64,000 nt of DNA, from assembly GCA_016928995.1 (NCBI GenBank), contig JAFGJS010000037.1, forward strand, positions 7,030 to 71,029. Reading direction: 5' to 3'. The translations under genes and the position numbers were made by a program. Origin of the DNA: Candidatus Sumerlaeota bacterium. Its GTDB lineage: Bacteria > Sumerlaeota > Sumerlaeia > JAFGJS01. Each line of letters begins with the position of its first letter. Position 1 is the first letter of the stretch. The notes beneath the pieces are model-generated. The model had not been told where the DNA came from, made no database searches, and worked only from the letters and a program-made list of their open reading frames with translations. Positions 1-64,000 of the stretch are shown here, one piece after another.

Positions 1-2
1 CG

Positions 3-650
3 CGCTTTATGATGTTCAAAAAGTCGATCGAGCATTTGGAAAACAACACGCGGTTTTTGCAGGAAATCGTCAATATTTACCGCGCCTTCTCTTACATCAA
101 GCATCCGCGCTATGAAGAGGTGCAGCTGAATGAACTGCTGGAGAACATCTGCCAGATTTTCCGGCTGTCCACCTCGCAGCGCTTCACCATCAACACCCGC
201 TTCGATTCCGGCATGCCGCGCTGCAACCTGGAGGTGCGGCTGATCAAACTGGCGGTTTTCAACATCCTGAACAATGCCGTGGAGGCGCTGAAACGAAAGG
301 AGGATCAACAGTCCGAGGAGGCGATCACCGTGGAGACGCGGCATAAAACCGAAACCAAGGAAGCGGCCGTGCTGATCAGCGACACCGGTCCCGGCATTCG
401 AGACGCCGCGGGAAACTTGTTGCAACCGGACGATTTGGAAAATATATTTGAACTAGGCGTTACAACCAAAGCGGAAGATACGCCGGGCGAAGGTCTCGGA
501 TTGAATTGGGTGAAGACCATCGTAATGGATTTTCACAAGGGTTCCATCCAGGCTCATAATCTGGACCGCGGCGGCGCGATGCTGCAAATCACGCTTTCCA
601 CGCAGCTGCCCGCGGGAGACTATCCCCAGCGCGAAGCCGCGACGAAATGA
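3..650 (+). CDS. Sensor histidine kinase, C-terminal part (start lies before the window)
   Basis: The reading frame is open at the window edge, so this is the 3' end of a longer gene. Counting from the first internal Met at 9, the visible part has an ATP-binding HATPase_c domain: N-box NILNNAVEAL near residues 85-94, G1 box DTGPGI at 125-130 and G2 box GEGLGL at 160-165. The phospho-accepting His region and any sensor domain lie upstream and cannot be seen. It presumably autophosphorylates and passes phosphate to the response regulator that begins 18 bases downstream. The stimulus is unknown. The family call is secure; partner assignment rests on adjacency. Confidence 0.9.
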   Translation, partial: RFMMFKKSIEHLENNTRFLQEIVNIYRAFSYIKHPRYEEVQLNELLENICQIFRLSTSQRFTINTRFDSGMPRCNLEVRLIKLAVFNILNNAVEALKRKEDQQSEEAITVETRHKTETKEAAVLISDTGPGIRDAAGNLLQPDDLENIFELGVTTKAEDTPGEGLGLNWVKTIVMDFHKGSIQAHNLDRGGAMLQITLSTQLPAGDYPQREAATK

Positions 651-668
651 CAACCGGAGCGCAATTCC

Positions 669-1958
669 ATGTCCAACAACGACATTCCCGTGCTCATCGT
701 GGATGACAATCAAAGCTACCGTGAAGCCTTCACGCGCAACCTGGCGATGATGGAATTCGACGTCAAGGAGGCCGATAACAGCGAGGAGGCGCTGCGTATT
801 CTGGATGACCAGGGTCCGATGGTCGTGGTCACCGACCTGCAGATGCGCACGGAGACCGAAGGGCTGGATTTGATCAAGACCGCGCGCGATCGTTTCCCGC
901 TGCTGCCGATGATCATGATTTCCGCCGTCGGCACGTTCGAGGAAGGCGCGCTCGCTCAGAAGCTCGGCGCGGATCACGTGATCCACAAGAGCACCATCGA
1001 AGACGAGATCGAAACGCTTTATGAGCGCATCAAGCAATCATACCAGGCTTTTGTGAAAAACGACCGTCTGCTGGCGCGAATTAATGAACTGCGCGGCAAG
1101 GAGGCGCTGACTCCGGAGGACGACGCGGAGCTGGTGGAGATCATGCTGCGCCCGGATATCGACTCGCTGGTCAAAGGCGAGGCTTACGATCTGCGCACGT
1201 CGCAGCAAAGCACGCAACTGCTTTCCAGCACCGAGAAAGACGTGCGGCAGGCGATGGGGGAGGGGGAGAGCGTCGTCACTTCGCTGGCTGAAATCGACAA
1301 GTTGTTGCTGGAGGAACTTCCGCATTACGAAAGTTTGGAGCAGGAATCGAAAAATCAGATTCAATCGGCGGAGTTTCTCTACCAGCAGCAAGTGCGCGGC
1401 AAGGGGGCCTATGACTTCAGCCGCAGCATCGGCTTTTCCTTCTGCTTCGCCGTGGAGAACGAGGTGAAATCGACGCTGAAGCGGAAAATCCACCGTTTCC
1501 TGAGCCATGACGACACGTATCAGCTGATCGAAAAACTGCTCGACGACAAGCGCAAGAACCTGGACATCTTTTTCCATCAGTACCTGCTGCAAACGGCGCT
1601 GAACAACAATGAGATGGAAATCACCACGGAGAACGTGAAGCAGACCTTGCAGCGGATCCTGCAGCACCAGGTGCGCTACAAACCCGACGGCCTGAAGGCC
1701 GTGGGCATCATGCTGATCTGCTTCGGGCAGGAATATAACCTGCGCGTGATGCGCGGCGCGGTCAAGGTGGAGAATCCGCTCGGAATGAAATTCGCCGACG
1801 GCAGCGACAGCACCGTGGAGGCGCTCGCCGAGAAGCTCATTGCGCTGCAGCACTTCCGCAATCCGTACATCCACCCGGAAATCTCCGACATGCAGAACAT
1901 CTCCAAAGTGCGCGATTGCGCCTTCGACTGCCTGAAGGTGATTAAAGACATCATCTGA
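669..1958 (+). CDS. Response regulator with a long helical output domain ending in an RxxxxH motif
   Basis: Residues 7-120 form a receiver domain: acidic pair D12-D13, phospho-acceptor D56 (VVTDLQM), S85 and K107. The remaining ~300 residues contain no HTH, GGDEF, AAA+ or other output domain that I recognise. They look helical and end with FRNPYIHPE, in which R397 and H402 are spaced as in the HEPN ribonuclease motif (R, polar residue, x3, H). It follows the kinase gene by 18 bases, so the two probably form one operon and signalling pair. The receiver call is certain. A HEPN-like RNase or protein-interaction output is inference from a short motif. Confidence 0.85.
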   Translation: MSNNDIPVLIVDDNQSYREAFTRNLAMMEFDVKEADNSEEALRILDDQGPMVVVTDLQMRTETEGLDLIKTARDRFPLLPMIMISAVGTFEEGALAQKLGADHVIHKSTIEDEIETLYERIKQSYQAFVKNDRLLARINELRGKEALTPEDDAELVEIMLRPDIDSLVKGEAYDLRTSQQSTQLLSSTEKDVRQAMGEGESVVTSLAEIDKLLLEELPHYESLEQESKNQIQSAEFLYQQQVRGKGAYDFSRSIGFSFCFAVENEVKSTLKRKIHRFLSHDDTYQLIEKLLDDKRKNLDIFFHQYLLQTALNNNEMEITTENVKQTLQRILQHQVRYKPDGLKAVGIMLICFGQEYNLRVMRGAVKVENPLGMKFADGSDSTVEALAEKLIALQHFRNPYIHPEISDMQNISKVRDCAFDCLKVIKDII

Positions 1959-2048
1959 TCCCGCAATCATGGAGCGATGAGAATGAAGAAAGAATCGCTA
2001 TCATCAAATATCATGGCCGAATCCAAATAAAAACGGTGGCAACACGAC

Positions 2049-2567
2049 ATGAAGCAAATTGTCAAAACAGAAGACATTGCACCGATGATCCACTGGATTC
2101 GTCAGGAGAAGGTCATGCTTGATCGTGATCTTGCTGACTTATATGGGGTTGAAACACGGACGTTAAAGCAGGCTGTTCGCCGTAATTTGGATCGGTTCCC
2201 CGAAGATTTCATGTTCAAACTCGAGGATTCCGAAGTTGAAGCTCTGGTGTCACAAAATGTGATACCTTCCAAAGGCATCTTCGGCGGCGCCGTGCCGATG
2301 GCATTCACTGAACAGGGCGTTGCCATGCTTTCCAGCGTGCTACGCAGCAAGCGCGCCACGGAAGTCAACATTGCCATCATGCGAACATTCGTTCAACTCC
2401 GGCGCCTGATGGACAGCAATCGGGAATTGGCGAAAAAAATCAATCAATTAGAGAAAAAATACGATGAACAATTTTCGTTAGTCTTCCAGGCGATCAAACA
2501 ACTTTTAGCCGAAGACGAAGCGCGAAAACAGAAACCAAAGCGACGAATCGGTTTCAACCAGGAATGA
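2049..2567 (+). CDS. ORF6N domain protein
   Basis: The N-terminal ~110 residues match the ORF6N family, seen in phage antirepressor-like proteins and many free-standing bacterial genes: IRQEKVMLDRDLADLYGVET, then RFPEDFMF, then AFTEQGVAMLSSVLRS. A predicted coiled coil (residues 120-150) and a basic C-terminus (KQKPKRR) follow. It stands alone, 90 bases after the response regulator, with no phage genes nearby. DNA binding or transcription control is the usual assumption for this family, but its target is unknown. The gene is intact and of typical length. Confidence 0.9.
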   Translation: MKQIVKTEDIAPMIHWIRQEKVMLDRDLADLYGVETRTLKQAVRRNLDRFPEDFMFKLEDSEVEALVSQNVIPSKGIFGGAVPMAFTEQGVAMLSSVLRSKRATEVNIAIMRTFVQLRRLMDSNRELAKKINQLEKKYDEQFSLVFQAIKQLLAEDEARKQKPKRRIGFNQE

Positions 2568-2689
2568 TCCACACGACCATACGATAGTGTCTTGGATAAT
2601 AGGACGAATTCGAACAAGAAAACCACCGTCGTTAAACCGCAGAATTTCAAACATTAGAAGTACGAAGAGCTGAAGGAAAGACTGAATTG

Positions 2690-2989
2690 TCAATCGGTTG
2701 ATTGGGCGTCGCCGGTCTTGGCGTCTTCTTCGCGCAAGGCGGCTTGGAGCTGGGCGCGGAGTTGCTCTTTGAATTCCGGCGAGAGGCGCTGTTCTGAGGG
2801 GGGATCGAACGATTGGACCGCCTCCATGTAACGCGCCACGAGCATTGCGAGCTGATTCGTCTGGTTCTCGTATCGCCGGCATAGCAAGCATTGGCGCGAG
2901 TGAAACCACAATGCGATGCGCTGGAACAGCGACAGTTTACGATCTAAAGCCTGCGAAACGAGTTCCGCGGCCTGTTTGCAATTCATCAT
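2690..2989 (-). CDS. Zinc-finger (HC2-type) putative anti-sigma factor
   Basis: A 99-residue protein with C4, H30, C34 and C37 (HSRQCLLC), the spacing of the zf-HC2 anti-sigma zinc finger. Its start codon overlaps the stop of the upstream ECF sigma gene as ATGA, so the two are translationally coupled. It should bind and hold the sigma factor. It has no transmembrane segment, unlike many anti-sigma factors, so a cytoplasmic sensor, perhaps redox- or zinc-linked, is likelier. The signal is unknown. Confidence 0.8.
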   Translation of the reverse strand: MMNCKQAAELVSQALDRKLSLFQRIALWFHSRQCLLCRRYENQTNQLAMLVARYMEAVQSFDPPSEQRLSPEFKEQLRAQLQAALREEDAKTGDAQSTD

Positions 2990-3588
2990 TGCCCTTCGTC
3001 CCCTTCATGACCAAACCAGTTCTGCTCCAGGCACCCCCGCAGGCGCGCGCGGGACCGGTGCAGCATCACCCATAAATTGGTAGGAGTCACATCCAGAACC
3101 TTACAAATCTCTTCTGTTTTCATGCCGTCGATCATTCGCAGGCTGAAGGCCTGGCTCAGGCGCTCCGGCAGCTTGCCAAGGCAGCGGTCCAGCTGCTCCC
3201 AGAACTGCTTGCGCTCCATCAGCTCCGCTGGATTCGCGTTCCACTCCGCTGGGGCGAATTCGTCTTTCCAGTGGCCCCTCTGGTCGAAGAGGAAATCCAC
3301 ATCCTGCTCATCGCTTTCAAACTCGCTGGCCGGACGTTCGCGTTGTGCTTTGCGGATGTAATCCACGATTTTATGCTTCATGATGCCCGTGAGCCAGGTG
3401 CGCTCGGTGGATTTGCCGGAGAAATTGTCGCGGGCGCGGATGGCCGCGAGCAGCGTCTCCTGCACGATGTCCTGCGCCGTTTCCTCGTTGCGCAGGCGCG
3501 ACATCGCAAAGCGGAAAAGATAATCGCCGTGCTGATCGATCCAGGTTTCCGGATCGGATATATTTGATTTTGTTGTTGGCCCCGTCAT
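2986..3588 (-). CDS. ECF-type RNA polymerase sigma-70 factor
   Basis: Region 2 lies at about residues 20-85 (LFRFAMSRLRNEETAQDIVQ, then WLTGIMKHKIVDYIRK). Region 4 lies at about 130-185, with an HTH around KTEEICKVLDVTPTNLWVML. At 200 residues it is typical of ECF sigma factors, which lack regions 1 and 3. Its stop codon overlaps the start of a zinc-finger anti-sigma gene, the usual sigma/anti-sigma arrangement. Its regulon cannot be read from this window. Confidence 0.92.
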   Translation of the reverse strand: MTGPTTKSNISDPETWIDQHGDYLFRFAMSRLRNEETAQDIVQETLLAAIRARDNFSGKSTERTWLTGIMKHKIVDYIRKAQRERPASEFESDEQDVDFLFDQRGHWKDEFAPAEWNANPAELMERKQFWEQLDRCLGKLPERLSQAFSLRMIDGMKTEEICKVLDVTPTNLWVMLHRSRARLRGCLEQNWFGHEGDEGQ

Positions 3589-3738
3589 TGCTTAATACCG
3601 CCTATATTCAATGGCGCCGTGTGTTGTGCATATGCAAGGGTGTGTTTTTCTTTCACTCCGCCCTTATCTCGCATAATCTCTAAAATTAAATAAACGTTTT
3701 ATGGCAACGCGCTTTGGGCTGCAAGCAAAATCGGCACA

Positions 3739-5169
3739 TCAAAACGCGCCGTGGCCGAAAAGCACGGCTGGAACCGTGCGCAGAATGATCATGATGTCCA
3801 GCAGGATCGAATGGTTTTTGATGTAATAAAGGTCGTATTCCATATTGAGTTCGAGCGGCAGGTTCTTGCGGCCGATGATTTGCCAGAGACCTGTCACTCC
3901 GGGCTTTACGCTGAGCCGGTAGCGCTGCCATTGGTCGTATTTTTCCACGATAAACGGCATCTCCGGCCGCGGCCCTACGAGGCTCATTTCTCCGCGCACC
4001 ACGTTCCAGAGCTGCGGGAATTCATCCAGGCTGTATTTGCGCAGGAAGCGGCCGATTTTCGTGATGCGCGCATCCTCGGGATTCGTCGGCGCCTCTTCAT
4101 ATTGCGGCGCATGCAGGTGCATCGTGCGGAATTTGTACATCGTGAAGCGCCGGCCGCGATGCCCCACGCGTTCCTGTTTGAAGATCGCCGGGCCTTTTGA
4201 AGTCCATTTGATCAGCAGCGCCACGGGGATCATCCAGAGCAGCGAGGCCAGCAGCAGCGGAATGGAAATCGCCAGGTCCATTGCGCGTTTGATGAACGCC
4301 TGGGAGCCGGGCATGCCGCCGGCCGGGAGGCTGTGCACGGGCACCTCGGCCATCACATCGAGCCGCGATTGGTTCGTGATCACTTCGAACGCGTGGCTGA
4401 CCACGTAAAAATGCACCTGTTGCTGATCGCATTCCACGATCAGATTCAGCATCCGGGATTGCGGCATGCTGGGGATGGCGATGAACACGACTTCGATGCC
4501 ATGCGCCTCCACCAACCGGCGCAGTTCCTGGGTCGCTCCAAGCACAGGCACGTCGTTGATGCGCTCGGTTTGCAGGCCGGGATCGTCATCGACGAAGCCA
4601 ATGATCCGGTAGCCGACTTCGGAATGCTGGCGGATGCGGTTCAGCACATCGCGTCCGGTCTGGCCCGCGCCCACGACAAGCGTTTTGAGCATTCCCTCGC
4701 CGTGTTGAAACGCCACGGCCTTGCGCCAGCGCAGGATAGAGCGCGAGGAATAGAGGTAGATGAAATTCATCACGGCGTAGATCAGCACGATCGAGCGCCC
4801 CAGGTCGTATTCCTTGAGCAGGAAAGCCAGCGCGAAGGTGCAGACCGCCACGTTGAACGAGGCTTTGAAGACGCGAGTCAACTCGTTCAGGCCCGAGAGC
4901 CGCTCCCGGTGCGCGTAATGGCCGTAATAGGCGTAAATCGCCAGCCAGCAGATGAGCAGAACCGGCATGGAGCGGATATAACTGGCGAGAAGATTAATGT
5001 GCTGCGTGATGATCGGCAACGAGCCGTCATCCGGCGCGGGATTGAGCAGATAACGGATCCACCATGACAGCATCCACAGCGCGGTGAGGGAAACCGCGTC
5101 GAGGATCACGAGAACCAGAGTCAGCCTGGGGCTGCGAAAAAAAGATTTCATGGCGCTGTCAGCCGTCAT
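3739..5169 (-). CDS. Polyprenyl-phosphate sugar-1-phosphate transferase (exopolysaccharide initiation)
   Basis: A 476-residue membrane enzyme of the WbaP/WcaJ type. About four transmembrane helices lie within residues 17-145, followed by a Rossmann-like region (VVGAGQTGRDVL, ~165-195). The C-terminal bacterial sugar transferase domain (~285-476) has KFRTM, LDEFPQLWNVVRGEMSLVGP and PRPE motifs. It transfers a sugar phosphate from UDP-sugar to undecaprenyl phosphate, the first step of exopolysaccharide or O-antigen repeat synthesis at the inner membrane. No polymer-assembly genes adjoin it. The sugar specificity is unknown. Met7 is an alternative start. Confidence 0.92.
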   Translation of the reverse strand: MTADSAMKSFFRSPRLTLVLVILDAVSLTALWMLSWWIRYLLNPAPDDGSLPIITQHINLLASYIRSMPVLLICWLAIYAYYGHYAHRERLSGLNELTRVFKASFNVAVCTFALAFLLKEYDLGRSIVLIYAVMNFIYLYSSRSILRWRKAVAFQHGEGMLKTLVVGAGQTGRDVLNRIRQHSEVGYRIIGFVDDDPGLQTERINDVPVLGATQELRRLVEAHGIEVVFIAIPSMPQSRMLNLIVECDQQQVHFYVVSHAFEVITNQSRLDVMAEVPVHSLPAGGMPGSQAFIKRAMDLAISIPLLLASLLWMIPVALLIKWTSKGPAIFKQERVGHRGRRFTMYKFRTMHLHAPQYEEAPTNPEDARITKIGRFLRKYSLDEFPQLWNVVRGEMSLVGPRPEMPFIVEKYDQWQRYRLSVKPGVTGLWQIIGRKNLPLELNMEYDLYYIKNHSILLDIMIILRTVPAVLFGHGAF

Positions 5170-5291
5170 TCAACACATGCATTGGGATAGTCGCTTATGT
5201 CCAACGAATCTAATGGGGTGGATTCAGACGGTCAAACCAAAACATTGCGTGCGCTCCGAATTGCGCGGCGCGGGAGCATGTCCGGTTTTTT

Positions 5292-5540
5292 TTATCCGAA
5301 CGGATTTTCCGAGTGGCTGCCGCCCAGGCTGTTGCGCAATCCGCGAACGCCGCGCCGCATCTCGTAGCGCAGGTTGTGCAGCGAGCGCACCATCGACATC
5401 TTCCAGCATGGTTCGAATTGCGGACAGTGAAAGCATTTCTCCCGGTCTTCATGTTCGGACGTGCCGAAGTCGTCGAACCAGCCGAAACTGATGCCGAAGC
5501 ACTCCGGCATCTCCTGATCCGCTCGCGCTTGCTTTTCCAT
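5292..5540 (-). CDS. Small Cys-rich protein of unknown function
   Basis: An 82-residue protein with a CFHCPQFEPC cluster (CxxCx5C) that could bind zinc or iron-sulfur, plus a basic helical C-terminal half (HNLRYEMRRGVRGLRNSLGG). I chose the ATG at 5540 because GGAAGG lies 9 bases upstream; the ATG at 5546 is possible, and the frame continues to 5618. The regular amino-acid make-up and ribosome site argue for a real gene. It lies between fusA and the sugar transferase, on the same strand as both. I do not recognise a function. Confidence 0.6.
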   Translation of the reverse strand: MEKQARADQEMPECFGISFGWFDDFGTSEHEDREKCFHCPQFEPCWKMSMVRSLHNLRYEMRRGVRGLRNSLGGSHSENPFG

Positions 5541-5640
5541 GTGCATCCCCCTTCCGCTTTGAATTGCACTGGCGTCATTGGAAGGCGCCATCATAACGAA
5601 AGAGTCCGGCGCCGTCAACCGCAGCGCGGATCATGGCATG

Positions 5641-5680
5641 AAAAAACGGCGCGCGGATCGATGATACTCCGCGCGCCGTT
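5641..5680 (-). terminator. Rho-independent terminator of fusA
   Basis: Perfect 13-bp inverted repeat (5645-5657 with 5668-5680, core GGCGCGCGGA) and a 10-base loop. On the minus strand it is followed by a run of six T. It lies about 24 bases after the fusA stop codon. Confidence 0.78.
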
Positions 5681-5703
5681 CGCATTTTTATATCACGCTG
5701 TTG

Positions 5704-7803
<2,100 letters not shown>

Positions 7804-7831
7804 TGAATTGTCTCTCCAAATTTATAATGAT

Positions 7832-7866
7832 TCTTTATCTTAATTCTAATCTTAATCGTAATCCCG
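7832..7866. repeat. Degenerate TAATC-type hexamer repeat upstream of fusA
   Basis: A short AT-rich run of six-base units (CTTAAT, TCTAAT, CTTAAT, CGTAAT) lies just before the fusA start. The reverse complement of the run at 26845-26872, upstream of the family 9 glycosyltransferase, has the same pattern. Confidence 0.5.
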
Positions 7867-8000
7867 AAAAGCGTCTAAGGGTCTGGGGGCTAGGGTCTGG
7901 GGTTTAGTGATAGATCAGCTGGCGTCGTGATTTCAAAATGATCATTGAATGCAAAGTCAGAAATCCGGCCCAATGGCCGGTTGTTGTTGCGTCAGACAAT

Positions 8001-8033
8001 AACAAGGCGCGCCATGTTTTGGCGCGCCTTGTT
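8001..8033 (-). terminator. Strong hairpin between rpsG and fusA (attenuator-like)
   Basis: Perfect 13-bp inverted repeat AACAAGGCGCGCC / GGCGCGCCTTGTT with a 7-base loop, 38 bases after the rpsG stop. No T-run follows on the minus strand, so it may stabilise mRNA or attenuate partly rather than end the transcript. Confidence 0.5.
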
Positions 8034-8070
8034 GATATATTTACGGCGGCGTTCCGTTTTCTCTCGCGGC

Positions 8071-8568
<498 letters not shown>

Positions 8569-8606
8569 TTATACTCGTTTGTATGTTCAATCAAAAATAA
8601 ACGCTG

Positions 8607-8978
<372 letters not shown>

Positions 8979-9044
8979 TCAGTCCACCTAAATCGCTTAA
9001 AATCAGCCGGTAGTTGTTGATTTTCCGGCGCAAATAGAAGGGCG

Positions 9045-9073
9045 ATGCTAAGTCCGGCCCCGGAGCCTGTCAA
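9045..9073 (-). promoter_or_regulatory. Sigma-70-type promoter of the rpsL-rpsG-fusA operon
   Basis: On the minus strand: TTGACA (plus 9068-9073), a 17-base spacer, then TAGCAT (plus 9045-9050). It implies a leader of roughly 60 bases before rpsL. Confidence 0.68.
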
Positions 9074-9147
9074 GCCCTAAATACAGAAAAGATGAGGCTG
9101 GCTGGGAGCTTTCTCAAGCTTATTAAATGTCAATTAATGTCAATCGA

Positions 9148-9223
9148 TATCGAAATCGGGATCGCAATCGAAATCGATCCTAAATATCACGGCTGCATTT
9201 CGATCCCGATCCCGATTTCGATA
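9148..9223. repeat. Palindrome built of ATCGAA/ATCGGG hexamers
   Basis: Arms 9148-9174 and 9197-9223 pair at about 25 of 27 positions around a 22-base loop. Each arm is made of degenerate six-base units (ATCGAA, ATCGGG, ATCGCA). It occupies the gap between the divergent rpsL and prs genes, upstream of the str promoter. The rest of the 8979-9394 gap holds the two putative promoters and no gene. Confidence 0.8.
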
Positions 9224-9394
9224 GGGATGGGCCGAGACTTTGGAAAACTCCTGTTTAATTTCTCCTTCGGCATAATCGGCGGTTGACAAATCCCGGCGCG
9301 AGGGGAATGTTAGAACACCGTGAGCCTGTGTGATGCGCGAGGCATCCCGGACTTGTTTCGTTTCAACCATCCGCTTTCGGGGAGGCGGCCTAAC

Positions 9395-10354
9395 GTGATT
9401 GGAGATCGAAAGCTTGTGCTGCTGAGCGGGCGCGCCAGCGCTTCGCTCAGTCAGGAAATCGCGGAGTACCTCAGCACGCCCCTCGGCGCCGTGCACACCA
9501 GCCAGTTCAGCGACGGCGAGATTTTCATCAAAATCGAAGAGAACGTGCGCGGGGCGGACGTCTATATCATTCAATCCACGCATCACCCCAGCAGCGATCA
9601 TATTATTGAACTTTGCCTGATGATCGACGCCTGCCGGCGGGCCTCGGCCGAACGGATCAACGCGGTGATCCCTTATTTTGGATACGCCCGGCAGGACCGG
9701 AAGACTCAGGGGCGCGTGCCGCTGTCGGCCAAGGTGATCGCCAATATGATCTCCGGCGCCGGGGCGGACCGGGTCATCACCTGCGATTTGCACACCGGCC
9801 AAATCCAGGGCTTTTTCGACATCCCGGTCGATCATCTGTACGCCGGCAAGAGCATCTGCAATTTCGTCAAGGAGTTCTATCCGCTGGAGAACGCCGTCGT
9901 GGTCTCGCCGGACGTGGGCAACGTCAAACGCTCCCGTTCGTATGCCATGCGGCTCAATCTGCCTCTGGCGATCATCGACAAACGCCGACAGCGCGCCAAT
10001 CAGTCCGAAGTGATGCACGTCGTTGGCGACGTGGCGGGCAAGACCTGCTACATTTTCGATGATATGATCGACACGGGCGGCACGATCTGCAACGCGGTCT
10101 ATGCGTTGGTGGAGAAAGGCGCGAAGGACATTTACGTGGGTTGTACCCACGCGGTTTTTTCCGGTTCGGCGCGCGAAAATCTGGGCAAGGCGCCGGTCAA
10201 GATGGTTTTTTGCTCGAATACCATCCCGCAGCAGCCATGCAATAAACTCAAGAATTTACAGGTCATCAGCGTGGCGCCGTTGCTGGGCGAAACCCTGCGC
10301 CGCGTGCATCTCAATCAATCCGTCAGCGAGCTGTTCGGCGGTATGGAACTATAA
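9395..10354 (+). CDS. prs: Ribose-phosphate pyrophosphokinase
   Basis: Makes PRPP from ribose 5-phosphate and ATP for nucleotide, His and Trp synthesis. The PRPP-binding motif is CYIFDDMIDTGGT; SQFSDGEI and YFGYARQDRK are also diagnostic. I place the start at GTG 9395 because GGAGG lies 9 bases upstream and the resulting 319 residues match the family. A GTG at 9320 would add 25 atypical residues. The flexible loop reads DVGNVKRSRSYA rather than the commoner DxGGVxRAR. A TTGACA at 9283-9288 may belong to its promoter, but no good -10 follows. Confidence 0.95.
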   Translation: MIGDRKLVLLSGRASASLSQEIAEYLSTPLGAVHTSQFSDGEIFIKIEENVRGADVYIIQSTHHPSSDHIIELCLMIDACRRASAERINAVIPYFGYARQDRKTQGRVPLSAKVIANMISGAGADRVITCDLHTGQIQGFFDIPVDHLYAGKSICNFVKEFYPLENAVVVSPDVGNVKRSRSYAMRLNLPLAIIDKRRQRANQSEVMHVVGDVAGKTCYIFDDMIDTGGTICNAVYALVEKGAKDIYVGCTHAVFSGSARENLGKAPVKMVFCSNTIPQQPCNKLKNLQVISVAPLLGETLRRVHLNQSVSELFGGMEL

Positions 10355-10464
10355 GCAAATTTATCGTGGCCTTTTGATTGACACCGGCAGCGTAACGAGC
10401 GAAAAATTCCGATCCTCGAATCCAATTTTGGTATGAACGGTCGCAGATAATCGGTCGTGCCATT

Positions 10465-11406
10465 ATGCTCATGAACTTCCTGCTTCTATTCACGGGATTC
10501 GTCCTGCTCTATTTTGGAGCCGAAGGACTCGTTCGCGGCAGTTCATCGCTCGCCTCCCGGCTTGGCATGAGCGCTCTTGTCATTGGACTCACGATCGTTG
10601 CGTATGGAACCAGTATGCCTGAGATGGTTGTCAGCGTGAAAACCTCTCTCAACGGCCAAGGCAGCATCGCCATTGGCAATGTCGTCGGCTCCAACATCTT
10701 CAACATCGCTGTGATTCTCGGTATCACAGCCCTGATCCATCCTCTTAAAGTCAAACTCCAAATCATCAAATACGACACCCCGATTATGATCGGGACTACA
10801 ATCATCTTCCTTTTTTTCTTCGCCGACTCCTTCATTTCGCGGCTCGAGGGCGCGATATTCTTCACTGGAATTGTTATCTATACAGCAGTCAACCTGATTA
10901 TGGCAAAAAAAGATCCGTCACAAATCGGCGAGACCGACACTGGCAATGCTAAACTGAACTCGCTTGCCGCAGAAATCTCTTTTATTGCTGGCGGAATGCT
11001 GCTTCTTGTCCTTGGATCCAAATGGCTTGTCGATGGCGCCATCGGCGTCGCTCAACACTTTGGAATCAGCGAAGCCATCATCGGCCTCACCATTATCGCC
11101 GCAGGCACCAGCCTCCCCGAACTCGCCACTTCCGTCATCGCCGCAATACGCAAAGAGCCCGACATCGCCATCGCTAACATCATTGGCTCCAATATTTTCA
11201 ACATTCTCAGTATCGTCGGAACTTCCGCACTTATCTCGCCAATCGATGGAACCGGCATTAGCGTCATCGACTCTCTGGTTATGCTAGCGGTTTCACTCAT
11301 GCTCCTCCCGCTCCTACGCTCTGGATACAACCTTGGCCGCATCGAAGGATTCTGCTTGCTTGCAGGATATATTGCCTATCTGGCTTATCTCATCCTTTAT
11401 ATTTGA
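10465..11406 (+). CDS. Calcium/sodium antiporter, CaCA family (YrbG-like)
   Basis: A 313-residue, about ten-helix membrane protein with two homologous halves. Each half has the alpha-repeat: GTSMPEMVVSV with GNVVGSNIFNIA in the first, and GTSLPELATSV with ANIIGSNIFNILS in the second. The acidic residues and GSN motifs coordinate Ca2+ and Na+ in this family. It probably exports Ca2+ across the inner membrane using the Na+ gradient. It follows prs by 110 bases on the same strand; no functional link is evident. Confidence 0.93.
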   Translation: MLMNFLLLFTGFVLLYFGAEGLVRGSSSLASRLGMSALVIGLTIVAYGTSMPEMVVSVKTSLNGQGSIAIGNVVGSNIFNIAVILGITALIHPLKVKLQIIKYDTPIMIGTTIIFLFFFADSFISRLEGAIFFTGIVIYTAVNLIMAKKDPSQIGETDTGNAKLNSLAAEISFIAGGMLLLVLGSKWLVDGAIGVAQHFGISEAIIGLTIIAAGTSLPELATSVIAAIRKEPDIAIANIIGSNIFNILSIVGTSALISPIDGTGISVIDSLVMLAVSLMLLPLLRSGYNLGRIEGFCLLAGYIAYLAYLILYI

Positions 11407-11618
11407 TTTTCACCACACCCGGATTTTGGATCATAACGACACGGATTGATGCGGCAACGGGTAATCGTGGCACACATCACGAATCTTCTTGCTTCATTCA
11501 ATCTAAAAACAGACATCAATTCATCTGAATTCAAGTAATTCTGTGAAAAACAATTTCTTGCAGAATTGGTCCGTAATTTGCATGTTTTTTGTCCGACAGA
11601 TTGGCTGGAGGAATTCAA

Positions 11619-12488
11619 ATGATTACAACTGGCAATTACATAAAAACGACGTTGCTGATGGTGGGCTTGATGGCGCTGTTTGGCCTGTTCGGCTATTTGC
11701 TGGGCGGACAGAGCGGGCTGATCGTCGCGCTGATCTTCGCGACCGTGACGAATTTTTTCAGCTATTGGTTCTCGGATTCCATCTTGCTGAAGATGTATCG
11801 CGCGCAGCCGGTGAACGAGCGGCAGGAACCGCGATTGCATGCCATCGTCCGGCGGCTATGCGGCAACGCCGGTCTGCCCATGCCGAAGCTTTACATCTTG
11901 CCGGAGGAGGCGCCGAACGCCTTCGCCACGGGGCGCAATCCACGGCACTCGGCCGTGGCCGTGACGCAGGGACTGTTGCGGATGATGAACGACCGCGAAA
12001 TTGAGGGCGTGGTGGCGCATGAGTTGGCGCACATCAAGAATCGCGATATCCTGATCGGCACGATCGCCGCCACCTTTGCCGGAGCGATCATGATGCTGGC
12101 GAATATCGCGCAGTGGTCGATGTTCTTCGGCGGTTTTGGCGGAGACCGGCGCGACAACAATCCGCTGGCGCTGATTGGTTTGATCCTTTCGATCATCCTG
12201 ATGCCATTTGCCGCAATACTGGTGCAGGCGGCGATCTCGCGCAGCCGCGAGTATGGCGCGGACGCCACGGGCGCGCGTTTCGCCGGAAGTCCGGATGGAT
12301 TGGCCAGCGCCCTGCGGAAACTCGGCGCGTATTCCGGCCGCATCCCGTTGGAGGCCAACGCGGCCACGGCGCACATGTTCATCGTCAAGCCGCTTTCCCG
12401 TCGCCACGCGCGCCAGGCCATGCTGAGCATGAGCACCCATCCGCCGCTTGAAGATCGCATCCGCCGTTTGCGCGAGATGCGTTTCTAA
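11619..12488 (+). CDS. htpX: Membrane zinc metalloprotease HtpX (M48)
   Basis: 289 residues with two N-terminal membrane helices (~8-50), the zinc site HELAH (H134, E135, H138) and a further helix pair at ~143-205. The third ligand is expected around SREYGADA. It degrades misfolded inner-membrane proteins. The start at 11619 has GGAGG 7 bases upstream, whereas the open frame extends to 11589 without a ribosome site. dprA follows 20 bases later, so they may share a transcript. Confidence 0.95.
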   Translation: MITTGNYIKTTLLMVGLMALFGLFGYLLGGQSGLIVALIFATVTNFFSYWFSDSILLKMYRAQPVNERQEPRLHAIVRRLCGNAGLPMPKLYILPEEAPNAFATGRNPRHSAVAVTQGLLRMMNDREIEGVVAHELAHIKNRDILIGTIAATFAGAIMMLANIAQWSMFFGGFGGDRRDNNPLALIGLILSIILMPFAAILVQAAISRSREYGADATGARFAGSPDGLASALRKLGAYSGRIPLEANAATAHMFIVKPLSRRHARQAMLSMSTHPPLEDRIRRLREMRF

Positions 12489-12508
12489 TCAAATAAGCTG
12501 ACGAGGCC

Positions 12509-13513
12509 ATGGCCACAAACGAGCAACGGCGGGATTGGATCCGGATTTCCCTCTGCGACGGAGTGCGTCCGGAAACCTGGCTGTATGCGCTGGAAACCGC
12601 CAAGGCCGCGGATGTGGATCCGCACGAATTCCTGACGTTGAGCCATTTGCAACGCGAACGGACCTTCCACACGCCCGAGGGCTTGGAGCGTGCGCTGCAG
12701 CAGCATCCCGGCGACACCAAACGCATCGATCAGCTGCTCGATGCGCTCGACCGGCATGATATATGGATGATTCCGGCGTGGGATGAGCATTACCCGGACG
12801 TTGTGCGGCAGTGCATGGGCGCGCAGGCGCCGCCGGTGCTTTACTGCTGGGGCGACCGGCGTATTCTGTCGCGCGCCGCGCTGGCGATGGTCGGCGCAAG
12901 CGAGGCTTCCGCCTCCGGCCTTACGGCCGCGCAGGCCTATGCCGAGGCGGTTGCGGCGCGGAAGATCGCCGTGGTCAGCGGACTGGCGCGCGGCATTGAC
13001 ACCGCCTCGCATCAAGGCGCCCTGGCGGCGGACGAAGGCGCCACGATCGCCGTGTTGCCGCATGGCATCCTGCGGCTGGCCTGGCCGGATGAACTGGCGG
13101 GCGATGCGGATCCGAGCCGTGTGCTGGCGGTCTCCTCCTGGCCGCCGGACCATGGATGGGAAAGCCGCTACGCCGTTGAGCGGAACAAGCTGATCGTGGC
13201 GCTCAGCGACGGCGTATTCGCCGTGGAAACCGGATTGACCGGCGGAACGACGTATTCCGTCCGCGAGGCCAGGCGCACGCACAAACCGCTGATGACCTTG
13301 GAATACGCTAAGGGTGAAACGCCGCCGTCCGCCGTTGGCAATCACAGCCTGCGCGCCTTGGGCGCGCGAATGCTGCCAGTGATACAGCATGCTGCGGAGG
13401 CGCCGCTGCAAGGCCTGCTGGAAGACGTGGACCGGCAATATAAATGCCGCAAATCCGGCGTGCCATGGGGCGACAGCGGCAGAGCAGATGACGCTCAAGG
13501 CGAACTTTTCTGA
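12509..13513 (+). CDS. dprA: DprA/Smf-like DNA-processing protein
   Basis: The central Rossmann-type DprA domain is recognisable by SGLARGIDTASHQGAL and by ERNKLIVALSDGVFAVE with GGTTYSVREA. In competent bacteria DprA loads RecA on incoming single-stranded DNA. The usual VGxRxxSxYG motif reads MVGASEASASG, so the conserved Arg is missing, and no C-terminal winged-helix domain is evident. The N-terminal ~110 residues may be a divergent SAM-like region. Role in transformation is therefore uncertain. It follows htpX closely. Confidence 0.82.
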   Translation: MATNEQRRDWIRISLCDGVRPETWLYALETAKAADVDPHEFLTLSHLQRERTFHTPEGLERALQQHPGDTKRIDQLLDALDRHDIWMIPAWDEHYPDVVRQCMGAQAPPVLYCWGDRRILSRAALAMVGASEASASGLTAAQAYAEAVAARKIAVVSGLARGIDTASHQGALAADEGATIAVLPHGILRLAWPDELAGDADPSRVLAVSSWPPDHGWESRYAVERNKLIVALSDGVFAVETGLTGGTTYSVREARRTHKPLMTLEYAKGETPPSAVGNHSLRALGARMLPVIQHAAEAPLQGLLEDVDRQYKCRKSGVPWGDSGRADDAQGELF

Positions 13514-13715
13514 TCCTCTCACGCATGATAAACGCCGGAATCTGTCCTCGAAGGCCGTAAATTTACCCTCAAAACGCAAAAAGCGCCGATTTTTGCGAAT
13601 TTATACTTGAAGATTGGAAAATTCTCGCGTTTATTTCGCGGACTCGTTATGTGGCGATTCCCGCGAGTGTTTATTTTGATTAAACTACGAGTCTGCTTTT
13701 CGAGGTTAATGCTAA

Positions 13716-15857
13716 ATGCTCTCCTTAATGCGAAATCCCAAGTTTGTCCGGCGCGTCATGATCTGGGTTTTGTTGCTGGTGATTCCATCCTTCGTCGCTT
13801 TTTACGGCATCAGTTCATTGGCCGGTGGACCAGGCGGCGGCGTCGCTCCGTACATCGCCAAGGTCAAACTCAACCGCGGCGATCTTTTCTCCGAGGAAAT
13901 TCCATTGCGTAATTATGAGATTGCGCGCGGCGAGGTTGAGAATTGGCTTGGAAATTCCCTGGGTTCAAGGCGGATGAGCGAGAGCGAACTGAAAAAATAC
14001 GCGCGCTATATCGGTCCGCAAACCCATGCGCGTCAGGCGATCAATGACTTTTACGTGCGTAAGCAATATGCAGAGCAAGGCATCACCGGCACGGTAGAGC
14101 AGCTTCGCGTCTACAATCAGGAGATGTTCAACGCCATTCAACAACAGCAGCGCGACATGTATGAACGCCAGCAGGCGATGATTGCAATGGGACAACCGAT
14201 ACCGCAAAACCAATTGTTGCGCTCGCCGGAATTCACGAAGGATGATTTTCGCAACGTCATATCCCGGCAATATCAACGGCAAGGCGGATGGCGGGGATAT
14301 GAATACGACATGATTTACAACGTGCTGCCGCGCAAACTTTATGATCAGCTGGCCGAAAGCAATGTGCGGGCGTCGCGGACGGATTTCTGGCGGCAATACG
14401 TCAAGAGCACGCAAGGACTCAAATTGGAATATGTGAATTTTATTGGCGACGACTTCGCCGATCAGGTCCAGGTTACCACGGATTCGCTCAAGCAATATTA
14501 TGAAGAGCACCAGGAAGACTATCGCGTCGGCGAGCAAGCGCGCTATGAATACGTCTGCGTGACGCAGGACGCTCTGAAAAGCAGCATCGAAATTTCGGAT
14601 GACGAAATTCAGAAAGTCTATGACCAGGGCAAGCAGCCTGGAGGGAAATATTGGCAAAACGGCGAGGTGTCCGCCAGCCACATCATGCTGACATTGCCCG
14701 AGGATGATACGGATACGGCCTCCATGGAGCAGGTGAAGGCGAGGATCGATGAGATTTACGAGAAAGTGACCTCCAGCACGTTCGCTCAACTGGCCAATGA
14801 ATATAGCGAAGATCCGATGAACAGTCTCGATGAAAAGAAGATGGACGGCGTCATCTTCCGTCCGATTTCCGCCAAGAGCCAGCCTTTCGGCGATGCGTTC
14901 AACAAGGCTGCGATGGCGCTGAAAACCGGCGAATGGTCCAAGCCGGTCCAATCGAAAAAAGGATGGCACATCATTCTGTCGCGGAGAACAACTCCGGATG
15001 GCCCCAAACCGCTGGATAACGGCATGAGGGAAGACATCCGCTTCACGCTGAAAGAGGAGCGCGTCGGAACCATATTCAAAGATAAACAGTATGAGCTGGC
15101 GCATAATTGGGATTTGGTCAGCAACCTGGAGGCCTTGGCCAAGGAGATGAATCTGAAGGTGATCACGACGGATTGGGGCATGCTCGCGCCGCGCCATCTT
15201 TCTGATGCGGCAGAGCCGATGGACTTCAATCCGATGACTTCGATTAATCTCACGAATGAGCACCGCAAAGAACTGGCCGAGCTCAACGCCGGCGTCACGA
15301 CAAGCAAACCGCTGATCGGCGATAAGTTCGCTGCGATCGTGCGCTTGAAAGAGTTGCGCGAGCCCTTCATTCCGCCCTTTGCTGACATCCAGGAAGATGT
15401 CGAGCAGGAATACCGGACTCAGCTCGCGGCCGAACTTGCCAGCAAGGCTGCGGAGGAGTTTTTAGCCGCGGTGACGCAAGACTCCGACCAGTTCAGCAGC
15501 AAGGCGGCGGAAATGGAATATGAGGTCGAGCAAATCACCGATGAACTGCCGCGCGATGAACTCGCCTCCGCGATCTACGGCATTGAGGGATTCGCCGATG
15601 ACTCTTATGACGCGACGACCGGCACGGTCGGCCTGAATCCGATTACGCGAATGGACGATCCCGCCGGCGCTTGCGTGTGGCGAGTCAGCGGCGTCGGCTC
15701 TGTGGATCGGGATCTGTTCGAGAACCAGTTTTCATTAATGGCGCTGAATTACGCGTTCAACCTTTCGCCTGTTTTGAACCGCGAGCATCTTGCGGACGAG
15801 CGCGCGAAAATGAAGATCGAACTCAACGAGGAATACCTGGGGCTGCGGGAAGAGTAA
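13716..15857 (+). CDS. PpiD/SurA-like peptidyl-prolyl isomerase, membrane-anchored
   Basis: 713 residues. One N-terminal membrane anchor (~12-32) is followed by a SurA_N-like helical region and a parvulin domain near residues 315-435 (ASHIMLTLP, FAQLANEYSEDP, GWHIILSRR). A long C-terminal part resembles PpiD. It should help fold secreted or outer-membrane proteins at the periplasmic face. The parvulin domain has the YSEDP turn but an unusual insert around MDGVIFRPISAKSQPFG, so isomerase activity may be weak. A strong terminator follows. A weak hairpin at 13575-13597 separates it from dprA. Confidence 0.88.
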   Translation: MLSLMRNPKFVRRVMIWVLLLVIPSFVAFYGISSLAGGPGGGVAPYIAKVKLNRGDLFSEEIPLRNYEIARGEVENWLGNSLGSRRMSESELKKYARYIGPQTHARQAINDFYVRKQYAEQGITGTVEQLRVYNQEMFNAIQQQQRDMYERQQAMIAMGQPIPQNQLLRSPEFTKDDFRNVISRQYQRQGGWRGYEYDMIYNVLPRKLYDQLAESNVRASRTDFWRQYVKSTQGLKLEYVNFIGDDFADQVQVTTDSLKQYYEEHQEDYRVGEQARYEYVCVTQDALKSSIEISDDEIQKVYDQGKQPGGKYWQNGEVSASHIMLTLPEDDTDTASMEQVKARIDEIYEKVTSSTFAQLANEYSEDPMNSLDEKKMDGVIFRPISAKSQPFGDAFNKAAMALKTGEWSKPVQSKKGWHIILSRRTTPDGPKPLDNGMREDIRFTLKEERVGTIFKDKQYELAHNWDLVSNLEALAKEMNLKVITTDWGMLAPRHLSDAAEPMDFNPMTSINLTNEHRKELAELNAGVTTSKPLIGDKFAAIVRLKELREPFIPPFADIQEDVEQEYRTQLAAELASKAAEEFLAAVTQDSDQFSSKAAEMEYEVEQITDELPRDELASAIYGIEGFADDSYDATTGTVGLNPITRMDDPAGACVWRVSGVGSVDRDLFENQFSLMALNYAFNLSPVLNREHLADERAKMKIELNEEYLGLREE

Positions 15858-15898
15858 ACCGGCTGCAAGACCGGTTTCATCGAAATAATTCCATATTC

Positions 15899-15936
15899 AT
15901 CCGCGCCGGACAAACGCTCCGGCGCGGATTTTGTTT
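15899..15936 (+). terminator. Rho-independent terminator after the PpiD-like gene
   Basis: Perfect 12-bp stem ATCCGCGCCGGA / TCCGGCGCGGAT with a 7-base loop, followed by TTTGTTTT. It lies between two convergent genes, and the T-run favours the plus strand. Confidence 0.75.
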
Positions 15937-15949
15937 TGCGGCGTTTGGG

Positions 15950-17107
15950 TTAAATGCTTGCGCACGCGCCGCGAACGGCGGCGTCGGCGGCGATGATGTC
16001 CTGCAGCGTGGGATTGGCGATGGGCTGGTGGGCGTCCATGGCGCGTTCGATGCCGGCGGCGATGTCGAGGAAGCCGATTTTCCCCTCCAGGAATTTCTGC
16101 ACGGCGATTTCTCCGGCGGCGTTGAGCACGGCCGGGAGCGTGCCGCCTGTGCGCACGGCGCGATAGGCCAGCGCCAGGCAGCGGAAGGTTTCCGTGTCCG
16201 GCGCGGCGAATTCCAGCTGGGAGAGCTGCGTCCAATCCAGACTGGGCACATGCGTCGCGCAGCGTTCAGGCCAGGTGAGGCAGTACTGGATTGGCAGCCG
16301 CATGTCCGCCGGGCCGATTTGCGCCAGGATCGAGCCGTCGATGAATTCGACCATCGAGTGGCACAGGCTCTGCGGATGCACCAGCACGTCGATGCGGTCC
16401 GGATCGATGCCATAAAGATGATGCGCTTCGATCACCTCAAGCCCCTTGTTCAACAGCGTGGCGGAGTCGATGGTGACTTTCGGCCCCATGTCCCAGGTCG
16501 GATGCTTCAGCGCTTGTTCGACGCTGACCTCGGCCAGCTGCTCGCGGGTCCAGCCGCGAAACGGTCCGCCGGACGCCGTGAGGATCAAGCGTTTCACGCG
16601 ATCCGGTTTTGCGTCGCCGAGACATTGGAACAGGGCGTTGTGTTCGCTGTCGACGGGCAGGATCGGCACGCCGCGCGTCCGGGCGGCGGGCATCACGATT
16701 TCGCCCGCGGCCACGAGCACTTCCTTGTTGGCCAGCGCGATGGTCATGCCGCGCTCAATGGCCGCCAGGGTCGGCTCGACGCCCGCGAATCCGACGGTGG
16801 CCACGACAACAAGGTCGGCGTCGATGCGTTCGATCAAGCGCGTGAGGGCGCCTGCGCCGAACTCCGGCTCCGCGCCCAGCGCGCGGAATTTAGCGGCGTA
16901 GGCCTCTTCATGCGAAGCATCGGATAGCGCCACGGCCTTGGGGCGATGCTGCGCGCATTGCCGGAGCAGCGCCTCGGCGTTGCCGCAGGCCGCCAGGGCG
17001 GCGGTTTCGAAGCGTTCGGGCATCTGCGCGATCACGTCGAGCGTTTGCACGCCGATCGAACCGGTGGAACCAAGCACGGCGATGCGTTTTCGGGCCGCGG
17101 GAGTCAC
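15950..17107 (-). CDS. dxr: 1-deoxy-D-xylulose 5-phosphate reductoisomerase
   Basis: 385 residues, normal length. NADPH-binding GSTGSIGVQTLDVI at the N-terminus, then LPVDSEHNALFQCL and LTASGGPFR, which line the metal and substrate site. It converts DXP to MEP, the committed step of the non-mevalonate isoprenoid route. Its start overlaps the cdsA stop by 4 bases (ATGA). With uppS two genes upstream, the cluster links isoprenoid supply to undecaprenyl lipid carriers. Confidence 0.97.
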   Translation of the reverse strand: MTPAARKRIAVLGSTGSIGVQTLDVIAQMPERFETAALAACGNAEALLRQCAQHRPKAVALSDASHEEAYAAKFRALGAEPEFGAGALTRLIERIDADLVVVATVGFAGVEPTLAAIERGMTIALANKEVLVAAGEIVMPAARTRGVPILPVDSEHNALFQCLGDAKPDRVKRLILTASGGPFRGWTREQLAEVSVEQALKHPTWDMGPKVTIDSATLLNKGLEVIEAHHLYGIDPDRIDVLVHPQSLCHSMVEFIDGSILAQIGPADMRLPIQYCLTWPERCATHVPSLDWTQLSQLEFAAPDTETFRCLALAYRAVRTGGTLPAVLNAAGEIAVQKFLEGKIGFLDIAAGIERAMDAHQPIANPTLQDIIAADAAVRGACASI

Positions 17108-17931
17108 CAGACCAGGTCCTTCCAGGTGAGGATCAGGTAAATGAAGAGAATCGGAGCGCAGACCAGCAGGCTATCAATGACGTCGAGCATGCCGCCCATG
17201 CCGGGAATGATGATCCCGCTGTCCTTGATTCCGGCGTCGCGTTTGAGCGCGGATTCCACCAGGTCGCCGGCTTGGCCCACGACGCTGAACAGCAGTCCGA
17301 GCAGCAACGCGTGCGACAGGGGAAAGACGACGTTCATGCCGGGTGCGAACAATGAAAGCAGCGCCGCCGCGAGCAACGAGAGCGACACGCCGCCCAGCGC
17401 GCCTTCAATGGTCTTGCCCGGGCTGAGCCGTGGCGAGAGCTTATGCTTGCCGCAAATGCGGCCGATGGCGTAGGCGCCGGTGTCGGAGGACCAGCTGACG
17501 ATCAGCATGAACACCACGCTGCGCAGTGCGATTTCAGCTTGCGCCAGAATTACGAGCACGAAGGCCATGGGCAGGCTGACATAGACATAACCGAAGACGG
17601 CCGCGCCGATTTCAGCCGTGAAGTTCTCGTGTCCCGCGCGGTTCATTTGCAGCAAGGCCGTCAGGATCACGGCGATGGAGAGCAGCACGGGGAAGAGCTC
17701 GAAGAGATTCTCGCCGGCCACAAGCAACACGGCCATGCTGAAGATCAGCCCGAAGACCCGCGGCGGATGCAGCCCGCGTGAACGGCACATGGTGAAGTAT
17801 TCCCAGGAGCCGGTGAGCGTGGCGAAGACGATGAAGACGGGAAAAAGGACGCGTCCGAATTCGGGAATCAGCATTCCGAGGATGAACAGCGCGAAAAATA
17901 CAGCGGTGGTGAGCAGTCTGAGCGCCAGCAT
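17104..17931 (-). CDS. cdsA: Phosphatidate cytidylyltransferase
   Basis: 275 residues with about eight membrane helices. The C-terminal signature SALKRDAGIKDSG followed by PGMGGMLDVIDS identifies CdsA, which makes CDP-diacylglycerol for phospholipids. The usual PGHGGxxDRxDS appears with Met for His and Val for Arg; I believe this variant occurs in PVC-type bacteria, and the metal-binding Asp residues remain. It starts 6 bases after uppS and overlaps dxr by 4 bases. Confidence 0.95.
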   Translation of the reverse strand: MLALRLLTTAVFFALFILGMLIPEFGRVLFPVFIVFATLTGSWEYFTMCRSRGLHPPRVFGLIFSMAVLLVAGENLFELFPVLLSIAVILTALLQMNRAGHENFTAEIGAAVFGYVYVSLPMAFVLVILAQAEIALRSVVFMLIVSWSSDTGAYAIGRICGKHKLSPRLSPGKTIEGALGGVSLSLLAAALLSLFAPGMNVVFPLSHALLLGLLFSVVGQAGDLVESALKRDAGIKDSGIIIPGMGGMLDVIDSLLVCAPILFIYLILTWKDLVW

Positions 17932-17937
17932 TCGCGG

Positions 17938-18717
17938 TTACACGCCCCCAAATCTACGATCGCGCCGCTGGTAGTCAAGCAGCGCGGCCAGCAGGTGGAT
18001 TTTGCGGAATTCGGGCCAGAGCACCGGCGTGATGTGGAATTCGCTGTAAGCCGACTGCCAGATCATGAAGTTGCTCACGCGAAATTCGTCGCTGGTGCGG
18101 ATGATCAGGTCCGGATCGCCCAGTTCGGGCCGGTACATGTTGCGGCTCAGGGTGTCTTCGTCGATTTCGTCCGGCTTGAGCGCGCCCACGGCGATCTCGC
18201 GGGCGATTTTGCGCACGGCCTCGACGATCTCATAGCGGCCGCCGTAGCTTAGCGCAAGGTTGAGGATCATGCCCGTATTGCCCGCCGTGGCCTGCATGGT
18301 GTGCGCCAGGGCCTTCTGGCAGCCGGCTGGCAGATCCTGAATGGCGCCGCAGGCCGTCAGCCGCACGTTGTTGCTGTTGAGTTCGTCGACCTCATTATAC
18401 AGGAAGCGCTCCAGCAACGCCATCAACGCGTCGATCTCGCGCTGCGGCCGGCTCCAGTTTTCCTTGGAGAAGGCGTAGAGCGAAAGCGCCTGCAAGCCGA
18501 GCTCGCCGCAGGCGCGAGTGATTTCGCGCACGGAGTCGATGCCCGCTTCGTGGCCGCGGATGCGCTCCATGAAGCCCTGACGGCGCGCCCAGCGTCCATT
18601 GCCGTCCATGATGATGCCGACGTGCCGGGGCATGCGCGACGGATCCAACTGGGCCTCAATTTCCTCGGCCGACATGCCATTCCATGCCGGCGTCGATGTG
18701 GCGGGTTTAATGCTCAT
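17938..18717 (-). CDS. uppS: Undecaprenyl diphosphate synthase (cis-prenyltransferase)
   Basis: 259 residues with catalytic D38 in GIIMDGNGRWA, the FSKENWSRP loop and the C-terminal RTSDEFRVSNFMIWQSAYSE. It extends FPP with isopentenyl diphosphate to make the C55 carrier for peptidoglycan and surface polysaccharides. Met15 is an alternative start; Met1 has AGGT 6 bases upstream. The gap before it contains a hexamer-repeat palindrome, so the frr-uppS junction of this conserved operon has been invaded. Confidence 0.96.
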   Translation of the reverse strand: MSIKPATSTPAWNGMSAEEIEAQLDPSRMPRHVGIIMDGNGRWARRQGFMERIRGHEAGIDSVREITRACGELGLQALSLYAFSKENWSRPQREIDALMALLERFLYNEVDELNSNNVRLTACGAIQDLPAGCQKALAHTMQATAGNTGMILNLALSYGGRYEIVEAVRKIAREIAVGALKPDEIDEDTLSRNMYRPELGDPDLIIRTSDEFRVSNFMIWQSAYSEFHITPVLWPEFRKIHLLAALLDYQRRDRRFGGV

Positions 18718-18759
18718 TGCGATACCTAAATTGTCCCAACTTCCAGCAATCGTTTTCTA

Positions 18760-18841
18760 TCGTCCTCGTTCTCGTTCTCGTTCTCGAAAAACAGGATGGT
18801 ATGAGTAAATAATTCGAGAACGAGAACGAGGACGAGAACGA
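18760..18841. repeat. Palindrome built of TCGTTC hexamers inside the frr-uppS junction
   Basis: Arms 18760-18788 and 18813-18841 pair at 27 of 29 positions around a 24-base loop. Each arm is a run of CTCGTT/CTCGTC units. A near-identical single arm is found at 31996-32026 inside a coding sequence. Confidence 0.85.
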
Positions 18842-18876
18842 CTTCGAACGGCGGACTAAGGTCCGCCCCGGCGTAA

Positions 18877-19434
18877 TCAGACCTTCAGCAGCTCCGCTTC
18901 CTTGTCGGCTAGTTTCGCGTCCACTTTCTTGATGTGGTTGTCGGTCATTTCCTGGATCTTATCCAGGGCCACGGACATTTCGTCGTCCGAAATGTTTTTG
19001 TCTTTGTTCAGTTTCTTGACGTGGTCATTGGAATGCCGCCGCACGTTGCGCACGGCCACGCGCTGCTCTTCGGCCATGTGGTGCGCCTGTTTCACGAGTT
19101 CCTTGCGGGTTTCCTCGGTGAGCGGCGGGATGTTCAGCCGGATGACCTTGCCGTCATTGTTCGGCGTCAAGCCGATGTTCGCCGCCAGGATCGCGCGTTC
19201 GATGGCGCCCAGCACGTTTTTGTCCCACGGCTGAACGAGGATCGTATGGGCGTCCGGCGTGGTGATGGTGGCGATGGCTTTGACCGGCTGCTCCGTTCCG
19301 TACGCCTCCACATGCACGGTGTCGAGCACGGTGGTCGTGGCGCGGCCCGTGCGCAGACTGTTGAAGTCGCGGTCGAGCGTGGTCATTGCGCCGTCCATTT
19401 TCTCTTTGGTTTCCTTGTACAGTGCTTCCAGCAT
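18877..19434 (-). CDS. frr: Ribosome recycling factor
   Basis: 185 residues, normal length. Conserved SLRTGRATTTVLD, NDGKVIRLNIPPLTEETRKE and NVRRHSNDHVKK. It splits post-termination ribosomes together with EF-G. The start at 19434 has GGAGG 8 bases upstream, inside the last pyrH codons, and lies 4 bases after the pyrH stop; the frame open to 19470 would overlap pyrH. Order pyrH-frr is conserved across bacteria. Confidence 0.97.
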   Translation of the reverse strand: MLEALYKETKEKMDGAMTTLDRDFNSLRTGRATTTVLDTVHVEAYGTEQPVKAIATITTPDAHTILVQPWDKNVLGAIERAILAANIGLTPNNDGKVIRLNIPPLTEETRKELVKQAHHMAEEQRVAVRNVRRHSNDHVKKLNKDKNISDDEMSVALDKIQEMTDNHIKKVDAKLADKEAELLKV

Positions 19435-19438
19435 GGTT

Positions 19439-20170
19439 TTATCCTCCGACGTAGGTGCCGATCGCTTCACCGGCGATAGCGCGTTCGATGCCGCCGGCTT
19501 GCGTCAGGTTGAAGACAATTATGGGGATTTTGTTGCTTTGGCACAACTCAAAAGCGGTCATGTCCATCACGCCAAGGCGTTTATTCAGACATTGGGCGTA
19601 GCTGAGCCGCTCGAAGCGTTTGGCCTTGGGATTCTTGCTCGGATCTTCGGAATAGACGCCGTCCACGTTGGTGGCCTTGAGCAGCAGGTCCGCGCCGATT
19701 TCCGCGGCGCGCAGGGCGGCGGCGGTATCCGTGGTGAAGTGCGGATTGCCCGTGCCGCCGGCGAAAATCAACGTGGCGCCTTGAGCGAAGAGTTCCTCAG
19801 CGCGCCGTACAGAGAAACGGTCCATGATCTTGGGCATTTCGATGGCGCTGAGCGCTTCGGCCTTGAGTCCGGCGTGGCGCAGGAAATCGCGAAAGGCGAG
19901 GGCGTTCATCGCGGTGGCCAGCATGCCGATATCGTCGCCGGTGGTTCGGGCGATGGGAGCGAGCTCATTGCGCGCGCCGCGAAAGAAATTGCCGCCGCCG
20001 ATGACAATGCCGAGCTGCGCGTCGAGCGCGGCGGCGCGGGCGATCTCCTTGGCCACGCGTCGCAGCACCGCGCCGTCCAGCCCTGAAGCGCGACGCCCGC
20101 CAAACACCTCGCCGCTGAGTTTTAAAACGATGCGGCGGTAAGCAGGTTGTTTGGCGGGCTGATTGGTCAT
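19439..20170 (-). CDS. pyrH: Uridylate kinase
   Basis: 243 residues of the amino-acid kinase fold: RIVLKLSGEVFG at the N-terminus, GIVIGGGNFFRG, and FAGGTGNPHFTTDTAAALRA. It phosphorylates UMP to UDP and is normally allosterically controlled by GTP and UTP. It sits between tsf and frr. A small GC-rich inverted repeat (20194-20209) lies in the 100-base gap before it. Confidence 0.97.
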   Translation of the reverse strand: MTNQPAKQPAYRRIVLKLSGEVFGGRRASGLDGAVLRRVAKEIARAAALDAQLGIVIGGGNFFRGARNELAPIARTTGDDIGMLATAMNALAFRDFLRHAGLKAEALSAIEMPKIMDRFSVRRAEELFAQGATLIFAGGTGNPHFTTDTAAALRAAEIGADLLLKATNVDGVYSEDPSKNPKAKRFERLSYAQCLNKRLGVMDMTAFELCQSNKIPIIVFNLTQAGGIERAIAGEAIGTYVGG

Positions 20171-20193
20171 CCGTTAGACTCGCTTCCTATCAG

Positions 20194-20221
20194 GCGGGCC
20201 TAAGCCCGCAATGTTGTTTGA
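20194..20221. repeat. Short palindromic repeat, half of the 35194-35263 element
   Basis: GCGGGC-CTAA-GCCCGC followed by AATGTTGTTTGA. The same arrangement (stem, then ATGTTGTTTGA) begins the larger palindrome at 35194-35226. Located between tsf and pyrH. Confidence 0.55.
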
Positions 20222-20270
20222 GATCCGGATGATCGCGGCGAGCTGCGGCTCGCTTCACGAGTTTGGCGGT

Positions 20271-20864
20271 TTATTCGCCCACGCTCCAACGCGCGAAGCG
20301 TTTGATCGTGATGTTCTCGCCGAATTTGGCCACGCATTCCGTGACCAGCTGCTGGATCGTTTTGTCCGGATCTTTGACGAATGCTTGTTCCAGCAGACAG
20401 ACTTCTTGATAGAATTTTTTAACGCGCCCCTCAATGATTTTTTCAACGATTTTTTCCGGCTTGCCTTCGCTGAGCGCCTGAGTGCGGAAGATTTCCTTTT
20501 CGCTTACCAATTTGGCGGGGTCCACGTCTTCGCTGCTGACGTACTGCGGGGCGGCGGCGGCGATGTGCATCGCCACGTCGTGGCAGAGCTGTTTGAAATC
20601 TTCATGCTTGGCCACGAAGTCGCTCTCGCTGGAAATCTGCACCATCACGCCGATCTTGCCTGGAGGGTGGATGTAGGCGTGGATCAGGCCCTCGTCGGAC
20701 GAACGGGACGATTTTTTATCCGCGATCTGCTGGCCGCGTTCGCGCAGCCATTTGATCGACGCTTCCATGTCGCCGTTGGCTTGTTCCAGGGCTTTTTTGC
20801 AATCGCCGATGCCCGCGCCGGTCTTGGCGCGCAGCTCCTTCACTTGTTCGATGCCAATTGCCAT
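20271..20864 (-). CDS. tsf: Elongation factor Ts, short form
   Basis: 197 residues. The N-terminal UBA-like domain has VKELRAKTGAGIGDCKKALE, and the core has SESDFVAKHEDF. It exchanges GDP for GTP on EF-Tu. It is about 85 residues shorter than the E. coli protein, as in Thermus and chloroplast-type short Ts with one dimerisation subdomain. It follows rpsB; the 185-base gap between them contains a hairpin (20953-20988). Confidence 0.96.
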   Translation of the reverse strand: MAIGIEQVKELRAKTGAGIGDCKKALEQANGDMEASIKWLRERGQQIADKKSSRSSDEGLIHAYIHPPGKIGVMVQISSESDFVAKHEDFKQLCHDVAMHIAAAAPQYVSSEDVDPAKLVSEKEIFRTQALSEGKPEKIVEKIIEGRVKKFYQEVCLLEQAFVKDPDKTIQQLVTECVAKFGENITIKRFARWSVGE

Positions 20865-20952
20865 GATTATTCTTCGCTCCTTGAGTATTTGAATCTCGAT
20901 AGTTCGATTCGGATTGAATGAACGCTTCGCCCATCCGCGGGCTATACGTAAC

Positions 20953-20988
20953 TTCGCGCCGCTGCCCGGAAGTCAGGCGCGGCGCGAA
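20953..20988 (-). other. Hairpin between rpsB and tsf
   Basis: Perfect 10-bp inverted repeat TTCGCGCCGC / GCGGCGCGAA with a 16-base loop and no T-run. It may stabilise or attenuate the rpsB-tsf transcript. Confidence 0.4.
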
Positions 20989-21049
20989 AAGCCGGGAATT
21001 GCTGACACCGGCGGACTCCCTCTGCTGAAAAGAACCGGCAAGAATGGAA

Positions 21050-22006
21050 TTATTCGCTCTCGCCCGCTTCGTCGTTCTGCTCCAGAGGCTCGGCCGCGGG
21101 GATTTCGCTGGCGGCGTCTTCCTCTTCCGGCATCGGCTTGGAGTATTGGTCGGGATTGTAATCCGCGTATTTCTCGTCGATTTCCGCGGCGGACAGCGCA
21201 TGCGTCTCCGGCGTCGCGCTCATGGCGGCCGGAAGCGCGCCTTCCGCGCGTTGAGCCATGCCTTCAATCGTGGCGTCGGCGATCAGATGGGCGATCAGTT
21301 TGATCGCGCGGATCGCGTCGTCGTTGCCCGGAATAATCACGTCGATCGGATCGGGATCGCAGTTCGTGTCCACCACGGCCACGATCGGGATGCCCAGGCG
21401 TTTGCATTCGCGCACGGTGATCGCTTCTTTGTGCGGATCGATGATGAAGACCAGATCGGGCAGGCGCTCCATGTGCTTCACGCCGGCCAGGTATTTGTCC
21501 AGGTGGTTGCGCTCGCGCAGCAGCATCGCCTGTTCTTTTTTCTTGAACTGCTCGATTTCGCCGTCGGCGATCATTTTTTCCAGTACGATCAGCCGCTTGA
21601 TGCTGTTGCGCACGGTCTGGAAGTTGGTCAGCATGCCGCCCAGCCAGCGATTGATCACGTAGTACATGTTGCAGCTGACCGCCGCTTCCTGGATCGATTC
21701 CTTGGCTTGCTTTTTCGTGCCCACAAAGAGGACGGTCTTGCCTTCCGCCGCGCAATCGCGCACAAAGGCGTAAGCCTCGCGGAGCATCTTCAGCGTTTTC
21801 TTCAGGTCGATGATGTAAATGCCGTTGCGCTCGGTGTAGATGTATTTCTTCATCTTGGGGTTCCAGCGGCGGCTTTGATGGCCGAAGTGGACGCCCGCTT
21901 CGAGCAATTGCTTCATGGACACGCCGCCTTGCGCGACTTCCGACTGGCGCGGGGCGGGTCTTCCGTGGGGAATTGGGTTGACTTCTGTTGCGATGTTTTC
22001 TGGCAT
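21050..22006 (-). CDS. rpsB: 30S ribosomal protein S2
   Basis: 318 residues. The S2 core has [30 protein letters not shown] and [21 protein letters not shown] Glu/Ala-rich acidic C-terminal tail of about 60 residues makes it longer than the 241-residue E. coli protein; S2 tails vary between phyla. GGAGG lies 10 bases before the start. First gene of the rpsB-tsf-pyrH-frr-uppS-cdsA-dxr series; its leader contains a putative promoter and a hairpin. Confidence 0.97.
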
Positions 22007-22093
22007 TTTGGTTCATCCTCCGTCTCTTTCTTCGATCACCGGACCCTGTCGTGTTTTGACGGGGCACCTCGGCGTCATCCAGAGACGTGTGTG

Positions 22094-22122
22094 ATTATAT
22101 TCAGTTTTTACATAAAAACCGG
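22094..22122 (-). promoter_or_regulatory. Putative rpsB promoter and leader
   Basis: On the minus strand a perfect TATAAT (plus 22094-22099) lies ~88 bases before rpsB, with only a weak -35 about 17 bases upstream. The leader contains CCCTGTC/GACGGGG, able to form a hairpin at 22043-22063, a candidate for S2 autoregulation. A second hairpin (CGGC-TTTAG-GCCG, then GTTTTT) lies just upstream. The remaining 22007-22400 gap holds no gene. Confidence 0.42.
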
Positions 22123-22254
22123 CCTAAAGCCGAAAAAAGGATGCATACCTAATCATGCGCTTCGGCGGCTTGCAAGCAAAAAAAGAGTGGAAAATGCATG
22201 TTTTGCGGATATTTCGACCGGGTTTGCAGGGGTGTTAATTTATACAACTGTTTG

Positions 22255-22284
22255 TTGACACAACTAACCTGATTGCCGCAAAAT
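22255..22284 (+). promoter_or_regulatory. Putative promoter of the dockerin-tailed protein gene
   Basis: TTGACA at 22255-22260, an 18-base spacer and CAAAAT at 22279-22284, about 110 bases before the start codon. Confidence 0.42.
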
Positions 22285-22400
22285 AAGTCTATTAAAAACA
22301 TGGCGCCTCTTGTGCGATGGTTTGTGTTTTGCAGAAGTCTCCTCCGCAACGAGTCGTTGAAGGGTTTTACAATTATTATTTGATAAGGAACGATGCTGCA

Positions 22401-23156
22401 ATGCAAAGACTGAAACACGCAATTCTAGCGCTGGGAATCGCCATCTTGCCGCTCTCTGGAGCGCAATCCGTTTATGCACAACTGCCATCTGGCGCGGATT
22501 TTGAATCTCCAGAGTATGCTCTGGGGGCTTTGAATCATGCGGATTGGACGTTGCATGGCGACGGCAGCGCCTTGGTTCAAAGCTCGGAGGTGTATGAAGG
22601 CAGCGCGGCGTTGGAACTCACCAGCGGCACCACGGTGAGTTACGATGTGGATTCCACCGAGGACGTGGTTTGGGTCAATGGCTGGCAGAAAGCCAGTTCC
22701 ACTGGCGAATTGCCTGATCTGACTCAGTTCACCAGCGGCTCTGCGCTGATGGTTTTCCGCGATGACGCGATCATGTGCCTGGATGGCGACGGCGCGGGCA
22801 GCGGCACGTGGACTTCGGTGATGAGCTCGCCGTCCAACGATTGGATTCAGGTTTCACTGCGGTTGGATTACACGGCTCTCACCTATGAATGCTATCTTAA
22901 CGGGGCGTTGGTTGGCAGCGACCTCGGTTTTCTGTATAATTCGACGTCCATGTTGAACGGTTTCACCGCGCATGCCGGAAACGCCAGTTCCTTTCTGGAC
23001 GATATTGAATTCAGCACGGTCGTGGCCACGCTGACAAAATCCGACATCATCAATCATTTGATGGGCGTTGTGTTTTTATCCGGGGCGGAATACCGTTCCG
23101 CGGACATCAACCAAGACGACGCGCGCGACGTGGCGGATGTGCTGCTCGCGCCATAG
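22401..23156 (+). CDS. Secreted protein with dockerin-like C-terminus
   Basis: 251 residues. A signal peptide of about 25 residues (cleavage near VYA-QLP) precedes a beta-rich middle resembling a concanavalin/LamG-type fold (YEGSAALELTSGTTVSYDVD; GFTAHAGNASSFLDDIEFS). The C-terminus has one Ca-binding dockerin-type loop, DINQDDARDVAD (D1, N3, D5, D9, D12 spacing). I chose ATG 22401 because the signal peptide begins there, with AAGGA upstream; the frame is open from 22317. Likely extracellular or surface-held. No catalytic domain is seen and no cohesin partner is present in the window. Confidence 0.75.
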   Translation: MQRLKHAILALGIAILPLSGAQSVYAQLPSGADFESPEYALGALNHADWTLHGDGSALVQSSEVYEGSAALELTSGTTVSYDVDSTEDVVWVNGWQKASSTGELPDLTQFTSGSALMVFRDDAIMCLDGDGAGSGTWTSVMSSPSNDWIQVSLRLDYTALTYECYLNGALVGSDLGFLYNSTSMLNGFTAHAGNASSFLDDIEFSTVVATLTKSDIINHLMGVVFLSGAEYRSADINQDDARDVADVLLAP

Positions 23157-23198
23157 CGCCGCATAACCAGCCATGATCGATATTTTAGAACACTCACT

Positions 23199-23232
23199 CC
23201 GGCGAGCAGCGACGCTCGCCGGGGTTTTGATT
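23199..23232 (+). terminator. Terminator after the dockerin-tailed gene
   Basis: Perfect 9-bp stem CCGGCGAGC / GCTCGCCGG with a 6-base loop, then GGTTTTGATTT. Confidence 0.7.
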
Positions 23233-23278
23233 TGATCGCAGTTTGATCTCTGGTTTTCGCGGGCGCGAGATCTTTCCC

Positions 23279-23359
23279 TTGACGAAAAGCACCGAGTTGT
23301 TGGATCATGCTTGCTTGGACCTTGTAGACGCCTGAGTGCAGCGCAGTCAACAAGGTCCA
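23279..23359 (+). promoter_or_regulatory. Putative sod promoter and leader inverted repeat
   Basis: TTGACG (23279-23284), an 18-base spacer and GATCAT (23303-23308). Immediately downstream is a perfect 10-bp inverted repeat TGGACCTTGT / ACAAGGTCCA (23316-23325 with 23350-23359), placed as an operator or leader hairpin about 36 bases before the start codon. Confidence 0.4.
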
Positions 23360-23395
23360 TCAACAGAATCCATATAGGACTTGGAGGACTTTCGC

Positions 23396-24022
23396 ATGGC
23401 ACATCAACTCCCTGCTTTACCATACGCATATGACGCGCTGGAGCCGCATATCGACGCGCGCACCGTGGAAATCCATCACGATAAGCATCACAATGCTTAC
23501 GTGACGAACTTGAATGCTGCGCTGGAAGGCCATCCTGAGTTGCAGGATAAACCCCTTACCGAACTGCTGTCGGATTTGTCAGCCGTGCCGGAGTCGATCC
23601 GCATGGCGGTGCGCAACAATGGCGGCGGCGTATGGAATCACAATCTGTATTGGCAATGCATGTCTGGCGACGGCGGCGGCGAGCCGACCGGCGAGCTGGC
23701 CGGGGCGATTAAGCGCGACCTGGGCGGTTTCGCGGCGTTCAAGGAGCAATTCACCAAGGCGGGGGCTACGCGCTTCGGCTCGGGCTGGGCCTGGCTGTGC
23801 GTCGGCGGCGCCGGTAAACTGTGCGTCTGCTCCACGCCGAACCAGGATATTCCGATCATGAAGGGCGTGGCGGATTGCCCCGGAACTCCGATCCTGACGA
23901 TGGACGTCTGGGAGCACTCCTACTACCTCAAATATCAGAACCGCCGGCCGGATTACATCGCGGCGTTTTTCAATGTGATTAACTGGAGCCAGGTGGCGGA
24001 TCATTACGCAGCTGCGAAGTAA
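23396..24022 (+). CDS. sodA: Superoxide dismutase, Fe/Mn family
   Basis: 208 residues. Metal ligands are visible in [20 protein letters not shown] and [24 protein letters not shown] and the GSGWAWL segment fit the Fe/Mn family. The residues near the second His favour Mn, but metal choice cannot be proved from sequence. No signal peptide, so cytoplasmic. The start at 23396 has GGAGG 8 bases upstream; five extra codons to 23381 are unlikely. A terminator follows. Confidence 0.96.
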
Positions 24023-24053
24023 GCGCTGTTGATTTTCTGCTTTCATGCAACTC

Positions 24054-24105
24054 AAGCGGCCGGATGGCGTCGAAAGAAAAGACGCCGCCGGTCGCTTTTC
24101 TTTTT
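24054..24105 (+). terminator. Terminator of sod
   Basis: Long hairpin with arms 24054-24071 and 24081-24097 (GGCGTC/GACGCC, CCGG/CCGG, AAGCG/CGCTT), then a T-rich run to 24105. Confidence 0.75.
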
Positions 24106-24163
24106 GACCCTTCGGCCGGATGCGGCGTATGAGATGGTAATCCGGAAAGATCGGAGCTTCCCC

Positions 24164-24727
24164 ATGAATCATGAAGAGCATCACGGCAGTCCGGCCGATT
24201 CAGCCCGGCCGCAGTTAAGCGCGGAGGACGGAGAGCGTGTGCAACTGGGCATCCGTTGCGCGCAGCAGATCAAAACCTATGGCAACTGGCTGAATTGGCT
24301 CGCGGGATTGATTGTGCTGTATGTCTTGTTCCTCAAAACGGCAGGATTTTATTTCCCGGTGGGGCGCACATACATTCCCAATTACCTGCATCAAGTTTTG
24401 ATGCAGAGCAATCCTGGCGTGAGCGATGACTCGCTGGCGTTGATCTTGATTCTGGGATTGGCGGCGGTTTTTTTCATGCTGGGCCAGCTCGCCGTGCGCA
24501 CGCTGAAACTCGCCTGGCTTTGCCTTGCGCTGGGTTTTCTGATTTACGGCGCCGATCTTGCGGCGCTGTACTGGCTTCATTTCATGAAGAACAATCACTA
24601 TTTAGATCTGGTGATCGGCATCGAAGCGGCGTTTCATTTGTTTGTGCTGGCGATGTTCGCGCTGGGAGTTATCGCGGGTTTGCGTTACAACGCCGTGGCG
24701 CGCAAAGAGATGTTTGCTCAGTATTGA
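24164..24727 (+). CDS. Four-helix inner membrane protein of unknown function
   Basis: 187 residues. A hydrophilic N-terminus is followed by about four hydrophobic segments: LNWLAGLIVLYVLFLKTAG, LALILILGLAAVFFMLGQLA, LAWLCLALGFLIYGADLAAL and AFHLFVLAMFALGVIAGL. The start at 24164 has GGAG 7 bases upstream; the open frame from 24029 runs through the sod terminator and is unlikely. It lies 42 bases before rodA on the same strand. I recognise no family. Confidence 0.65.
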   Translation: MNHEEHHGSPADSARPQLSAEDGERVQLGIRCAQQIKTYGNWLNWLAGLIVLYVLFLKTAGFYFPVGRTYIPNYLHQVLMQSNPGVSDDSLALILILGLAAVFFMLGQLAVRTLKLAWLCLALGFLIYGADLAALYWLHFMKNNHYLDLVIGIEAAFHLFVLAMFALGVIAGLRYNAVARKEMFAQY

Positions 24728-24769
24728 ATTGGTTTTGGATTTCGAATATCACTGCTAGAATTTAATCCT

Positions 24770-25921
24770 ATGCTGGAATCGCTAAAATTTTCCCGGCGGC
24801 AATTGGGCGAACTCGACTGGCTGATGCTGCTTTGCGTGCTGGGGCTGACGTGGATTGGCTTGTTCACGATTGACGGTTCGCTGTTTCCGGTTGAGGCGGA
24901 CCGGGCGGAGGCGGCCGGCGCGGAGATCCCGCTCGTGGCGTCGCTGGCGGCGAAGCAGTTCGTATTTTGGATTCTCAGCCTGGGCGCGTTGATCGCCGCT
25001 GTTGTGATTGATTATCGCGTGCTGAAGAAAATCGCCTGGCTGCTGTACATCGTCGGCATCGCGGCGCTCGTTTTTCTGCTGATCCGGCAGGAGACGATCA
25101 AAGGCGCTTCATCGTGGTTTAAACTCGGGCCGCTGCGCTTGCAGCCGTCTGAGTTCGTAAAGATTTCGACGGTGGCCGCGCTGGCGCTGTGGCTGTCCAA
25201 GCGTCCGGGGGAGACCAAGGGCTGGGCGCAATTGATCGTTCCCATGTTGATCGCCGGCGTGCCATTCGTCTTGATCTACGAGCAACCGGACATCGGCACG
25301 GCGGCGATATTCCTTCCCGTGACGTTTGCAATGGTCTGGGCCGCCGGTCTGCGCAAGCGCTATGTGCTGGCGGCTGCGGTGGCTTTCATGCTGGCCGCGA
25401 TTGTGATCTATCCTCGCCTCAAGGAATACCAGAAGCAGCGCATCGAGGTGTTCCTGAATCCCGAGGCGGATCCGCAGCATGCGGGCTACAATATCATTCA
25501 GGCGCAGATCACGATTGGATCGGGGCAGCTCTTCGGCAAGGGCTGGCGCGAGGGGACGCAATCGCGCTGGGAGTATCTGCCGGAGAACCATACGGACTTT
25601 ATTTTTTGCAGCCTCGTGGAGCAGTTCGGCTTTGTGGGCGCTGCGGTTGTCTTGGGATTGTACTTGGCGATCCTGCTGCGCGCATTGGCCATCGCGCAGA
25701 CATCAGCGGAGTGGTTCGGCTCGTATCTGACGATCGGTTTGGTTGCGATCATCCTCACGCATATCCTGCTGAACGTGGGGATGGTGCTGCGTATTTTTCC
25801 CGTGACGGGGCTGCCGTTGCCATTCTTGAGCTACGGCGGTTCGTTTTTATTGGCGAATTATATCGTATTTGGCTTGATTCTGAATGTCGGCATCCGAAAA
25901 GAGTACTATGATTATACATAA
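24770..25921 (+). CDS. rodA: Rod-shape SEDS peptidoglycan glycosyltransferase RodA
   Basis: 383 residues, about ten membrane helices. SEDS-family hallmarks are GASSWFKLGPLRLQPSEFVK, YEQPDIGTA, GKGWREGTQSRWEYLPENHT and GLPLPFLSYGGS near the C-terminus. It polymerises lipid II during side-wall elongation, normally with PBP2 and MreBCD, none of which is in this window. The PENHTDFIF form points to RodA rather than FtsW. An unusually large periplasmic insert (FPVEADRAEAAGAEIP) follows the first helix. Confidence 0.94.
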   Translation: MLESLKFSRRQLGELDWLMLLCVLGLTWIGLFTIDGSLFPVEADRAEAAGAEIPLVASLAAKQFVFWILSLGALIAAVVIDYRVLKKIAWLLYIVGIAALVFLLIRQETIKGASSWFKLGPLRLQPSEFVKISTVAALALWLSKRPGETKGWAQLIVPMLIAGVPFVLIYEQPDIGTAAIFLPVTFAMVWAAGLRKRYVLAAAVAFMLAAIVIYPRLKEYQKQRIEVFLNPEADPQHAGYNIIQAQITIGSGQLFGKGWREGTQSRWEYLPENHTDFIFCSLVEQFGFVGAAVVLGLYLAILLRALAIAQTSAEWFGSYLTIGLVAIILTHILLNVGMVLRIFPVTGLPLPFLSYGGSFLLANYIVFGLILNVGIRKEYYDYT

Positions 25922-26011
25922 GTCGCATCAGCTGATGATGGATTCCGGGCGGATGCAATGATATGCTTTTTTTATGCTTGGTTCGTTTTAGTATTTTAGA
26001 TCCATTCAGGA

Positions 26012-26040
26012 TTGACTTTTGCTTGTCCGGATCACACAAT
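26012..26040 (+). promoter_or_regulatory. Putative promoter of the lipoprotein gene
   Basis: TTGACT, a 17-base spacer and CACAAT, ending 63 bases before the start codon at 26104. Confidence 0.45.
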
Positions 26041-26103
26041 GAATGATCTATCGCTTTAGGGATGAATCGCACGACTTAATCAAATAAAGGAACGGAGAGT
26101 CAC

Positions 26104-26658
26104 ATGATGAACATCACTCGCAAACTCACCTGCGGCCTGCTTCTGATGATTTTTGCCGCCGTTTTCATGACGGCATGCAACGACAAAGGCCAAACCCAAC
26201 GTCAGCAAAAAGAGCAGATCATCACGGAGATGGACGCCAAACTCGATGCCATTATCAAGTCTTACAGTGCGATCGAGGCCGAACTGAGCGCTACGAATGC
26301 GCAGATCAACAGCCTGCAAAGCAAGGTCAACAACATGAAGGTCTTGATGACGGAGTATCAGGATCTGAAGCAGCAATTGACCGGCGAGACCGTGGATCTG
26401 GGCGCTGCGGCTCCGGCGGAAGCGGCTCCCAGCGCGCGCGGCTCCGTGCCGGTTAAAGCCGTGCTCGGGATTGTGCTCGCCATTTTCATCATTGTCGTGC
26501 TGCTGCTGTTCTACGTGCAGGCCAAGACGGAGCGGATGCGCGAGTGGGATGAGGAAGACGACGACGACAGCGAAATTTACAATGCGGACGACGAAGAGGA
26601 GAAGACCGAGGAGAAGACGAAGGAATCGAAGCCGAAGGATGAAAAGAAGGACGAATAA
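26104..26658 (+). CDS. Lipoprotein-like protein with coiled coil, membrane helix and charged tail
   Basis: 184 residues. The N-terminal signal ends in FMTAC with C25 as likely lipidation site. A helical coiled coil follows (~35-95: EMDAKLDAIIKSYSAIEAEL). After an Ala/Pro linker comes a strong membrane helix (~117-138, KAVLGIVLAIFIIVVLLLF), then an Asp/Glu- and Lys-rich tail (~145-184). This gives a periplasmic coiled coil held at both ends. If C25 is not processed, the protein is simply two-pass. ATG at 26107 is equally possible. Not a family I recognise. Confidence 0.7.
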   Translation: MMNITRKLTCGLLLMIFAAVFMTACNDKGQTQRQQKEQIITEMDAKLDAIIKSYSAIEAELSATNAQINSLQSKVNNMKVLMTEYQDLKQQLTGETVDLGAAAPAEAAPSARGSVPVKAVLGIVLAIFIIVVLLLFYVQAKTERMREWDEEDDDDSEIYNADDEEEKTEEKTKESKPKDEKKDE

Positions 26659-26686
26659 CCGGCGCGTCTGTATCATTCTGGAATCA

Positions 26687-26724
26687 AAACCGCCGCTGGA
26701 TCGTTGCGTTTCCAGCGGCGGTTT
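26687..26724 (+). terminator. Hairpin after the lipoprotein gene
   Basis: Perfect 14-bp stem AAACCGCCGCTGGA / TCCAGCGGCGGTTT with a 10-base loop; only three T follow. Confidence 0.55.
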
Positions 26725-26789
26725 CAATGTTGGGATGGGATTGGGATCAATGCATCTCTTAAAATTACATCCGCATCCTTTAAATGCGG

Positions 26790-26817
26790 CACAGCCGCCC
26801 TCGGCTGTGTTCTTTTT
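26790..26817 (+). terminator. Second terminator before the glycosyltransferase gene
   Basis: Stem CACAGCCG / CGGCTGTG with a CCCT loop, then TTCTTTTT. With 26687-26724 it forms a double terminator. Confidence 0.7.
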
Positions 26818-26844
26818 CCATTCGGACATAACTTAAGAGACGCG

Positions 26845-26872
26845 ATAAGATTAGGATTAGGATTAAGATTTA
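26845..26872. repeat. GATTAG-type hexamer repeat
   Basis: Run of GATTAG/GATTAA units directly upstream of the family 9 glycosyltransferase start; its reverse complement resembles the run at 7832-7866. Confidence 0.5.
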
Positions 26873-26877
26873 TTGAT

Positions 26878-27915
26878 ATGGGCTCCAGTATTTTCATTAA
26901 AAGCGTGAATTGGATCGGCGATGCGATCATGACGACGCCGGCGATCCGGCGGTTGCGGCGGGAGTATCCGGCGGCGCGAATCGTCGTCGCCGCGCGGCCG
27001 TGGGTTGCGCCGGTGCTCGATGACAATCCGGACATCAATGAAGTCTGGATCGAGCAGCCGGAAAATGGACGGGGCGCGCGCAAGACGCTGCTAAGCCGGC
27101 TGCGCGAAGAGCCGTTCGAACTGGGCATCGCCTTCCCGAATTCCTTCGGTTCGGCGTGGCTGCTCAAGCAGGGCGGCGTACGGCAGCGCATCGGCTATGC
27201 GCGCGACCTGCGCGCATGGCTGCTCACGGACGCGGTGAAATGCACAAAGGCGATCCGTCGCGTGCACGAGGTGCATTATTATCGCAACCTGCTGCGCGTG
27301 CTGATGGAGATCGACGACGAGGGCGACAAACCTCAACTTGTGCTGCCCGTGAATCTTGATGCGGCGCGCAAGGTGGACCAGGCGTTGCGCGATGAGGGCA
27401 TGGAAGGGGATGAGCCGCTGATCGGCGTGAATCCCGGCGCGTTTTTTGGTTCGGCGAAGCGCTGGCTGCCGGAGCGGTTCGCCGCAGCGGCGGATGCGCT
27501 GGCCGGAAGGCTGGACGGGCGGATCGTGATCACCGGCGCGCCGAACGAGCGGGAGACAGGCGAGGCGATCCGGGCGCTGTGCACAAGGCCAGCGATTAAT
27601 TTAGCCGGGCGGTTGAACCTGAAAGGCGCCGTGGCGTTGATCGGACGCCTGCGCGTGATGTTGACCAATGATTCGGGCGCGATGCACATCGGCGCGGCGC
27701 TAGGCGTGCCGATGGTCGCCATTTTCGGCTCCACGGATTGGCGCACGACGTATCCCTACAGCGATGCGGCGCGGATTGTGCGCAGGGACACGCCCTGCGC
27801 GCCGTGCATGCTGCGCGAATGCCCCATCGACCATCGCTGCATGAAGGACGTATCCGTGGACGATGTGTTGACTGCGGCCGAGGAATTATTAGCAGCTGTT
27901 TCTATGGGGCGATGA
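26878..27915 (+). CDS. Family 9 glycosyltransferase (heptosyltransferase II-like)
   Basis: 345 residues. IFIKSVNWIGDAIMTTPAIR at the N-terminus and NDSGAMHIGAALGVPMVAIF with GSTDW in the C-terminal domain are the GT9/WaaF hallmarks. Members move heptose or similar sugars from ADP-activated donors to the lipid A core. The Cys-rich end (CAPCMLRECPIDHRCM) is also seen in WaaF. I start at ATG 26878 because homology begins there; upstream lie terminators and a hexamer repeat. Its 3' end overlaps the convergent gene by 14 bases. Confidence 0.9.
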   Translation: MGSSIFIKSVNWIGDAIMTTPAIRRLRREYPAARIVVAARPWVAPVLDDNPDINEVWIEQPENGRGARKTLLSRLREEPFELGIAFPNSFGSAWLLKQGGVRQRIGYARDLRAWLLTDAVKCTKAIRRVHEVHYYRNLLRVLMEIDDEGDKPQLVLPVNLDAARKVDQALRDEGMEGDEPLIGVNPGAFFGSAKRWLPERFAAAADALAGRLDGRIVITGAPNERETGEAIRALCTRPAINLAGRLNLKGAVALIGRLRVMLTNDSGAMHIGAALGVPMVAIFGSTDWRTTYPYSDAARIVRRDTPCAPCMLRECPIDHRCMKDVSVDDVLTAAEELLAAVSMGR

Positions 27916-28375
27916 GGCTTTCCCCTTCCGATCTTTTCTCCACTAAATTCTCCGGCGTGTAGGGCTTGACTGTGAATTTCAATTTCGACAGGTCGATCTG
28001 GGCGCAGTCCAGGTTGATCGTCAGGTCCGTCCGCAGCGTCCTGCTGTTTTGCGAAATGCTGAAACTGACTTTGGCATCCTCAATATGCGCAAAGCACACA
28101 TTGACATCCAGGCGCGCCTCGTCTGTGAGAGTTTCGATCGCCTTGCCGATGGCCTTTACGGATCCACAATATTGCTGAGTGGAGAATTCATTGACAAAGA
28201 TCCCTTTCTTAAAGGCCGCTTCTTTGGAGTTCAGGAATTCAACCGTGGCCCTGATGCCTTCTTCTGTCGCACCCGGTCCGGGCGCGATGCTTGGCTCCAT
28301 CGATCCGCTCGCCGGCCAGACATGTATCGTCCCGCATACGGCAAGCGCAGTAAACAATGCCAGGCTGCGTTTCAT
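27902..28375 (-). CDS. Small secreted protein of unknown function
   Basis: 157 residues with an N-terminal signal peptide (KRSLALFTALAVCGTIHVWP, cleavage near ASG). The rest is soluble, probably periplasmic, with Cys residues at QQYCGS, VNVCFA and NLDCAQ that could form disulfides. It follows htrA on the same strand with a 14-base gap and is probably co-transcribed, so it could be an accessory or substrate of that protease (inference). I recognise no domain. Confidence 0.65.
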   Translation of the reverse strand: MKRSLALFTALAVCGTIHVWPASGSMEPSIAPGPGATEEGIRATVEFLNSKEAAFKKGIFVNEFSTQQYCGSVKAIGKAIETLTDEARLDVNVCFAHIEDAKVSFSISQNSRTLRTDLTINLDCAQIDLSKLKFTVKPYTPENLVEKRSEGESLIAP

Positions 28376-28389
28376 GATTCATCCTCCGA

Positions 28390-29823
28390 TTATGGATTTT
28401 GCTGGAGTGTGATAATGATCCAGCCGTTGCTCGAACGAAGTTTAAGCAGCAAAGGCTTGCCTGCTTCCGCGGCGGCTACGGCTTGCTGAAAGTCATCCAC
28501 GCTTTCAACCGGCTGGCGATTGACTTCCTGCAGCAGCATGTTCAGCCGCACGCCAGCGCGCCAGGCCGCGCCGTCCCGGTCGATTTCCACCACGCGCAAG
28601 CCGTTCATCCCGCCATAGCCGAGTTTGCTGGCGGCGCGGATGGTCAGCGGACGCGCCGTGATGCCGAAACCCAAATCCGCATCGTCCACCTCGCCGCTGT
28701 CGTAGATTTTAATTTCCGGCGGAAGCTCGCTGTCTTTTTTGCCATCGTCGGTTTTTTCCGGCCGCTGGCCCAGTTTGAATCTGGCGGTCGAGCGTTCGCC
28801 GTCGCGCCAGAACTCGAAGACCGTCTCCACGCCGGCGCCCGCCAGCGCGGCGGCTGAGCGGACTTCCTCCTTATCCGTCGCGGGTTGTCCGTTGAACTCG
28901 GTGATGATGTCGTAGGGCTGCAAATGCCCGTCGGCCGGAGAGCCGGGCGCGACGAAGTTGACGATCACGCCCTGTTCCGTCTTGACTCCGAGCCAATCGG
29001 CGACGCCTTTGCGCAAGTCGCTGATGGAAATGCCCATGTAGCCGCGCATCACCTTGCCGCTTTCGCGCAGCTGCTCCGCGATGCGCATCGCGTCGTTGAT
29101 CGGGATGGCGAAATTCAAACCCTGGCTGCCGCCGGACGAGCTGAGGATGAAAGTATTGACGCCGATCGCCTCGCCGCGCGAGTTGATCAGCGGGCCGCCG
29201 CTGTTGCCCTGATTGATCGACGTGTCGGTCTGCAGGAACTTGCCGTATTCCGTCACCTGCATGCCCTTGCGGTTCACGGCGCTGATGATGCCCAGCGTCA
29301 CGGTTTGATCCAAGCCCTGTGGGCTGCCGATGGCGATGGCGAAGTGGCCGGGCTTGACGGCGGACGAATCGCCGATGGGCAGCACGGCGAAGGGAGTGCG
29401 CGATTCGATTTTCAGCACGGCGACCTCAGTGGCCGGATCGGAGCCGAGGAGTTCCGCTTCGTATTCCGCGCCGTTCTTGAAGACGATGTCGATTTCATCC
29501 ATGCCCGCGATCACGTGGCTGTTGGTGACGATGACGCCGTTGGGATCGACCACGAAGCCGCTGCCGATGGCGGATTTCGGCTGATCGGAGCCGGGGCCGG
29601 GCATCGGCCGCAGCCGGCTGCGCTCGCTGTCGCCGCTCTTGCCGCGCGCCTTGATCTGCACCACAGCCGTTTGAGCCTGCTCCACGATCTGGGCGACTTC
29701 AGTCTCAAGTTGTTGCATCAGGCTGGCCGCGGCTGGCGCCTCCTGCGCTTCCATCTGTTGCGAAGGATAAGCGATGATGAGTGTGATGAAGATGGTGATG
29801 GCGAGGATTGACTTGTCAGCCAT
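28390..29823 (-). CDS. htrA: Periplasmic Do/HtrA-type serine protease with two PDZ domains
   Basis: 477 residues. Signal peptide or anchor (~6-22), then a trypsin-like domain with H103 (TNSHVI) and nucleophile S208 (GNSGGPL). The position of the catalytic Asp is E133 (DPATEVAVLKI). PDZ1 lies at ~250-345 (GYMGISISDLRKG) and PDZ2 at ~385-470 (LGFGITARPL). Such proteins degrade or hold misfolded envelope proteins. The Asp-to-Glu change may lower activity and favour chaperone function. GGGAG lies 7 bases before the start. Confidence 0.92.
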   Translation of the reverse strand: MADKSILAITIFITLIIAYPSQQMEAQEAPAAASLMQQLETEVAQIVEQAQTAVVQIKARGKSGDSERSRLRPMPGPGSDQPKSAIGSGFVVDPNGVIVTNSHVIAGMDEIDIVFKNGAEYEAELLGSDPATEVAVLKIESRTPFAVLPIGDSSAVKPGHFAIAIGSPQGLDQTVTLGIISAVNRKGMQVTEYGKFLQTDTSINQGNSGGPLINSRGEAIGVNTFILSSSGGSQGLNFAIPINDAMRIAEQLRESGKVMRGYMGISISDLRKGVADWLGVKTEQGVIVNFVAPGSPADGHLQPYDIITEFNGQPATDKEEVRSAAALAGAGVETVFEFWRDGERSTARFKLGQRPEKTDDGKKDSELPPEIKIYDSGEVDDADLGFGITARPLTIRAASKLGYGGMNGLRVVEIDRDGAAWRAGVRLNMLLQEVNRQPVESVDDFQQAVAAAEAGKPLLLKLRSSNGWIIITLQQNP

Positions 29824-30191
29824 TGTGATTCTCCCGAACTCTGGCGAATTATTTCCGGTCTATATGCGAATCTAAAGCATAGCGGAACAATGCAGAAAAA
29901 GGCAAGGGCAAGAACGCGTTATTCGGATCCGGTTAATGTTCAGACGCGATCCACGCAAGAATCTTATGGATTATATACAATGTATGCGTTAGCGTGGTAA
30001 TTAACGTTTTTTGCGTGGGGCTATGCAGGAAATGTGAACCTTGCCTCTCATCATTGCTTTATGCGCATCCATTGTCGAGATTAAGTCGTTATTTTTCAGA
30101 TAAATAGGACAGGATTGAGTTCCACGGAGACGGCGCCGTTTTTGCATCGGTTTATGGCATCTCTATCAAATGATGCGGATTGGAGCGGATC
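29824..30191. other. Divergent intergenic region between htrA and the DUF2339-type gene
   Basis: 368 bases without a plausible gene. On the minus strand a perfect TATAAT (plus 29970-29975) could be the htrA -10, without a good -35; beside it is the small palindrome ATACA-A-TGTAT (29975-29985). No clear promoter for the plus-strand gene. Confidence 0.4.
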
Positions 30192-33100
30192 ATGGACGAG
30201 TCGATGGATGCCCGGAAGCTGGATGCGCTGTTGCGGCGGATCGATGGGCTGGATGACGAACTGCGGCGGATGAAATTTCGCCTGGAGCGTATTGAACAAC
30301 AGCGGGAACCGGCGCCGCGCGAGGAGGACGGCGTTGTCGCGCCATCGAAGCCCGGAGAAGCAGCGGTAGACCTTGCCGTACAAAGTCCCGATGATTCTGA
30401 TGAGAAATCCGGAACGCCAACCGCATCTCAGACTCCGCTGCCTCCGCCTTTGCCTGCCATATCGATTCCCCTCGTATTGGATTCAAGCGAGCGGTCCATG
30501 ACGTTGGAGGAGGTGTTGCTCGAGCGCCAAGCGAAACGCGGGCCGATCGAGGCGGGCGAACCGGAAGTCGCGCCGCTGACACCGGAGAGTCAAGCGAGCA
30601 AGCCAATGACAGAGTATGAGCCGGCGATTGGCCTGGAGCATCCGCTGCATCAGTTTAGCGTGAAAGAGAAGCCGTTTGGCTCGCGGTTTTATGAATGGTG
30701 CGTCAAGCAATGTCCGCCGCTCAAGCCCCTGCTCGACTGGTTCGTGCCGGCTGAAGGCGAGCATTTCAGCATCGATGAGATCCTGGTGCGTGTGTTCGCC
30801 GTGGTCGGCGTGATGGCGGCGGTGATCGCGGGCGGATACTTTTCCACGCTGGTGCACAACCGGATTCCGCCGATCGGCAAGGTGGGCCTGATGTACGCGG
30901 CTGCGGCGGGCATGTTCGTCACGGGTTGGCGCATGAGCGAGCAATTGCGCAAGCTGGCGCGGCCGATGATGGCGGGAGGCGTGGCGATCTTTTATTTCAC
31001 CTCGTACGCCGCGCATTTCATCGAGGCGACCCACGCGTTCAATCTCCCCGTTTCGCTGACGCTGATGACGGTCGCGTTGGTTGGGATGATCGCGCTGGCG
31101 GAGCGCTTGCGCAGCGAGATGCTCGCGATTTTCACCGTTTTTCTGGGTTACCTGACGGCGTACGTGAGCGGCTCGTCGGAGTATGCGCTGATCGCCAACG
31201 GTTCTATCGCCATCGCCGCGATGGTCTTCCTGATGCGCAACGGTTGGGCGCGGCTGTCCGAGATTTCGGTGATCGGCACGTATGTCTTCCACCTGGTCTG
31301 GATGTTCTTCTGGGATCATCCACCAACTACGCCGCAGCAGGCGTTTTTGCTGAACATGGGCACGCTGCTGGGCTACTTTGTGGTTCACCTGTTCGGCGCG
31401 ATGACAGCGGATGCGGCGCGCGGCGGGATCGAGCCGTGGAAGACCCGGCGTTTGCTCTACCTGGCGTGGAACGCGATGATCTTCTGGTCCGTGTCGCTGA
31501 TCGTGTTCCAGGAGACGCGCATCTATCTTGACCATACGGAATGGCTGCATTTCGCGCTGGCGGCGGTGTTGTTGCTCAGCGCGGCATGGTACCGGCGGAT
31601 CAGCGAAGATGCGTTTCAACTGCTGCTGGGGCTGAGCCTGACGCTGGCGACCATCGGCGTGATGACGGCGTGCTCGGGGAACGTGCTGTACCTGGCGCTG
31701 ATGGCGGAAGGCGCCGCGCTGCTCTTCGTGGGCAAGCGCGCGAAGTTGAGCCAGGGGCGCTACGGCGGCGTGATCGTGTTGCTGATCGCGGCGGGATCGT
31801 TGCTGGCGCATCAATTCACGCACGTGGAACACACGCAAAGAGTCTTCATCAATTGGCGCGATCCGCATTGTTGGGCGGCGCTGTTCGGCTGCGTCACGCT
31901 GGCCGGTTTGGGCGGATGGTATCAATGGCTGTATGGGCTCCGCAAAACGCATCAGCCGGAAGAATCCATCGCACTGGACAGTGAGGATCAATCTTCCTCG
32001 TTCTCGTTCTCGTCCTCGTTCTCGAACCAAGAGCAACGTCCAGCGGTTGATGACGAAAGTTTGCCATTCATTTCCACTTCCATGATTTCGCGCCTGCTGA
32101 TCTATCTCTCCGTGCCCCTGTTCATGATTGTGTCGTTCATCTATGGAGAAGTTCACGTGATGACTTGGCTGCCGTTGATCGGACTGGCGTTTCTCCTCGC
32201 GGGAATCGCGCTGCGCCATCCGCCGTATCTGGTTTCCAGTTTGGGCGTGCTGGCGCTGCATGGATTGGCCGGCTTGATTCTGATCAACGCCGATCCAGGC
32301 GAGCTGTTGATAAAAGAGCAAATCGCCGGGATCGCGCTGGTGTTGGCTTGCGGCGCGCTGTGCGAGTGGCGGCTGCGCGATGTGACGCGGCTCTACCTGC
32401 TGCGGCTGGTGGACCGGCTGGCGTATCTGCCGATGTTCTCCTTCGCCGCGTTGAGCTGCGCGTTGATGCTGGAGCAGCTCGAGCCGCATTGGTGCGTGGG
32501 TTCGCTGGCGATCTTTCTGGCGGCGCTGCTGGGCGTTGGATGGGGCGCGCGATGCCGCTCGCTGACGGATGCGGCTATCGTGCCGTTCGCGGTGTTGTCG
32601 TTGCGGATTATGTACGAGATCTATCACTTCAGGACAGGTTCGATGGCGCTGGTTGGTTTTCAGGTCAGCCACGGCGCGGCGCTACTGATGCTGTTCGCCG
32701 CGACGCACTTCACCGAGCAGCCGTTCGTGCGTGAGCGCCTGCGCGGCGCAATGATGGCCGCGCAATGGATCGCCGCGCTGCTGGTCTGCGCGCCGGCGGC
32801 CGTCGGGATTGTTTATTTCACGGAGAGCTTTGCAGCGGTGCAAGGCGTGATTCTCGCCGCCGCGTGCGGAGCGGTTCTGGCTTTGTTCATGGGCTGGCGG
32901 AGGTCGATTCCGCTTTCTCTGGCGGGCTGGCTCTGGCTGGCCTATGGGCATGCGCTGTATCAACTCCGGCTGAGCAACGACGCCTTTGCGCCCGAACCGG
33001 GCCAGCCGATTGTCATCTGTCTGGCCGCGCTGTTAGCGATCACCATCGCTGTCGAGCGCACGTCCGGTATGGGGCTGGCGAAATGGATCGAGCAGGCGCC

Positions 33101-33464
33101 GGAAGCGGAGACGCCCCAACAAATTCAACGCTTCCTGAATTGGGCCTTGGGCGGAGCGATTGCGATTGCGCTGCTGCACGGACTATACGCCCACCCAGCT
33201 CTGCATCCGGCGTTTGTCACGGTCAGCTGGACGCTCTCCGGACTGGCGCTTTGTCTGCTTGGGGCGTTATTGCGCGTGCGGCTATATCCGCGAGCCGGAT
33301 TCGCCCTGCTGCTCTGCGCGATCTTCCGCGCTTTCATCGTAGACGTGACGCAGCTCGAGCAGACGCTCCATCGTATGATCGCCTTTCTCGTGCTCGGCGT
33401 GATTCTGATGGGCGTGAGTTACGGCTACATGAAACTCAAATCCCGCATCGACGCCTGGCGCTGA
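30192..33464 (+). CDS. Large polytopic membrane protein, DUF2339 type
   Basis: 1090 residues. A cytoplasmic coiled-coil start (residues 1-45, LDALLRRIDGLDDELRRMKF) and a Pro/Glu-rich linker precede twenty or more hydrophobic segments, typical of DUF2339 proteins of unknown function. ATG 30192 has GGAG 6 bases upstream; the frame opens at TTG 30180. Residues ~602-612 (SSSFSFSSSFS) in a hydrophilic loop are encoded by a TCGTTC hexamer repeat also found in intergenic palindromes. It is transcribed alone, divergently from htrA. Confidence 0.85.
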   Translation: MDESMDARKLDALLRRIDGLDDELRRMKFRLERIEQQREPAPREEDGVVAPSKPGEAAVDLAVQSPDDSDEKSGTPTASQTPLPPPLPAISIPLVLDSSERSMTLEEVLLERQAKRGPIEAGEPEVAPLTPESQASKPMTEYEPAIGLEHPLHQFSVKEKPFGSRFYEWCVKQCPPLKPLLDWFVPAEGEHFSIDEILVRVFAVVGVMAAVIAGGYFSTLVHNRIPPIGKVGLMYAAAAGMFVTGWRMSEQLRKLARPMMAGGVAIFYFTSYAAHFIEATHAFNLPVSLTLMTVALVGMIALAERLRSEMLAIFTVFLGYLTAYVSGSSEYALIANGSIAIAAMVFLMRNGWARLSEISVIGTYVFHLVWMFFWDHPPTTPQQAFLLNMGTLLGYFVVHLFGAMTADAARGGIEPWKTRRLLYLAWNAMIFWSVSLIVFQETRIYLDHTEWLHFALAAVLLLSAAWYRRISEDAFQLLLGLSLTLATIGVMTACSGNVLYLALMAEGAALLFVGKRAKLSQGRYGGVIVLLIAAGSLLAHQFTHVEHTQRVFINWRDPHCWAALFGCVTLAGLGGWYQWLYGLRKTHQPEESIALDSEDQSSSFSFSSSFSNQEQRPAVDDESLPFISTSMISRLLIYLSVPLFMIVSFIYGEVHVMTWLPLIGLAFLLAGIALRHPPYLVSSLGVLALHGLAGLILINADPGELLIKEQIAGIALVLACGALCEWRLRDVTRLYLLRLVDRLAYLPMFSFAALSCALMLEQLEPHWCVGSLAIFLAALLGVGWGARCRSLTDAAIVPFAVLSLRIMYEIYHFRTGSMALVGFQVSHGAALLMLFAATHFTEQPFVRERLRGAMMAAQWIAALLVCAPAAVGIVYFTESFAAVQGVILAAACGAVLALFMGWRRSIPLSLAGWLWLAYGHALYQLRLSNDAFAPEPGQPIVICLAALLAITIAVERTSGMGLAKWIEQAPEAETPQQIQRFLNWALGGAIAIALLHGLYAHPALHPAFVTVSWTLSGLALCLLGALLRVRLYPRAGFALLLCAIFRAFIVDVTQLEQTLHRMIAFLVLGVILMGVSYGYMKLKSRIDAWR
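31996..32026. repeat. TCGTTC hexamer repeat inside the DUF2339-type gene
   Basis: Thirty-one bases of CTCGTT/CTCGTC units ending in CTCGAA, matching one arm of the 18760-18841 palindrome except for the order of one variant unit. It is in frame and encodes a Ser/Phe run. Confidence 0.85.
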
Positions 33465-33561
33465 GCGGTGATCGAATGCCTTGACATGGATGGATCATTA
33501 TGATTTGTTATGTGAAAAAAGGGGACTTCCGAGGCAATGCCAGCTTATACGTTATTGATCG

Positions 33562-33610
33562 CGCAGAGACGCAGAGGATTACAATAACATCAAATCTCTG
33601 CGTCTCCGCG
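33562..33610. repeat. CGCAGAGA-type palindromic repeat
   Basis: Arms 33562-33580 (CGCAGAGACGCAGAGGATT) and 33593-33610 (AATCTCTGCGTCTCCGCG) pair with one bulge and one mismatch. The GCAGAGAC unit repeats in each arm. It lies in the 238-base gap before the secreted TPR-like gene. Confidence 0.7.
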
Positions 33611-33702
33611 TGAAAGAAATATTCTATCGGGAAAACGAGTGTGGAGGAACTGCGGAGTATTAAGCGTTTTTCAATAGTAATTTGAAAGGCAAAGGAAATG
33701 AC

Positions 33703-34476
33703 ATGAGAAAAAAAACGATTATACTTATCCTCATTCTGATGGGATCGTTATCCGCATACGCGGAAGACATGCAGAAGTATTTGAGAGATACACAGGTTTT
33801 GGCTCGGCAAGGGAAGCACCAGGAAGCTCTTGAACGGTATATCTGGTTTCATAACCATGCCCTTGAGCATGAACCGGCCGCCATGTATGGAGTGCGCCTG
33901 TCGTTTGCCCTGGAATACTGGAGGCAACTTGGCGAGGTCTATCCTCCTGCGTTAGCCGCGCTGAAGAAGACGAGAGACGACAAAACAGAGCTAATGGAAA
34001 AAGGGAAGGGCAATCGTGAGTTATTTCATGACGTCCTGGCCCTTAACCGAACGCTGAATAATAGCCGCAAGACAGTCGATCTGTTTCAAAAACTCGATCA
34101 GGAACAGGAAGAGTTGGCGAAGCAATGCTGGGATATCGCCGAAGAAACAGTAATTGATGCGAAAGAGTATGAACTTGCAGGAAAGTATATCGGAGATCCA
34201 ATACGCGCATTTGACAAAGTAAAAGAGACATATGACGAAATGAAAGCGATGGATGATGAAGAAAGCATGGGGGTGGAATTTAAAACATTCTATCAGAATA
34301 GCTTTGTCGAGGACGCGTTGCGATTGATCAAAGTGTCGCTGGCGCTGGATAACGCAGAGGCCGCCAGAAAAGTACAAGCGAAGGCATTGGCCGTTCTTGA
34401 CGACAAGCGCCTCCATGACTGCGTGCCTAAACAGACAAAGGAAGAGGCGCAGCAGAAGGATTCATCGGACAAGTAA
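33703..34476 (+). CDS. Secreted helical (TPR-like) protein of unknown function
   Basis: 257 residues. A signal peptide (KKTIILILILMGSLSAYA, cleavage before EDMQ) is followed by an almost entirely helical protein with a TPR-like first repeat (ARQGKHQEALERYIWFHNHA). It ends in a Lys/Glu/Gln tail. ATG 33703 has AGGA 6 bases upstream; a TTG at 33682 is open but lacks a site. The methyltransferase gene follows 17 bases later. The lower GC of this gene than its neighbours may signal acquisition. Confidence 0.7.
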   Translation: MRKKTIILILILMGSLSAYAEDMQKYLRDTQVLARQGKHQEALERYIWFHNHALEHEPAAMYGVRLSFALEYWRQLGEVYPPALAALKKTRDDKTELMEKGKGNRELFHDVLALNRTLNNSRKTVDLFQKLDQEQEELAKQCWDIAEETVIDAKEYELAGKYIGDPIRAFDKVKETYDEMKAMDDEESMGVEFKTFYQNSFVEDALRLIKVSLALDNAEAARKVQAKALAVLDDKRLHDCVPKQTKEEAQQKDSSDK

Positions 34477-34493
34477 AAAAATCAGAAAGGAAC

Positions 34494-35165
34494 ATGATGA
34501 AACCTGCAATCACATCGGAAGCCGTCGTTCAAACATTGGAGAAACTATACGCCGATGCAGCGACAAAGCATCATTTTCCTAGAACTAAGAAGGAAAATTC
34601 CCCCATCGACCATACGGATGAAAAAGCGTTCTACAAATCCATGAGCCACGCTTACATGGCGGTGAACCGCGAATTCGGCAACCTGCTTTATGCTCTCGCT
34701 CGCGCGTCCAGGGCGACAACGGTTGTCGAGTTTGGTACATCATTCGGCATATCGACCATTTATCTGGCCGCCGCCGTTAAAGACAATGGCGGCGGGAAAG
34801 TGGTCAGCACCGAATTCATCCCGGAAAAGGCGGAACAGGCGAAGCGGAATCTCGCGGAGGCCGGATTGGCGGAATTCGTGGAAATCCGCGTGGGTGATGC
34901 GCTGGAAACGCTGAAAAACAATCCCGTGCAAAGTATCGATTTTGTCATGCTCGACGGCGCCAAGAGCCTTTACTTTGATGTGTTCAAAATTCTTGAGCCT
35001 GCGATGAAATCGGGGGCCATCATCGCCAGCGATAACACCGACAGCCCGGACCTGCAAAACTTTCTGGATTATGTGCGCTTTCCTGAAAACGGCTACATCA
35101 CTTCCCCCATTTCCACGCACGGAGGACCGGGAGGAAGAGGACATGAAATCACGGTTAAAATCTAG
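34494..35165 (+). CDS. SAM-dependent O-methyltransferase (class I, family 3-like)
   Basis: 223 residues. SAM-binding motif I VVEFGTSFGISTIYLA, motif II VVSTEFIPEKAEQAKRNL and the metal/substrate-region FVMLDGAKSLYFDVF match bacterial and plant catechol- or caffeoyl-CoA-type O-methyltransferases. ATG at 34494 or 34497 follows AAGGA. Probably co-transcribed with the upstream secreted-protein gene, though a functional link is not obvious. The acceptor is unknown. Confidence 0.85.
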   Translation: MMKPAITSEAVVQTLEKLYADAATKHHFPRTKKENSPIDHTDEKAFYKSMSHAYMAVNREFGNLLYALARASRATTVVEFGTSFGISTIYLAAAVKDNGGGKVVSTEFIPEKAEQAKRNLAEAGLAEFVEIRVGDALETLKNNPVQSIDFVMLDGAKSLYFDVFKILEPAMKSGAIIASDNTDSPDLQNFLDYVRFPENGYITSPISTHGGPGGRGHEITVKI

Positions 35166-35193
35166 TGTCATGTCACGCTTGAAAAGTCGTTAT

Positions 35194-35263
35194 GTAGGGT
35201 GGGCCTTGGCCCACCATGTTGTTTGAATTGCCGCACATCTTGGTGGGCCAAGGCCCCCCCTAC
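35194..35263. repeat. 23-bp-arm palindromic repeat
   Basis: Arms 35194-35216 and 35241-35263 pair at 22 of 23 positions around a 24-base loop. Each arm itself contains a GGGCC-TTGGCCC-type stem. The ATGTTGTTTGA next to the left arm also follows the small repeat at 20194-20209. Confidence 0.8.
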
Positions 35264-35399
35264 ATCTTTGTGCATCCCTTTTCATCTGCGAACTTCCGTC
35301 ACCGGCTGTCATGATTTTTGCGGGGCAAAAATCCCGCCAGCCTTGGGTTGTTTTGTGCGTTCACCCAGGCCGGCGCTCACGGCCGCTTTGCGGCCTACG

Positions 35400-35643
35400 C
35401 TCTGGCCTGGGCTGTGATGCATAGCGCTTTCAGCGCTGATATGGAGCCATGATTAAAGAGATTTGAAATCGTGATTACATCCAGAGCGTAACGTTCGGTC
35501 GTTTTGTGGCGTTTTGCGTTCGTTGCAGTGAACCAAACCGACAACCGCGTTGCGAAACGCGCCGCTGGCGCCTTTCGCTGCTCTGGTCTGGGCTGAATTA
35601 CGCAGCGCTTTCAGAGCTGATAAGAAGCCATGAGTAAAGAGAT
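35400..35643. repeat. Imperfect 63-bp direct repeats
   Basis: 35400-35462 and 35581-35643 align without gaps and match at about 52 of 63 positions. Both begin CTCTGG, carry AGCGCTTTCAG and GCTGATA, and end TAAAGAGAT. The 35166-35793 gap (628 bases) holds these repeats and the palindrome at 35194, but no gene I can support. Confidence 0.75.
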
Positions 35644-35793
35644 GACCACCGTGGATGAAATGAAATGCGCCCGTTTTTGTGCAAAATCTGAACGCTGGAC
35701 TTGACCGCGCGGCGCTTCTTGATATATCCTTTTTCTTAGTCTGCAACCACATCGTGGTCTGCGGTTTTTCAACTTCAGGGCAGGGGTTCCTTT

Positions 35794-37047
35794 GTGCAGG
35801 TTGTTGAAGACACGCAAAGCCTGTGGCTGGGAGTGGCCACGCACCTGATGGTCTTTGAGCCGGGTCCGCGCGGCGAGGTGGCTTATCGTCTGGGCACGCG
35901 GCCGGTTGAGCGCGCGTGGCTCGGCGAGGAGTATCACGGGCGGCAGATCCCCGCAATTGTCCAGCCTTCCTACGCCGCTTTTTTCGATCCGAACGACGAT
36001 CAGCTGATCGGGCTGTTTTTCGAGCGCGGCGTGGACGATATGTTTGTTTTTTGCGGCCGGCGCTGGGGCGACGTGGCCGTCGATACGGGCGAGGAGTTTG
36101 AGACGGATCGTGCAGCGGACCTGATCCACTCCATGAACACGTCCGTGCTGGTGCATGACGCGCCGCCGACGGTGAGTATGCGTTTTCTGATGAATATGCA
36201 TAACATCCGGCACTTCGCGCCGGAGGTCATACGCGCCATTCGCCATTCGAGCCAGCTGAACTACCTGGAGTTTCGTTGCGAGGCGGCGACGGGGCTGTTC
36301 CAGCGTTGCCAGTTGGAGGTGCTGCATAAACACACGCAACATCTGCTCGACACGGCGGAGTTCGACGTTTTCCCCGTCATCTGGCCGGTGCGACCGCAGA
36401 CCGGCGAGGAAATCCGCCGCGCCGCAGCCGCTCGCCGCGCGCCCAAACCGCAGCCCGCCAAACCAGTCAAACCGCTGACGCCGACGTTGCATCTCGATCC
36501 GCTGGAGATGACGCGCGCGATTCACGATGAGCCGGAGCTCAGCCGGCGCTGGCAGATGATCGTGCAGAACCTGGAGCAGGCCGACGCCGGACGCACCTAC
36601 CACTTGCTGTCGGATTTCACCCCGTTGATCGCCGGGCATATCAAGGCCTGGCCCGCGCGGCGGTTGATTAAAATCTTTGGCCAGCAGGCGGGTTTCACGC
36701 TAGTCGGCGTGTGTAAGGATCTGACGAATGAAAAAGTGCTGCAATTGGCTGATATCGTGGCGGGACGCGAGAGCCTGATCGACTGGCTCGATGAACGCGA
36801 GACGGACCGCTTGATGCGGACTGATTTTGACGCGCTGCAACAGCTGACGCCGGATAGCGCGCGCGAATGGCTGAATGTCTCGCCGGGCTGTTCTTCCGAG
36901 TGGATTCGCAAAGTCTGGCGCCGGCTGCTGGCGTTCATCAACGCCGACTTCGGCCGCGGCGGCAGCGAAAAGGCGATCCATCAGAAGAAGGATAAAATTG
37001 CTAAGCGCCTGCTGGCCGCGCGCGACTGCCTGATCCAGGCCGATTGA
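35794..37047 (+). CDS. Unknown protein with a degenerate J-like C-terminus
   Basis: 417 residues, soluble. The N-terminal ~210 residues look alpha/beta and match nothing I know. After a Pro/Lys linker (~212-230) comes a helical region. The last ~60 residues (WLNVSPGCSSEWIRKVWRRL, then KKDKIAKRLLAARDCL) follow the helix pattern of a DnaJ J-domain but have INADF where HPD should be, so Hsp70 stimulation is unlikely. The GTG start has GGGG 7 bases upstream. Transcribed alone after a repeat-rich gap. Confidence 0.7.
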   Translation: MQVVEDTQSLWLGVATHLMVFEPGPRGEVAYRLGTRPVERAWLGEEYHGRQIPAIVQPSYAAFFDPNDDQLIGLFFERGVDDMFVFCGRRWGDVAVDTGEEFETDRAADLIHSMNTSVLVHDAPPTVSMRFLMNMHNIRHFAPEVIRAIRHSSQLNYLEFRCEAATGLFQRCQLEVLHKHTQHLLDTAEFDVFPVIWPVRPQTGEEIRRAAAARRAPKPQPAKPVKPLTPTLHLDPLEMTRAIHDEPELSRRWQMIVQNLEQADAGRTYHLLSDFTPLIAGHIKAWPARRLIKIFGQQAGFTLVGVCKDLTNEKVLQLADIVAGRESLIDWLDERETDRLMRTDFDALQQLTPDSAREWLNVSPGCSSEWIRKVWRRLLAFINADFGRGGSEKAIHQKKDKIAKRLLAARDCLIQAD

Positions 37048-37059
37048 AAAAAGTAGATT

Positions 37060-38496
37060 TCAGTTTTCTTGTTCAATCACGCGCATACCGCGCCAGGGGC
37101 CGCGGATGAAGCGCAGGAAGAAGCAAAAACCGAGCGTCACGACGTTCAGCGCAAGAAACAGCCACACCATATAAAGCCCGCCAATTTCGAAGTGGATCAC
37201 GCAGTACGTCGGCGTGACGAGCAACAACCAGCCGCAAACCAGCGACGTGTTCATCACAAAGCGCGTATCGCCCGCGCCCTTCAGCGCCGAAGAAAAAATG
37301 ATATTCAGCGTGTCGAACAGCGAATAGACCGCCACGTAGCGCAGCAGGATGATCGCGAGCGGTTTGATTTGCTCGAAATGCAAGATCTCCTCCGGGTCCG
37401 CCGGACGGAAGGGAAGGATGAACAGCAGCGGAACCAAAACATACGCCACGGAGATCGCCGCCATGTATGAGAAAGTCATATGCAGCGCCGACCATGTGGC
37501 TTTGTCCGCCAGATCCGGCCGATTCGCGCCGAGTCCGCGTCCGACCAAGGTCGAGGTGGCGATGCCGAAGCCGACCATCGGCAAAAACGCCAGCATGTTG
37601 ATTTGCATCGCCATGTTGGTCGAGGCCAGTTCCAGCCGTCCCAGCCTGCCGATCAGCGCGATGAACAGCGCAAAGGAGGAGATATCGAGCGTGAATTGCA
37701 CCCCGCTGGGCAAGCCGAAACGCAGCAGTCGAATCAACAAGGCTGTATCCAGTCGCCATGTGCGCAGCGTGCTGTACTTTTCGCGATAGTGCCGCGTCGC
37801 CGTCAGCGCGGCGTAAAGGCATGTCTGGAAAATGACAGAGGAGACCGTGGCCCAGGCGGCGCCCTTCAAGCCGAGTTCCGGCGCGCCGAATTTACCGAAA
37901 ACAAAAATCCAGGTCAGCAGGACGTTCGCCGCGGTCGAGGCCACGTTGCAATATAGCGGGATCATCGGCTTGTTCACGCCGGTGAAGAATCCCGAGAGCG
38001 CGCCGTTCGCCACGACGAAACCGCCGCCAAGCAGGGCGATGCGAAAATATTCCGTCTCCAGTTTCACCAACTGCGCGTCATGTCCGATCCGTTCGAATAA
38101 AATGCCGGCGAAGGGGATGAACGCCAGCATGGCCAGGCCGGAGAAAATGGAAAAATATATCGATTGCCAAAGCGATACTCCGATCCGGTCGTAGCGCTTT
38201 GCGCCGAAATACTGCGAGACGAACGTGTTGACGTAGCCGCCCGTGCCAAGGAAGAAACTGATCACGGAGAAGGAGAGAATGCCGGCTGGAAATGCGGCGG
38301 TGAATTCATCCGTGGAATGCCAGTTCAGGAACATGCGGTCGACGAAATGCTGCACGGAAATCGAGCCTGTGCTGATCACCAGCGGCCAGGCCAGCGTAAG
38401 CACTTCGCGATAGCCCGACGCCGCGTTCCAGCGTTCGCGCAGGGCTTGCCGCGCGCCAGAGGCTCCGCGACGTTTGATGTTGTCCGCCGGTTCCAT
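37060..38496 (-). CDS. MATE-family multidrug/toxin exporter
   Basis: 478 residues, about twelve helices in two halves. The N-terminal LAWPLVISTGSISVQHFVDR and the GAKRYDRIG / GANRPDLADKA loops after helices 3 and 9 are typical of MATE exporters. It should expel cationic compounds using Na+ or H+. Its stop lies 12 bases from the convergent upstream gene. The 192-base gap before it carries a TCGGACC repeat (38610-38639). Substrate unknown. Confidence 0.93.
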   Translation of the reverse strand: MEPADNIKRRGASGARQALRERWNAASGYREVLTLAWPLVISTGSISVQHFVDRMFLNWHSTDEFTAAFPAGILSFSVISFFLGTGGYVNTFVSQYFGAKRYDRIGVSLWQSIYFSIFSGLAMLAFIPFAGILFERIGHDAQLVKLETEYFRIALLGGGFVVANGALSGFFTGVNKPMIPLYCNVASTAANVLLTWIFVFGKFGAPELGLKGAAWATVSSVIFQTCLYAALTATRHYREKYSTLRTWRLDTALLIRLLRFGLPSGVQFTLDISSFALFIALIGRLGRLELASTNMAMQINMLAFLPMVGFGIATSTLVGRGLGANRPDLADKATWSALHMTFSYMAAISVAYVLVPLLFILPFRPADPEEILHFEQIKPLAIILLRYVAVYSLFDTLNIIFSSALKGAGDTRFVMNTSLVCGWLLLVTPTYCVIHFEIGGLYMVWLFLALNVVTLGFCFFLRFIRGPWRGMRVIEQEN

Positions 38497-38609
38497 CGTT
38501 CGTCCTTCGAAAAAAGAAGCGCAACCTTAATCCCGCGATTGGCCATGCGCAATTGAAAGATGCGATCGCGATTCATTTACTGGAATATGGAGTCAAAGCC
38601 GTCAGACAA

Positions 38610-38639
38610 GTCCGACCGGTCGGACCAGTCGGACCGATT
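38610..38639. repeat. Short GTCGGACC-type palindromic repeat
   Basis: Perfect 14-base palindrome TCCGACCGGTCGGA followed by further TCGGACCxx units. Located between the MATE gene and the GT2-methyltransferase gene. Confidence 0.6.
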
Positions 38640-38688
38640 GGATGGCACGCTTTGTGTGTTTTTAGTGTAATGCCGGGATTTACGAAAC

Positions 38689-40101
38689 TCATTCCGGTTT
38701 GCGGGCGACGACGATGACGCTGAGGCCGAAGGGCGGTCCGGTGATCGCATCCACCAGACGCGAAATCGGCATGAGGATTTTTTGCATGCTGACATGGTGA
38801 CCGGCGATTTCTCCAGCGCGGAAGAGCTTGCCGCTGACCCACCAGCCGATGGCGCCGACGGCGTTGAAATATTTCACACGCTCGATCTCGAAGCCGGCGG
38901 AGCGCAGTTTGCCGGTCAGGTCGGCCTTGCCATAGCGGCGGAAGTGCTCCAGGTTCTTGTCCAGATCCGAATATAGCGCCATATGCGCCGGGACGAGGAT
39001 CACGGCGCGTCCGCCGGGTTTGAGGATCTTGAAAAAGTTATGCAACGCCTGCTCGTCGTTTTCGATATGCTCAAGCACGTTGGAGGTGACGATCGTGTCG
39101 ATGCCCAGTTTTTCAAACTCCGGATCGTGGTTCATCAGGTCGTACTTTCGCACGTGGATGTTTGAGTCGCGCTTGTACGCGGCGCTGAGCACGTCGAGAT
39201 AATAGTCGGAGACGTCGGTCAGCGTGATGCTTTTGAATTTGCGCATCAGCGGCGCGAGGCTGCCAATGCCCGAGCCGGCCTCCATGATGTTCCGCCCCAG
39301 GTGCGGCTCGACGTGCTTGAAGATTTCGCGGTTGTAGTCGTCGAAGCCGATGAGTTTATGCAATGTCTGCGCGCCCACATCCTTATAGCGCCCCTGGCCG
39401 TATTTCCAGATCGCCCAAAGCGCGCGCAGGCCGTCGCGCCAGGTGGTCTTTTTGCCCTCTTCGTAGGAACGGCCGTAGTATTTGACGCCGACCTCGTAGA
39501 AGATCAGTTTCCTGGCGGCGAGCTTGCCCACGAGTTCCGCTTCCATGGCGAATCCGCACTCTTCGATTTCGATGTTTTCCAGTGTGGAGCGGCGGATCAT
39601 TTTATAGCCGGTCATCATGTCGGTCAGGTTCAGGTCCGTGCGCCAGTTGGACAGCGTAGTGAGCAGCCGGTTGCCCAGGCTGTGACGATAATAAAGGACG
39701 CGGTGGGGCTGTCCGCTCCAGAAGCGCGAGCCAAACACGACGTCGGCGCGGTTTTCAGCCAATGGCTCCAGCAGTTTATAATATTCCTGCGGCTCGTATT
39801 CCAAATCGGCGTCCTGGAAGATGACGAACTCGCCGGTGGCGTGGCGCAATCCTTCCTTCACGCAAACGCCCTTCCCGCCGTTCGTTTCGCGCAGGACCAG
39901 CTGGTCGTAGAGCTCGGGATGATCTTGCAGCAGCTGGCGCGAACCATCCGTGGAGCAGTCGTCCACGACGATGACTTGCTTGTCGATCTGGATGTCGCGA
40001 ACTTTTTCCAGCAGCACCAGCACGGTGACCACTTCATTATACACCGGCACAATGACGGATAATTGAGGCTCGGAGGCCGGTTTCATCGTTTTTTTGGACA
40101 T
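38689..40101 (-). CDS. GT2 glycosyltransferase fused to a class I methyltransferase
   Basis: 470 residues. Residues 14-235 form a dolichyl-phosphate-mannose-synthase-like GT2 domain: SVIVPVYNE, D47-D48 and the metal-binding D97-A-D99. Residues 255-400 form a SAM methyltransferase: motif I MEAGSGIGS at 273-281, SNVLEHIENDEQ and KILKPGGRAVILVP. The C-terminal ~70 residues may dock to membrane. One polypeptide could transfer a sugar to a lipid carrier and methylate a sugar or terminus. Substrates are unknown. Confidence 0.88.
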   Translation of the reverse strand: MSKKTMKPASEPQLSVIVPVYNEVVTVLVLLEKVRDIQIDKQVIVVDDCSTDGSRQLLQDHPELYDQLVLRETNGGKGVCVKEGLRHATGEFVIFQDADLEYEPQEYYKLLEPLAENRADVVFGSRFWSGQPHRVLYYRHSLGNRLLTTLSNWRTDLNLTDMMTGYKMIRRSTLENIEIEECGFAMEAELVGKLAARKLIFYEVGVKYYGRSYEEGKKTTWRDGLRALWAIWKYGQGRYKDVGAQTLHKLIGFDDYNREIFKHVEPHLGRNIMEAGSGIGSLAPLMRKFKSITLTDVSDYYLDVLSAAYKRDSNIHVRKYDLMNHDPEFEKLGIDTIVTSNVLEHIENDEQALHNFFKILKPGGRAVILVPAHMALYSDLDKNLEHFRRYGKADLTGKLRSAGFEIERVKYFNAVGAIGWWVSGKLFRAGEIAGHHVSMQKILMPISRLVDAITGPPFGLSVIVVARKPE

Positions 40102-40517
40102 CGGTCAAGTTTCCGCAAAGTTTCAGTTCGGGCATGATGCCTGTGGGCATTTGAGAAAATCAACCTTGAATTGCACAAAACTGGTTGACCGTTCAGGTGA
40201 ATTCACTTTAAACTGCTGATTATAGCCGCCGTCGTTGACGGCGTCCGCGCCGCTTAGGACTCATCGGTCCGCTGATTCGGAACGGTGCGTTCGTGTTAAG
40301 GCGGAGTGAATTGGGGGTTGACAAATCAGGGCTTGAGCCGCAAATCTTCATAGACATGACATGGCGGCAGCCGCCCCTGATTTTACGTCCGCGCAAGACG
40401 AAAGATAAATTGACAAATTCTGCGCTCGCGTAAATCCGGAAGGTTGATGCCGCGATGCGCAATTGTATTCATCCGGGCAAGGACGCTCGAATAGCCGGTT
40501 TCAGGAGTCAATGAATC
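40102..40517. other. Divergent intergenic region before the PP2C gene
   Basis: 416 bases without a gene. TTGACA occurs at 40318-40323 and 40410-40415, both without a good -10. A stem AAATCAGGG / CCCTGATTT (40323-40331 with 40375-40383) encloses a possible leader hairpin upstream of the phosphatase. Confidence 0.35.
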
Positions 40518-41450
40518 TTGGGCCATTTCACTGTATATTCCGTCGGAAAAACTGATGTAGGACAGCGCCGGTCCGGCAATGAAGATTCGATCTACACCAA
40601 CCCGGAGCTGGGTCTTCATTTCGTAGCCGACGGCATGGGCGGGCACGCCGCGGGCGAGATCGCCAGCGGCACAGCCGTCGAAAAAATCGCCGAATTTGTC
40701 GAACTTTTCCGGGGCGACACCGACCTCACCTGGCCTTTCGGCTTCAACCCGAATTGGAGCCGCTGCGAGAACATGATCGTCTCCAGCGTGAAGATGGCCA
40801 ATCAGGCGATTTGCGACATGGCGCGCGAGCATCCCGAGATGCGCGGCATGGGGACCACTGTGGCGTCGGTCTATGTGGACGGCGATCAACTGGTGATCGC
40901 GCACGTGGGCGATTCGCGCGTATACCGTTTTCGCGGCGACTCGCTGGTGCTGATGACCGAAGACCACACCTGGGTCAACGAACAGCTGCAACGCGAGATC
41001 ATCACCGAAGAAGAAGCGAAGAATCATCGCTGGAAAAATGTGATCACGCGCGCCTTGGGCAATCGTTCCGAAGTGGAGGTGGATGTCCAGTCGGCGGCGA
41101 TTGAGAACGACGATTTATATCTGCTTTGCAGCGACGGTCTGACGACCATGCTGGATGATGAGGATCTGCGCCAGATGATCATACATTCCAACTTCAAGTT
41201 GGAGGAGCTGGTGGATGATTTGATCCACGAAGCGAATTCGCGAGGCGGGTTCGACAATATCTCCGTCATCCTGTTGCATTGCTTGAAACCCGAAAACACT
41301 CCAACGCTTGTCGTCACCGATGAAGAGGATGAAGATGAACAGCAAGCGGAGCTTGTGGAAGAAGCGATTGAACCGACGCTGGTTGTGAAAGCCAATCCCG
41401 ACGAACTTGAAGCAGTGGAATCCGCCGAGGAGCAGGGCGAGGAGCAGTAA
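40518..41450 (+). CDS. PP2C-type serine/threonine protein phosphatase
   Basis: 310 residues. Metal-binding motifs are DGMGGHAAGE, GMGTTVASV, IAHVGDSRVYR, LLCSDGLT and DNISVILL. The catalytic domain ends near residue 250, followed by a very acidic tail (EEDEDEQQAE and beyond) of unknown role. It dephosphorylates Ser/Thr on proteins, usually opposing a Hanks-type kinase, none of which is in the window. The TTG start follows AGGAG by 10 bases; the nearby ATG at 40511 is out of frame. Confidence 0.93.
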   Translation: MGHFTVYSVGKTDVGQRRSGNEDSIYTNPELGLHFVADGMGGHAAGEIASGTAVEKIAEFVELFRGDTDLTWPFGFNPNWSRCENMIVSSVKMANQAICDMAREHPEMRGMGTTVASVYVDGDQLVIAHVGDSRVYRFRGDSLVLMTEDHTWVNEQLQREIITEEEAKNHRWKNVITRALGNRSEVEVDVQSAAIENDDLYLLCSDGLTTMLDDEDLRQMIIHSNFKLEELVDDLIHEANSRGGFDNISVILLHCLKPENTPTLVVTDEEDEDEQQAELVEEAIEPTLVVKANPDELEAVESAEEQGEEQ

Positions 41451-41471
41451 CACAAGATAAATCCGTCTTCG

Positions 41472-41497
41472 GCTTTCCGGCGCGGAGGGCTTTTTTT
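41472..41497 (+). terminator. Terminator of the PP2C gene
   Basis: Eight-bp stem GCTTTCCG / CGGAGGGC (two G-T pairs) with a GCG loop, followed by seven T. Confidence 0.7.
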
Positions 41498-41520
41498 CCA
41501 GAACACAGCGAAAATCCATC

Positions 41521-41549
41521 TTGACATTCCCCTTGGCGGCTTTAAGAAT
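41521..41549 (+). promoter_or_regulatory. Putative promoter of rpmH-rnpA-yidD-yidC-khpB
   Basis: TTGACA (41521-41526), a 17-base spacer and AAGAAT (41544-41549), about 107 bases before rpmH and just after a terminator. Confidence 0.52.
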
Positions 41550-41656
41550 CGCCGTTCTTTCGTCTGTTCCGGCGGAAACAGTGAATGATTTTTACGCTTC
41601 TAAACGATTCGAAATCAACGATTGACAATAAAGTCAGAATGACAGGATGAGCTTTC

Positions 41657-41830
41657 ATGAAACGGACATTCCAGCCAAGTTTGCGCAAACGCCGCAATAC
41701 ACATGGTTTTCGGGCGCGGATGAAGACGGCCGGCGGCCGCGATGTATTGGCTCGACGCCGCAGAAAAGGGCGCAAACGCCTGACGTGCTCGATCGTGGTG
41801 AATAAATGCAACCGGATTGCATCGCGCTAA
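41657..41830 (+). CDS. rpmH: 50S ribosomal protein L34, with a C-terminal extension
   Basis: 57 residues starting [20 protein letters not shown], then [14 protein letters not shown], which is L34 in full. The usual protein ends near residue 46; this one continues as a short tail ending NKCNRIASR. It is the first gene of the classic rpmH-rnpA-yidD-yidC-khpB order. dnaA, often divergent from rpmH, is not here. Found by reading the sequence; too short for a length-filtered gene search. Confidence 0.96.
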
Positions 41831-41973
41831 CTCTATTGATGACAAAGACAATCTCGCGCCAGTCAGCCTCAAATCGCCGGAGGCGCGCGCCTTGGGGCGT
41901 CCCGTGTGCGGCCATTTGAGGCTTCTTGGCGCGATCAGATGGCATCAGCGACGCCGGAGACCCACCAGGCGGC

Positions 41974-42384
41974 ATGGATCAGCGATTTCCGAAAGAGTGT
42001 CGAGTGCTGAAGCGCGGCGATTTCACGCGCGCGGTCCAGCAGGGGCGCCGTCGGCGCAACCCGCTTTTTTCCATTGCGGTGTATGATCGTCATGACGCCC
42101 TTCCGGCAAGGTTGGGGCTTTCGGCGCCGAAGAGACTGGGGAAGGCTGCGGTTCGCAATCGAGCCAAACGCCGGACGCGAGAGTTTTTCCGCAAAACGCG
42201 CGGGCGCATCCGCGCCGGCGTGGATATCGTGGCGCTGTTCCACCCTCCCTGCGCGGACGCCTCGTATGCGGAACTGAGCGCGGCCTTCGAGGCCTTGCTG
42301 GAGCAAGCATGTGCGCTGAATCCGCCGAATCAAACGCCTTCCGTAAACCGCGATTTCCCGGGGCGCGGCCCTGGCGAGGATTAA
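41974..42384 (+). CDS. rnpA: Ribonuclease P protein component
   Basis: 136 residues. The RNR motif (RNRAKRRTREFFR), LKRGDFTRAVQQG and the LGLSAPKRLGKAAV strand identify RnpA, which helps the RNase P RNA cleave 5' leaders of tRNA precursors. I start at ATG 41974 (MDQRFPKECR), where homology begins; the frame opens at 41926. The C-terminal ~25 residues overlap the start of yidD by 76 bases. Confidence 0.95.
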   Translation: MDQRFPKECRVLKRGDFTRAVQQGRRRRNPLFSIAVYDRHDALPARLGLSAPKRLGKAAVRNRAKRRTREFFRKTRGRIRAGVDIVALFHPPCADASYAELSAAFEALLEQACALNPPNQTPSVNRDFPGRGPGED

Positions 42385-42644
42385 GCGCGGTCTGTTACGC
42401 CCTGGTGCGTCTGTATCAATGGACTTTGTCGCCGCTGCTGGGCGGACAGTGCCGTTTTATTCCGACATGCTCCGAGTACGCCCTGCAAGTTTTGACGCGG
42501 AAGCCGATCTACACGGCTTTGCCGCTGATCGTATGGCGCGTCTTGCGCTGCAATCCCTTCTGCAAGGGGGGATACGATCCGCCGCCCGAAAGCGAAGTGG
42601 CGTTGCGCGAAGACGAAGCGGAATGCAGTGACGAGACGGAATGA
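42309..42644 (+). CDS. yidD: Membrane protein insertion efficiency factor YidD
   Basis: 111 residues. The short amphipathic N-terminal region and the conserved YQWTLSPLLGGQCRFIPTCS with YALQVL and CNPFCKGGYDP identify YidD, which assists YidC-dependent membrane insertion. The start ATG has GGAG 5 bases upstream and lies inside rnpA. yidC follows within 28 bases. Confidence 0.95.
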   Translation: MCAESAESNAFRKPRFPGARPWRGLSAVCYALVRLYQWTLSPLLGGQCRFIPTCSEYALQVLTRKPIYTALPLIVWRVLRCNPFCKGGYDPPPESEVALREDEAECSDETE

Positions 42645-42672
42645 GGAAGCATCCGAAGGAGCCGGTCAGGCC

Positions 42673-44601
42673 ATGGATCAAATGAGCGAAAAGCAACGCT
42701 GGATTCTCTTCTTTGCCATCGCGATGGCGGTGATCTACTTTTATTCCGTCCAGACTCAGAAACGCCAACTCGCGCAGGAACAAGAGCGGCAAAAAGAAGC
42801 GTTGGCTCAGCAGCATGAGAATTGGGCGGCGCAGGGGGACGGGCTTTCCAGCGGCGTCCTGACGATCAGCGACACCGGCACTACGGTTTCGGCGCCGCAA
42901 CCGGCGCAACGGCCGGCGGCAAAATTTTCCGCGCAAACCTTTCGCAACTATCCCGGCGTTTCATCCGAGGAAACGATCCACGTTCACACGAAGCGGCTGG
43001 ATGTGACCTTGACCAATCGCGGCGGTCGTCCGCTTTCCTGGCGTTTGCTGCTCAACGGCGATTCCAGCGTGGATTTGCATAATGTGGAGCTGATTCCGCA
43101 ACGCACGGATCCGGATGTGATTGAGCGTCCGCTGGAAGTCATGTTTAAGAAGTTTGATGATAATTATGGTCCGCTCAACCAGCTGCTGATGCTGAGTGAA
43201 ACGACCGAGTCGGAAGACGGCGAGACGACCACGGTGCGCTTCCTTTCGGCGATTGTCGAAGGAGTGCAGCTCGAAAAGATATACCGTTTCCACCAGAACA
43301 GCTGGCTCACAGAGCTGGATTTGCGAATTACCAACCACAGTCCTTTGCGTTTGGCGATTGGATCGGACGGCGGCCGCGGAGTGGGCTTGAGCTGGGGGCC
43401 GGGGCTGATTGATTACACGGAAGAGATCACCTCCAGCGACAAGCGTTATTTCAACGTATTGTCGATGACCGGGGACAAGCTGTATTACAAAACGCCCAAG
43501 CCGGAGAAGGATCCGCTGGAGATCAAACGTCCCGTGAGTTGGGGCGGATTGGAATCCCGGTTCTTCGGCGTATTCATCATCCCTCGGGAGAATCCGGCGG
43601 AGGGCGGATCGGTCGCGCTGGTGCGTTCGCGCAACATGCCGGACGAGGAGGATCGAAAGAACTTCATCGGGCTGCCGGTGTCATACGAACTTTACAGCGG
43701 GGCGTTGGCGCTCCAACCGGCCCCGCATGAAGCGAGCGCGGCGACGCTGGCATACCAGCTGTTCACTGGCCCCAAGGATCTGCATTCCCTGGGGGATGTC
43801 AATGAAACGCTGGATGATTTTGCCGGAAAGCCTGGCGTCATCGATCTGAAGCGTTCTCTCTTCGCCAGCAGCTGGAACTGGATGCGTTTCCTTTGCCTCA
43901 CTCTTTACCGCGCGCTGAACAAGGTCAACGAATGGACCGGCAGTTGGGGCTTGGCGATCATCCTGCTGACGGTGCTCGTTCGTCTGATCACGCATCCGTT
44001 GTCGCACAAGGCCATGAAGGAACAGGCCAAGGCGATGGAGAGCATGAAACTGCTGAAGCCGCAGATCGACGCAATCAACGAGAAATATAAAAACGATCCC
44101 GGCAAGAAGCAGACGGCGCTGATGGAGATGTATAAAAAGAACGGCGTGAATCCCTTCGCCCAGCTGAAGGGCTGCCTGCCGATGTTCATTCAGTTTCCGA
44201 TTTTCATCGCGCTGTACTACATGTTGAATCAGTCGATCAAACTGCGCGGCGCGGAGTTCATGTTCATCCGTGATCTCTCGCAGCCGGATCATTTAATCGC
44301 TTTCGCCACGATGACGGGCGGCGCGATCAAGAAATTGCCGTGGCTGGGGGAATACTTCAATATTCTGCCGATCCTCTGGGGCTTGACGCAGTTCAGCATC
44401 ACCAAGTTCACCTCGCAATCGTCGCTGAACCAGGATCCGAATCAGAAAATCATGATGTATATGTTCCCGATTGTTTTTCCGGTCCTGTTATACACGATGC
44501 CTTCGGGGCTGATGTTATACTGGCTGGTGTCGAATATTTGGCAATTCGGCCATCAGATCTACGCCAAGCGCGCCATTCATCAGGACGCGGCGGAGGCGTG
44601 A
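42673..44601 (+). CDS. yidC: Membrane protein insertase YidC
   Basis: 642 residues. One N-terminal helix (~10-25), a long periplasmic beta domain (to ~400), then the Oxa1/YidC core with about five helices (WTGSWGLAIILLTVLVRL, NPFAQLKGCLPMFIQFPIF, MPSGLMLYWLVSN). It inserts and folds inner-membrane proteins alone or with Sec. I start at ATG 42673; the frame opens at 42628, overlapping yidD, and Met 42682 is also possible. The large periplasmic domain supports a Gram-negative host. Confidence 0.96.
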   Translation: MDQMSEKQRWILFFAIAMAVIYFYSVQTQKRQLAQEQERQKEALAQQHENWAAQGDGLSSGVLTISDTGTTVSAPQPAQRPAAKFSAQTFRNYPGVSSEETIHVHTKRLDVTLTNRGGRPLSWRLLLNGDSSVDLHNVELIPQRTDPDVIERPLEVMFKKFDDNYGPLNQLLMLSETTESEDGETTTVRFLSAIVEGVQLEKIYRFHQNSWLTELDLRITNHSPLRLAIGSDGGRGVGLSWGPGLIDYTEEITSSDKRYFNVLSMTGDKLYYKTPKPEKDPLEIKRPVSWGGLESRFFGVFIIPRENPAEGGSVALVRSRNMPDEEDRKNFIGLPVSYELYSGALALQPAPHEASAATLAYQLFTGPKDLHSLGDVNETLDDFAGKPGVIDLKRSLFASSWNWMRFLCLTLYRALNKVNEWTGSWGLAIILLTVLVRLITHPLSHKAMKEQAKAMESMKLLKPQIDAINEKYKNDPGKKQTALMEMYKKNGVNPFAQLKGCLPMFIQFPIFIALYYMLNQSIKLRGAEFMFIRDLSQPDHLIAFATMTGGAIKKLPWLGEYFNILPILWGLTQFSITKFTSQSSLNQDPNQKIMMYMFPIVFPVLLYTMPSGLMLYWLVSNIWQFGHQIYAKRAIHQDAAEA

Positions 44602-44679
44602 GCCCCGGCGCTGTGCGACGGCAGCGCGATAGATTATTCGCTGTCGCGTTGCGCGATGACAGGAACGCAGGCTAAATGC

Positions 44680-44697
44680 GCGGAGCTTCGGCTCCGC
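44680..44697 (+). other. UUCG-tetraloop hairpin between yidC and khpB
   Basis: Perfect stem GCGGAGC-TTCG-GCTCCGC. A T-run (TTTTTTTT) follows about 13 bases later, so it is at best a partial terminator in the 231-base gap. Confidence 0.4.
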
Positions 44698-44832
44698 AGC
44701 GAAATTCACGGTTTTTTTTACACACCTGACGGCGCGCGATGGCGCCGGTTAATTCAGGGCGCATGATTCCGCAAGCCGATAAGACTGGCTCAGCAGTTTG
44801 TGACGGCGCTTGCGGACGGGAGGCAAGAAACA

Positions 44833-45867
44833 ATGATGAACCATGTGATGATTGAAGCGGCCAATCTGGACGAGGCGTTGCGCGAGGCTTCGGAGCGCTT
44901 CGCCGTGCCGGTCGAGGCGTTGGAATATGAACGCTTGAATCTGCTGGATGAGGATGACTTGCTCACGAGCAACATCTTCGAGGAAGACATCCAAAAAGAC
45001 AGCGAATCGGTGAGCGTGCGCGTGTGGGTGAAGCACGACGCGCTGGCCGAGCGTGGGCGCGATGTTCTGCAGCGGCTGCTGGATAAAATGCAGGTCTCCG
45101 CTCAAGTGACGGTGGATGGCGTGGTCGGCATGCTGCAACTGGGCGTCAGCGCCAGCGCGGACAACAATTTGCTGATCGGACGGCAGGGCGAAACGCTGGA
45201 GGCGCTGGAATATTTCGTCAATCGCGTCTTGAGCCGCGGCGGACTGGTGCCGCCGCCTGTGATCGTCGATATCGAGGAATACCGTCAGCGCCGCATCAAA
45301 TACCTCGAAGACCTGGCGCGGAAAAAAGCGACGCGCGCCGTGAAAACGGGCAAGGAAATCAAACTGCTGCCGATGAAGCCGCATGAACGCAAGATCATGC
45401 ACGCGATTCTGGCCGACTTCAAAGGAATCAAGACCTTCAGCATGGGGCTGGACGCTGAACGGCATATCGTCATCTCGCCGTCGGGCGAGTCCGCCGATCC
45501 TTCGCAATTCGTGGAAGAAGAGCGCGGCGGCCGGCGCACGGGCGGCCGTTCCGGTCAGGGCGGGCAGAATTGCGGAAGACAAAATCGTTCCTCTGGTATG
45601 CGCCGGGATCGCGACGGGGCTTCGAACGGCGGTCGCGGGAATGCAAATGGCGGACGTGGGAATAATGCGAACGGCGGACGCGGGAATGCAAACGGCGGCG
45701 CGGGAAATGGCGCCAATCGCCGCAAACGTGGCGGCGTGCATCAAAATAATAGACGGACGCGGCGAACGGACGACCGGTTTTTTGAATCCGGCCGCCCTGT
45801 GATCAATATGGAGAATATTCCCGATGACATTGGCAATCGCATCGATGATGAAGACCGCAACGTCTGA
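44833..45867 (+). CDS. khpB: KhpB/Jag-like RNA-binding protein with an Asn/Gly/Arg-rich tail
   Basis: 344 residues. Jag_N domain (~5-55), KH domain with the GxxG loop G116-RQ-G119, and R3H domain around residues 155-215 with R186xxxH190. The last ~120 residues are low complexity, with RGNANGG-type repeats encoded by repeated DNA at about 45630-45710. KhpB binds RNA and affects cell elongation and division in Gram-positive bacteria. ATG 44833 has GGGAGG 9 bases upstream. A terminator follows. Confidence 0.92.
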   Translation: MMNHVMIEAANLDEALREASERFAVPVEALEYERLNLLDEDDLLTSNIFEEDIQKDSESVSVRVWVKHDALAERGRDVLQRLLDKMQVSAQVTVDGVVGMLQLGVSASADNNLLIGRQGETLEALEYFVNRVLSRGGLVPPPVIVDIEEYRQRRIKYLEDLARKKATRAVKTGKEIKLLPMKPHERKIMHAILADFKGIKTFSMGLDAERHIVISPSGESADPSQFVEEERGGRRTGGRSGQGGQNCGRQNRSSGMRRDRDGASNGGRGNANGGRGNNANGGRGNANGGAGNGANRRKRGGVHQNNRRTRRTDDRFFESGRPVINMENIPDDIGNRIDDEDRNV

Positions 45868-45894
45868 TACGTTGCGCAAAGCGATGGTGAAATA

Positions 45895-45934
45895 AATCAG
45901 GGGCGCTCGCTAACGAACGCCCCTGATTGTTTTA
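45895..45934. terminator. Bidirectional terminator between khpB and trmB
   Basis: Perfect 11-bp stem AATCAGGGGCG / CGCCCCTGATT with a 12-base loop, flanked by GTTTTA on the plus strand and ATTTATTT on the minus strand. It serves both convergent genes. Confidence 0.72.
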
Positions 45935-45975
45935 TGGCGAAATTTCACGAAATGCGACATAGCGGTTGTTGAGAT

Positions 45976-46629
45976 TTACGCTTTCTTCAGCGCCTCCAGA
46001 TAGAAAACCTTGGCGCCTTGGGCGCAGAGCTTGACCTCGAAGTTGGTGCGGAAGGCGGGTTCGAAACGCACAGGATCGATCTCGCCGCTTTCGAGGATCT
46101 GCAGTGTTGTGTGTTCGTGCAGCAGGGCGTCGATCTCCCAGAAATACGATTCGTAATCCATCTTGACGATCAGTTTGCATCCGGGCTTGAGTTTGCGTTC
46201 GAAAATCGGAACCGTATGCTCTTGAAACACGCGCCGCTTGCGATGGCGCTTTTTGGGCCATGGGTCCGAATAGAAAATATAGAGCGCGTCGAGCGAGGCG
46301 TCGGGGCAAAATTTTTCCAGGAACTCCACGCCGTCGTGCATGTATGTGCGCAGATTGGTCAGGTTGTCGCGGCAGGCGCGATAGAGGATCACGCGGCAGT
46401 ATTTCAGCGCGCGTTCGATGGCGAAGTAATTCCGCTCAGGATCGCGCCGGGCGTGTTCGAGGATGAAACGCCCCTTGCCGGCGCCGAGCTCGAGCTCCAC
46501 TGGATTGACATTGCCAAAGAGCTCGCTCCAGTTGATCGGCCCTTCCCAGCCTTCCGGCTCGACGTTGATCGTCTCAGGATCAAGCGCGAGTTTTTTCTCC
46601 AGCGATTTTGCGGTGATGCGTGTGGCCAT
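45976..46629 (-). CDS. trmB: tRNA (guanine-N7-)-methyltransferase
   Basis: 217 residues. SAM-binding VELELGAGKGRFILEHA and the diagnostic YIFYSDPWPKKRHRKRR identify TrmB, which makes m7G46 in tRNA. I start at Met 46629 (MATRITAKSL), where homology begins; the frame opens 42 codons earlier at 46755. No clear ribosome site precedes either start. It is convergent with khpB. Confidence 0.93.
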   Translation of the reverse strand: MATRITAKSLEKKLALDPETINVEPEGWEGPINWSELFGNVNPVELELGAGKGRFILEHARRDPERNYFAIERALKYCRVILYRACRDNLTNLRTYMHDGVEFLEKFCPDASLDALYIFYSDPWPKKRHRKRRVFQEHTVPIFERKLKPGCKLIVKMDYESYFWEIDALLHEHTTLQILESGEIDPVRFEPAFRTNFEVKLCAQGAKVFYLEALKKA

Positions 46630-46787
46630 GATTCGGTTCGTGACTTGGAATTTTAATGTCCGGGGCGCATTAAAACGCCTGATGTTCAAAATAACAGCCG
46701 CCATGTTTTGCGTTGCAAGGCGTGGCGCGATGCGATTAAGCTCATTTTTATTCATTTTACGCGTTGAATGAAAGCACTACCTTAATC

Positions 46788-48125
46788 ATGACGACGGAAG
46801 CATCAACAGAAAATATCGGCGCGGCGCCGTTGGCGGAGGATGCGGAGCGGCCGGCGCTGCGTGTGCGCGGCTTGACCAAGCATCACAACATGGTCTTCCG
46901 TTCGGGGAGCCGCCTAGGGGCCTTCTTGTACGGCAACCTGCAGGATCGCCGCAACGTGCGGCGATTTCTGGCGCTGGATGACGTGTCGTTCGATCTGCGA
47001 CCGGGGCGGATGATGGTGCTCGTGGGGGACAACGGCGCGGGCAAAAGCACCCTGTTGCAGACCGTGGCGGGGATCACGAATCCCGACGCGGGCGCGGTGG
47101 AGGTCAACGGCCGCCTGAGCGCCTTGCTGGAGTTGGGATTCGGTTTTCATCCGGACCTGAACGGCTACGAGAATTGTTACCTGCAAGGTGCGATCCTGGG
47201 CATGCCGCGTTCGGAGATCGAACAGCGGCTGCCGGAGATCATGCGTTTCGCCGGCATCGGCGAGGCGATGGACCGCCCGGTGCGGCATTACTCCAACGGC
47301 ATGTTCGCCCGGTTGGCCTTCAGCCTTTCCGCGCATGTCGATCCGGATCTGCTGCTGATTGACGAGATCCTGGCCGTCGGCGATCCGGGATTTCAGGAGC
47401 GATGCATTCAGCACATTCAGCGCATGCGCGAAAACGGCGTGGCCGTGCTGCTGGTGACGCACAGCCTGGCGATGGTCAGCATTATGGCCGACGACGCGCT
47501 GTGGCTGGAAAAAGGCCGCGTGGTGCGGCAAGGTCCGGCGCGCGAGGTGATCCGCGAATATAAGCGCACGGTCAACGAACGGCGCTTTGATCGCGGCGAG
47601 GAGCACGAGAGTGAATTCAATGCGACGCATCTGCATAGCAATCCACTCAAAACGCGCCGGCGCGAATTGGTGAATCGCGTGCGGAGCTCCTTTGAGGGCG
47701 AGATCAAGGCCGTGCGGCTGCTGGACGGCGAGGGACGGCCTTACGATAAGCGCGCGCCGTTCGGCGATCTGACTGTCGAGGCGAATTACGATGTGCCGCA
47801 ACCGGTGGAGGGGATGTTCCTCAAATGCCAGCTCATCAATCAGGACGGGTGGGTTGTGTCGCAGAGTTGCTCGCCGCCGGTCGAGGAGATTGATGGCTGG
47901 CCGCGCACGGGCCAGGTCCGGCTGCGCTTTGAGAAACTGGCCTTGTCGGACGGCCCGTATGCCATTGTCGTGGGATTTTTCCATCCGGGCGATGAATCGA
48001 AGGACATTCGTCTGTGCGAAGCGCAGGCCGCATTGGAGATCGTGCCGGGTTACGTGCCCCAGGATGGAATTTTTTGTTTCCTGCGCAGCAAAACCGCGCA
48101 GCGGAGCGTGATTGATGAAAAATGA
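46788..48125 (+). CDS. ABC transporter ATPase for polysaccharide export (Wzt-like)
   Basis: 445 residues. Walker A GDNGAGKST at 80-88, signature YSNGMFARLAFS, Walker B LLLIDEILAVGD and H-loop VTHS. A C-terminal beta-rich domain (~300-430) resembles the Wzt carbohydrate-binding domain that recognises the finished O-antigen chain. The enzyme would power export of lipid-linked polysaccharide with a Wzm/TagG permease, which is not adjacent. ATG 46788 is chosen over an upstream TTG at 46764. Glycosyltransferase genes follow. Confidence 0.9.
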   Translation: MTTEASTENIGAAPLAEDAERPALRVRGLTKHHNMVFRSGSRLGAFLYGNLQDRRNVRRFLALDDVSFDLRPGRMMVLVGDNGAGKSTLLQTVAGITNPDAGAVEVNGRLSALLELGFGFHPDLNGYENCYLQGAILGMPRSEIEQRLPEIMRFAGIGEAMDRPVRHYSNGMFARLAFSLSAHVDPDLLLIDEILAVGDPGFQERCIQHIQRMRENGVAVLLVTHSLAMVSIMADDALWLEKGRVVRQGPAREVIREYKRTVNERRFDRGEEHESEFNATHLHSNPLKTRRRELVNRVRSSFEGEIKAVRLLDGEGRPYDKRAPFGDLTVEANYDVPQPVEGMFLKCQLINQDGWVVSQSCSPPVEEIDGWPRTGQVRLRFEKLALSDGPYAIVVGFFHPGDESKDIRLCEAQAALEIVPGYVPQDGIFCFLRSKTAQRSVIDEK

Positions 48126-48190
48126 AACGTGTTTCCTTGAATGAATTGTGAGAGCGAAAGACTACAATTAATATGTAAAGGCGTCGATCA

Positions 48191-48736
48191 TTGAATCCAA
48201 ACGAGCACACACCGGAAGCCGATGCAGAGGAGATTCGCGGATTGCAACGGCTTTGCGAGGAGCGGATCGCGGAGCGGCGTGAACTCGCGGCGAAGCAATT
48301 CCGCCGTGCGGAGGAGTTCCTTTGGTCGCTGCACACGCCGGAGCAGATCAACCGGCTGGTGGGCGACATGCAGCGGCAGGGATACGCGGAGGGCGCGCGG
48401 CGTTCGTCCTGCGCCACGCGATGGCTGCCGCAACGGCTGTATTGCTGGCTGGCGCGCAAGGTCGCCGGGCCGTTCGCCGCGCCGTACGTGCAGGGGGCGC
48501 TGCTGAATTACAATTACGTATTGCGCGAAACAGCGCTGGATTTATACGCCGTGCTGGACCTGCGATACGGACGGCCGGAAGAATTACTGAAGGCCGATGA
48601 GGGCAAGTCGCCCGCGAAGGATGATGAATTGCGCGCGCTCCGGCGCCTGCTCGATGCTTGCCAGGCGCGGCTCGATCAGCTTGATTCCAGCGGCAAGTTA
48701 AACAGCGACGACGGCGAGGGCGGCGTTCAATCATGA
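48191..48736 (+). CDS. Unknown helical protein coupled to a glycosyltransferase gene
   Basis: 181 residues. The N-terminal half is highly charged and helical (IRGLQRLCEERIAERRELAA). A central segment may be amphipathic (PFAAPYVQGALLNYNYVLRE), and the tail is acidic. The TTG start is weakly supported by AAAGG about 11 bases upstream. It overlaps the next gene as ATGA, so the products are probably made in step and may act together. No family recognised. Confidence 0.65.
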   Translation: MNPNEHTPEADAEEIRGLQRLCEERIAERRELAAKQFRRAEEFLWSLHTPEQINRLVGDMQRQGYAEGARRSSCATRWLPQRLYCWLARKVAGPFAAPYVQGALLNYNYVLRETALDLYAVLDLRYGRPEELLKADEGKSPAKDDELRALRRLLDACQARLDQLDSSGKLNSDDGEGGVQS

Positions 48737-50592
48737 TCGCTGGGGTGGATTTGCAATATTTGCTGGGACCGGGGCGCCGCGAGGAGTTCGGCCGGCGTCT
48801 GCTGAAGTTCTTCGCCCAATGGGCGCGCGATTTTCCCGACGACCCGTTGATCGGTTTCCATGTTAAGCCTATCGAGGATGGCGGCGCTTTACCGTTTCGG
48901 GAAATCCGGCGATGGCCGTTGCGGCGTCCGCTCAAGGCGTTGCTCGACGCCGGACCGATGACAGCGCAAGCCTGGGAGGATCAGGCGGGATGCGCGGAGC
49001 TGGACTGGCTGTTGATCCCTGGTCCGCTGGATGAATCCACGCTGTTGCCGGGCGGCGCTCCCTGCCGCATCGCCGCCATCGTGAGCGACGCGGACTTGCG
49101 CCGTTTCACGCGCACGCCGCGTCTGCCCGATGCGAGCATCGCCGGCCGCAACACGCTGAGCAACCGGCTGCAAGTTTTGCAGAATTACGAACGGGTCTTT
49201 TTTTTCACGGACATCGAAACGCCGCCTCAACGTCTGTCCGGTCTGGCCGACAAGATCGAGTTCAGCGAAAAAAGCGGCAATGAATATAATCATCGCGGCT
49301 ATGATCCGGCTGTTTTTCGCGGCCAATTGCAGGAGCGCATCCAGAATTTTCCCGCGATTCAATCCGCGGCCCCGGCCGCCGGAAAAGCCAAACGCAAGCT
49401 GGCCGTGTTCACGCCGCTGCGGCCGGTGCGCTCGGGAATTTCCGACTACAGCGAGCATCTGCTTGCGCAGCTGGCCGATGATTTTGAGATCACTGTTTTT
49501 CTCGACGGCTATCACCCGGCACGGCAGGAGCTCTTTCCGCCGTTACGCTGGCATCACGCGGCGGACTTCGAGCGCTGGCTGCGCGCCGGGAATGAGGACG
49601 CCGCTCTGGTGTATGTGATGGGCAACAACGAATGCCATCGCAACATTTATCACTGGTCGCGGCGCGCGCCGGGGATCATGGAATTCCATGACGACGTTCC
49701 TCTGGCGTATGGCATGCATGACCGCAACTTCTGGATGAACCGGCTCGATTGGCTGGAATTGGTTGAACAGGAGCACGGCCGCACATTGGAGGAACTGCAC
49801 CGCAATCCGCCCGACGATGAGACGTTATGCGACCTGCTGCCCATGACGCGCGCCTTCGCCGACGGCCAGCGCGGCTGCATCGTGCACAACGAATGGCTTG
49901 GCGAGCAGGTGCGCGGCAACTGTCCGCAACTGCCGGTCTGCAACACCGGACTGGGTGTGGATTGGCCGGAACCGCCGCATGAAAACGGCGCGCGGCGCGC
50001 GGCCCTGCGAGCCAAATTCGGCGTGCGGGAGAGCCATGCGCTTTTCATCGTCATTGGCGAGATCAATCCATTCAAGCGCTTTGAGCAGATTTTCCGCGGC
50101 TTCAGCATCGCGCGCATGGCCTGCCCGGATATCATTCTGATTGTGGCCGGCGGCGCGCAGGATGAAGCGCTTAACCGCTATATCGCGGACGGCATGGAGC
50201 GCTATGGTCTGGACGACGGCGCGGCGATACGATTGGGATATCTGGAGCGTGAGGATTTCCTCGGTTTGATCGATGCGGCGGACGCCGGCATCAACCTGCG
50301 CTGGCCCACGCTCGGCGAGACCAGCGCCACGCTGACTCAATTGATGGGCGCGGGCAAGCCCGTGCTTGTCACTAACCGCTGTCAATTCAAGGAATACCCG
50401 GACGAAGCCTGCTGGAAAATCGAGCCCGGCGAACGCGAGGCAGAGCGCATCGCGCAGGCCATCGTCGCCCTGGCGCGCCATCCGCGTCATCGCCGCGCCA
50501 TCGGCGCCTTTGCGCAAGATTACATCGCGCGTTTTTCCTGGGACCAGGTCGCCGCGCGCTTTCGTGATTTCATCGAGCAGGTTTATGGCTGA
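48733..50592 (+). CDS. Large glycosyltransferase of GT4/GT-B type
   Basis: 619 residues. The first ~215 residues are a separate domain I do not recognise. From about 220 a GT-B fold begins (KLAVFTPLRPVRSGISDYSE, with a glycine-rich donor-side loop). The C-terminal domain has IVIGEINPFKRFEQIF, the IRLGYLEREDF strand and GETSATLTQLMGAGKPVLVT, typical of GT4. Probably builds a surface polysaccharide together with the Wzt-like ATPase upstream. It begins inside the stop of the preceding gene. Sugar unknown. Confidence 0.85.
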   Translation: MIAGVDLQYLLGPGRREEFGRRLLKFFAQWARDFPDDPLIGFHVKPIEDGGALPFREIRRWPLRRPLKALLDAGPMTAQAWEDQAGCAELDWLLIPGPLDESTLLPGGAPCRIAAIVSDADLRRFTRTPRLPDASIAGRNTLSNRLQVLQNYERVFFFTDIETPPQRLSGLADKIEFSEKSGNEYNHRGYDPAVFRGQLQERIQNFPAIQSAAPAAGKAKRKLAVFTPLRPVRSGISDYSEHLLAQLADDFEITVFLDGYHPARQELFPPLRWHHAADFERWLRAGNEDAALVYVMGNNECHRNIYHWSRRAPGIMEFHDDVPLAYGMHDRNFWMNRLDWLELVEQEHGRTLEELHRNPPDDETLCDLLPMTRAFADGQRGCIVHNEWLGEQVRGNCPQLPVCNTGLGVDWPEPPHENGARRAALRAKFGVRESHALFIVIGEINPFKRFEQIFRGFSIARMACPDIILIVAGGAQDEALNRYIADGMERYGLDDGAAIRLGYLEREDFLGLIDAADAGINLRWPTLGETSATLTQLMGAGKPVLVTNRCQFKEYPDEACWKIEPGEREAERIAQAIVALARHPRHRRAIGAFAQDYIARFSWDQVAARFRDFIEQVYG

Positions 50593-50692
50593 GCGCCGCG
50601 CGCGACATGTGATTTTTTTACTTTTTGACAATCCCGTCTTTTCCGGCTGAAATGCCGCCCAATTACGCCGCGAACATTCGGAGATAAAAAAT

Positions 50693-51271
50693 ATGCCGCT
50701 TTACCTGGCCGTAGTGCATTATCCTTGCAGCAATAAACAGGGCGAGGTCGTCACGACTTCGATCACCAATTTCGACATTCACGATATCGGGCGTTCCGGT
50801 CGCACCTACGAGTGCGAGGCGGTCTATCTGGTCAATCCCGTGCCGAGTCAGCTTTGGTTCGCCAATCGCGTGCTGGAGCACTGGACCGAGGGCGCCGGGG
50901 CGGAGTACAACTGGACGCGCAAGGAGTCGATGAGCCGTGTGCAGACCATCGAGGATCTGGTGACACTGACAGAACAACTGGAGGCGAAGCACGGCCGCCC
51001 GCCGGTGTATATCGCCACGTCAGCCCGCAAGACGCATGAGACCTGGGGCTATGTGGCCATGCGTGAAAAGATGGAGGCCGATCCCGACACGCCGTGGGTG
51101 CTGCTGTTCGGCACGGGCTGGGGGCTGCATAAGGACCTGATGGACGAAGTGGATTACATCCTCGATCCGATCTACGGCGCCGGCGACTACAATCACCTCA
51201 GCGTGCGCGCCGCCGTGGCGATCATCCTCGACCGCCTGCGCGGCGAAAAGTGGCACGAAAGCAAGCTATAA
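50693..51271 (+). CDS. SPOUT-type RNA methyltransferase (Methyltrn_RNA_4-like)
   Basis: 192 residues. LYLAVVHYPCSNKQGEVVTT, SITNFDIHDIGRSGRTY and LLFGTGWGLHKDL, with IYGAGDYNHLSVRAAVAII at the C-terminus, match a small SPOUT-fold family related to TrmD; the knotted SAM site is made by the last two motifs. Target RNA is unknown. Its stop codon directly abuts the stop of avtA on the other strand, with no terminator between. Confidence 0.82.
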   Translation: MPLYLAVVHYPCSNKQGEVVTTSITNFDIHDIGRSGRTYECEAVYLVNPVPSQLWFANRVLEHWTEGAGAEYNWTRKESMSRVQTIEDLVTLTEQLEAKHGRPPVYIATSARKTHETWGYVAMREKMEADPDTPWVLLFGTGWGLHKDLMDEVDYILDPIYGAGDYNHLSVRAAVAIILDRLRGEKWHESKL

Positions 51272-52531
51272 TCATCTTTCATATTGCGAGTATATTTTTC
51301 GCGCTTCGTCGGCGATGATGCTGAGGCCGCGTTGGACGGTCGCTTCGTTTTGGGCGTAGCTGATGCGGAGGCATTCGTCGCGCTGTTTCCATTCGCCTTC
51401 GAGGCCAGGAAAGAAGTGGCGGCCGGGCACAACCAGCACGCCGCGGGCTTTGAGGCGTTCGTAAAATTCCTGCGAGCTGATGGGCAGATCGCGAAACCAT
51501 AGCCAAAGGAAGAACGCGCCTTCGGGTTTATGCACGCGGCAGTCGATGCCGCGCAGCTCGCGGCGCAATTGCTCGACGGCGCGGTCGGCGCGCGACTGGT
51601 AGTAGGGCCGGATCACGTCGCGGCCAAGGCTGAGCAGTTTGTCTTCGCGGATGAGTTCATTGGCCAAGGTTGCGCCGATGCGGTTCGGCGCGAGGCACAT
51701 GATCGCGCTGGCGGCGGAGATGGCGGCGATGATTTCCTCGCTGGCCACGACGATGCCGGTGCGCAGGGCGGGCAGGCCGAATTTGCTCAGGCTCATGCAG
51801 AGTATCGTGCGCGGACTCCATTGCGGCGCGGCGTCGCTGAAGACGATGCCGGGAAACGGCAGTCCGTAAGCGCCGTCGATGATCAGCGGCACGTCGCGCT
51901 CCTCGGCGAGGCGCATCAGGCGCTGCGTCTCCTCGTCGCTCATCATGTTCCCCGTGGGATTCGTCGGGCGCGAAAAGCAGATCGCGCCGGCGTCGTCAAC
52001 GGCCTCCAGGCGCTGGAAATCGACGTGGTACTTGAACAGCAGATCGTCGATGTATTCGATCTCCGGCTGGACGGCGCGGAAGATGCCAGGCTCCAACCCC
52101 ACGTCGGAATAGCCGATGTATTCCGGCGCGAGCGGCAGCAGAATTTTTTTGAACGAGCCGTCGCCATAGCGTCCGGCGAACATATTGAACAGGATGAAGA
52201 ACGCTCCTTGGCTGCCCGTGGTCAGCGCGATGTTGCGCGGTCCGACGTCCCAGCCGCATTCCCGGTGCAGCAGCGCGGCGAGCGATTCGATGAAAGCCGG
52301 GTTGCCCTGCGGCGAATCGTAATCGCCGATGGCGCGCTCGAATGCGCCGTCGCGCTCCAGGATGCGCTGCATGGCGCCGCGGATGCATTGCTGCACCTCG
52401 GGGATATGGGCCGGATTGCCGCCGCCGAGCATCAGCATGCCCTTTTCGGAGAGCGCACGGCCCAAGTCGTCCATCAACAGATTGATGCCGGAGTTGCTCG
52501 TAATCTTTTGGCCGAATGTTGAAAGTTTCAT
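51272..52531 (-). CDS. avtA: Valine-pyruvate aminotransferase
   Basis: 419 residues of PLP fold-type I, closely following E. coli AvtA (417 residues). MLGGGNPAHIPE, YDSPQGNPAF, LPLAPEYIGYSDVGLE, FSRPTNPTGN and the PLP lysine K240 in MSLSKFGLPALRTGI are visible. It exchanges amino groups between valine or alanine and pyruvate or 2-oxoisovalerate. I start at Met 52531 (MKLSTFGQKI); the 17 extra codons to 52582 would overlap the upstream regulator gene. Confidence 0.93.
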   Translation of the reverse strand: MKLSTFGQKITSNSGINLLMDDLGRALSEKGMLMLGGGNPAHIPEVQQCIRGAMQRILERDGAFERAIGDYDSPQGNPAFIESLAALLHRECGWDVGPRNIALTTGSQGAFFILFNMFAGRYGDGSFKKILLPLAPEYIGYSDVGLEPGIFRAVQPEIEYIDDLLFKYHVDFQRLEAVDDAGAICFSRPTNPTGNMMSDEETQRLMRLAEERDVPLIIDGAYGLPFPGIVFSDAAPQWSPRTILCMSLSKFGLPALRTGIVVASEEIIAAISAASAIMCLAPNRIGATLANELIREDKLLSLGRDVIRPYYQSRADRAVEQLRRELRGIDCRVHKPEGAFFLWLWFRDLPISSQEFYERLKARGVLVVPGRHFFPGLEGEWKQRDECLRISYAQNEATVQRGLSIIADEARKIYSQYER

Positions 52532-52568
52532 TCTGTTTTTTTCAGGCTTTCTTGCGCCAGTTGTTCGG

Positions 52569-53969
52569 TCATTCTTCGTCAAACAATTCGTACTTCAGCA
52601 TTTTATTATGCAGACTTTTGCGGCTGATACCGAGCAGGTCGGCGGCCTCTTGACGCCGGCCTTCCACCTTGCGCAAGGCAGCGAGGATCATCTTGATCTC
52701 CAGTTTGGCGGTCTGCTCTTCGATCACGTCGCTCATGGATTGCGAGAAATCGAAGCCGCTCATCGATAGATCGCCGGATTCATCCGTCTGCGGTTCAAGG
52801 CTGGCCGGCAGTGACGGGAGATGTTGCGGTTGCACCACGCCCTCACCGGTCAGCACCACGCCGCGTTGCACGGCGTTTTGCAGCTGGCGGATGTTCCCTG
52901 GCCAATTATACGAAACAAGGATGTCCATCGCTTCCGGATCGATGGAACGCACATCCTTGTTGAAGGCTTTTGAATAGTGGTCCAGGAAGTGATGCACCAG
53001 CAGCGGCAAGTCCTCCATGCGTTCGCGCAACGGCGGCGCCTCGATGGAGATCACATTGAGCCGGTAGAATAAATCCTCGCGAAACTTGCCCTGGTTCACT
53101 TCGGCTTGCAGGTTCCGGTTGGTCGCGGCGATCACGCGCAGGTCCACATGGATCGTCTGCACGCTGCCCACGCGCGAGATTTCCCGCTCCTGCAGCGTGC
53201 GGAGGAGCTTCGGCTGGAGGCTCAGCGGAATCTCGCCGATCTCATCAAGGAAAATCGAGCCGCCGCTCGCCGTTTCGAACAGCCCCTGCTTGCGCTGAAA
53301 GGCGCCGGTGAACGCGCCCTTTTCATGGCCGAAAAGCTCGCTTTCCAACAGCGTGTCCGGGATCGCCGCGCAGTTCACCTTGGTCAAATCCTGGTCGCGG
53401 CGCTGGCTGAGCGCATGGATCGCCTCGGCGATGAGCTCCTTGCCCGTGCCGCTCTCGCCGGTGATCAGCACCGTCGCGTCGGAGTCGGCCACGCGCTGGA
53501 TCATTTCGAACACGCGCTTCATCGCCGCGCTTTCGCCGATGATGTTCTGATACGCCGAGTGGCTGCGCAGCTGCGTTTGCAACTCCGCCACGCGGCGGGC
53601 CAGCGCGGCGCGCTCCACGGCCCGGCCGACGACCGTGCGCAGCTCCTGAATGTCGAAGGGCTTGTGAAACAGATCATACGCGCCGAGCTCATAAGCCTCG
53701 CGCGCGACCTTGGGCGAGCCGTAGGCCGTGACGATCAGGCAGACGGAAGACGGGCGCTTGTCGCGGATTTGCTTCATCGCCTCGATGCCGCCGAGGCGCG
53801 GCATCTTGATGTCGAGGATGATCACGTCGAAAACGGATTCCTGCGCTTTATCCACGGCCTGCTGTCCGTCCACGGCCTCGTCGATCTCATATCCCTCGCG
53901 GCGCAGCATTTCGCGCAGTGTCAAACGCACATTCAATTCATCATCGGCAATGAGGATTTTCGGCGACAA
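52569..53969 (-). CDS. Sigma-54-dependent response regulator (NtrC/AtoC family)
   Basis: 466 residues. Receiver domain with phospho-acceptor D53; AAA+ domain with Walker A GESGTGKE at 171-178 and the sigma-54 contact loop GAFTGA at 218-223; C-terminal Fis-type HTH ([20 protein letters not shown]). It activates sigma-54 promoters when phosphorylated. No partner kinase adjoins it, so it is an orphan here. avtA follows 37 bases later. Confidence 0.95.
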
Positions 53970-54049
53970 TTTTCATCCTTTCGATGTCTGCTGTTCATTA
54001 TCGCCGGTTTGCGCCCAGAGTCAACAGCGATCCCATGCATGCTTTTCAC

Positions 54050-54078
54050 TTGACAAGACGCCCTGTGACGGCAAGATT
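54050..54078 (+). promoter_or_regulatory. Putative promoter of tRNA-Gly
   Basis: TTGACA (54050-54055), a 17-base spacer and AAGATT (54073-54078), 22 bases before the mature tRNA. Confidence 0.48.
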
Positions 54079-54100
54079 GCCCCTCCATTCGCTGAGATTG

Positions 54101-54175
54101 GCGCGTGTAGCACAATGGCTAGTGCATCGGCCTTCCAAGCCGAGGATACGGGTTCGATTCCCGTCACGCGCTCCA
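54101..54175 (+). tRNA. tRNA-Gly (anticodon TCC)
   Basis: Acceptor GCGCGTG (54101-54107) pairs with CACGCGC (54165-54171), discriminator T, and CCA is encoded at 54173-54175. Anticodon stem TCGGC/GCCGA (54127-54131 with 54139-54143) encloses loop CTTCCAA; the anticodon TCC is at 54134-54136. The T-arm contains GGTTCGATTCC. It reads GGA and GGG codons. Confidence 0.95.
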
Positions 54176-54362
54176 CCGAAATTGGGCGAATTACGAAGAT
54201 TTACTTTTCTTCTTCCGCCGATTTTTCCGAGTGTTTTTCCAATAAAGTTTTGGTGTTGTCACAGGCGGCTTTCACCGAGGCATGATTGTTCATGCAACGG
54301 CGTCTATCGTCAGCGGTTGTCCGTTTCCACAGGTAGGATCGGGCTAAGCGTTTTCTTATCAG

Positions 54363-55904
54363 TTATCGTTCGTATTGCAATTCGTCATTGGATTCTGTTT
54401 CGGCTGCGCCCGGTTTCCATGATGAGGCTGGACCTGAAGTTTGTTTTCCATAAGAAATGATAGCTTCGCTTAACTGGCTTCCCGTAACCGGAATGGGCGC
54501 TTTGATGAGTTCGGGAATATTATAGGCCCAGGCCAGCGAATCATAGTACGCCGGATTCTGCTGAGGCAGCAGAAACGGCTTGTGCGCCACGCCATTCGCA
54601 TCGACATAACTGAAGAACGGCCGGGAAAAACGGCCATCAAGGCGTTTGCTGTTGAAAGCAATCCAGCGGCCATTGCTCGACCAGCTGTGCCAGGTGTCGG
54701 GCCGTTTGCTGCTGATGGATAGTTTGCGGTGTTCGCCGCTCTCCATATCCATCAGGTATAAGTCGCACTGGGCCTGGTGAATGGGAAAGTCGCTGTATGG
54801 CGAAACGTTGAACAAGAGGAACCGGTCATCGGGCGAGAATCGCGGCTGGTTGATGCTGCCGTCCACTGCTTTCGCGGATAGAACCGTCTCCAGCTCGCCC
54901 CATTCGCCGCTTTCCGCATCATAGCGGATTCGCATTAAGTCGCAGCGCACTTCACGATAGCGTTCCTTCGGGAGCTGCGGCGCGCTGCAGAAATACAAGT
55001 ATCGGCCGTCGCGGGACCATTCTGGAAATGTCTCCATGCGATCGATCTTGCTGATCTTGTTTTCTCGGATGACTTCTCGCGTATCCAGGCGGTACAGGTC
55101 CAAATCGCAGGCGAGGTCGAACACGTCGCGCACTTCCTGGACCTTCGTATGGATCAGCATCTGGAATTTGTTGTCGGTGATGGCCAGAAGCTTGCCATTG
55201 GGATGCCAGGCGGAAAAACCGGTCTTCCCGGACGTCAGTTCGGTTTTCGTGCTGATGGGTTCGACTTGATTATTTTCAACCAGCAACATGGGGGTGCCGT
55301 ATGTTGAGGATCTTGCCTGAAGCGCCATATGATGGGGATCATTATTGAGATAAGAATGGCAGTGCATGCACCCATAGCTGAACAACCGGTTATGCAATAC
55401 GACGGATTCTTCGTAGTTTTCCAGATTCCTTTGATAGAAGCCCATGTCGTTCCAGATCACCGAAATCATGATTTTCCGGTATGTTAAGAAAGGGTCGATG
55501 CCAGCGTCCGCAACGGTGTTTTCAATCGTCTCGAAGCGGCTCCAGTTGTTCTCGCTGTCTTTCACGTATACATCAAAATAAAGTTTCCGCCCATGGTTGG
55601 CGTCCAGCAGTTTTTTCCAACGATCCACCGGGATTTCAATGTCTGGCTTTCGACTGTGAATTTCGATGGGATCGCCGTCTTTGGAGTAAATTTTCACATA
55701 ATGACCGGCGCCGTTTTCTTCGATCAGAAAATTCAGGGGAGCGATATTCGGAGGGATGACGACGCCGCAATAGTCCGGACGGATTTTAGCGGGACGGTCG
55801 ATTGAGCGGGATGCATCGATGACCGCCGTCTTATCGCATTGGGTGAAAACCAACGCGCAAGCCAACAATGCTAACGTCAATGTCGATGATGCCGTAGTTC
55901 TCAT
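54363..55904 (-). CDS. C-haem (CxxCH) TolB-like propeller lipoprotein, copy 1
   Basis: 513 residues. A lipoprotein-type signal ends at C23 (VFTQC). Residues 45-130 are a beta domain nearly identical in copy 2. A c-type haem site lies at C179-MH-CH183 (CxxCH), followed by WD40-like/TolB-type propeller repeats (~225-440: FSAWHPNGKLLAITD, FPEWSRDGRYLYFCS, INQPRFSPDDRFLLFN). Likely lipid-anchored outside the cytoplasm and matured by a cytochrome c system. It is last in the minus-strand series B2-A2-B1-A1. Function unknown; I recall similar genes in Bacteroidetes beside large membrane proteins. Confidence 0.82.
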   Translation of the reverse strand: MRTTASSTLTLALLACALVFTQCDKTAVIDASRSIDRPAKIRPDYCGVVIPPNIAPLNFLIEENGAGHYVKIYSKDGDPIEIHSRKPDIEIPVDRWKKLLDANHGRKLYFDVYVKDSENNWSRFETIENTVADAGIDPFLTYRKIMISVIWNDMGFYQRNLENYEESVVLHNRLFSYGCMHCHSYLNNDPHHMALQARSSTYGTPMLLVENNQVEPISTKTELTSGKTGFSAWHPNGKLLAITDNKFQMLIHTKVQEVRDVFDLACDLDLYRLDTREVIRENKISKIDRMETFPEWSRDGRYLYFCSAPQLPKERYREVRCDLMRIRYDAESGEWGELETVLSAKAVDGSINQPRFSPDDRFLLFNVSPYSDFPIHQAQCDLYLMDMESGEHRKLSISSKRPDTWHSWSSNGRWIAFNSKRLDGRFSRPFFSYVDANGVAHKPFLLPQQNPAYYDSLAWAYNIPELIKAPIPVTGSQLSEAIISYGKQTSGPASSWKPGAAETESNDELQYER

Positions 55905-56029
55905 GCCCTTGCCCGTTATCGATCCCTTGATCTATTTTATCCAGCTGGATCGGCCGTGAAACGCTGCACCGGCCTCCTTGACCGATGACTCTTTTTAACG
56001 GATTAAAAGGTCCGTGATGCGCTTTCAAC

Positions 56030-58000
56030 TTACCGTATCAATTGACTCCCTGAAAATCCATAGACGTTGTAGAAATAATAAGTGTCGCCGAATTTATCCG
56101 CCAATTCGGTCAAGGCCGCCTGTTTATCGTTATGCTTATTCAATATATTGATGAGCTCCTGAAGCCGTGTGATCGATTCCGGACTGATTTCATAGCCATA
56201 TAAATCCGGTCTTTGACCCGTGGTCTGCATATAGATGACCAATGCTTCCTCAAACGCTCGCGGGAGCGTGGCATACTGAAAATCGCGCAGACGTTCGATA
56301 TTATTAACAATCTCCAACACCTCTCTGCGCTGAAAATAACTGGCCATTAAGTATTCAAAGGCCATTCGGTTATGCTTGTTTTGGGCGAGCAACTCGGTCA
56401 GCGAGCCTTCGTTGATACTGTCATCATCCGGTATCAGGGAACGAATCCGTTGGATTTCCTCGTCCGAGGAAAAATCAGGATCCTCTTCGAGCCGGTCCAA
56501 CAGCTCCTGCGCCTGGTCCCTGTAGAGGAAATCCTCGCGCAGGATGCGCAACAACGCGCGGGCGGTCTCTGGTTGCCGCTTGACGATGTTGATCAGGGCC
56601 AGCCGCTTCAATGCCTGCGGATGGTATTTCAATCCCGCCAAAGCGTCCCAGGCGAAGTTCTCGGCTTCATTGACGCGGCCCAGCTCATAATAAGTCTCGC
56701 TGAGATCTAAAAATCGGGCCCTTCTTTCCATGGCGCTTAACGATCTTGATGCCGCTTCGACGTGATAAAGACACCAGTCGATTGGCTGGGGATAGGCGAA
56801 CATCTCATCAAGCAACCGGCCGCTATGGTAGAGCGCTCGATTGACATCATGGCAATAACAGACGTTGAAGTATTTCGTGCCAAGGTTGCGGGCTTCGTAC
56901 AGAACTTCATTCCACATCCGCTGCTGGGAGTAAAAGCGGATGCGAAGATAATGTCTTTCTTGATGATTCGTTGATAGCAGGACGACGCAGATTAGGATAA
57001 TCAGCAGAATTATCGCGGATAACATACCATGCGATGGGTTTGCATTCTGGCTCGTATCGGCTTTGCTTTGCTGAATCTTATCGTCTTTGCTTTTCCGGCT
57101 TTTCTTTTTTCGGGCTTTGCCCTTATCGGCATCGACGCGCCTGAATCGGTTCTGGAGCTTGTCGCTGTTGTAGCGCCAATACACACTGGCCAATCCGGCG
57201 ATCGGAAAAAAAACATAGAGAAAATAATAGAGCACGGGTCCATTAAAATAAACGGATAATGGGTCGTAGGGCAGGACTGCCGGATCATTGGGCAGGATGC
57301 AGAGATATACTTCGGCGGCGCTGATGTCGAACAGCAGCGCGCTGACTACGATGGGGATCAGCGCCGCTGAGATCAACGCCCCAAGATCCACAAGCCAAGC
57401 GCGTTTAACGAGCAATTCGTACAGCGCGCAGAGCATCACGAAAGGCAGATATGCGAAAACCGCCGCGTAGTAAATCACAGCGGAAAAAAACAAAAACAAG
57501 ATGAAGCGAAGCGCGCCGCGCCGTATGCATGCGCGAGTATAAAGATAGAACAGCAGCAGACCAAGCGCGATGGATAAGTTCTCCATCATGAAGTGATAGT
57601 AGCGGCTGTATTGCAGCAGAACCACAATCGCCGGAATGAAGCGGAGCGCCCGCAGCCGTCCGTCGCTCATCACGTCCAGGCATTGGCCGGTTCCCCAGCT
57701 CAGCAACCAGGCGACAGCGGTGATGATCAGCGCTCCCGCCCATGAATAGTGGAAACAATAGAGCAGCACGCCCGCCGCGCACATCGCCGTCTTGCCGGGA
57801 AAACCTGGTATCTGCTCAAATCCCCCCGAACCCGGAACGTAAGGCGGCAGGCGCCAATAGCTCATAATGCTGCAGTGAAGCAGCCTCGGATCGAGATAGA
57901 GGAAGATATAAAGAAAAAACAAGAGATAAAAAAACAGGTGAAAAAAAAACGTCGCGCGCCATCCGTCCCTCGCCGCATCTGTATTTGGCGCGTCAACCAT
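56030..58000 (-). CDS. Polytopic membrane protein with TPR-like tail, copy 1
   Basis: 656 residues. About ten hydrophobic helices in residues 20-310, a Lys-rich cytoplasmic loop (KARKKKSRKSK) and a further helix (~350). A long helical TPR-like C-terminal part (~370-656) includes LDLSETYYELGRVNEAEN, LKRLALINIVKRQPETAR and ELLAQNKHNRMAFEYLMAS. I place the start at Met 58000: AGGAG is 9 bases upstream and the same start gives 656 residues in copy 2, where upstream homology continues in another frame. Possibly DUF6057-like; function unknown. Confidence 0.8.
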   Translation of the reverse strand: MVDAPNTDAARDGWRATFFFHLFFYLLFFLYIFLYLDPRLLHCSIMSYWRLPPYVPGSGGFEQIPGFPGKTAMCAAGVLLYCFHYSWAGALIITAVAWLLSWGTGQCLDVMSDGRLRALRFIPAIVVLLQYSRYYHFMMENLSIALGLLLFYLYTRACIRRGALRFILFLFFSAVIYYAAVFAYLPFVMLCALYELLVKRAWLVDLGALISAALIPIVVSALLFDISAAEVYLCILPNDPAVLPYDPLSVYFNGPVLYYFLYVFFPIAGLASVYWRYNSDKLQNRFRRVDADKGKARKKKSRKSKDDKIQQSKADTSQNANPSHGMLSAIILLIILICVVLLSTNHQERHYLRIRFYSQQRMWNEVLYEARNLGTKYFNVCYCHDVNRALYHSGRLLDEMFAYPQPIDWCLYHVEAASRSLSAMERRARFLDLSETYYELGRVNEAENFAWDALAGLKYHPQALKRLALINIVKRQPETARALLRILREDFLYRDQAQELLDRLEEDPDFSSDEEIQRIRSLIPDDDSINEGSLTELLAQNKHNRMAFEYLMASYFQRREVLEIVNNIERLRDFQYATLPRAFEEALVIYMQTTGQRPDLYGYEISPESITRLQELINILNKHNDKQAALTELADKFGDTYYFYNVYGFSGSQLIR

Positions 58001-58100
58001 CGTTTGCTGCTCCTGCAGAATTGAAGATTCAGTAGCATCAAGCCATGCCTGCAAACCATGCGAAAGTCAAGCGCAATGCCGGAGCGGTCAATTAAGGGGG

Positions 58101-58130
58101 TTCTTAAGGATTAAGTTTCGAGCTTAAGAA
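58101..58130. other. Small inverted repeat between module copies
   Basis: TTCTTAAG (58101-58108) and CTTAAGAA (58123-58130) are perfect 8-bp inverted repeats with a 14-base spacer in the 260-base gap between copy 2 A and copy 1 B. Confidence 0.35.
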
Positions 58131-58260
58131 ATGTAATCATTTGGATGCAAAGATATAAGGGAAATCGCTATCAATTTAATTCCGGTGGACTGCCGGCGAT
58201 GAGCACGGGCAGCCGTTGTTGTCGCTTCGAAAGGAAGGATCGGCTTGGTGTTTTCCAGAT

Positions 58261-59805
58261 TTATTGTTCGTATTGGGATCCGGCATTGGCATTTGTATTC
58301 GCCGTGCCCGGCTCCCATGAGGAAGCTTGACCTGGGATGAGTTTTTTATATGAAACGATGGCTTCGCTCAACTGACTTCCCTTCACCTGGATTGGCGACT
58401 TGATCAGTTCGGGAACCTGCAGCACCCAGACTAACTTGTCATAGTATGCCGGATCCTTTTGAGGCAGCACAAAGGGTTTGTGCGCCTCGCCGGTCTCGTC
58501 TACATAACTGATAAAGGGCCGGGAAAAACGGCCATCGATGCGACGGCTGCTGAACACGATCCAGCGGCTGTTGCTGCTCCAGCTGTGCCATGATTCGTTT
58601 TGTTCGCTGCTGATGGACAGCCTGCGATGCTCGCCGTTGGACAAATCCAGCATATGCAAATCGGATTTGAGCTTATCCACGGGAAAATCGCTATGATCCG
58701 CAACGTTGAATAAAAGAAACCGGCCGTCGGGCGAGAAGCGCGGCTGGTTGATGCTGCCGTTCACTTCCTTTGCGGTCAGGACGGTCTCCAGTTCACCCCA
58801 CTCTCCGCTTTCCATGTCGTAGCGGATTCGCATCAAATCGCATCGCACCTGGTGATAGAGTTCCTCAGGCAGTTGCGGCGCGCTGCAGAAATACAGGTAT
58901 CGCCCATCGCGGGACCACTCTGGAAAAGTCTCCATGCGTTTCGGATTGCTGATCTTGCTATTGCTGATAACCTCTCCGGTTTCCACGCGATACAGATCCA
59001 GATCGCTGGCGTGGTCGAACACGTCGCGCACTTCCTCGGCGTTCGTATGGATCAGCATTTGGAATTTATTGTCGCTGATGGCAAGCAGCTTGCCGCTGGG
59101 ATGCCAAGCGACGAAGTTGACTTTGCCGGACGTCTGATCGGACTTCACACGTTTGGGCATGACTTCATCATTTTCGACCAGCAGCATCGGCGTGCCATAT
59201 GCGCCGGATCTTGTCTGCAGCACCATATGATTCGGATCGTTGTTGAGGAAAGTATGACAATTCACGCATCCGTAGCCGAACGACCGGTTGTGCAACACCA
59301 CCGATTCATCGTAGTTTTCCAGATTCCGTTGATAAATGCCCAGATTTCTCCAGATGAGGCAAAGTTGGATTCGCCGGTACGCCAGGTAAGGATCAATCTC
59401 CTCCTGCGTGATGGAATTCTCGATCGGCTCGAACCGGCTCCAGTTGTTTTCGCGGTCTTTCACAGATACTTCAAAATAAAGTTTCCGCCCGCGGTTGGAG
59501 TCCAGCAGTTTTTTCCAACGATCCACCGGGATTTCAATATCTGGCTTTCGACTGTGAATCTCGATAGGATCGCCGTCTTTGGAGTAAATTTTCACATAAT
59601 GACCGGCGCCGTTCTCTTCGATGAGAAAATTCAAGGGGGCGATATTCGGAGGGATGACGACGCCGCAATAGTCCGGACGGATTTTCGCGGGACGGTCGAC
59701 AGAGCGGGATGCACCGACGGCGGCCTGCTTGCCGCACTGGACAAAAACCAACGCGCAAACTGACAATGCCGCAAACGTCAATGTCAATGATATCCTCGTT
59801 TTCAT
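58261..59805 (-). CDS. C-haem (CxxCH) TolB-like propeller lipoprotein, copy 2
   Basis: 514 residues, aligned to copy 1 along its whole length. Lipoprotein signal ending at C24 (VFVQC), haem motif C180-VN-CH184, then the same propeller repeats (FVAWHPSGKLLAISD, FPEWSRDGRYLYFCS). The segment from RPAKIRPDY through RWKKLLD (about 65 residues) is identical in both copies, and its DNA is roughly 95% identical with mostly silent changes. It follows its membrane partner by 73 bases. Confidence 0.82.
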   Translation of the reverse strand: MKTRISLTLTFAALSVCALVFVQCGKQAAVGASRSVDRPAKIRPDYCGVVIPPNIAPLNFLIEENGAGHYVKIYSKDGDPIEIHSRKPDIEIPVDRWKKLLDSNRGRKLYFEVSVKDRENNWSRFEPIENSITQEEIDPYLAYRRIQLCLIWRNLGIYQRNLENYDESVVLHNRSFGYGCVNCHTFLNNDPNHMVLQTRSGAYGTPMLLVENDEVMPKRVKSDQTSGKVNFVAWHPSGKLLAISDNKFQMLIHTNAEEVRDVFDHASDLDLYRVETGEVISNSKISNPKRMETFPEWSRDGRYLYFCSAPQLPEELYHQVRCDLMRIRYDMESGEWGELETVLTAKEVNGSINQPRFSPDGRFLLFNVADHSDFPVDKLKSDLHMLDLSNGEHRRLSISSEQNESWHSWSSNSRWIVFSSRRIDGRFSRPFISYVDETGEAHKPFVLPQKDPAYYDKLVWVLQVPELIKSPIQVKGSQLSEAIVSYKKLIPGQASSWEPGTANTNANAGSQYEQ

Positions 59806-59878
59806 GGCCTTTCCCGTTGTAAATCCCTTGAGAAATTTCTAACCAGCCTGATCGGCGGCCCCGCGCCGTATTTTCAAA

Positions 59879-61849
59879 TCACCGTATCAACTGACATCCT
59901 GCAAAGCCATAGATGTTATAGAAATAATATGTGCCGCCGAATTGATCCGCCAATTCGTTCAAAGCCGCCTGTTGATCGCCATACTTACTCGATGCGCTGA
60001 GGAAAGTTTGGAATCGCTTGAGCGATTCCGGGCTGATTTCATAACCATGTAAATCCGGTTTTTCACCCGTGGTCTGAGTATAGATGAGCAATGCTTCCTC
60101 AAGCGCTCGCGGGATTGCGGAATAATGAAATTCACTCAGACGTTCGATGTTTTGAACGATCTCCGGAACCTTTCCGCGCTGAAGATAATCGACCATTAAG
60201 TATTCAAACGCCATCCGGTTATGCTTGTTTTTGGCGAGCAACTCTTCGAGAGAACACCCATAGATGCTGTCGTTGTCCGGCGTCAGGGAACGGACTTGTT
60301 GAATTTCCTCGTCCGCAGAAAAATCAGGATCTGCCTCGAGCCGGTCCAACAGTTTCTGCGCCTGGTCCCTGTAAAAAAAATCCTCACGCAAGGTGAGCAG
60401 GAACGTGCGCGCGGTATCCGGCCGGCGCTTGACGATATTGATCAAGGCCAGCCGCTTCAAGCCCATTGGATGGTATTGCAGCCCCGTCAAGGCGTCCAAG
60501 GCGTAGTGTTCGGCGCCATTGACGCGCCCCAGTTCATAAAAAGTCTCGCTGAGATCCAAAAATCGAGCCCTTTTTTCCATCGCAGATAATGATCTTGATG
60601 CAGCTTCCACATTATAAAGGCACCAGCCGGTTGGTTGGGGATAGGCGAACATGTCATCAAGCAGCCGGCCGCTATGATAGAGCGCTCGATTGACATCATG
60701 GCAATAGCAGACGTTGAAGCGTTCCGCCTCGAGTTTGCGGCCTTCGCGCAGAACATCGTCCCACATCCGCTGCTGAGAATAATAGCGAATGCGAAGATAG
60801 TGTCGTTCTTGATGATTCGTTGAAAACAGGACGGCGCTGAAAATGACAATCAGCAGGATCGCCGCAGATAACATGCCCTGCGATTGGCTTGCAATCTGGC
60901 TTGTATCGGCTTTGCTTTGCTCAATCTTGCCTTTTTTGTTTTTCCGCTCTTTCTTTTTTTGGGCTTTGCCCTTATTGGCCTTGAAACGTCTGAATCGATC
61001 CTGGAGCTTGTCGCCGTTATAGCGCCAATACACGCAAGCCAATCCAGCGATCGGAAAAAAAACATAGAGAAAATAATAGAGCACGGGTCCATGAAAATAA
61101 ACGGTTAATGGATCGTACGGCACGATTGCCGGATCATTGGGCAGGATGCAAAGATATGCTTCGGCGGCATTGATGTCGAACAGCAGCGCGCTAATCGCGA
61201 GGGGGATCAGCGCCGCTGAGGCCAGCGTCCCAAGACCAACAAGCCAAGCTCGTTTGATCAGCGATTCATACAGCGCGCAAAGCATCACGAACGGCAGATA
61301 TGCGAATACCGCCGCGTAGTAGATCGCGACGGAAAAAATTAAAAACAGAACGAAGCGAAGCGTGCCACGCCGCATGCATGCGCGAGTATAAAGGTAAAAC
61401 AGCAGCAGACCAAGCGCGAGCGATATATTCTCCATCAGGTAGTGATGGTAGCGGCTGTATTGCAGCAGGACCACAATCGCCGGAATGAAGCGAAACGCCC
61501 GCAGCCGACCGCCGCTTATCGCATCCAGGCATTGGCCGGTTCCCCAACTCAGCAGTCCGGCGGCGGCGGTGATGATCAGCGCTCCCGCCCATGAATAGTG
61601 GAAACAATAGAGCAGCACACCCGCTGCACACACTGCGGTTTTGCCGGGAAAATCCGGCATTTCCACAAATCCTCCCGAGCCCGGAACGTAAGGCGGCAGA
61701 CGCCAAAAGCTAGGAAGACTGAAGTGAATCAGCCTTGGATCGAGATAGAGGAAGATATAAAGAAAAAACAGGAGATAAAAAAACAGGCTAAAAAAAAACG
61801 CCTCGCGCCTCCCGCCGTTCGCTGCATCTGAATGCGGCGCGTCAACCAT
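59879..61849 (-). CDS. Polytopic membrane protein with TPR-like tail, copy 2
   Basis: 656 residues, the same as copy 1, with the same helix pattern: FFYLLFFLYIFLYLDPRL at the start, WRLPPYVPGSGG, a Lys-rich loop KAQKKKERKNK and TPR-like repeats. GGGAG lies 9 bases before Met 61849; the frame opens at 61930, but upstream homology to copy 1 is in another frame, so translation begins here. A minus-strand TACAAT (plus 61964-61969) could be part of the module promoter. First gene of the B2-A2-B1-A1 series. Confidence 0.8.
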   Translation of the reverse strand: MVDAPHSDAANGGRREAFFFSLFFYLLFFLYIFLYLDPRLIHFSLPSFWRLPPYVPGSGGFVEMPDFPGKTAVCAAGVLLYCFHYSWAGALIITAAAGLLSWGTGQCLDAISGGRLRAFRFIPAIVVLLQYSRYHHYLMENISLALGLLLFYLYTRACMRRGTLRFVLFLIFSVAIYYAAVFAYLPFVMLCALYESLIKRAWLVGLGTLASAALIPLAISALLFDINAAEAYLCILPNDPAIVPYDPLTVYFHGPVLYYFLYVFFPIAGLACVYWRYNGDKLQDRFRRFKANKGKAQKKKERKNKKGKIEQSKADTSQIASQSQGMLSAAILLIVIFSAVLFSTNHQERHYLRIRYYSQQRMWDDVLREGRKLEAERFNVCYCHDVNRALYHSGRLLDDMFAYPQPTGWCLYNVEAASRSLSAMEKRARFLDLSETFYELGRVNGAEHYALDALTGLQYHPMGLKRLALINIVKRRPDTARTFLLTLREDFFYRDQAQKLLDRLEADPDFSADEEIQQVRSLTPDNDSIYGCSLEELLAKNKHNRMAFEYLMVDYLQRGKVPEIVQNIERLSEFHYSAIPRALEEALLIYTQTTGEKPDLHGYEISPESLKRFQTFLSASSKYGDQQAALNELADQFGGTYYFYNIYGFAGCQLIR

Positions 61850-62074
61850 CGTCCGCTGCTCCCGCGGTGTTTTTGCAGAATTGAAAATCCAATAGCAACA
61901 AGCCATGCCTGCAATCCGCGCGAAAGTCAAGCGCTATGCCGGGAACGGCCGGTTAACCGTTACATTGTATACAGGATCGCGCTTGATCTGCAATCAGTTG
62001 ACGACGCGGCATCAGATCCAGATCTGCCTTGTGGCGAATCCGAGTTGCGTTTTGCGCGGCGACTTTCTTCACGC

Positions 62075-63823
62075 TCATTCAAGCCGTTTCCGGTAATACT
62101 CCTGAACGATAAAGAAGGCCTGCTTGCGTTCGCCGCGCTCGGAGACGAGGCCCTTGCGATTCCAGCCGTCCTGGATGCCGGGCAACATGCGCAGCGGCGT
62201 GCGGAAGTCGACCAGAACCCAGGGCGCACAGCCGCGGAAATTGGCGATCCGCTCCAGCATGGGAAACGACTCACGATAGACCCACGCCTGGAACTCCTCC
62301 GTCCAACGCGTCTCTTTGTCCCCGTGAAAACCAAACAGCGCGCCGGCGCCAAACTCGCTGATGATCAGCGGCTTGTCGAAGCGCACTTCGTAATCGCTGG
62401 TCTTGCATGCATCGGGCAGGCCGTCGTACCAGCCGATATATTGATTGAGCGCAATCACATCCAGCTGCTCTCCGAGAGCGTCGCTGATGACCTTCTTGCC
62501 TGTGCCTTCGATCTTGTCCGGTTGCAGCGCCGCGCTGACCAGCCGCGTGTCATCGAGGCTCCGCACATGATCGGCCATCGCCTTCAGGAATTTATTGCGC
62601 GGCTCCGTCCTTCCCGTTTCGTTGCAGATCGACCAGATGATCACGGCGGCGCGGTTGCGGTCGCGGTTGATCATCTCGCCCATCTGGCGTTTGGCGTTTT
62701 CCAGGACTTGGTCGTCGCCCCAATGGATGCCCCAGTAAAGCGGCAATTCCCCCCACAACAGGATTCCCCACTCATCGGCGAGCCGGATGATGTTTTCATT
62801 ATGCGGATAGTGCGCCAGCCGGACGAAGTTGCAATTCAATTCCTTGGCGTAACCCAGAAATCGCTTGGCGTCTTCAACGGACCATGCGCGCCCGCCGCGA
62901 ACAGCGTTCTCCTCGTGATAGCAGACGCCGCGCAGGAACATCGGTTTCCCGTTCAGCAGTAGCTCCATCCCGCGCGTTTCCAGCGTGCGGAAACCTATCT
63001 TATCGCTCACGCTCGATTCACCGGCGCGAATCGTCACGTCGTAGAGTTTTGGATTGTCCGGGCTCCAGCGCTGAAGGCCGGGCAGATCCAATTCAATCCG
63101 CGCCTTGCCTGTGTCATCCACTGTGAAAGACTCCTTGAGACCCAGTTCGGGGAGCTCCACTTCAACCGATTCGGGAAGTTTTTCGCCGTCCAGTTCAACC
63201 CAGCCCGATGCATGATTCGCGGAGCCTTTCGCCAGCTGAAAATGGAAATTACGGATGAAGGTGGAATCAAGTGCGACCAGGCGAACGTCGCGGGTAATGC
63301 CGCCGTAGTTCCACCAATCGGTGACATTCGACGGGATGGCGTCGCCGCGGCGACGGTTGTCGACGGCGACGATCAGCGAGTTCTCGCCATCGCGGAGCTT
63401 GCCCGTGATCTCCAGATTGAAGGGCGTAAAGCCCCCCTCGTGCTCGCCCAGTTTTTCGTTATTGAAATAGACCTCCGCCTTGTAGTTGATCGCGTCGAAA
63501 TAAAGGAACAGGCGTTGTTCTCGCATCTCCTCCGGAATTTCGAAGAGGCGCCGGTGCCAGATGCGGCCTTCATAATAAAACAGCTTATCGTCCTGTGAAT
63601 TCCAGTCGCCGGGAACCCAGAGCGTGGGAGAGGCGTCAAAGCTGTATTCCAACCGGTCGGATTTGCTCTTCGGCTTGGCGTCTTTCCAGACCGGCATGAA
63701 GCCGAACGCTCCGGTTTCATATCCGTCGATAATATACTTCCATTTTCCATTCAGCGAGAGTTGCGCTCTCGATCCGATTGCTCCGATTAATTTCGCGGCA
63801 TGGGTCTGTTCGGCGGGATTCAT
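62075..63823 (-). CDS. uidA: Beta-glucuronidase-type glycoside hydrolase (GH2)
   Basis: 582 residues. Jelly-roll domain (~20-185), immunoglobulin-like domain (~186-285) and TIM barrel. Acid/base E402 (IWSICNET), nucleophile E490 (IISEFGAG) and the N555-R-K557 motif, which in beta-glucuronidases reads the uronate carboxylate, are all visible. No signal peptide, so cytoplasmic; it would release glucuronic acid from imported glycans or conjugates. AAGGA lies 7 bases before the start. It precedes the duplicated module on the same strand with a 225-base gap. The last 177 bases of the window hold nothing I can support. Confidence 0.9.
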   Translation of the reverse strand: MNPAEQTHAAKLIGAIGSRAQLSLNGKWKYIIDGYETGAFGFMPVWKDAKPKSKSDRLEYSFDASPTLWVPGDWNSQDDKLFYYEGRIWHRRLFEIPEEMREQRLFLYFDAINYKAEVYFNNEKLGEHEGGFTPFNLEITGKLRDGENSLIVAVDNRRRGDAIPSNVTDWWNYGGITRDVRLVALDSTFIRNFHFQLAKGSANHASGWVELDGEKLPESVEVELPELGLKESFTVDDTGKARIELDLPGLQRWSPDNPKLYDVTIRAGESSVSDKIGFRTLETRGMELLLNGKPMFLRGVCYHEENAVRGGRAWSVEDAKRFLGYAKELNCNFVRLAHYPHNENIIRLADEWGILLWGELPLYWGIHWGDDQVLENAKRQMGEMINRDRNRAAVIIWSICNETGRTEPRNKFLKAMADHVRSLDDTRLVSAALQPDKIEGTGKKVISDALGEQLDVIALNQYIGWYDGLPDACKTSDYEVRFDKPLIISEFGAGALFGFHGDKETRWTEEFQAWVYRESFPMLERIANFRGCAPWVLVDFRTPLRMLPGIQDGWNRKGLVSERGERKQAFFIVQEYYRKRLE

Positions 63824-64000
63824 GCTTCATTCCTTCCAATATTAATGAGTGGTTTTTGGAGTTTCTTTAATCCAGGACTGACCGTCAAGGATGGATCGGA
63901 GATTTATGATGATACGGGCGCATCTTGACGGAGCTCCCAAAGTTATGCGAAAGTACATCTGGAGACGAGAAATGACTCCCATTCCTTTTCAAGCGAGGCC

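Follow-up and report, generated by a model that had tools for sequence, protein, structure and literature searches.

A tandemly repeated gene pair of a haem-c-motif propeller protein and a DUF6057 membrane protein, with a chorismatase as recurrent third partner

A two-gene module, in which a gene for a polytopic membrane protein of the DUF6057 family (B) precedes one for a predicted haem-c propeller protein (A), occurs twice head to tail in the 64,000-nucleotide stretch of Candidatus Sumerlaeota bacterium DNA analysed here (the window; Table 1), and in several phyla a chorismatase gene lies beside or near it. In composition, though this says nothing of function, the combination of B, A and chorismatase matches no system tested here or known to us. 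We know of no described system that combines a haem-c propeller, DUF6057 and a chorismatase. With a probability of about 0.4, we propose that the module builds an inner-membrane/periplasmic haem-c complex in which the TPRs of B dock A and which depends on 3-hydroxybenzoate (3-HBA) or a derivative. Support for the architecture and the gene linkage is good; we infer the chemistry, as we do the docking of A on B, the use of 3-HBA and the reaction itself.

Table 1. Features of the tandem array and its edges (positions in the window)
Feature	Position	Strand	Description
tRNA-Gly(tcc)	54101..54175	plus	about 140 bp off the array edge
Duplicated unit, copy 1	54316..58082	minus	blastn, unit vs unit
A1	54363..55904	minus	propeller protein, haem-c motif CMHCH, 513 aa
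Putative conversion tract in A1	55600..55784	minus	about codons 41-102
B1	56030..58000	minus	DUF6057 membrane protein, 656 aa; PF19529 E 3.5e-77
Duplicated unit, copy 2	58218..61942	minus	blastn, unit vs unit
A2	58261..59805	minus	TolB-like propeller protein with CVNCH, 514 aa; PD40 match
Partner of the A1 conversion tract	about 59501-59685		inside A2
B2	59879..61849	minus	DUF6057 membrane protein, 656 aa; PF19529 E 1.8e-77
Glycoside hydrolase family 2 protein	62075..63823	minus	Pfam GH2 domains; upstream of B2

The original prediction placed four open reading frames in one direction, as two repeats of a unit of about 3.7 kb, and all four are there, on the minus strand. Homology does reach into the flanking DNA, giving a unit of 3.77 kb whose copies are 80% identical over 3784 columns (blastn). 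B1 and B2 share 77% residue identity and A1 and A2 share 72%. Aligning the copies, as had been proposed, delimited the unit edges listed in Table 1 and gave dN/dS values of 0.31 for the B pair and 0.24 for the A pair, which indicate that both proteins evolve under purifying selection. Because dS is 0.41 between the B copies and 0.71 between the A copies, the duplication is old, with the exception of one tract of A. This tract of 185 bp, for which about 95% identity had been noted, is identical at 178/185 positions and contains no amino-acid changes. Third-position differences at codons for the same amino acid number 6/61 within the tract vs 101/309 outside it (p = 0.0005, permutation by codon shuffling), an excess of silent-site identity that makes local gene conversion probable. 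Of the suggestion that the module was recently amplified or converted, conversion of one tract thus stands and recency does not.

In trees, B1 and B2 are sisters, whereas A1 clusters with a Pirellulales A protein and A2 with other copies from its own genome. Given this disagreement, the histories of A and B partly differ, likely through conversion or recombination. We reject simple recent copying of the two-gene unit, given the tree positions of A1 and A2 and dS. The array could in principle be an assembly artefact, or an ordinary recent duplicate whose genes share no function, as the genome is a draft of 161 contigs; yet units that are 80% identical in DNA cannot be a single copy that was assembled twice, 11 B-A pairs are spread over several contigs, and tandem arrays also occur in records titled as chromosomes (e.g., L047). 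We reject the artefact, a concern raised at the outset, and this reading as a whole is hardly credible.

The GC content of the array is 0.51-0.52, compared with mostly 0.55-0.61 around it. Within the window, a tRNA-Gly gene at the array edge accompanies this drop across 54-62 kb. The array is possibly a genomic island and the tRNA gene possibly its insertion site. The GH2 gene and B2 are on the same strand with 145 bp between their open frames, and may share a transcript.

The predicted architecture of A2 comprises a signal/anchor helix, a TolB-like N-terminal domain and a six-bladed propeller (AF2 pLDDT 91.6). Each window copy contains a single CXXCH (CVNCH at residues 180-184 in A2), and the motif is invariant across A homologues (78/78), most commonly as C-hydrophobic-N-C-H. 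Other well-kept histidines, H235 (75/78), H253 (69) and H407 (68), are candidates for the axial ligand. Conservation of CXXCH in an exported protein, here one with an N-terminal hydrophobic helix, is the criterion for c-type cytochromes, and A is predicted to be one, as was originally proposed from the propeller and haem-c motif; haem attachment would be at this CXXCH. A had also been taken for a lipoprotein, which we reject: the lipobox cysteine is not conserved, with a strict lipobox in just 5/78 homologues and none in A1 or A2, where Gln is at -1. Given this rarity, "exported" or "N-anchored" is the better description of A.

Sequence matches of A are generic only (PD40/TolB-type propeller), and its model aligns to TolB with Z 26.5 and rmsd 3.0 across 274 residues. 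Like TolB of the Tol-Pal system, A is exported and combines a six-bladed propeller with an N-terminal domain. It differs in its invariant CXXCH, in a gene context where no Tol-Pal genes were seen, and in scoring 36.9 bits against the TolB equivalog TIGR02800, for which the cut-off is 343. The fold nevertheless invites another reading, in which A is a TolB-like envelope-assembly scaffold and CXXCH is a metal site or redox disulfide rather than a haem site, and the predicted model does put the motif in a beta-strand, which is atypical for haem c. However, the histidine is as invariant as both cysteines, and would be superfluous for a disulfide. Furthermore, ResB/CcsA haem maturase genes adjoin the module in four genomes, three recognised with Pfam (L074/L172, L099/L161 and L170) and one (L052/L173) because its gene clusters with that of L074, and unrelated CXXCH proteins likewise adjoin chorismatases. 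We consider a site other than haem quite unlikely.

B is a clear, nearly full-length member of DUF6057 (PF19529; 261 and 262 bits vs a cut-off of 29.8), a Pfam family of unassigned function. The expected polytopic TPR membrane protein is borne out by a model with nine predicted transmembrane (TM) helices followed by TPR repeats at about 345-650 (AF2 pLDDT 88.9). Averaged over 82 homologues, the net charge of successive loops, starting inside with the N-terminus, is +0.8 (in), -0.9 (out), +1.5 (in), +0.2 (out), +1.2 (in), 0 (out), +2.3 (in), -0.5 (out) and +3.5 (in), and the TPR domain then follows outside. The alternation predicts an N-in topology with a periplasmic TPR domain, so that the TPRs and A would be on one side of the membrane. 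Conserved residues of B are mainly in the TPR half.

The layout of B recalls GT-C transferases, with its multiple TM helices, large first outer loop and external TPRs; TMTC is a GT-C transferase with TPRs on the outer side. B might then be a transferase like STT3, PMT or TMTC that attaches either a sugar or a group bearing 3-HBA to an envelope molecule, with A as an oxidising or substrate-holding partner. The TM region of B aligns to STT3 of OST complexes (8age, Z 9.5 over 282 residues, rmsd 5.8; also 7oci, 6s7t, 8agc and 6ezn), but Z values under 13 count as weak for helical proteins. An acidic residue is present where TM1 meets the first loop, but is D or E in only 65/82 homologues, whereas GT-C enzymes should have an invariant catalytic acid in this outer loop, and the TM half of B is the less conserved one. 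None of the 82 B members matches a Pfam GT-C family (HMMER), and profile-profile comparison with PMT_2 (hhalign) gives a probability of 2-7%, close to reversed controls. A GT-C origin of B is thus unsupported by sequence, and we regard a transferase role as unlikely. A PDB sequence search with B returned a single weak TPR match and nothing else.

In the open-access literature searched, we found no paper that names DUF6057 or the motif NIAPLNF. We also found none in open-access literature on the B-A-chorismatase module, consistent with the initial description of an undescribed envelope pair.

The pair, first noted as occurring twice, does so in the window; genome-wide there are 11 pairs, always in the order B then A. 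The comparison with other genomes covered 79 loci: in 71/80 testable cases B immediately precedes A in the same orientation, and in most of the remaining nine the two genes are adjacent in another arrangement. An A-B order instead of B-A, or divergent genes, is seen in L078 and L089, and in L064 and L093. Tandem repeats of the pair also occur in L035, L047, L053, L061, L062, L066, L079 and L102. In a survey of 446 genomes (199 Planctomycetota and 247 Bacteroidota), full-length A and above-cut-off B were found in the identical five genomes, two of these being seeds; with the seeds left out, A and B share 3/444 genomes (p 7e-8). Homologues of A and B do not, therefore, usually occur apart, a finding that would have refuted the original prediction, and DUF6057 gains a nearly obligate partner. 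The distance matrices of A and B correlate with r 0.84 (76 pairs) and with r 0.96 within this genome, beyond all permutations. By record title, B-A pairs occur in Planctomycetota, Verrucomicrobia, Lentisphaerae, Armatimonadota, KSB1, Bacteroidota, Ignavibacteriae and others.

None of 39 relatives examined from the same phylum has DUF6057 above cut-off. The copies in the Sumerlaeota genome form about three separate lineages in both the A tree and the B tree, and one lineage includes a Pirellulales pair whose locus also encodes a rhamnogalacturonan lyase and two GH43 proteins. The simplest reading of these trees and absences is that the pairs arrived horizontally and then expanded. Carbohydrate-type neighbours are frequent in a raw tally but not uniform (GH2 in the window, GH43, rhamnogalacturonan lyase, GH3/CBM9, sulfatase, 3-keto-disaccharide hydrolase). 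TPR, Gfo/Idh/MocA, 3-keto-disaccharide hydrolase, sulfatase and GDSL proteins each appear in small numbers, and the neighbour tally revealed no common pathway.

Some A/B clusters (L043, L171) include A-like CXXCH propellers fused to C-terminal TPRs, which suggests contact between the A propeller and the TPR part of B. Topology, co-divergence and these fusions together suggest a physical A-B complex. Propeller-CXXCH-TPR fusions are about 770-880 aa long (L043:7645-10293, L061, L066, L171:7815-12856); that of L171 has the motif CGNCHSF, and the L171 cluster also has a chorismatase.

The third partner is a gene of 350-445 aa that matches chorismatase families; 14 loci, spread over several phyla and including this genome, have it next to B-A or close by. 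It lies before B or after A, mostly 0 to 160 bp away. Enzymes of the CH-II class are defined by residues that in Nat-hyg5 are Gly164, Gly231, Cys318 and the catalytic Glu325 (PMC7170507). From alignments, these correspond to G260, G324, C403 and E410 in the chorismatase of this genome (L024), and all four are kept in 20/20 aligned chorismatases. The associated enzyme is thus a predicted 3-HBA synthase of the CH-II (Hyg5) type, although it differs from Hyg5-type enzymes in adjoining cytochrome genes and not polyketide genes.

At some score, a chorismatase match is present in 29/30 A-B genomes tried, with a long match in about 25; many of these genomes were picked from A-B loci and some for a nearby chorismatase, so 29/30 is not an unbiased rate. 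Among Bacteroidota, chorismatase occurs in 3/3 A-B genomes vs 1/244 others, and two Bacteroidota genomes recognised solely via B and A also have a match. In G040, G192, G505 and G507, all A-B genomes, the homologue is distant, fragmentary or absent. Planctomycetes bacterium CA13 (L098) likewise combines a single B with a merely distant homologue of the chorismatase. The gene is nearly always single-copy in A-B genomes, with one chorismatase vs 11, 9 or 4 B matches per genome, suggesting that the pairs have diversified around one small molecule common to them.

Of the Planctomycetota genomes that lack A-B, about 10% have a chorismatase-like gene, and there the homologues adjoin other CXXCH proteins. 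These neighbours are HZS_alpha-like (L165:5699-12066), PSCyt2/PSD1 (L164:10177-13808) or of propeller type; L166 is another such locus. Planctomycetes are known for envelope haem-c proteins of the PSCyt and hydrazine-synthase-like kinds, some with propellers, encoded near carbohydrate genes (PMC5615132). Some of those cytochromes resemble A in adjoining a chorismatase homologue. A itself differs from them in having its haem motif inside the propeller, and has no match to PSCyt or HZS_alpha Pfam domains at E up to 1.

3-HBA is also a known starter unit of xanthomonadin/aryl-polyene-like products (PMC7170507), so the module could make or export a 3-HBA-derived pigment or lipid (cf. xanthomonadin, aryl polyenes); in that case, oxidation of the phenol would fall to A and handling of the product to B. 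An AMP-binding ligase that adjoins the chorismatase in L170 favours this reading, but the scan of neighbouring genes turned up no polyketide or aryl-polyene genes, and we consider such a product quite unlikely.

In the haem-c complex that we favour, B would cross the membrane nine times from an internal N-terminus and present its TPR domain to the periplasm. A would be exported, usually held by its N-terminal helix, would bind a single haem c covalently within its first blades, and would dock onto the TPRs of B. Chorismatase would produce 3-HBA in the cytoplasm, and 3-HBA or its product would be the common small-molecule partner of the haem site as substrate, cofactor or electron mediator. A single chorismatase could thus serve many B-A pairs, which would diversify through duplication, plausibly per substrate and often near carbohydrate-degrading genes. 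A further claim, which we put forward as doubtful, is that these proteins form a novel class of haem enzymes in the periplasm, one that occurs in many phyla and has multiplied by repeated tandem duplication, with an in-blade haem-c propeller, a dedicated TPR membrane partner, and chorismate-derived 3-HBA or its product as cofactor or mediator.

DUF6057 would thereby acquire a likely chemistry, that of an outward-facing haem protein linked to 3-HBA. Given the wide spread across phyla, the annotation of many genomes would follow from a single biochemical experiment, and the module may bear on the long-standing question of what propeller cytochromes do in PVC bacteria.

Some loci depart from the standard arrangement. 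One full-length A (G045:C1:1492368-1493822) has no nearby B match; elsewhere, that genome has complete pairs. In L104:146-3814, A and B are each split into two frames, possibly a decaying pair. Finally, in L168:6447-7487, part of a record whose title calls it a chromosome, a single open frame joins the N-terminal part of a ribonucleotide reductase to the final 75 positions of DUF6057 and directly precedes an A gene and a chorismatase.
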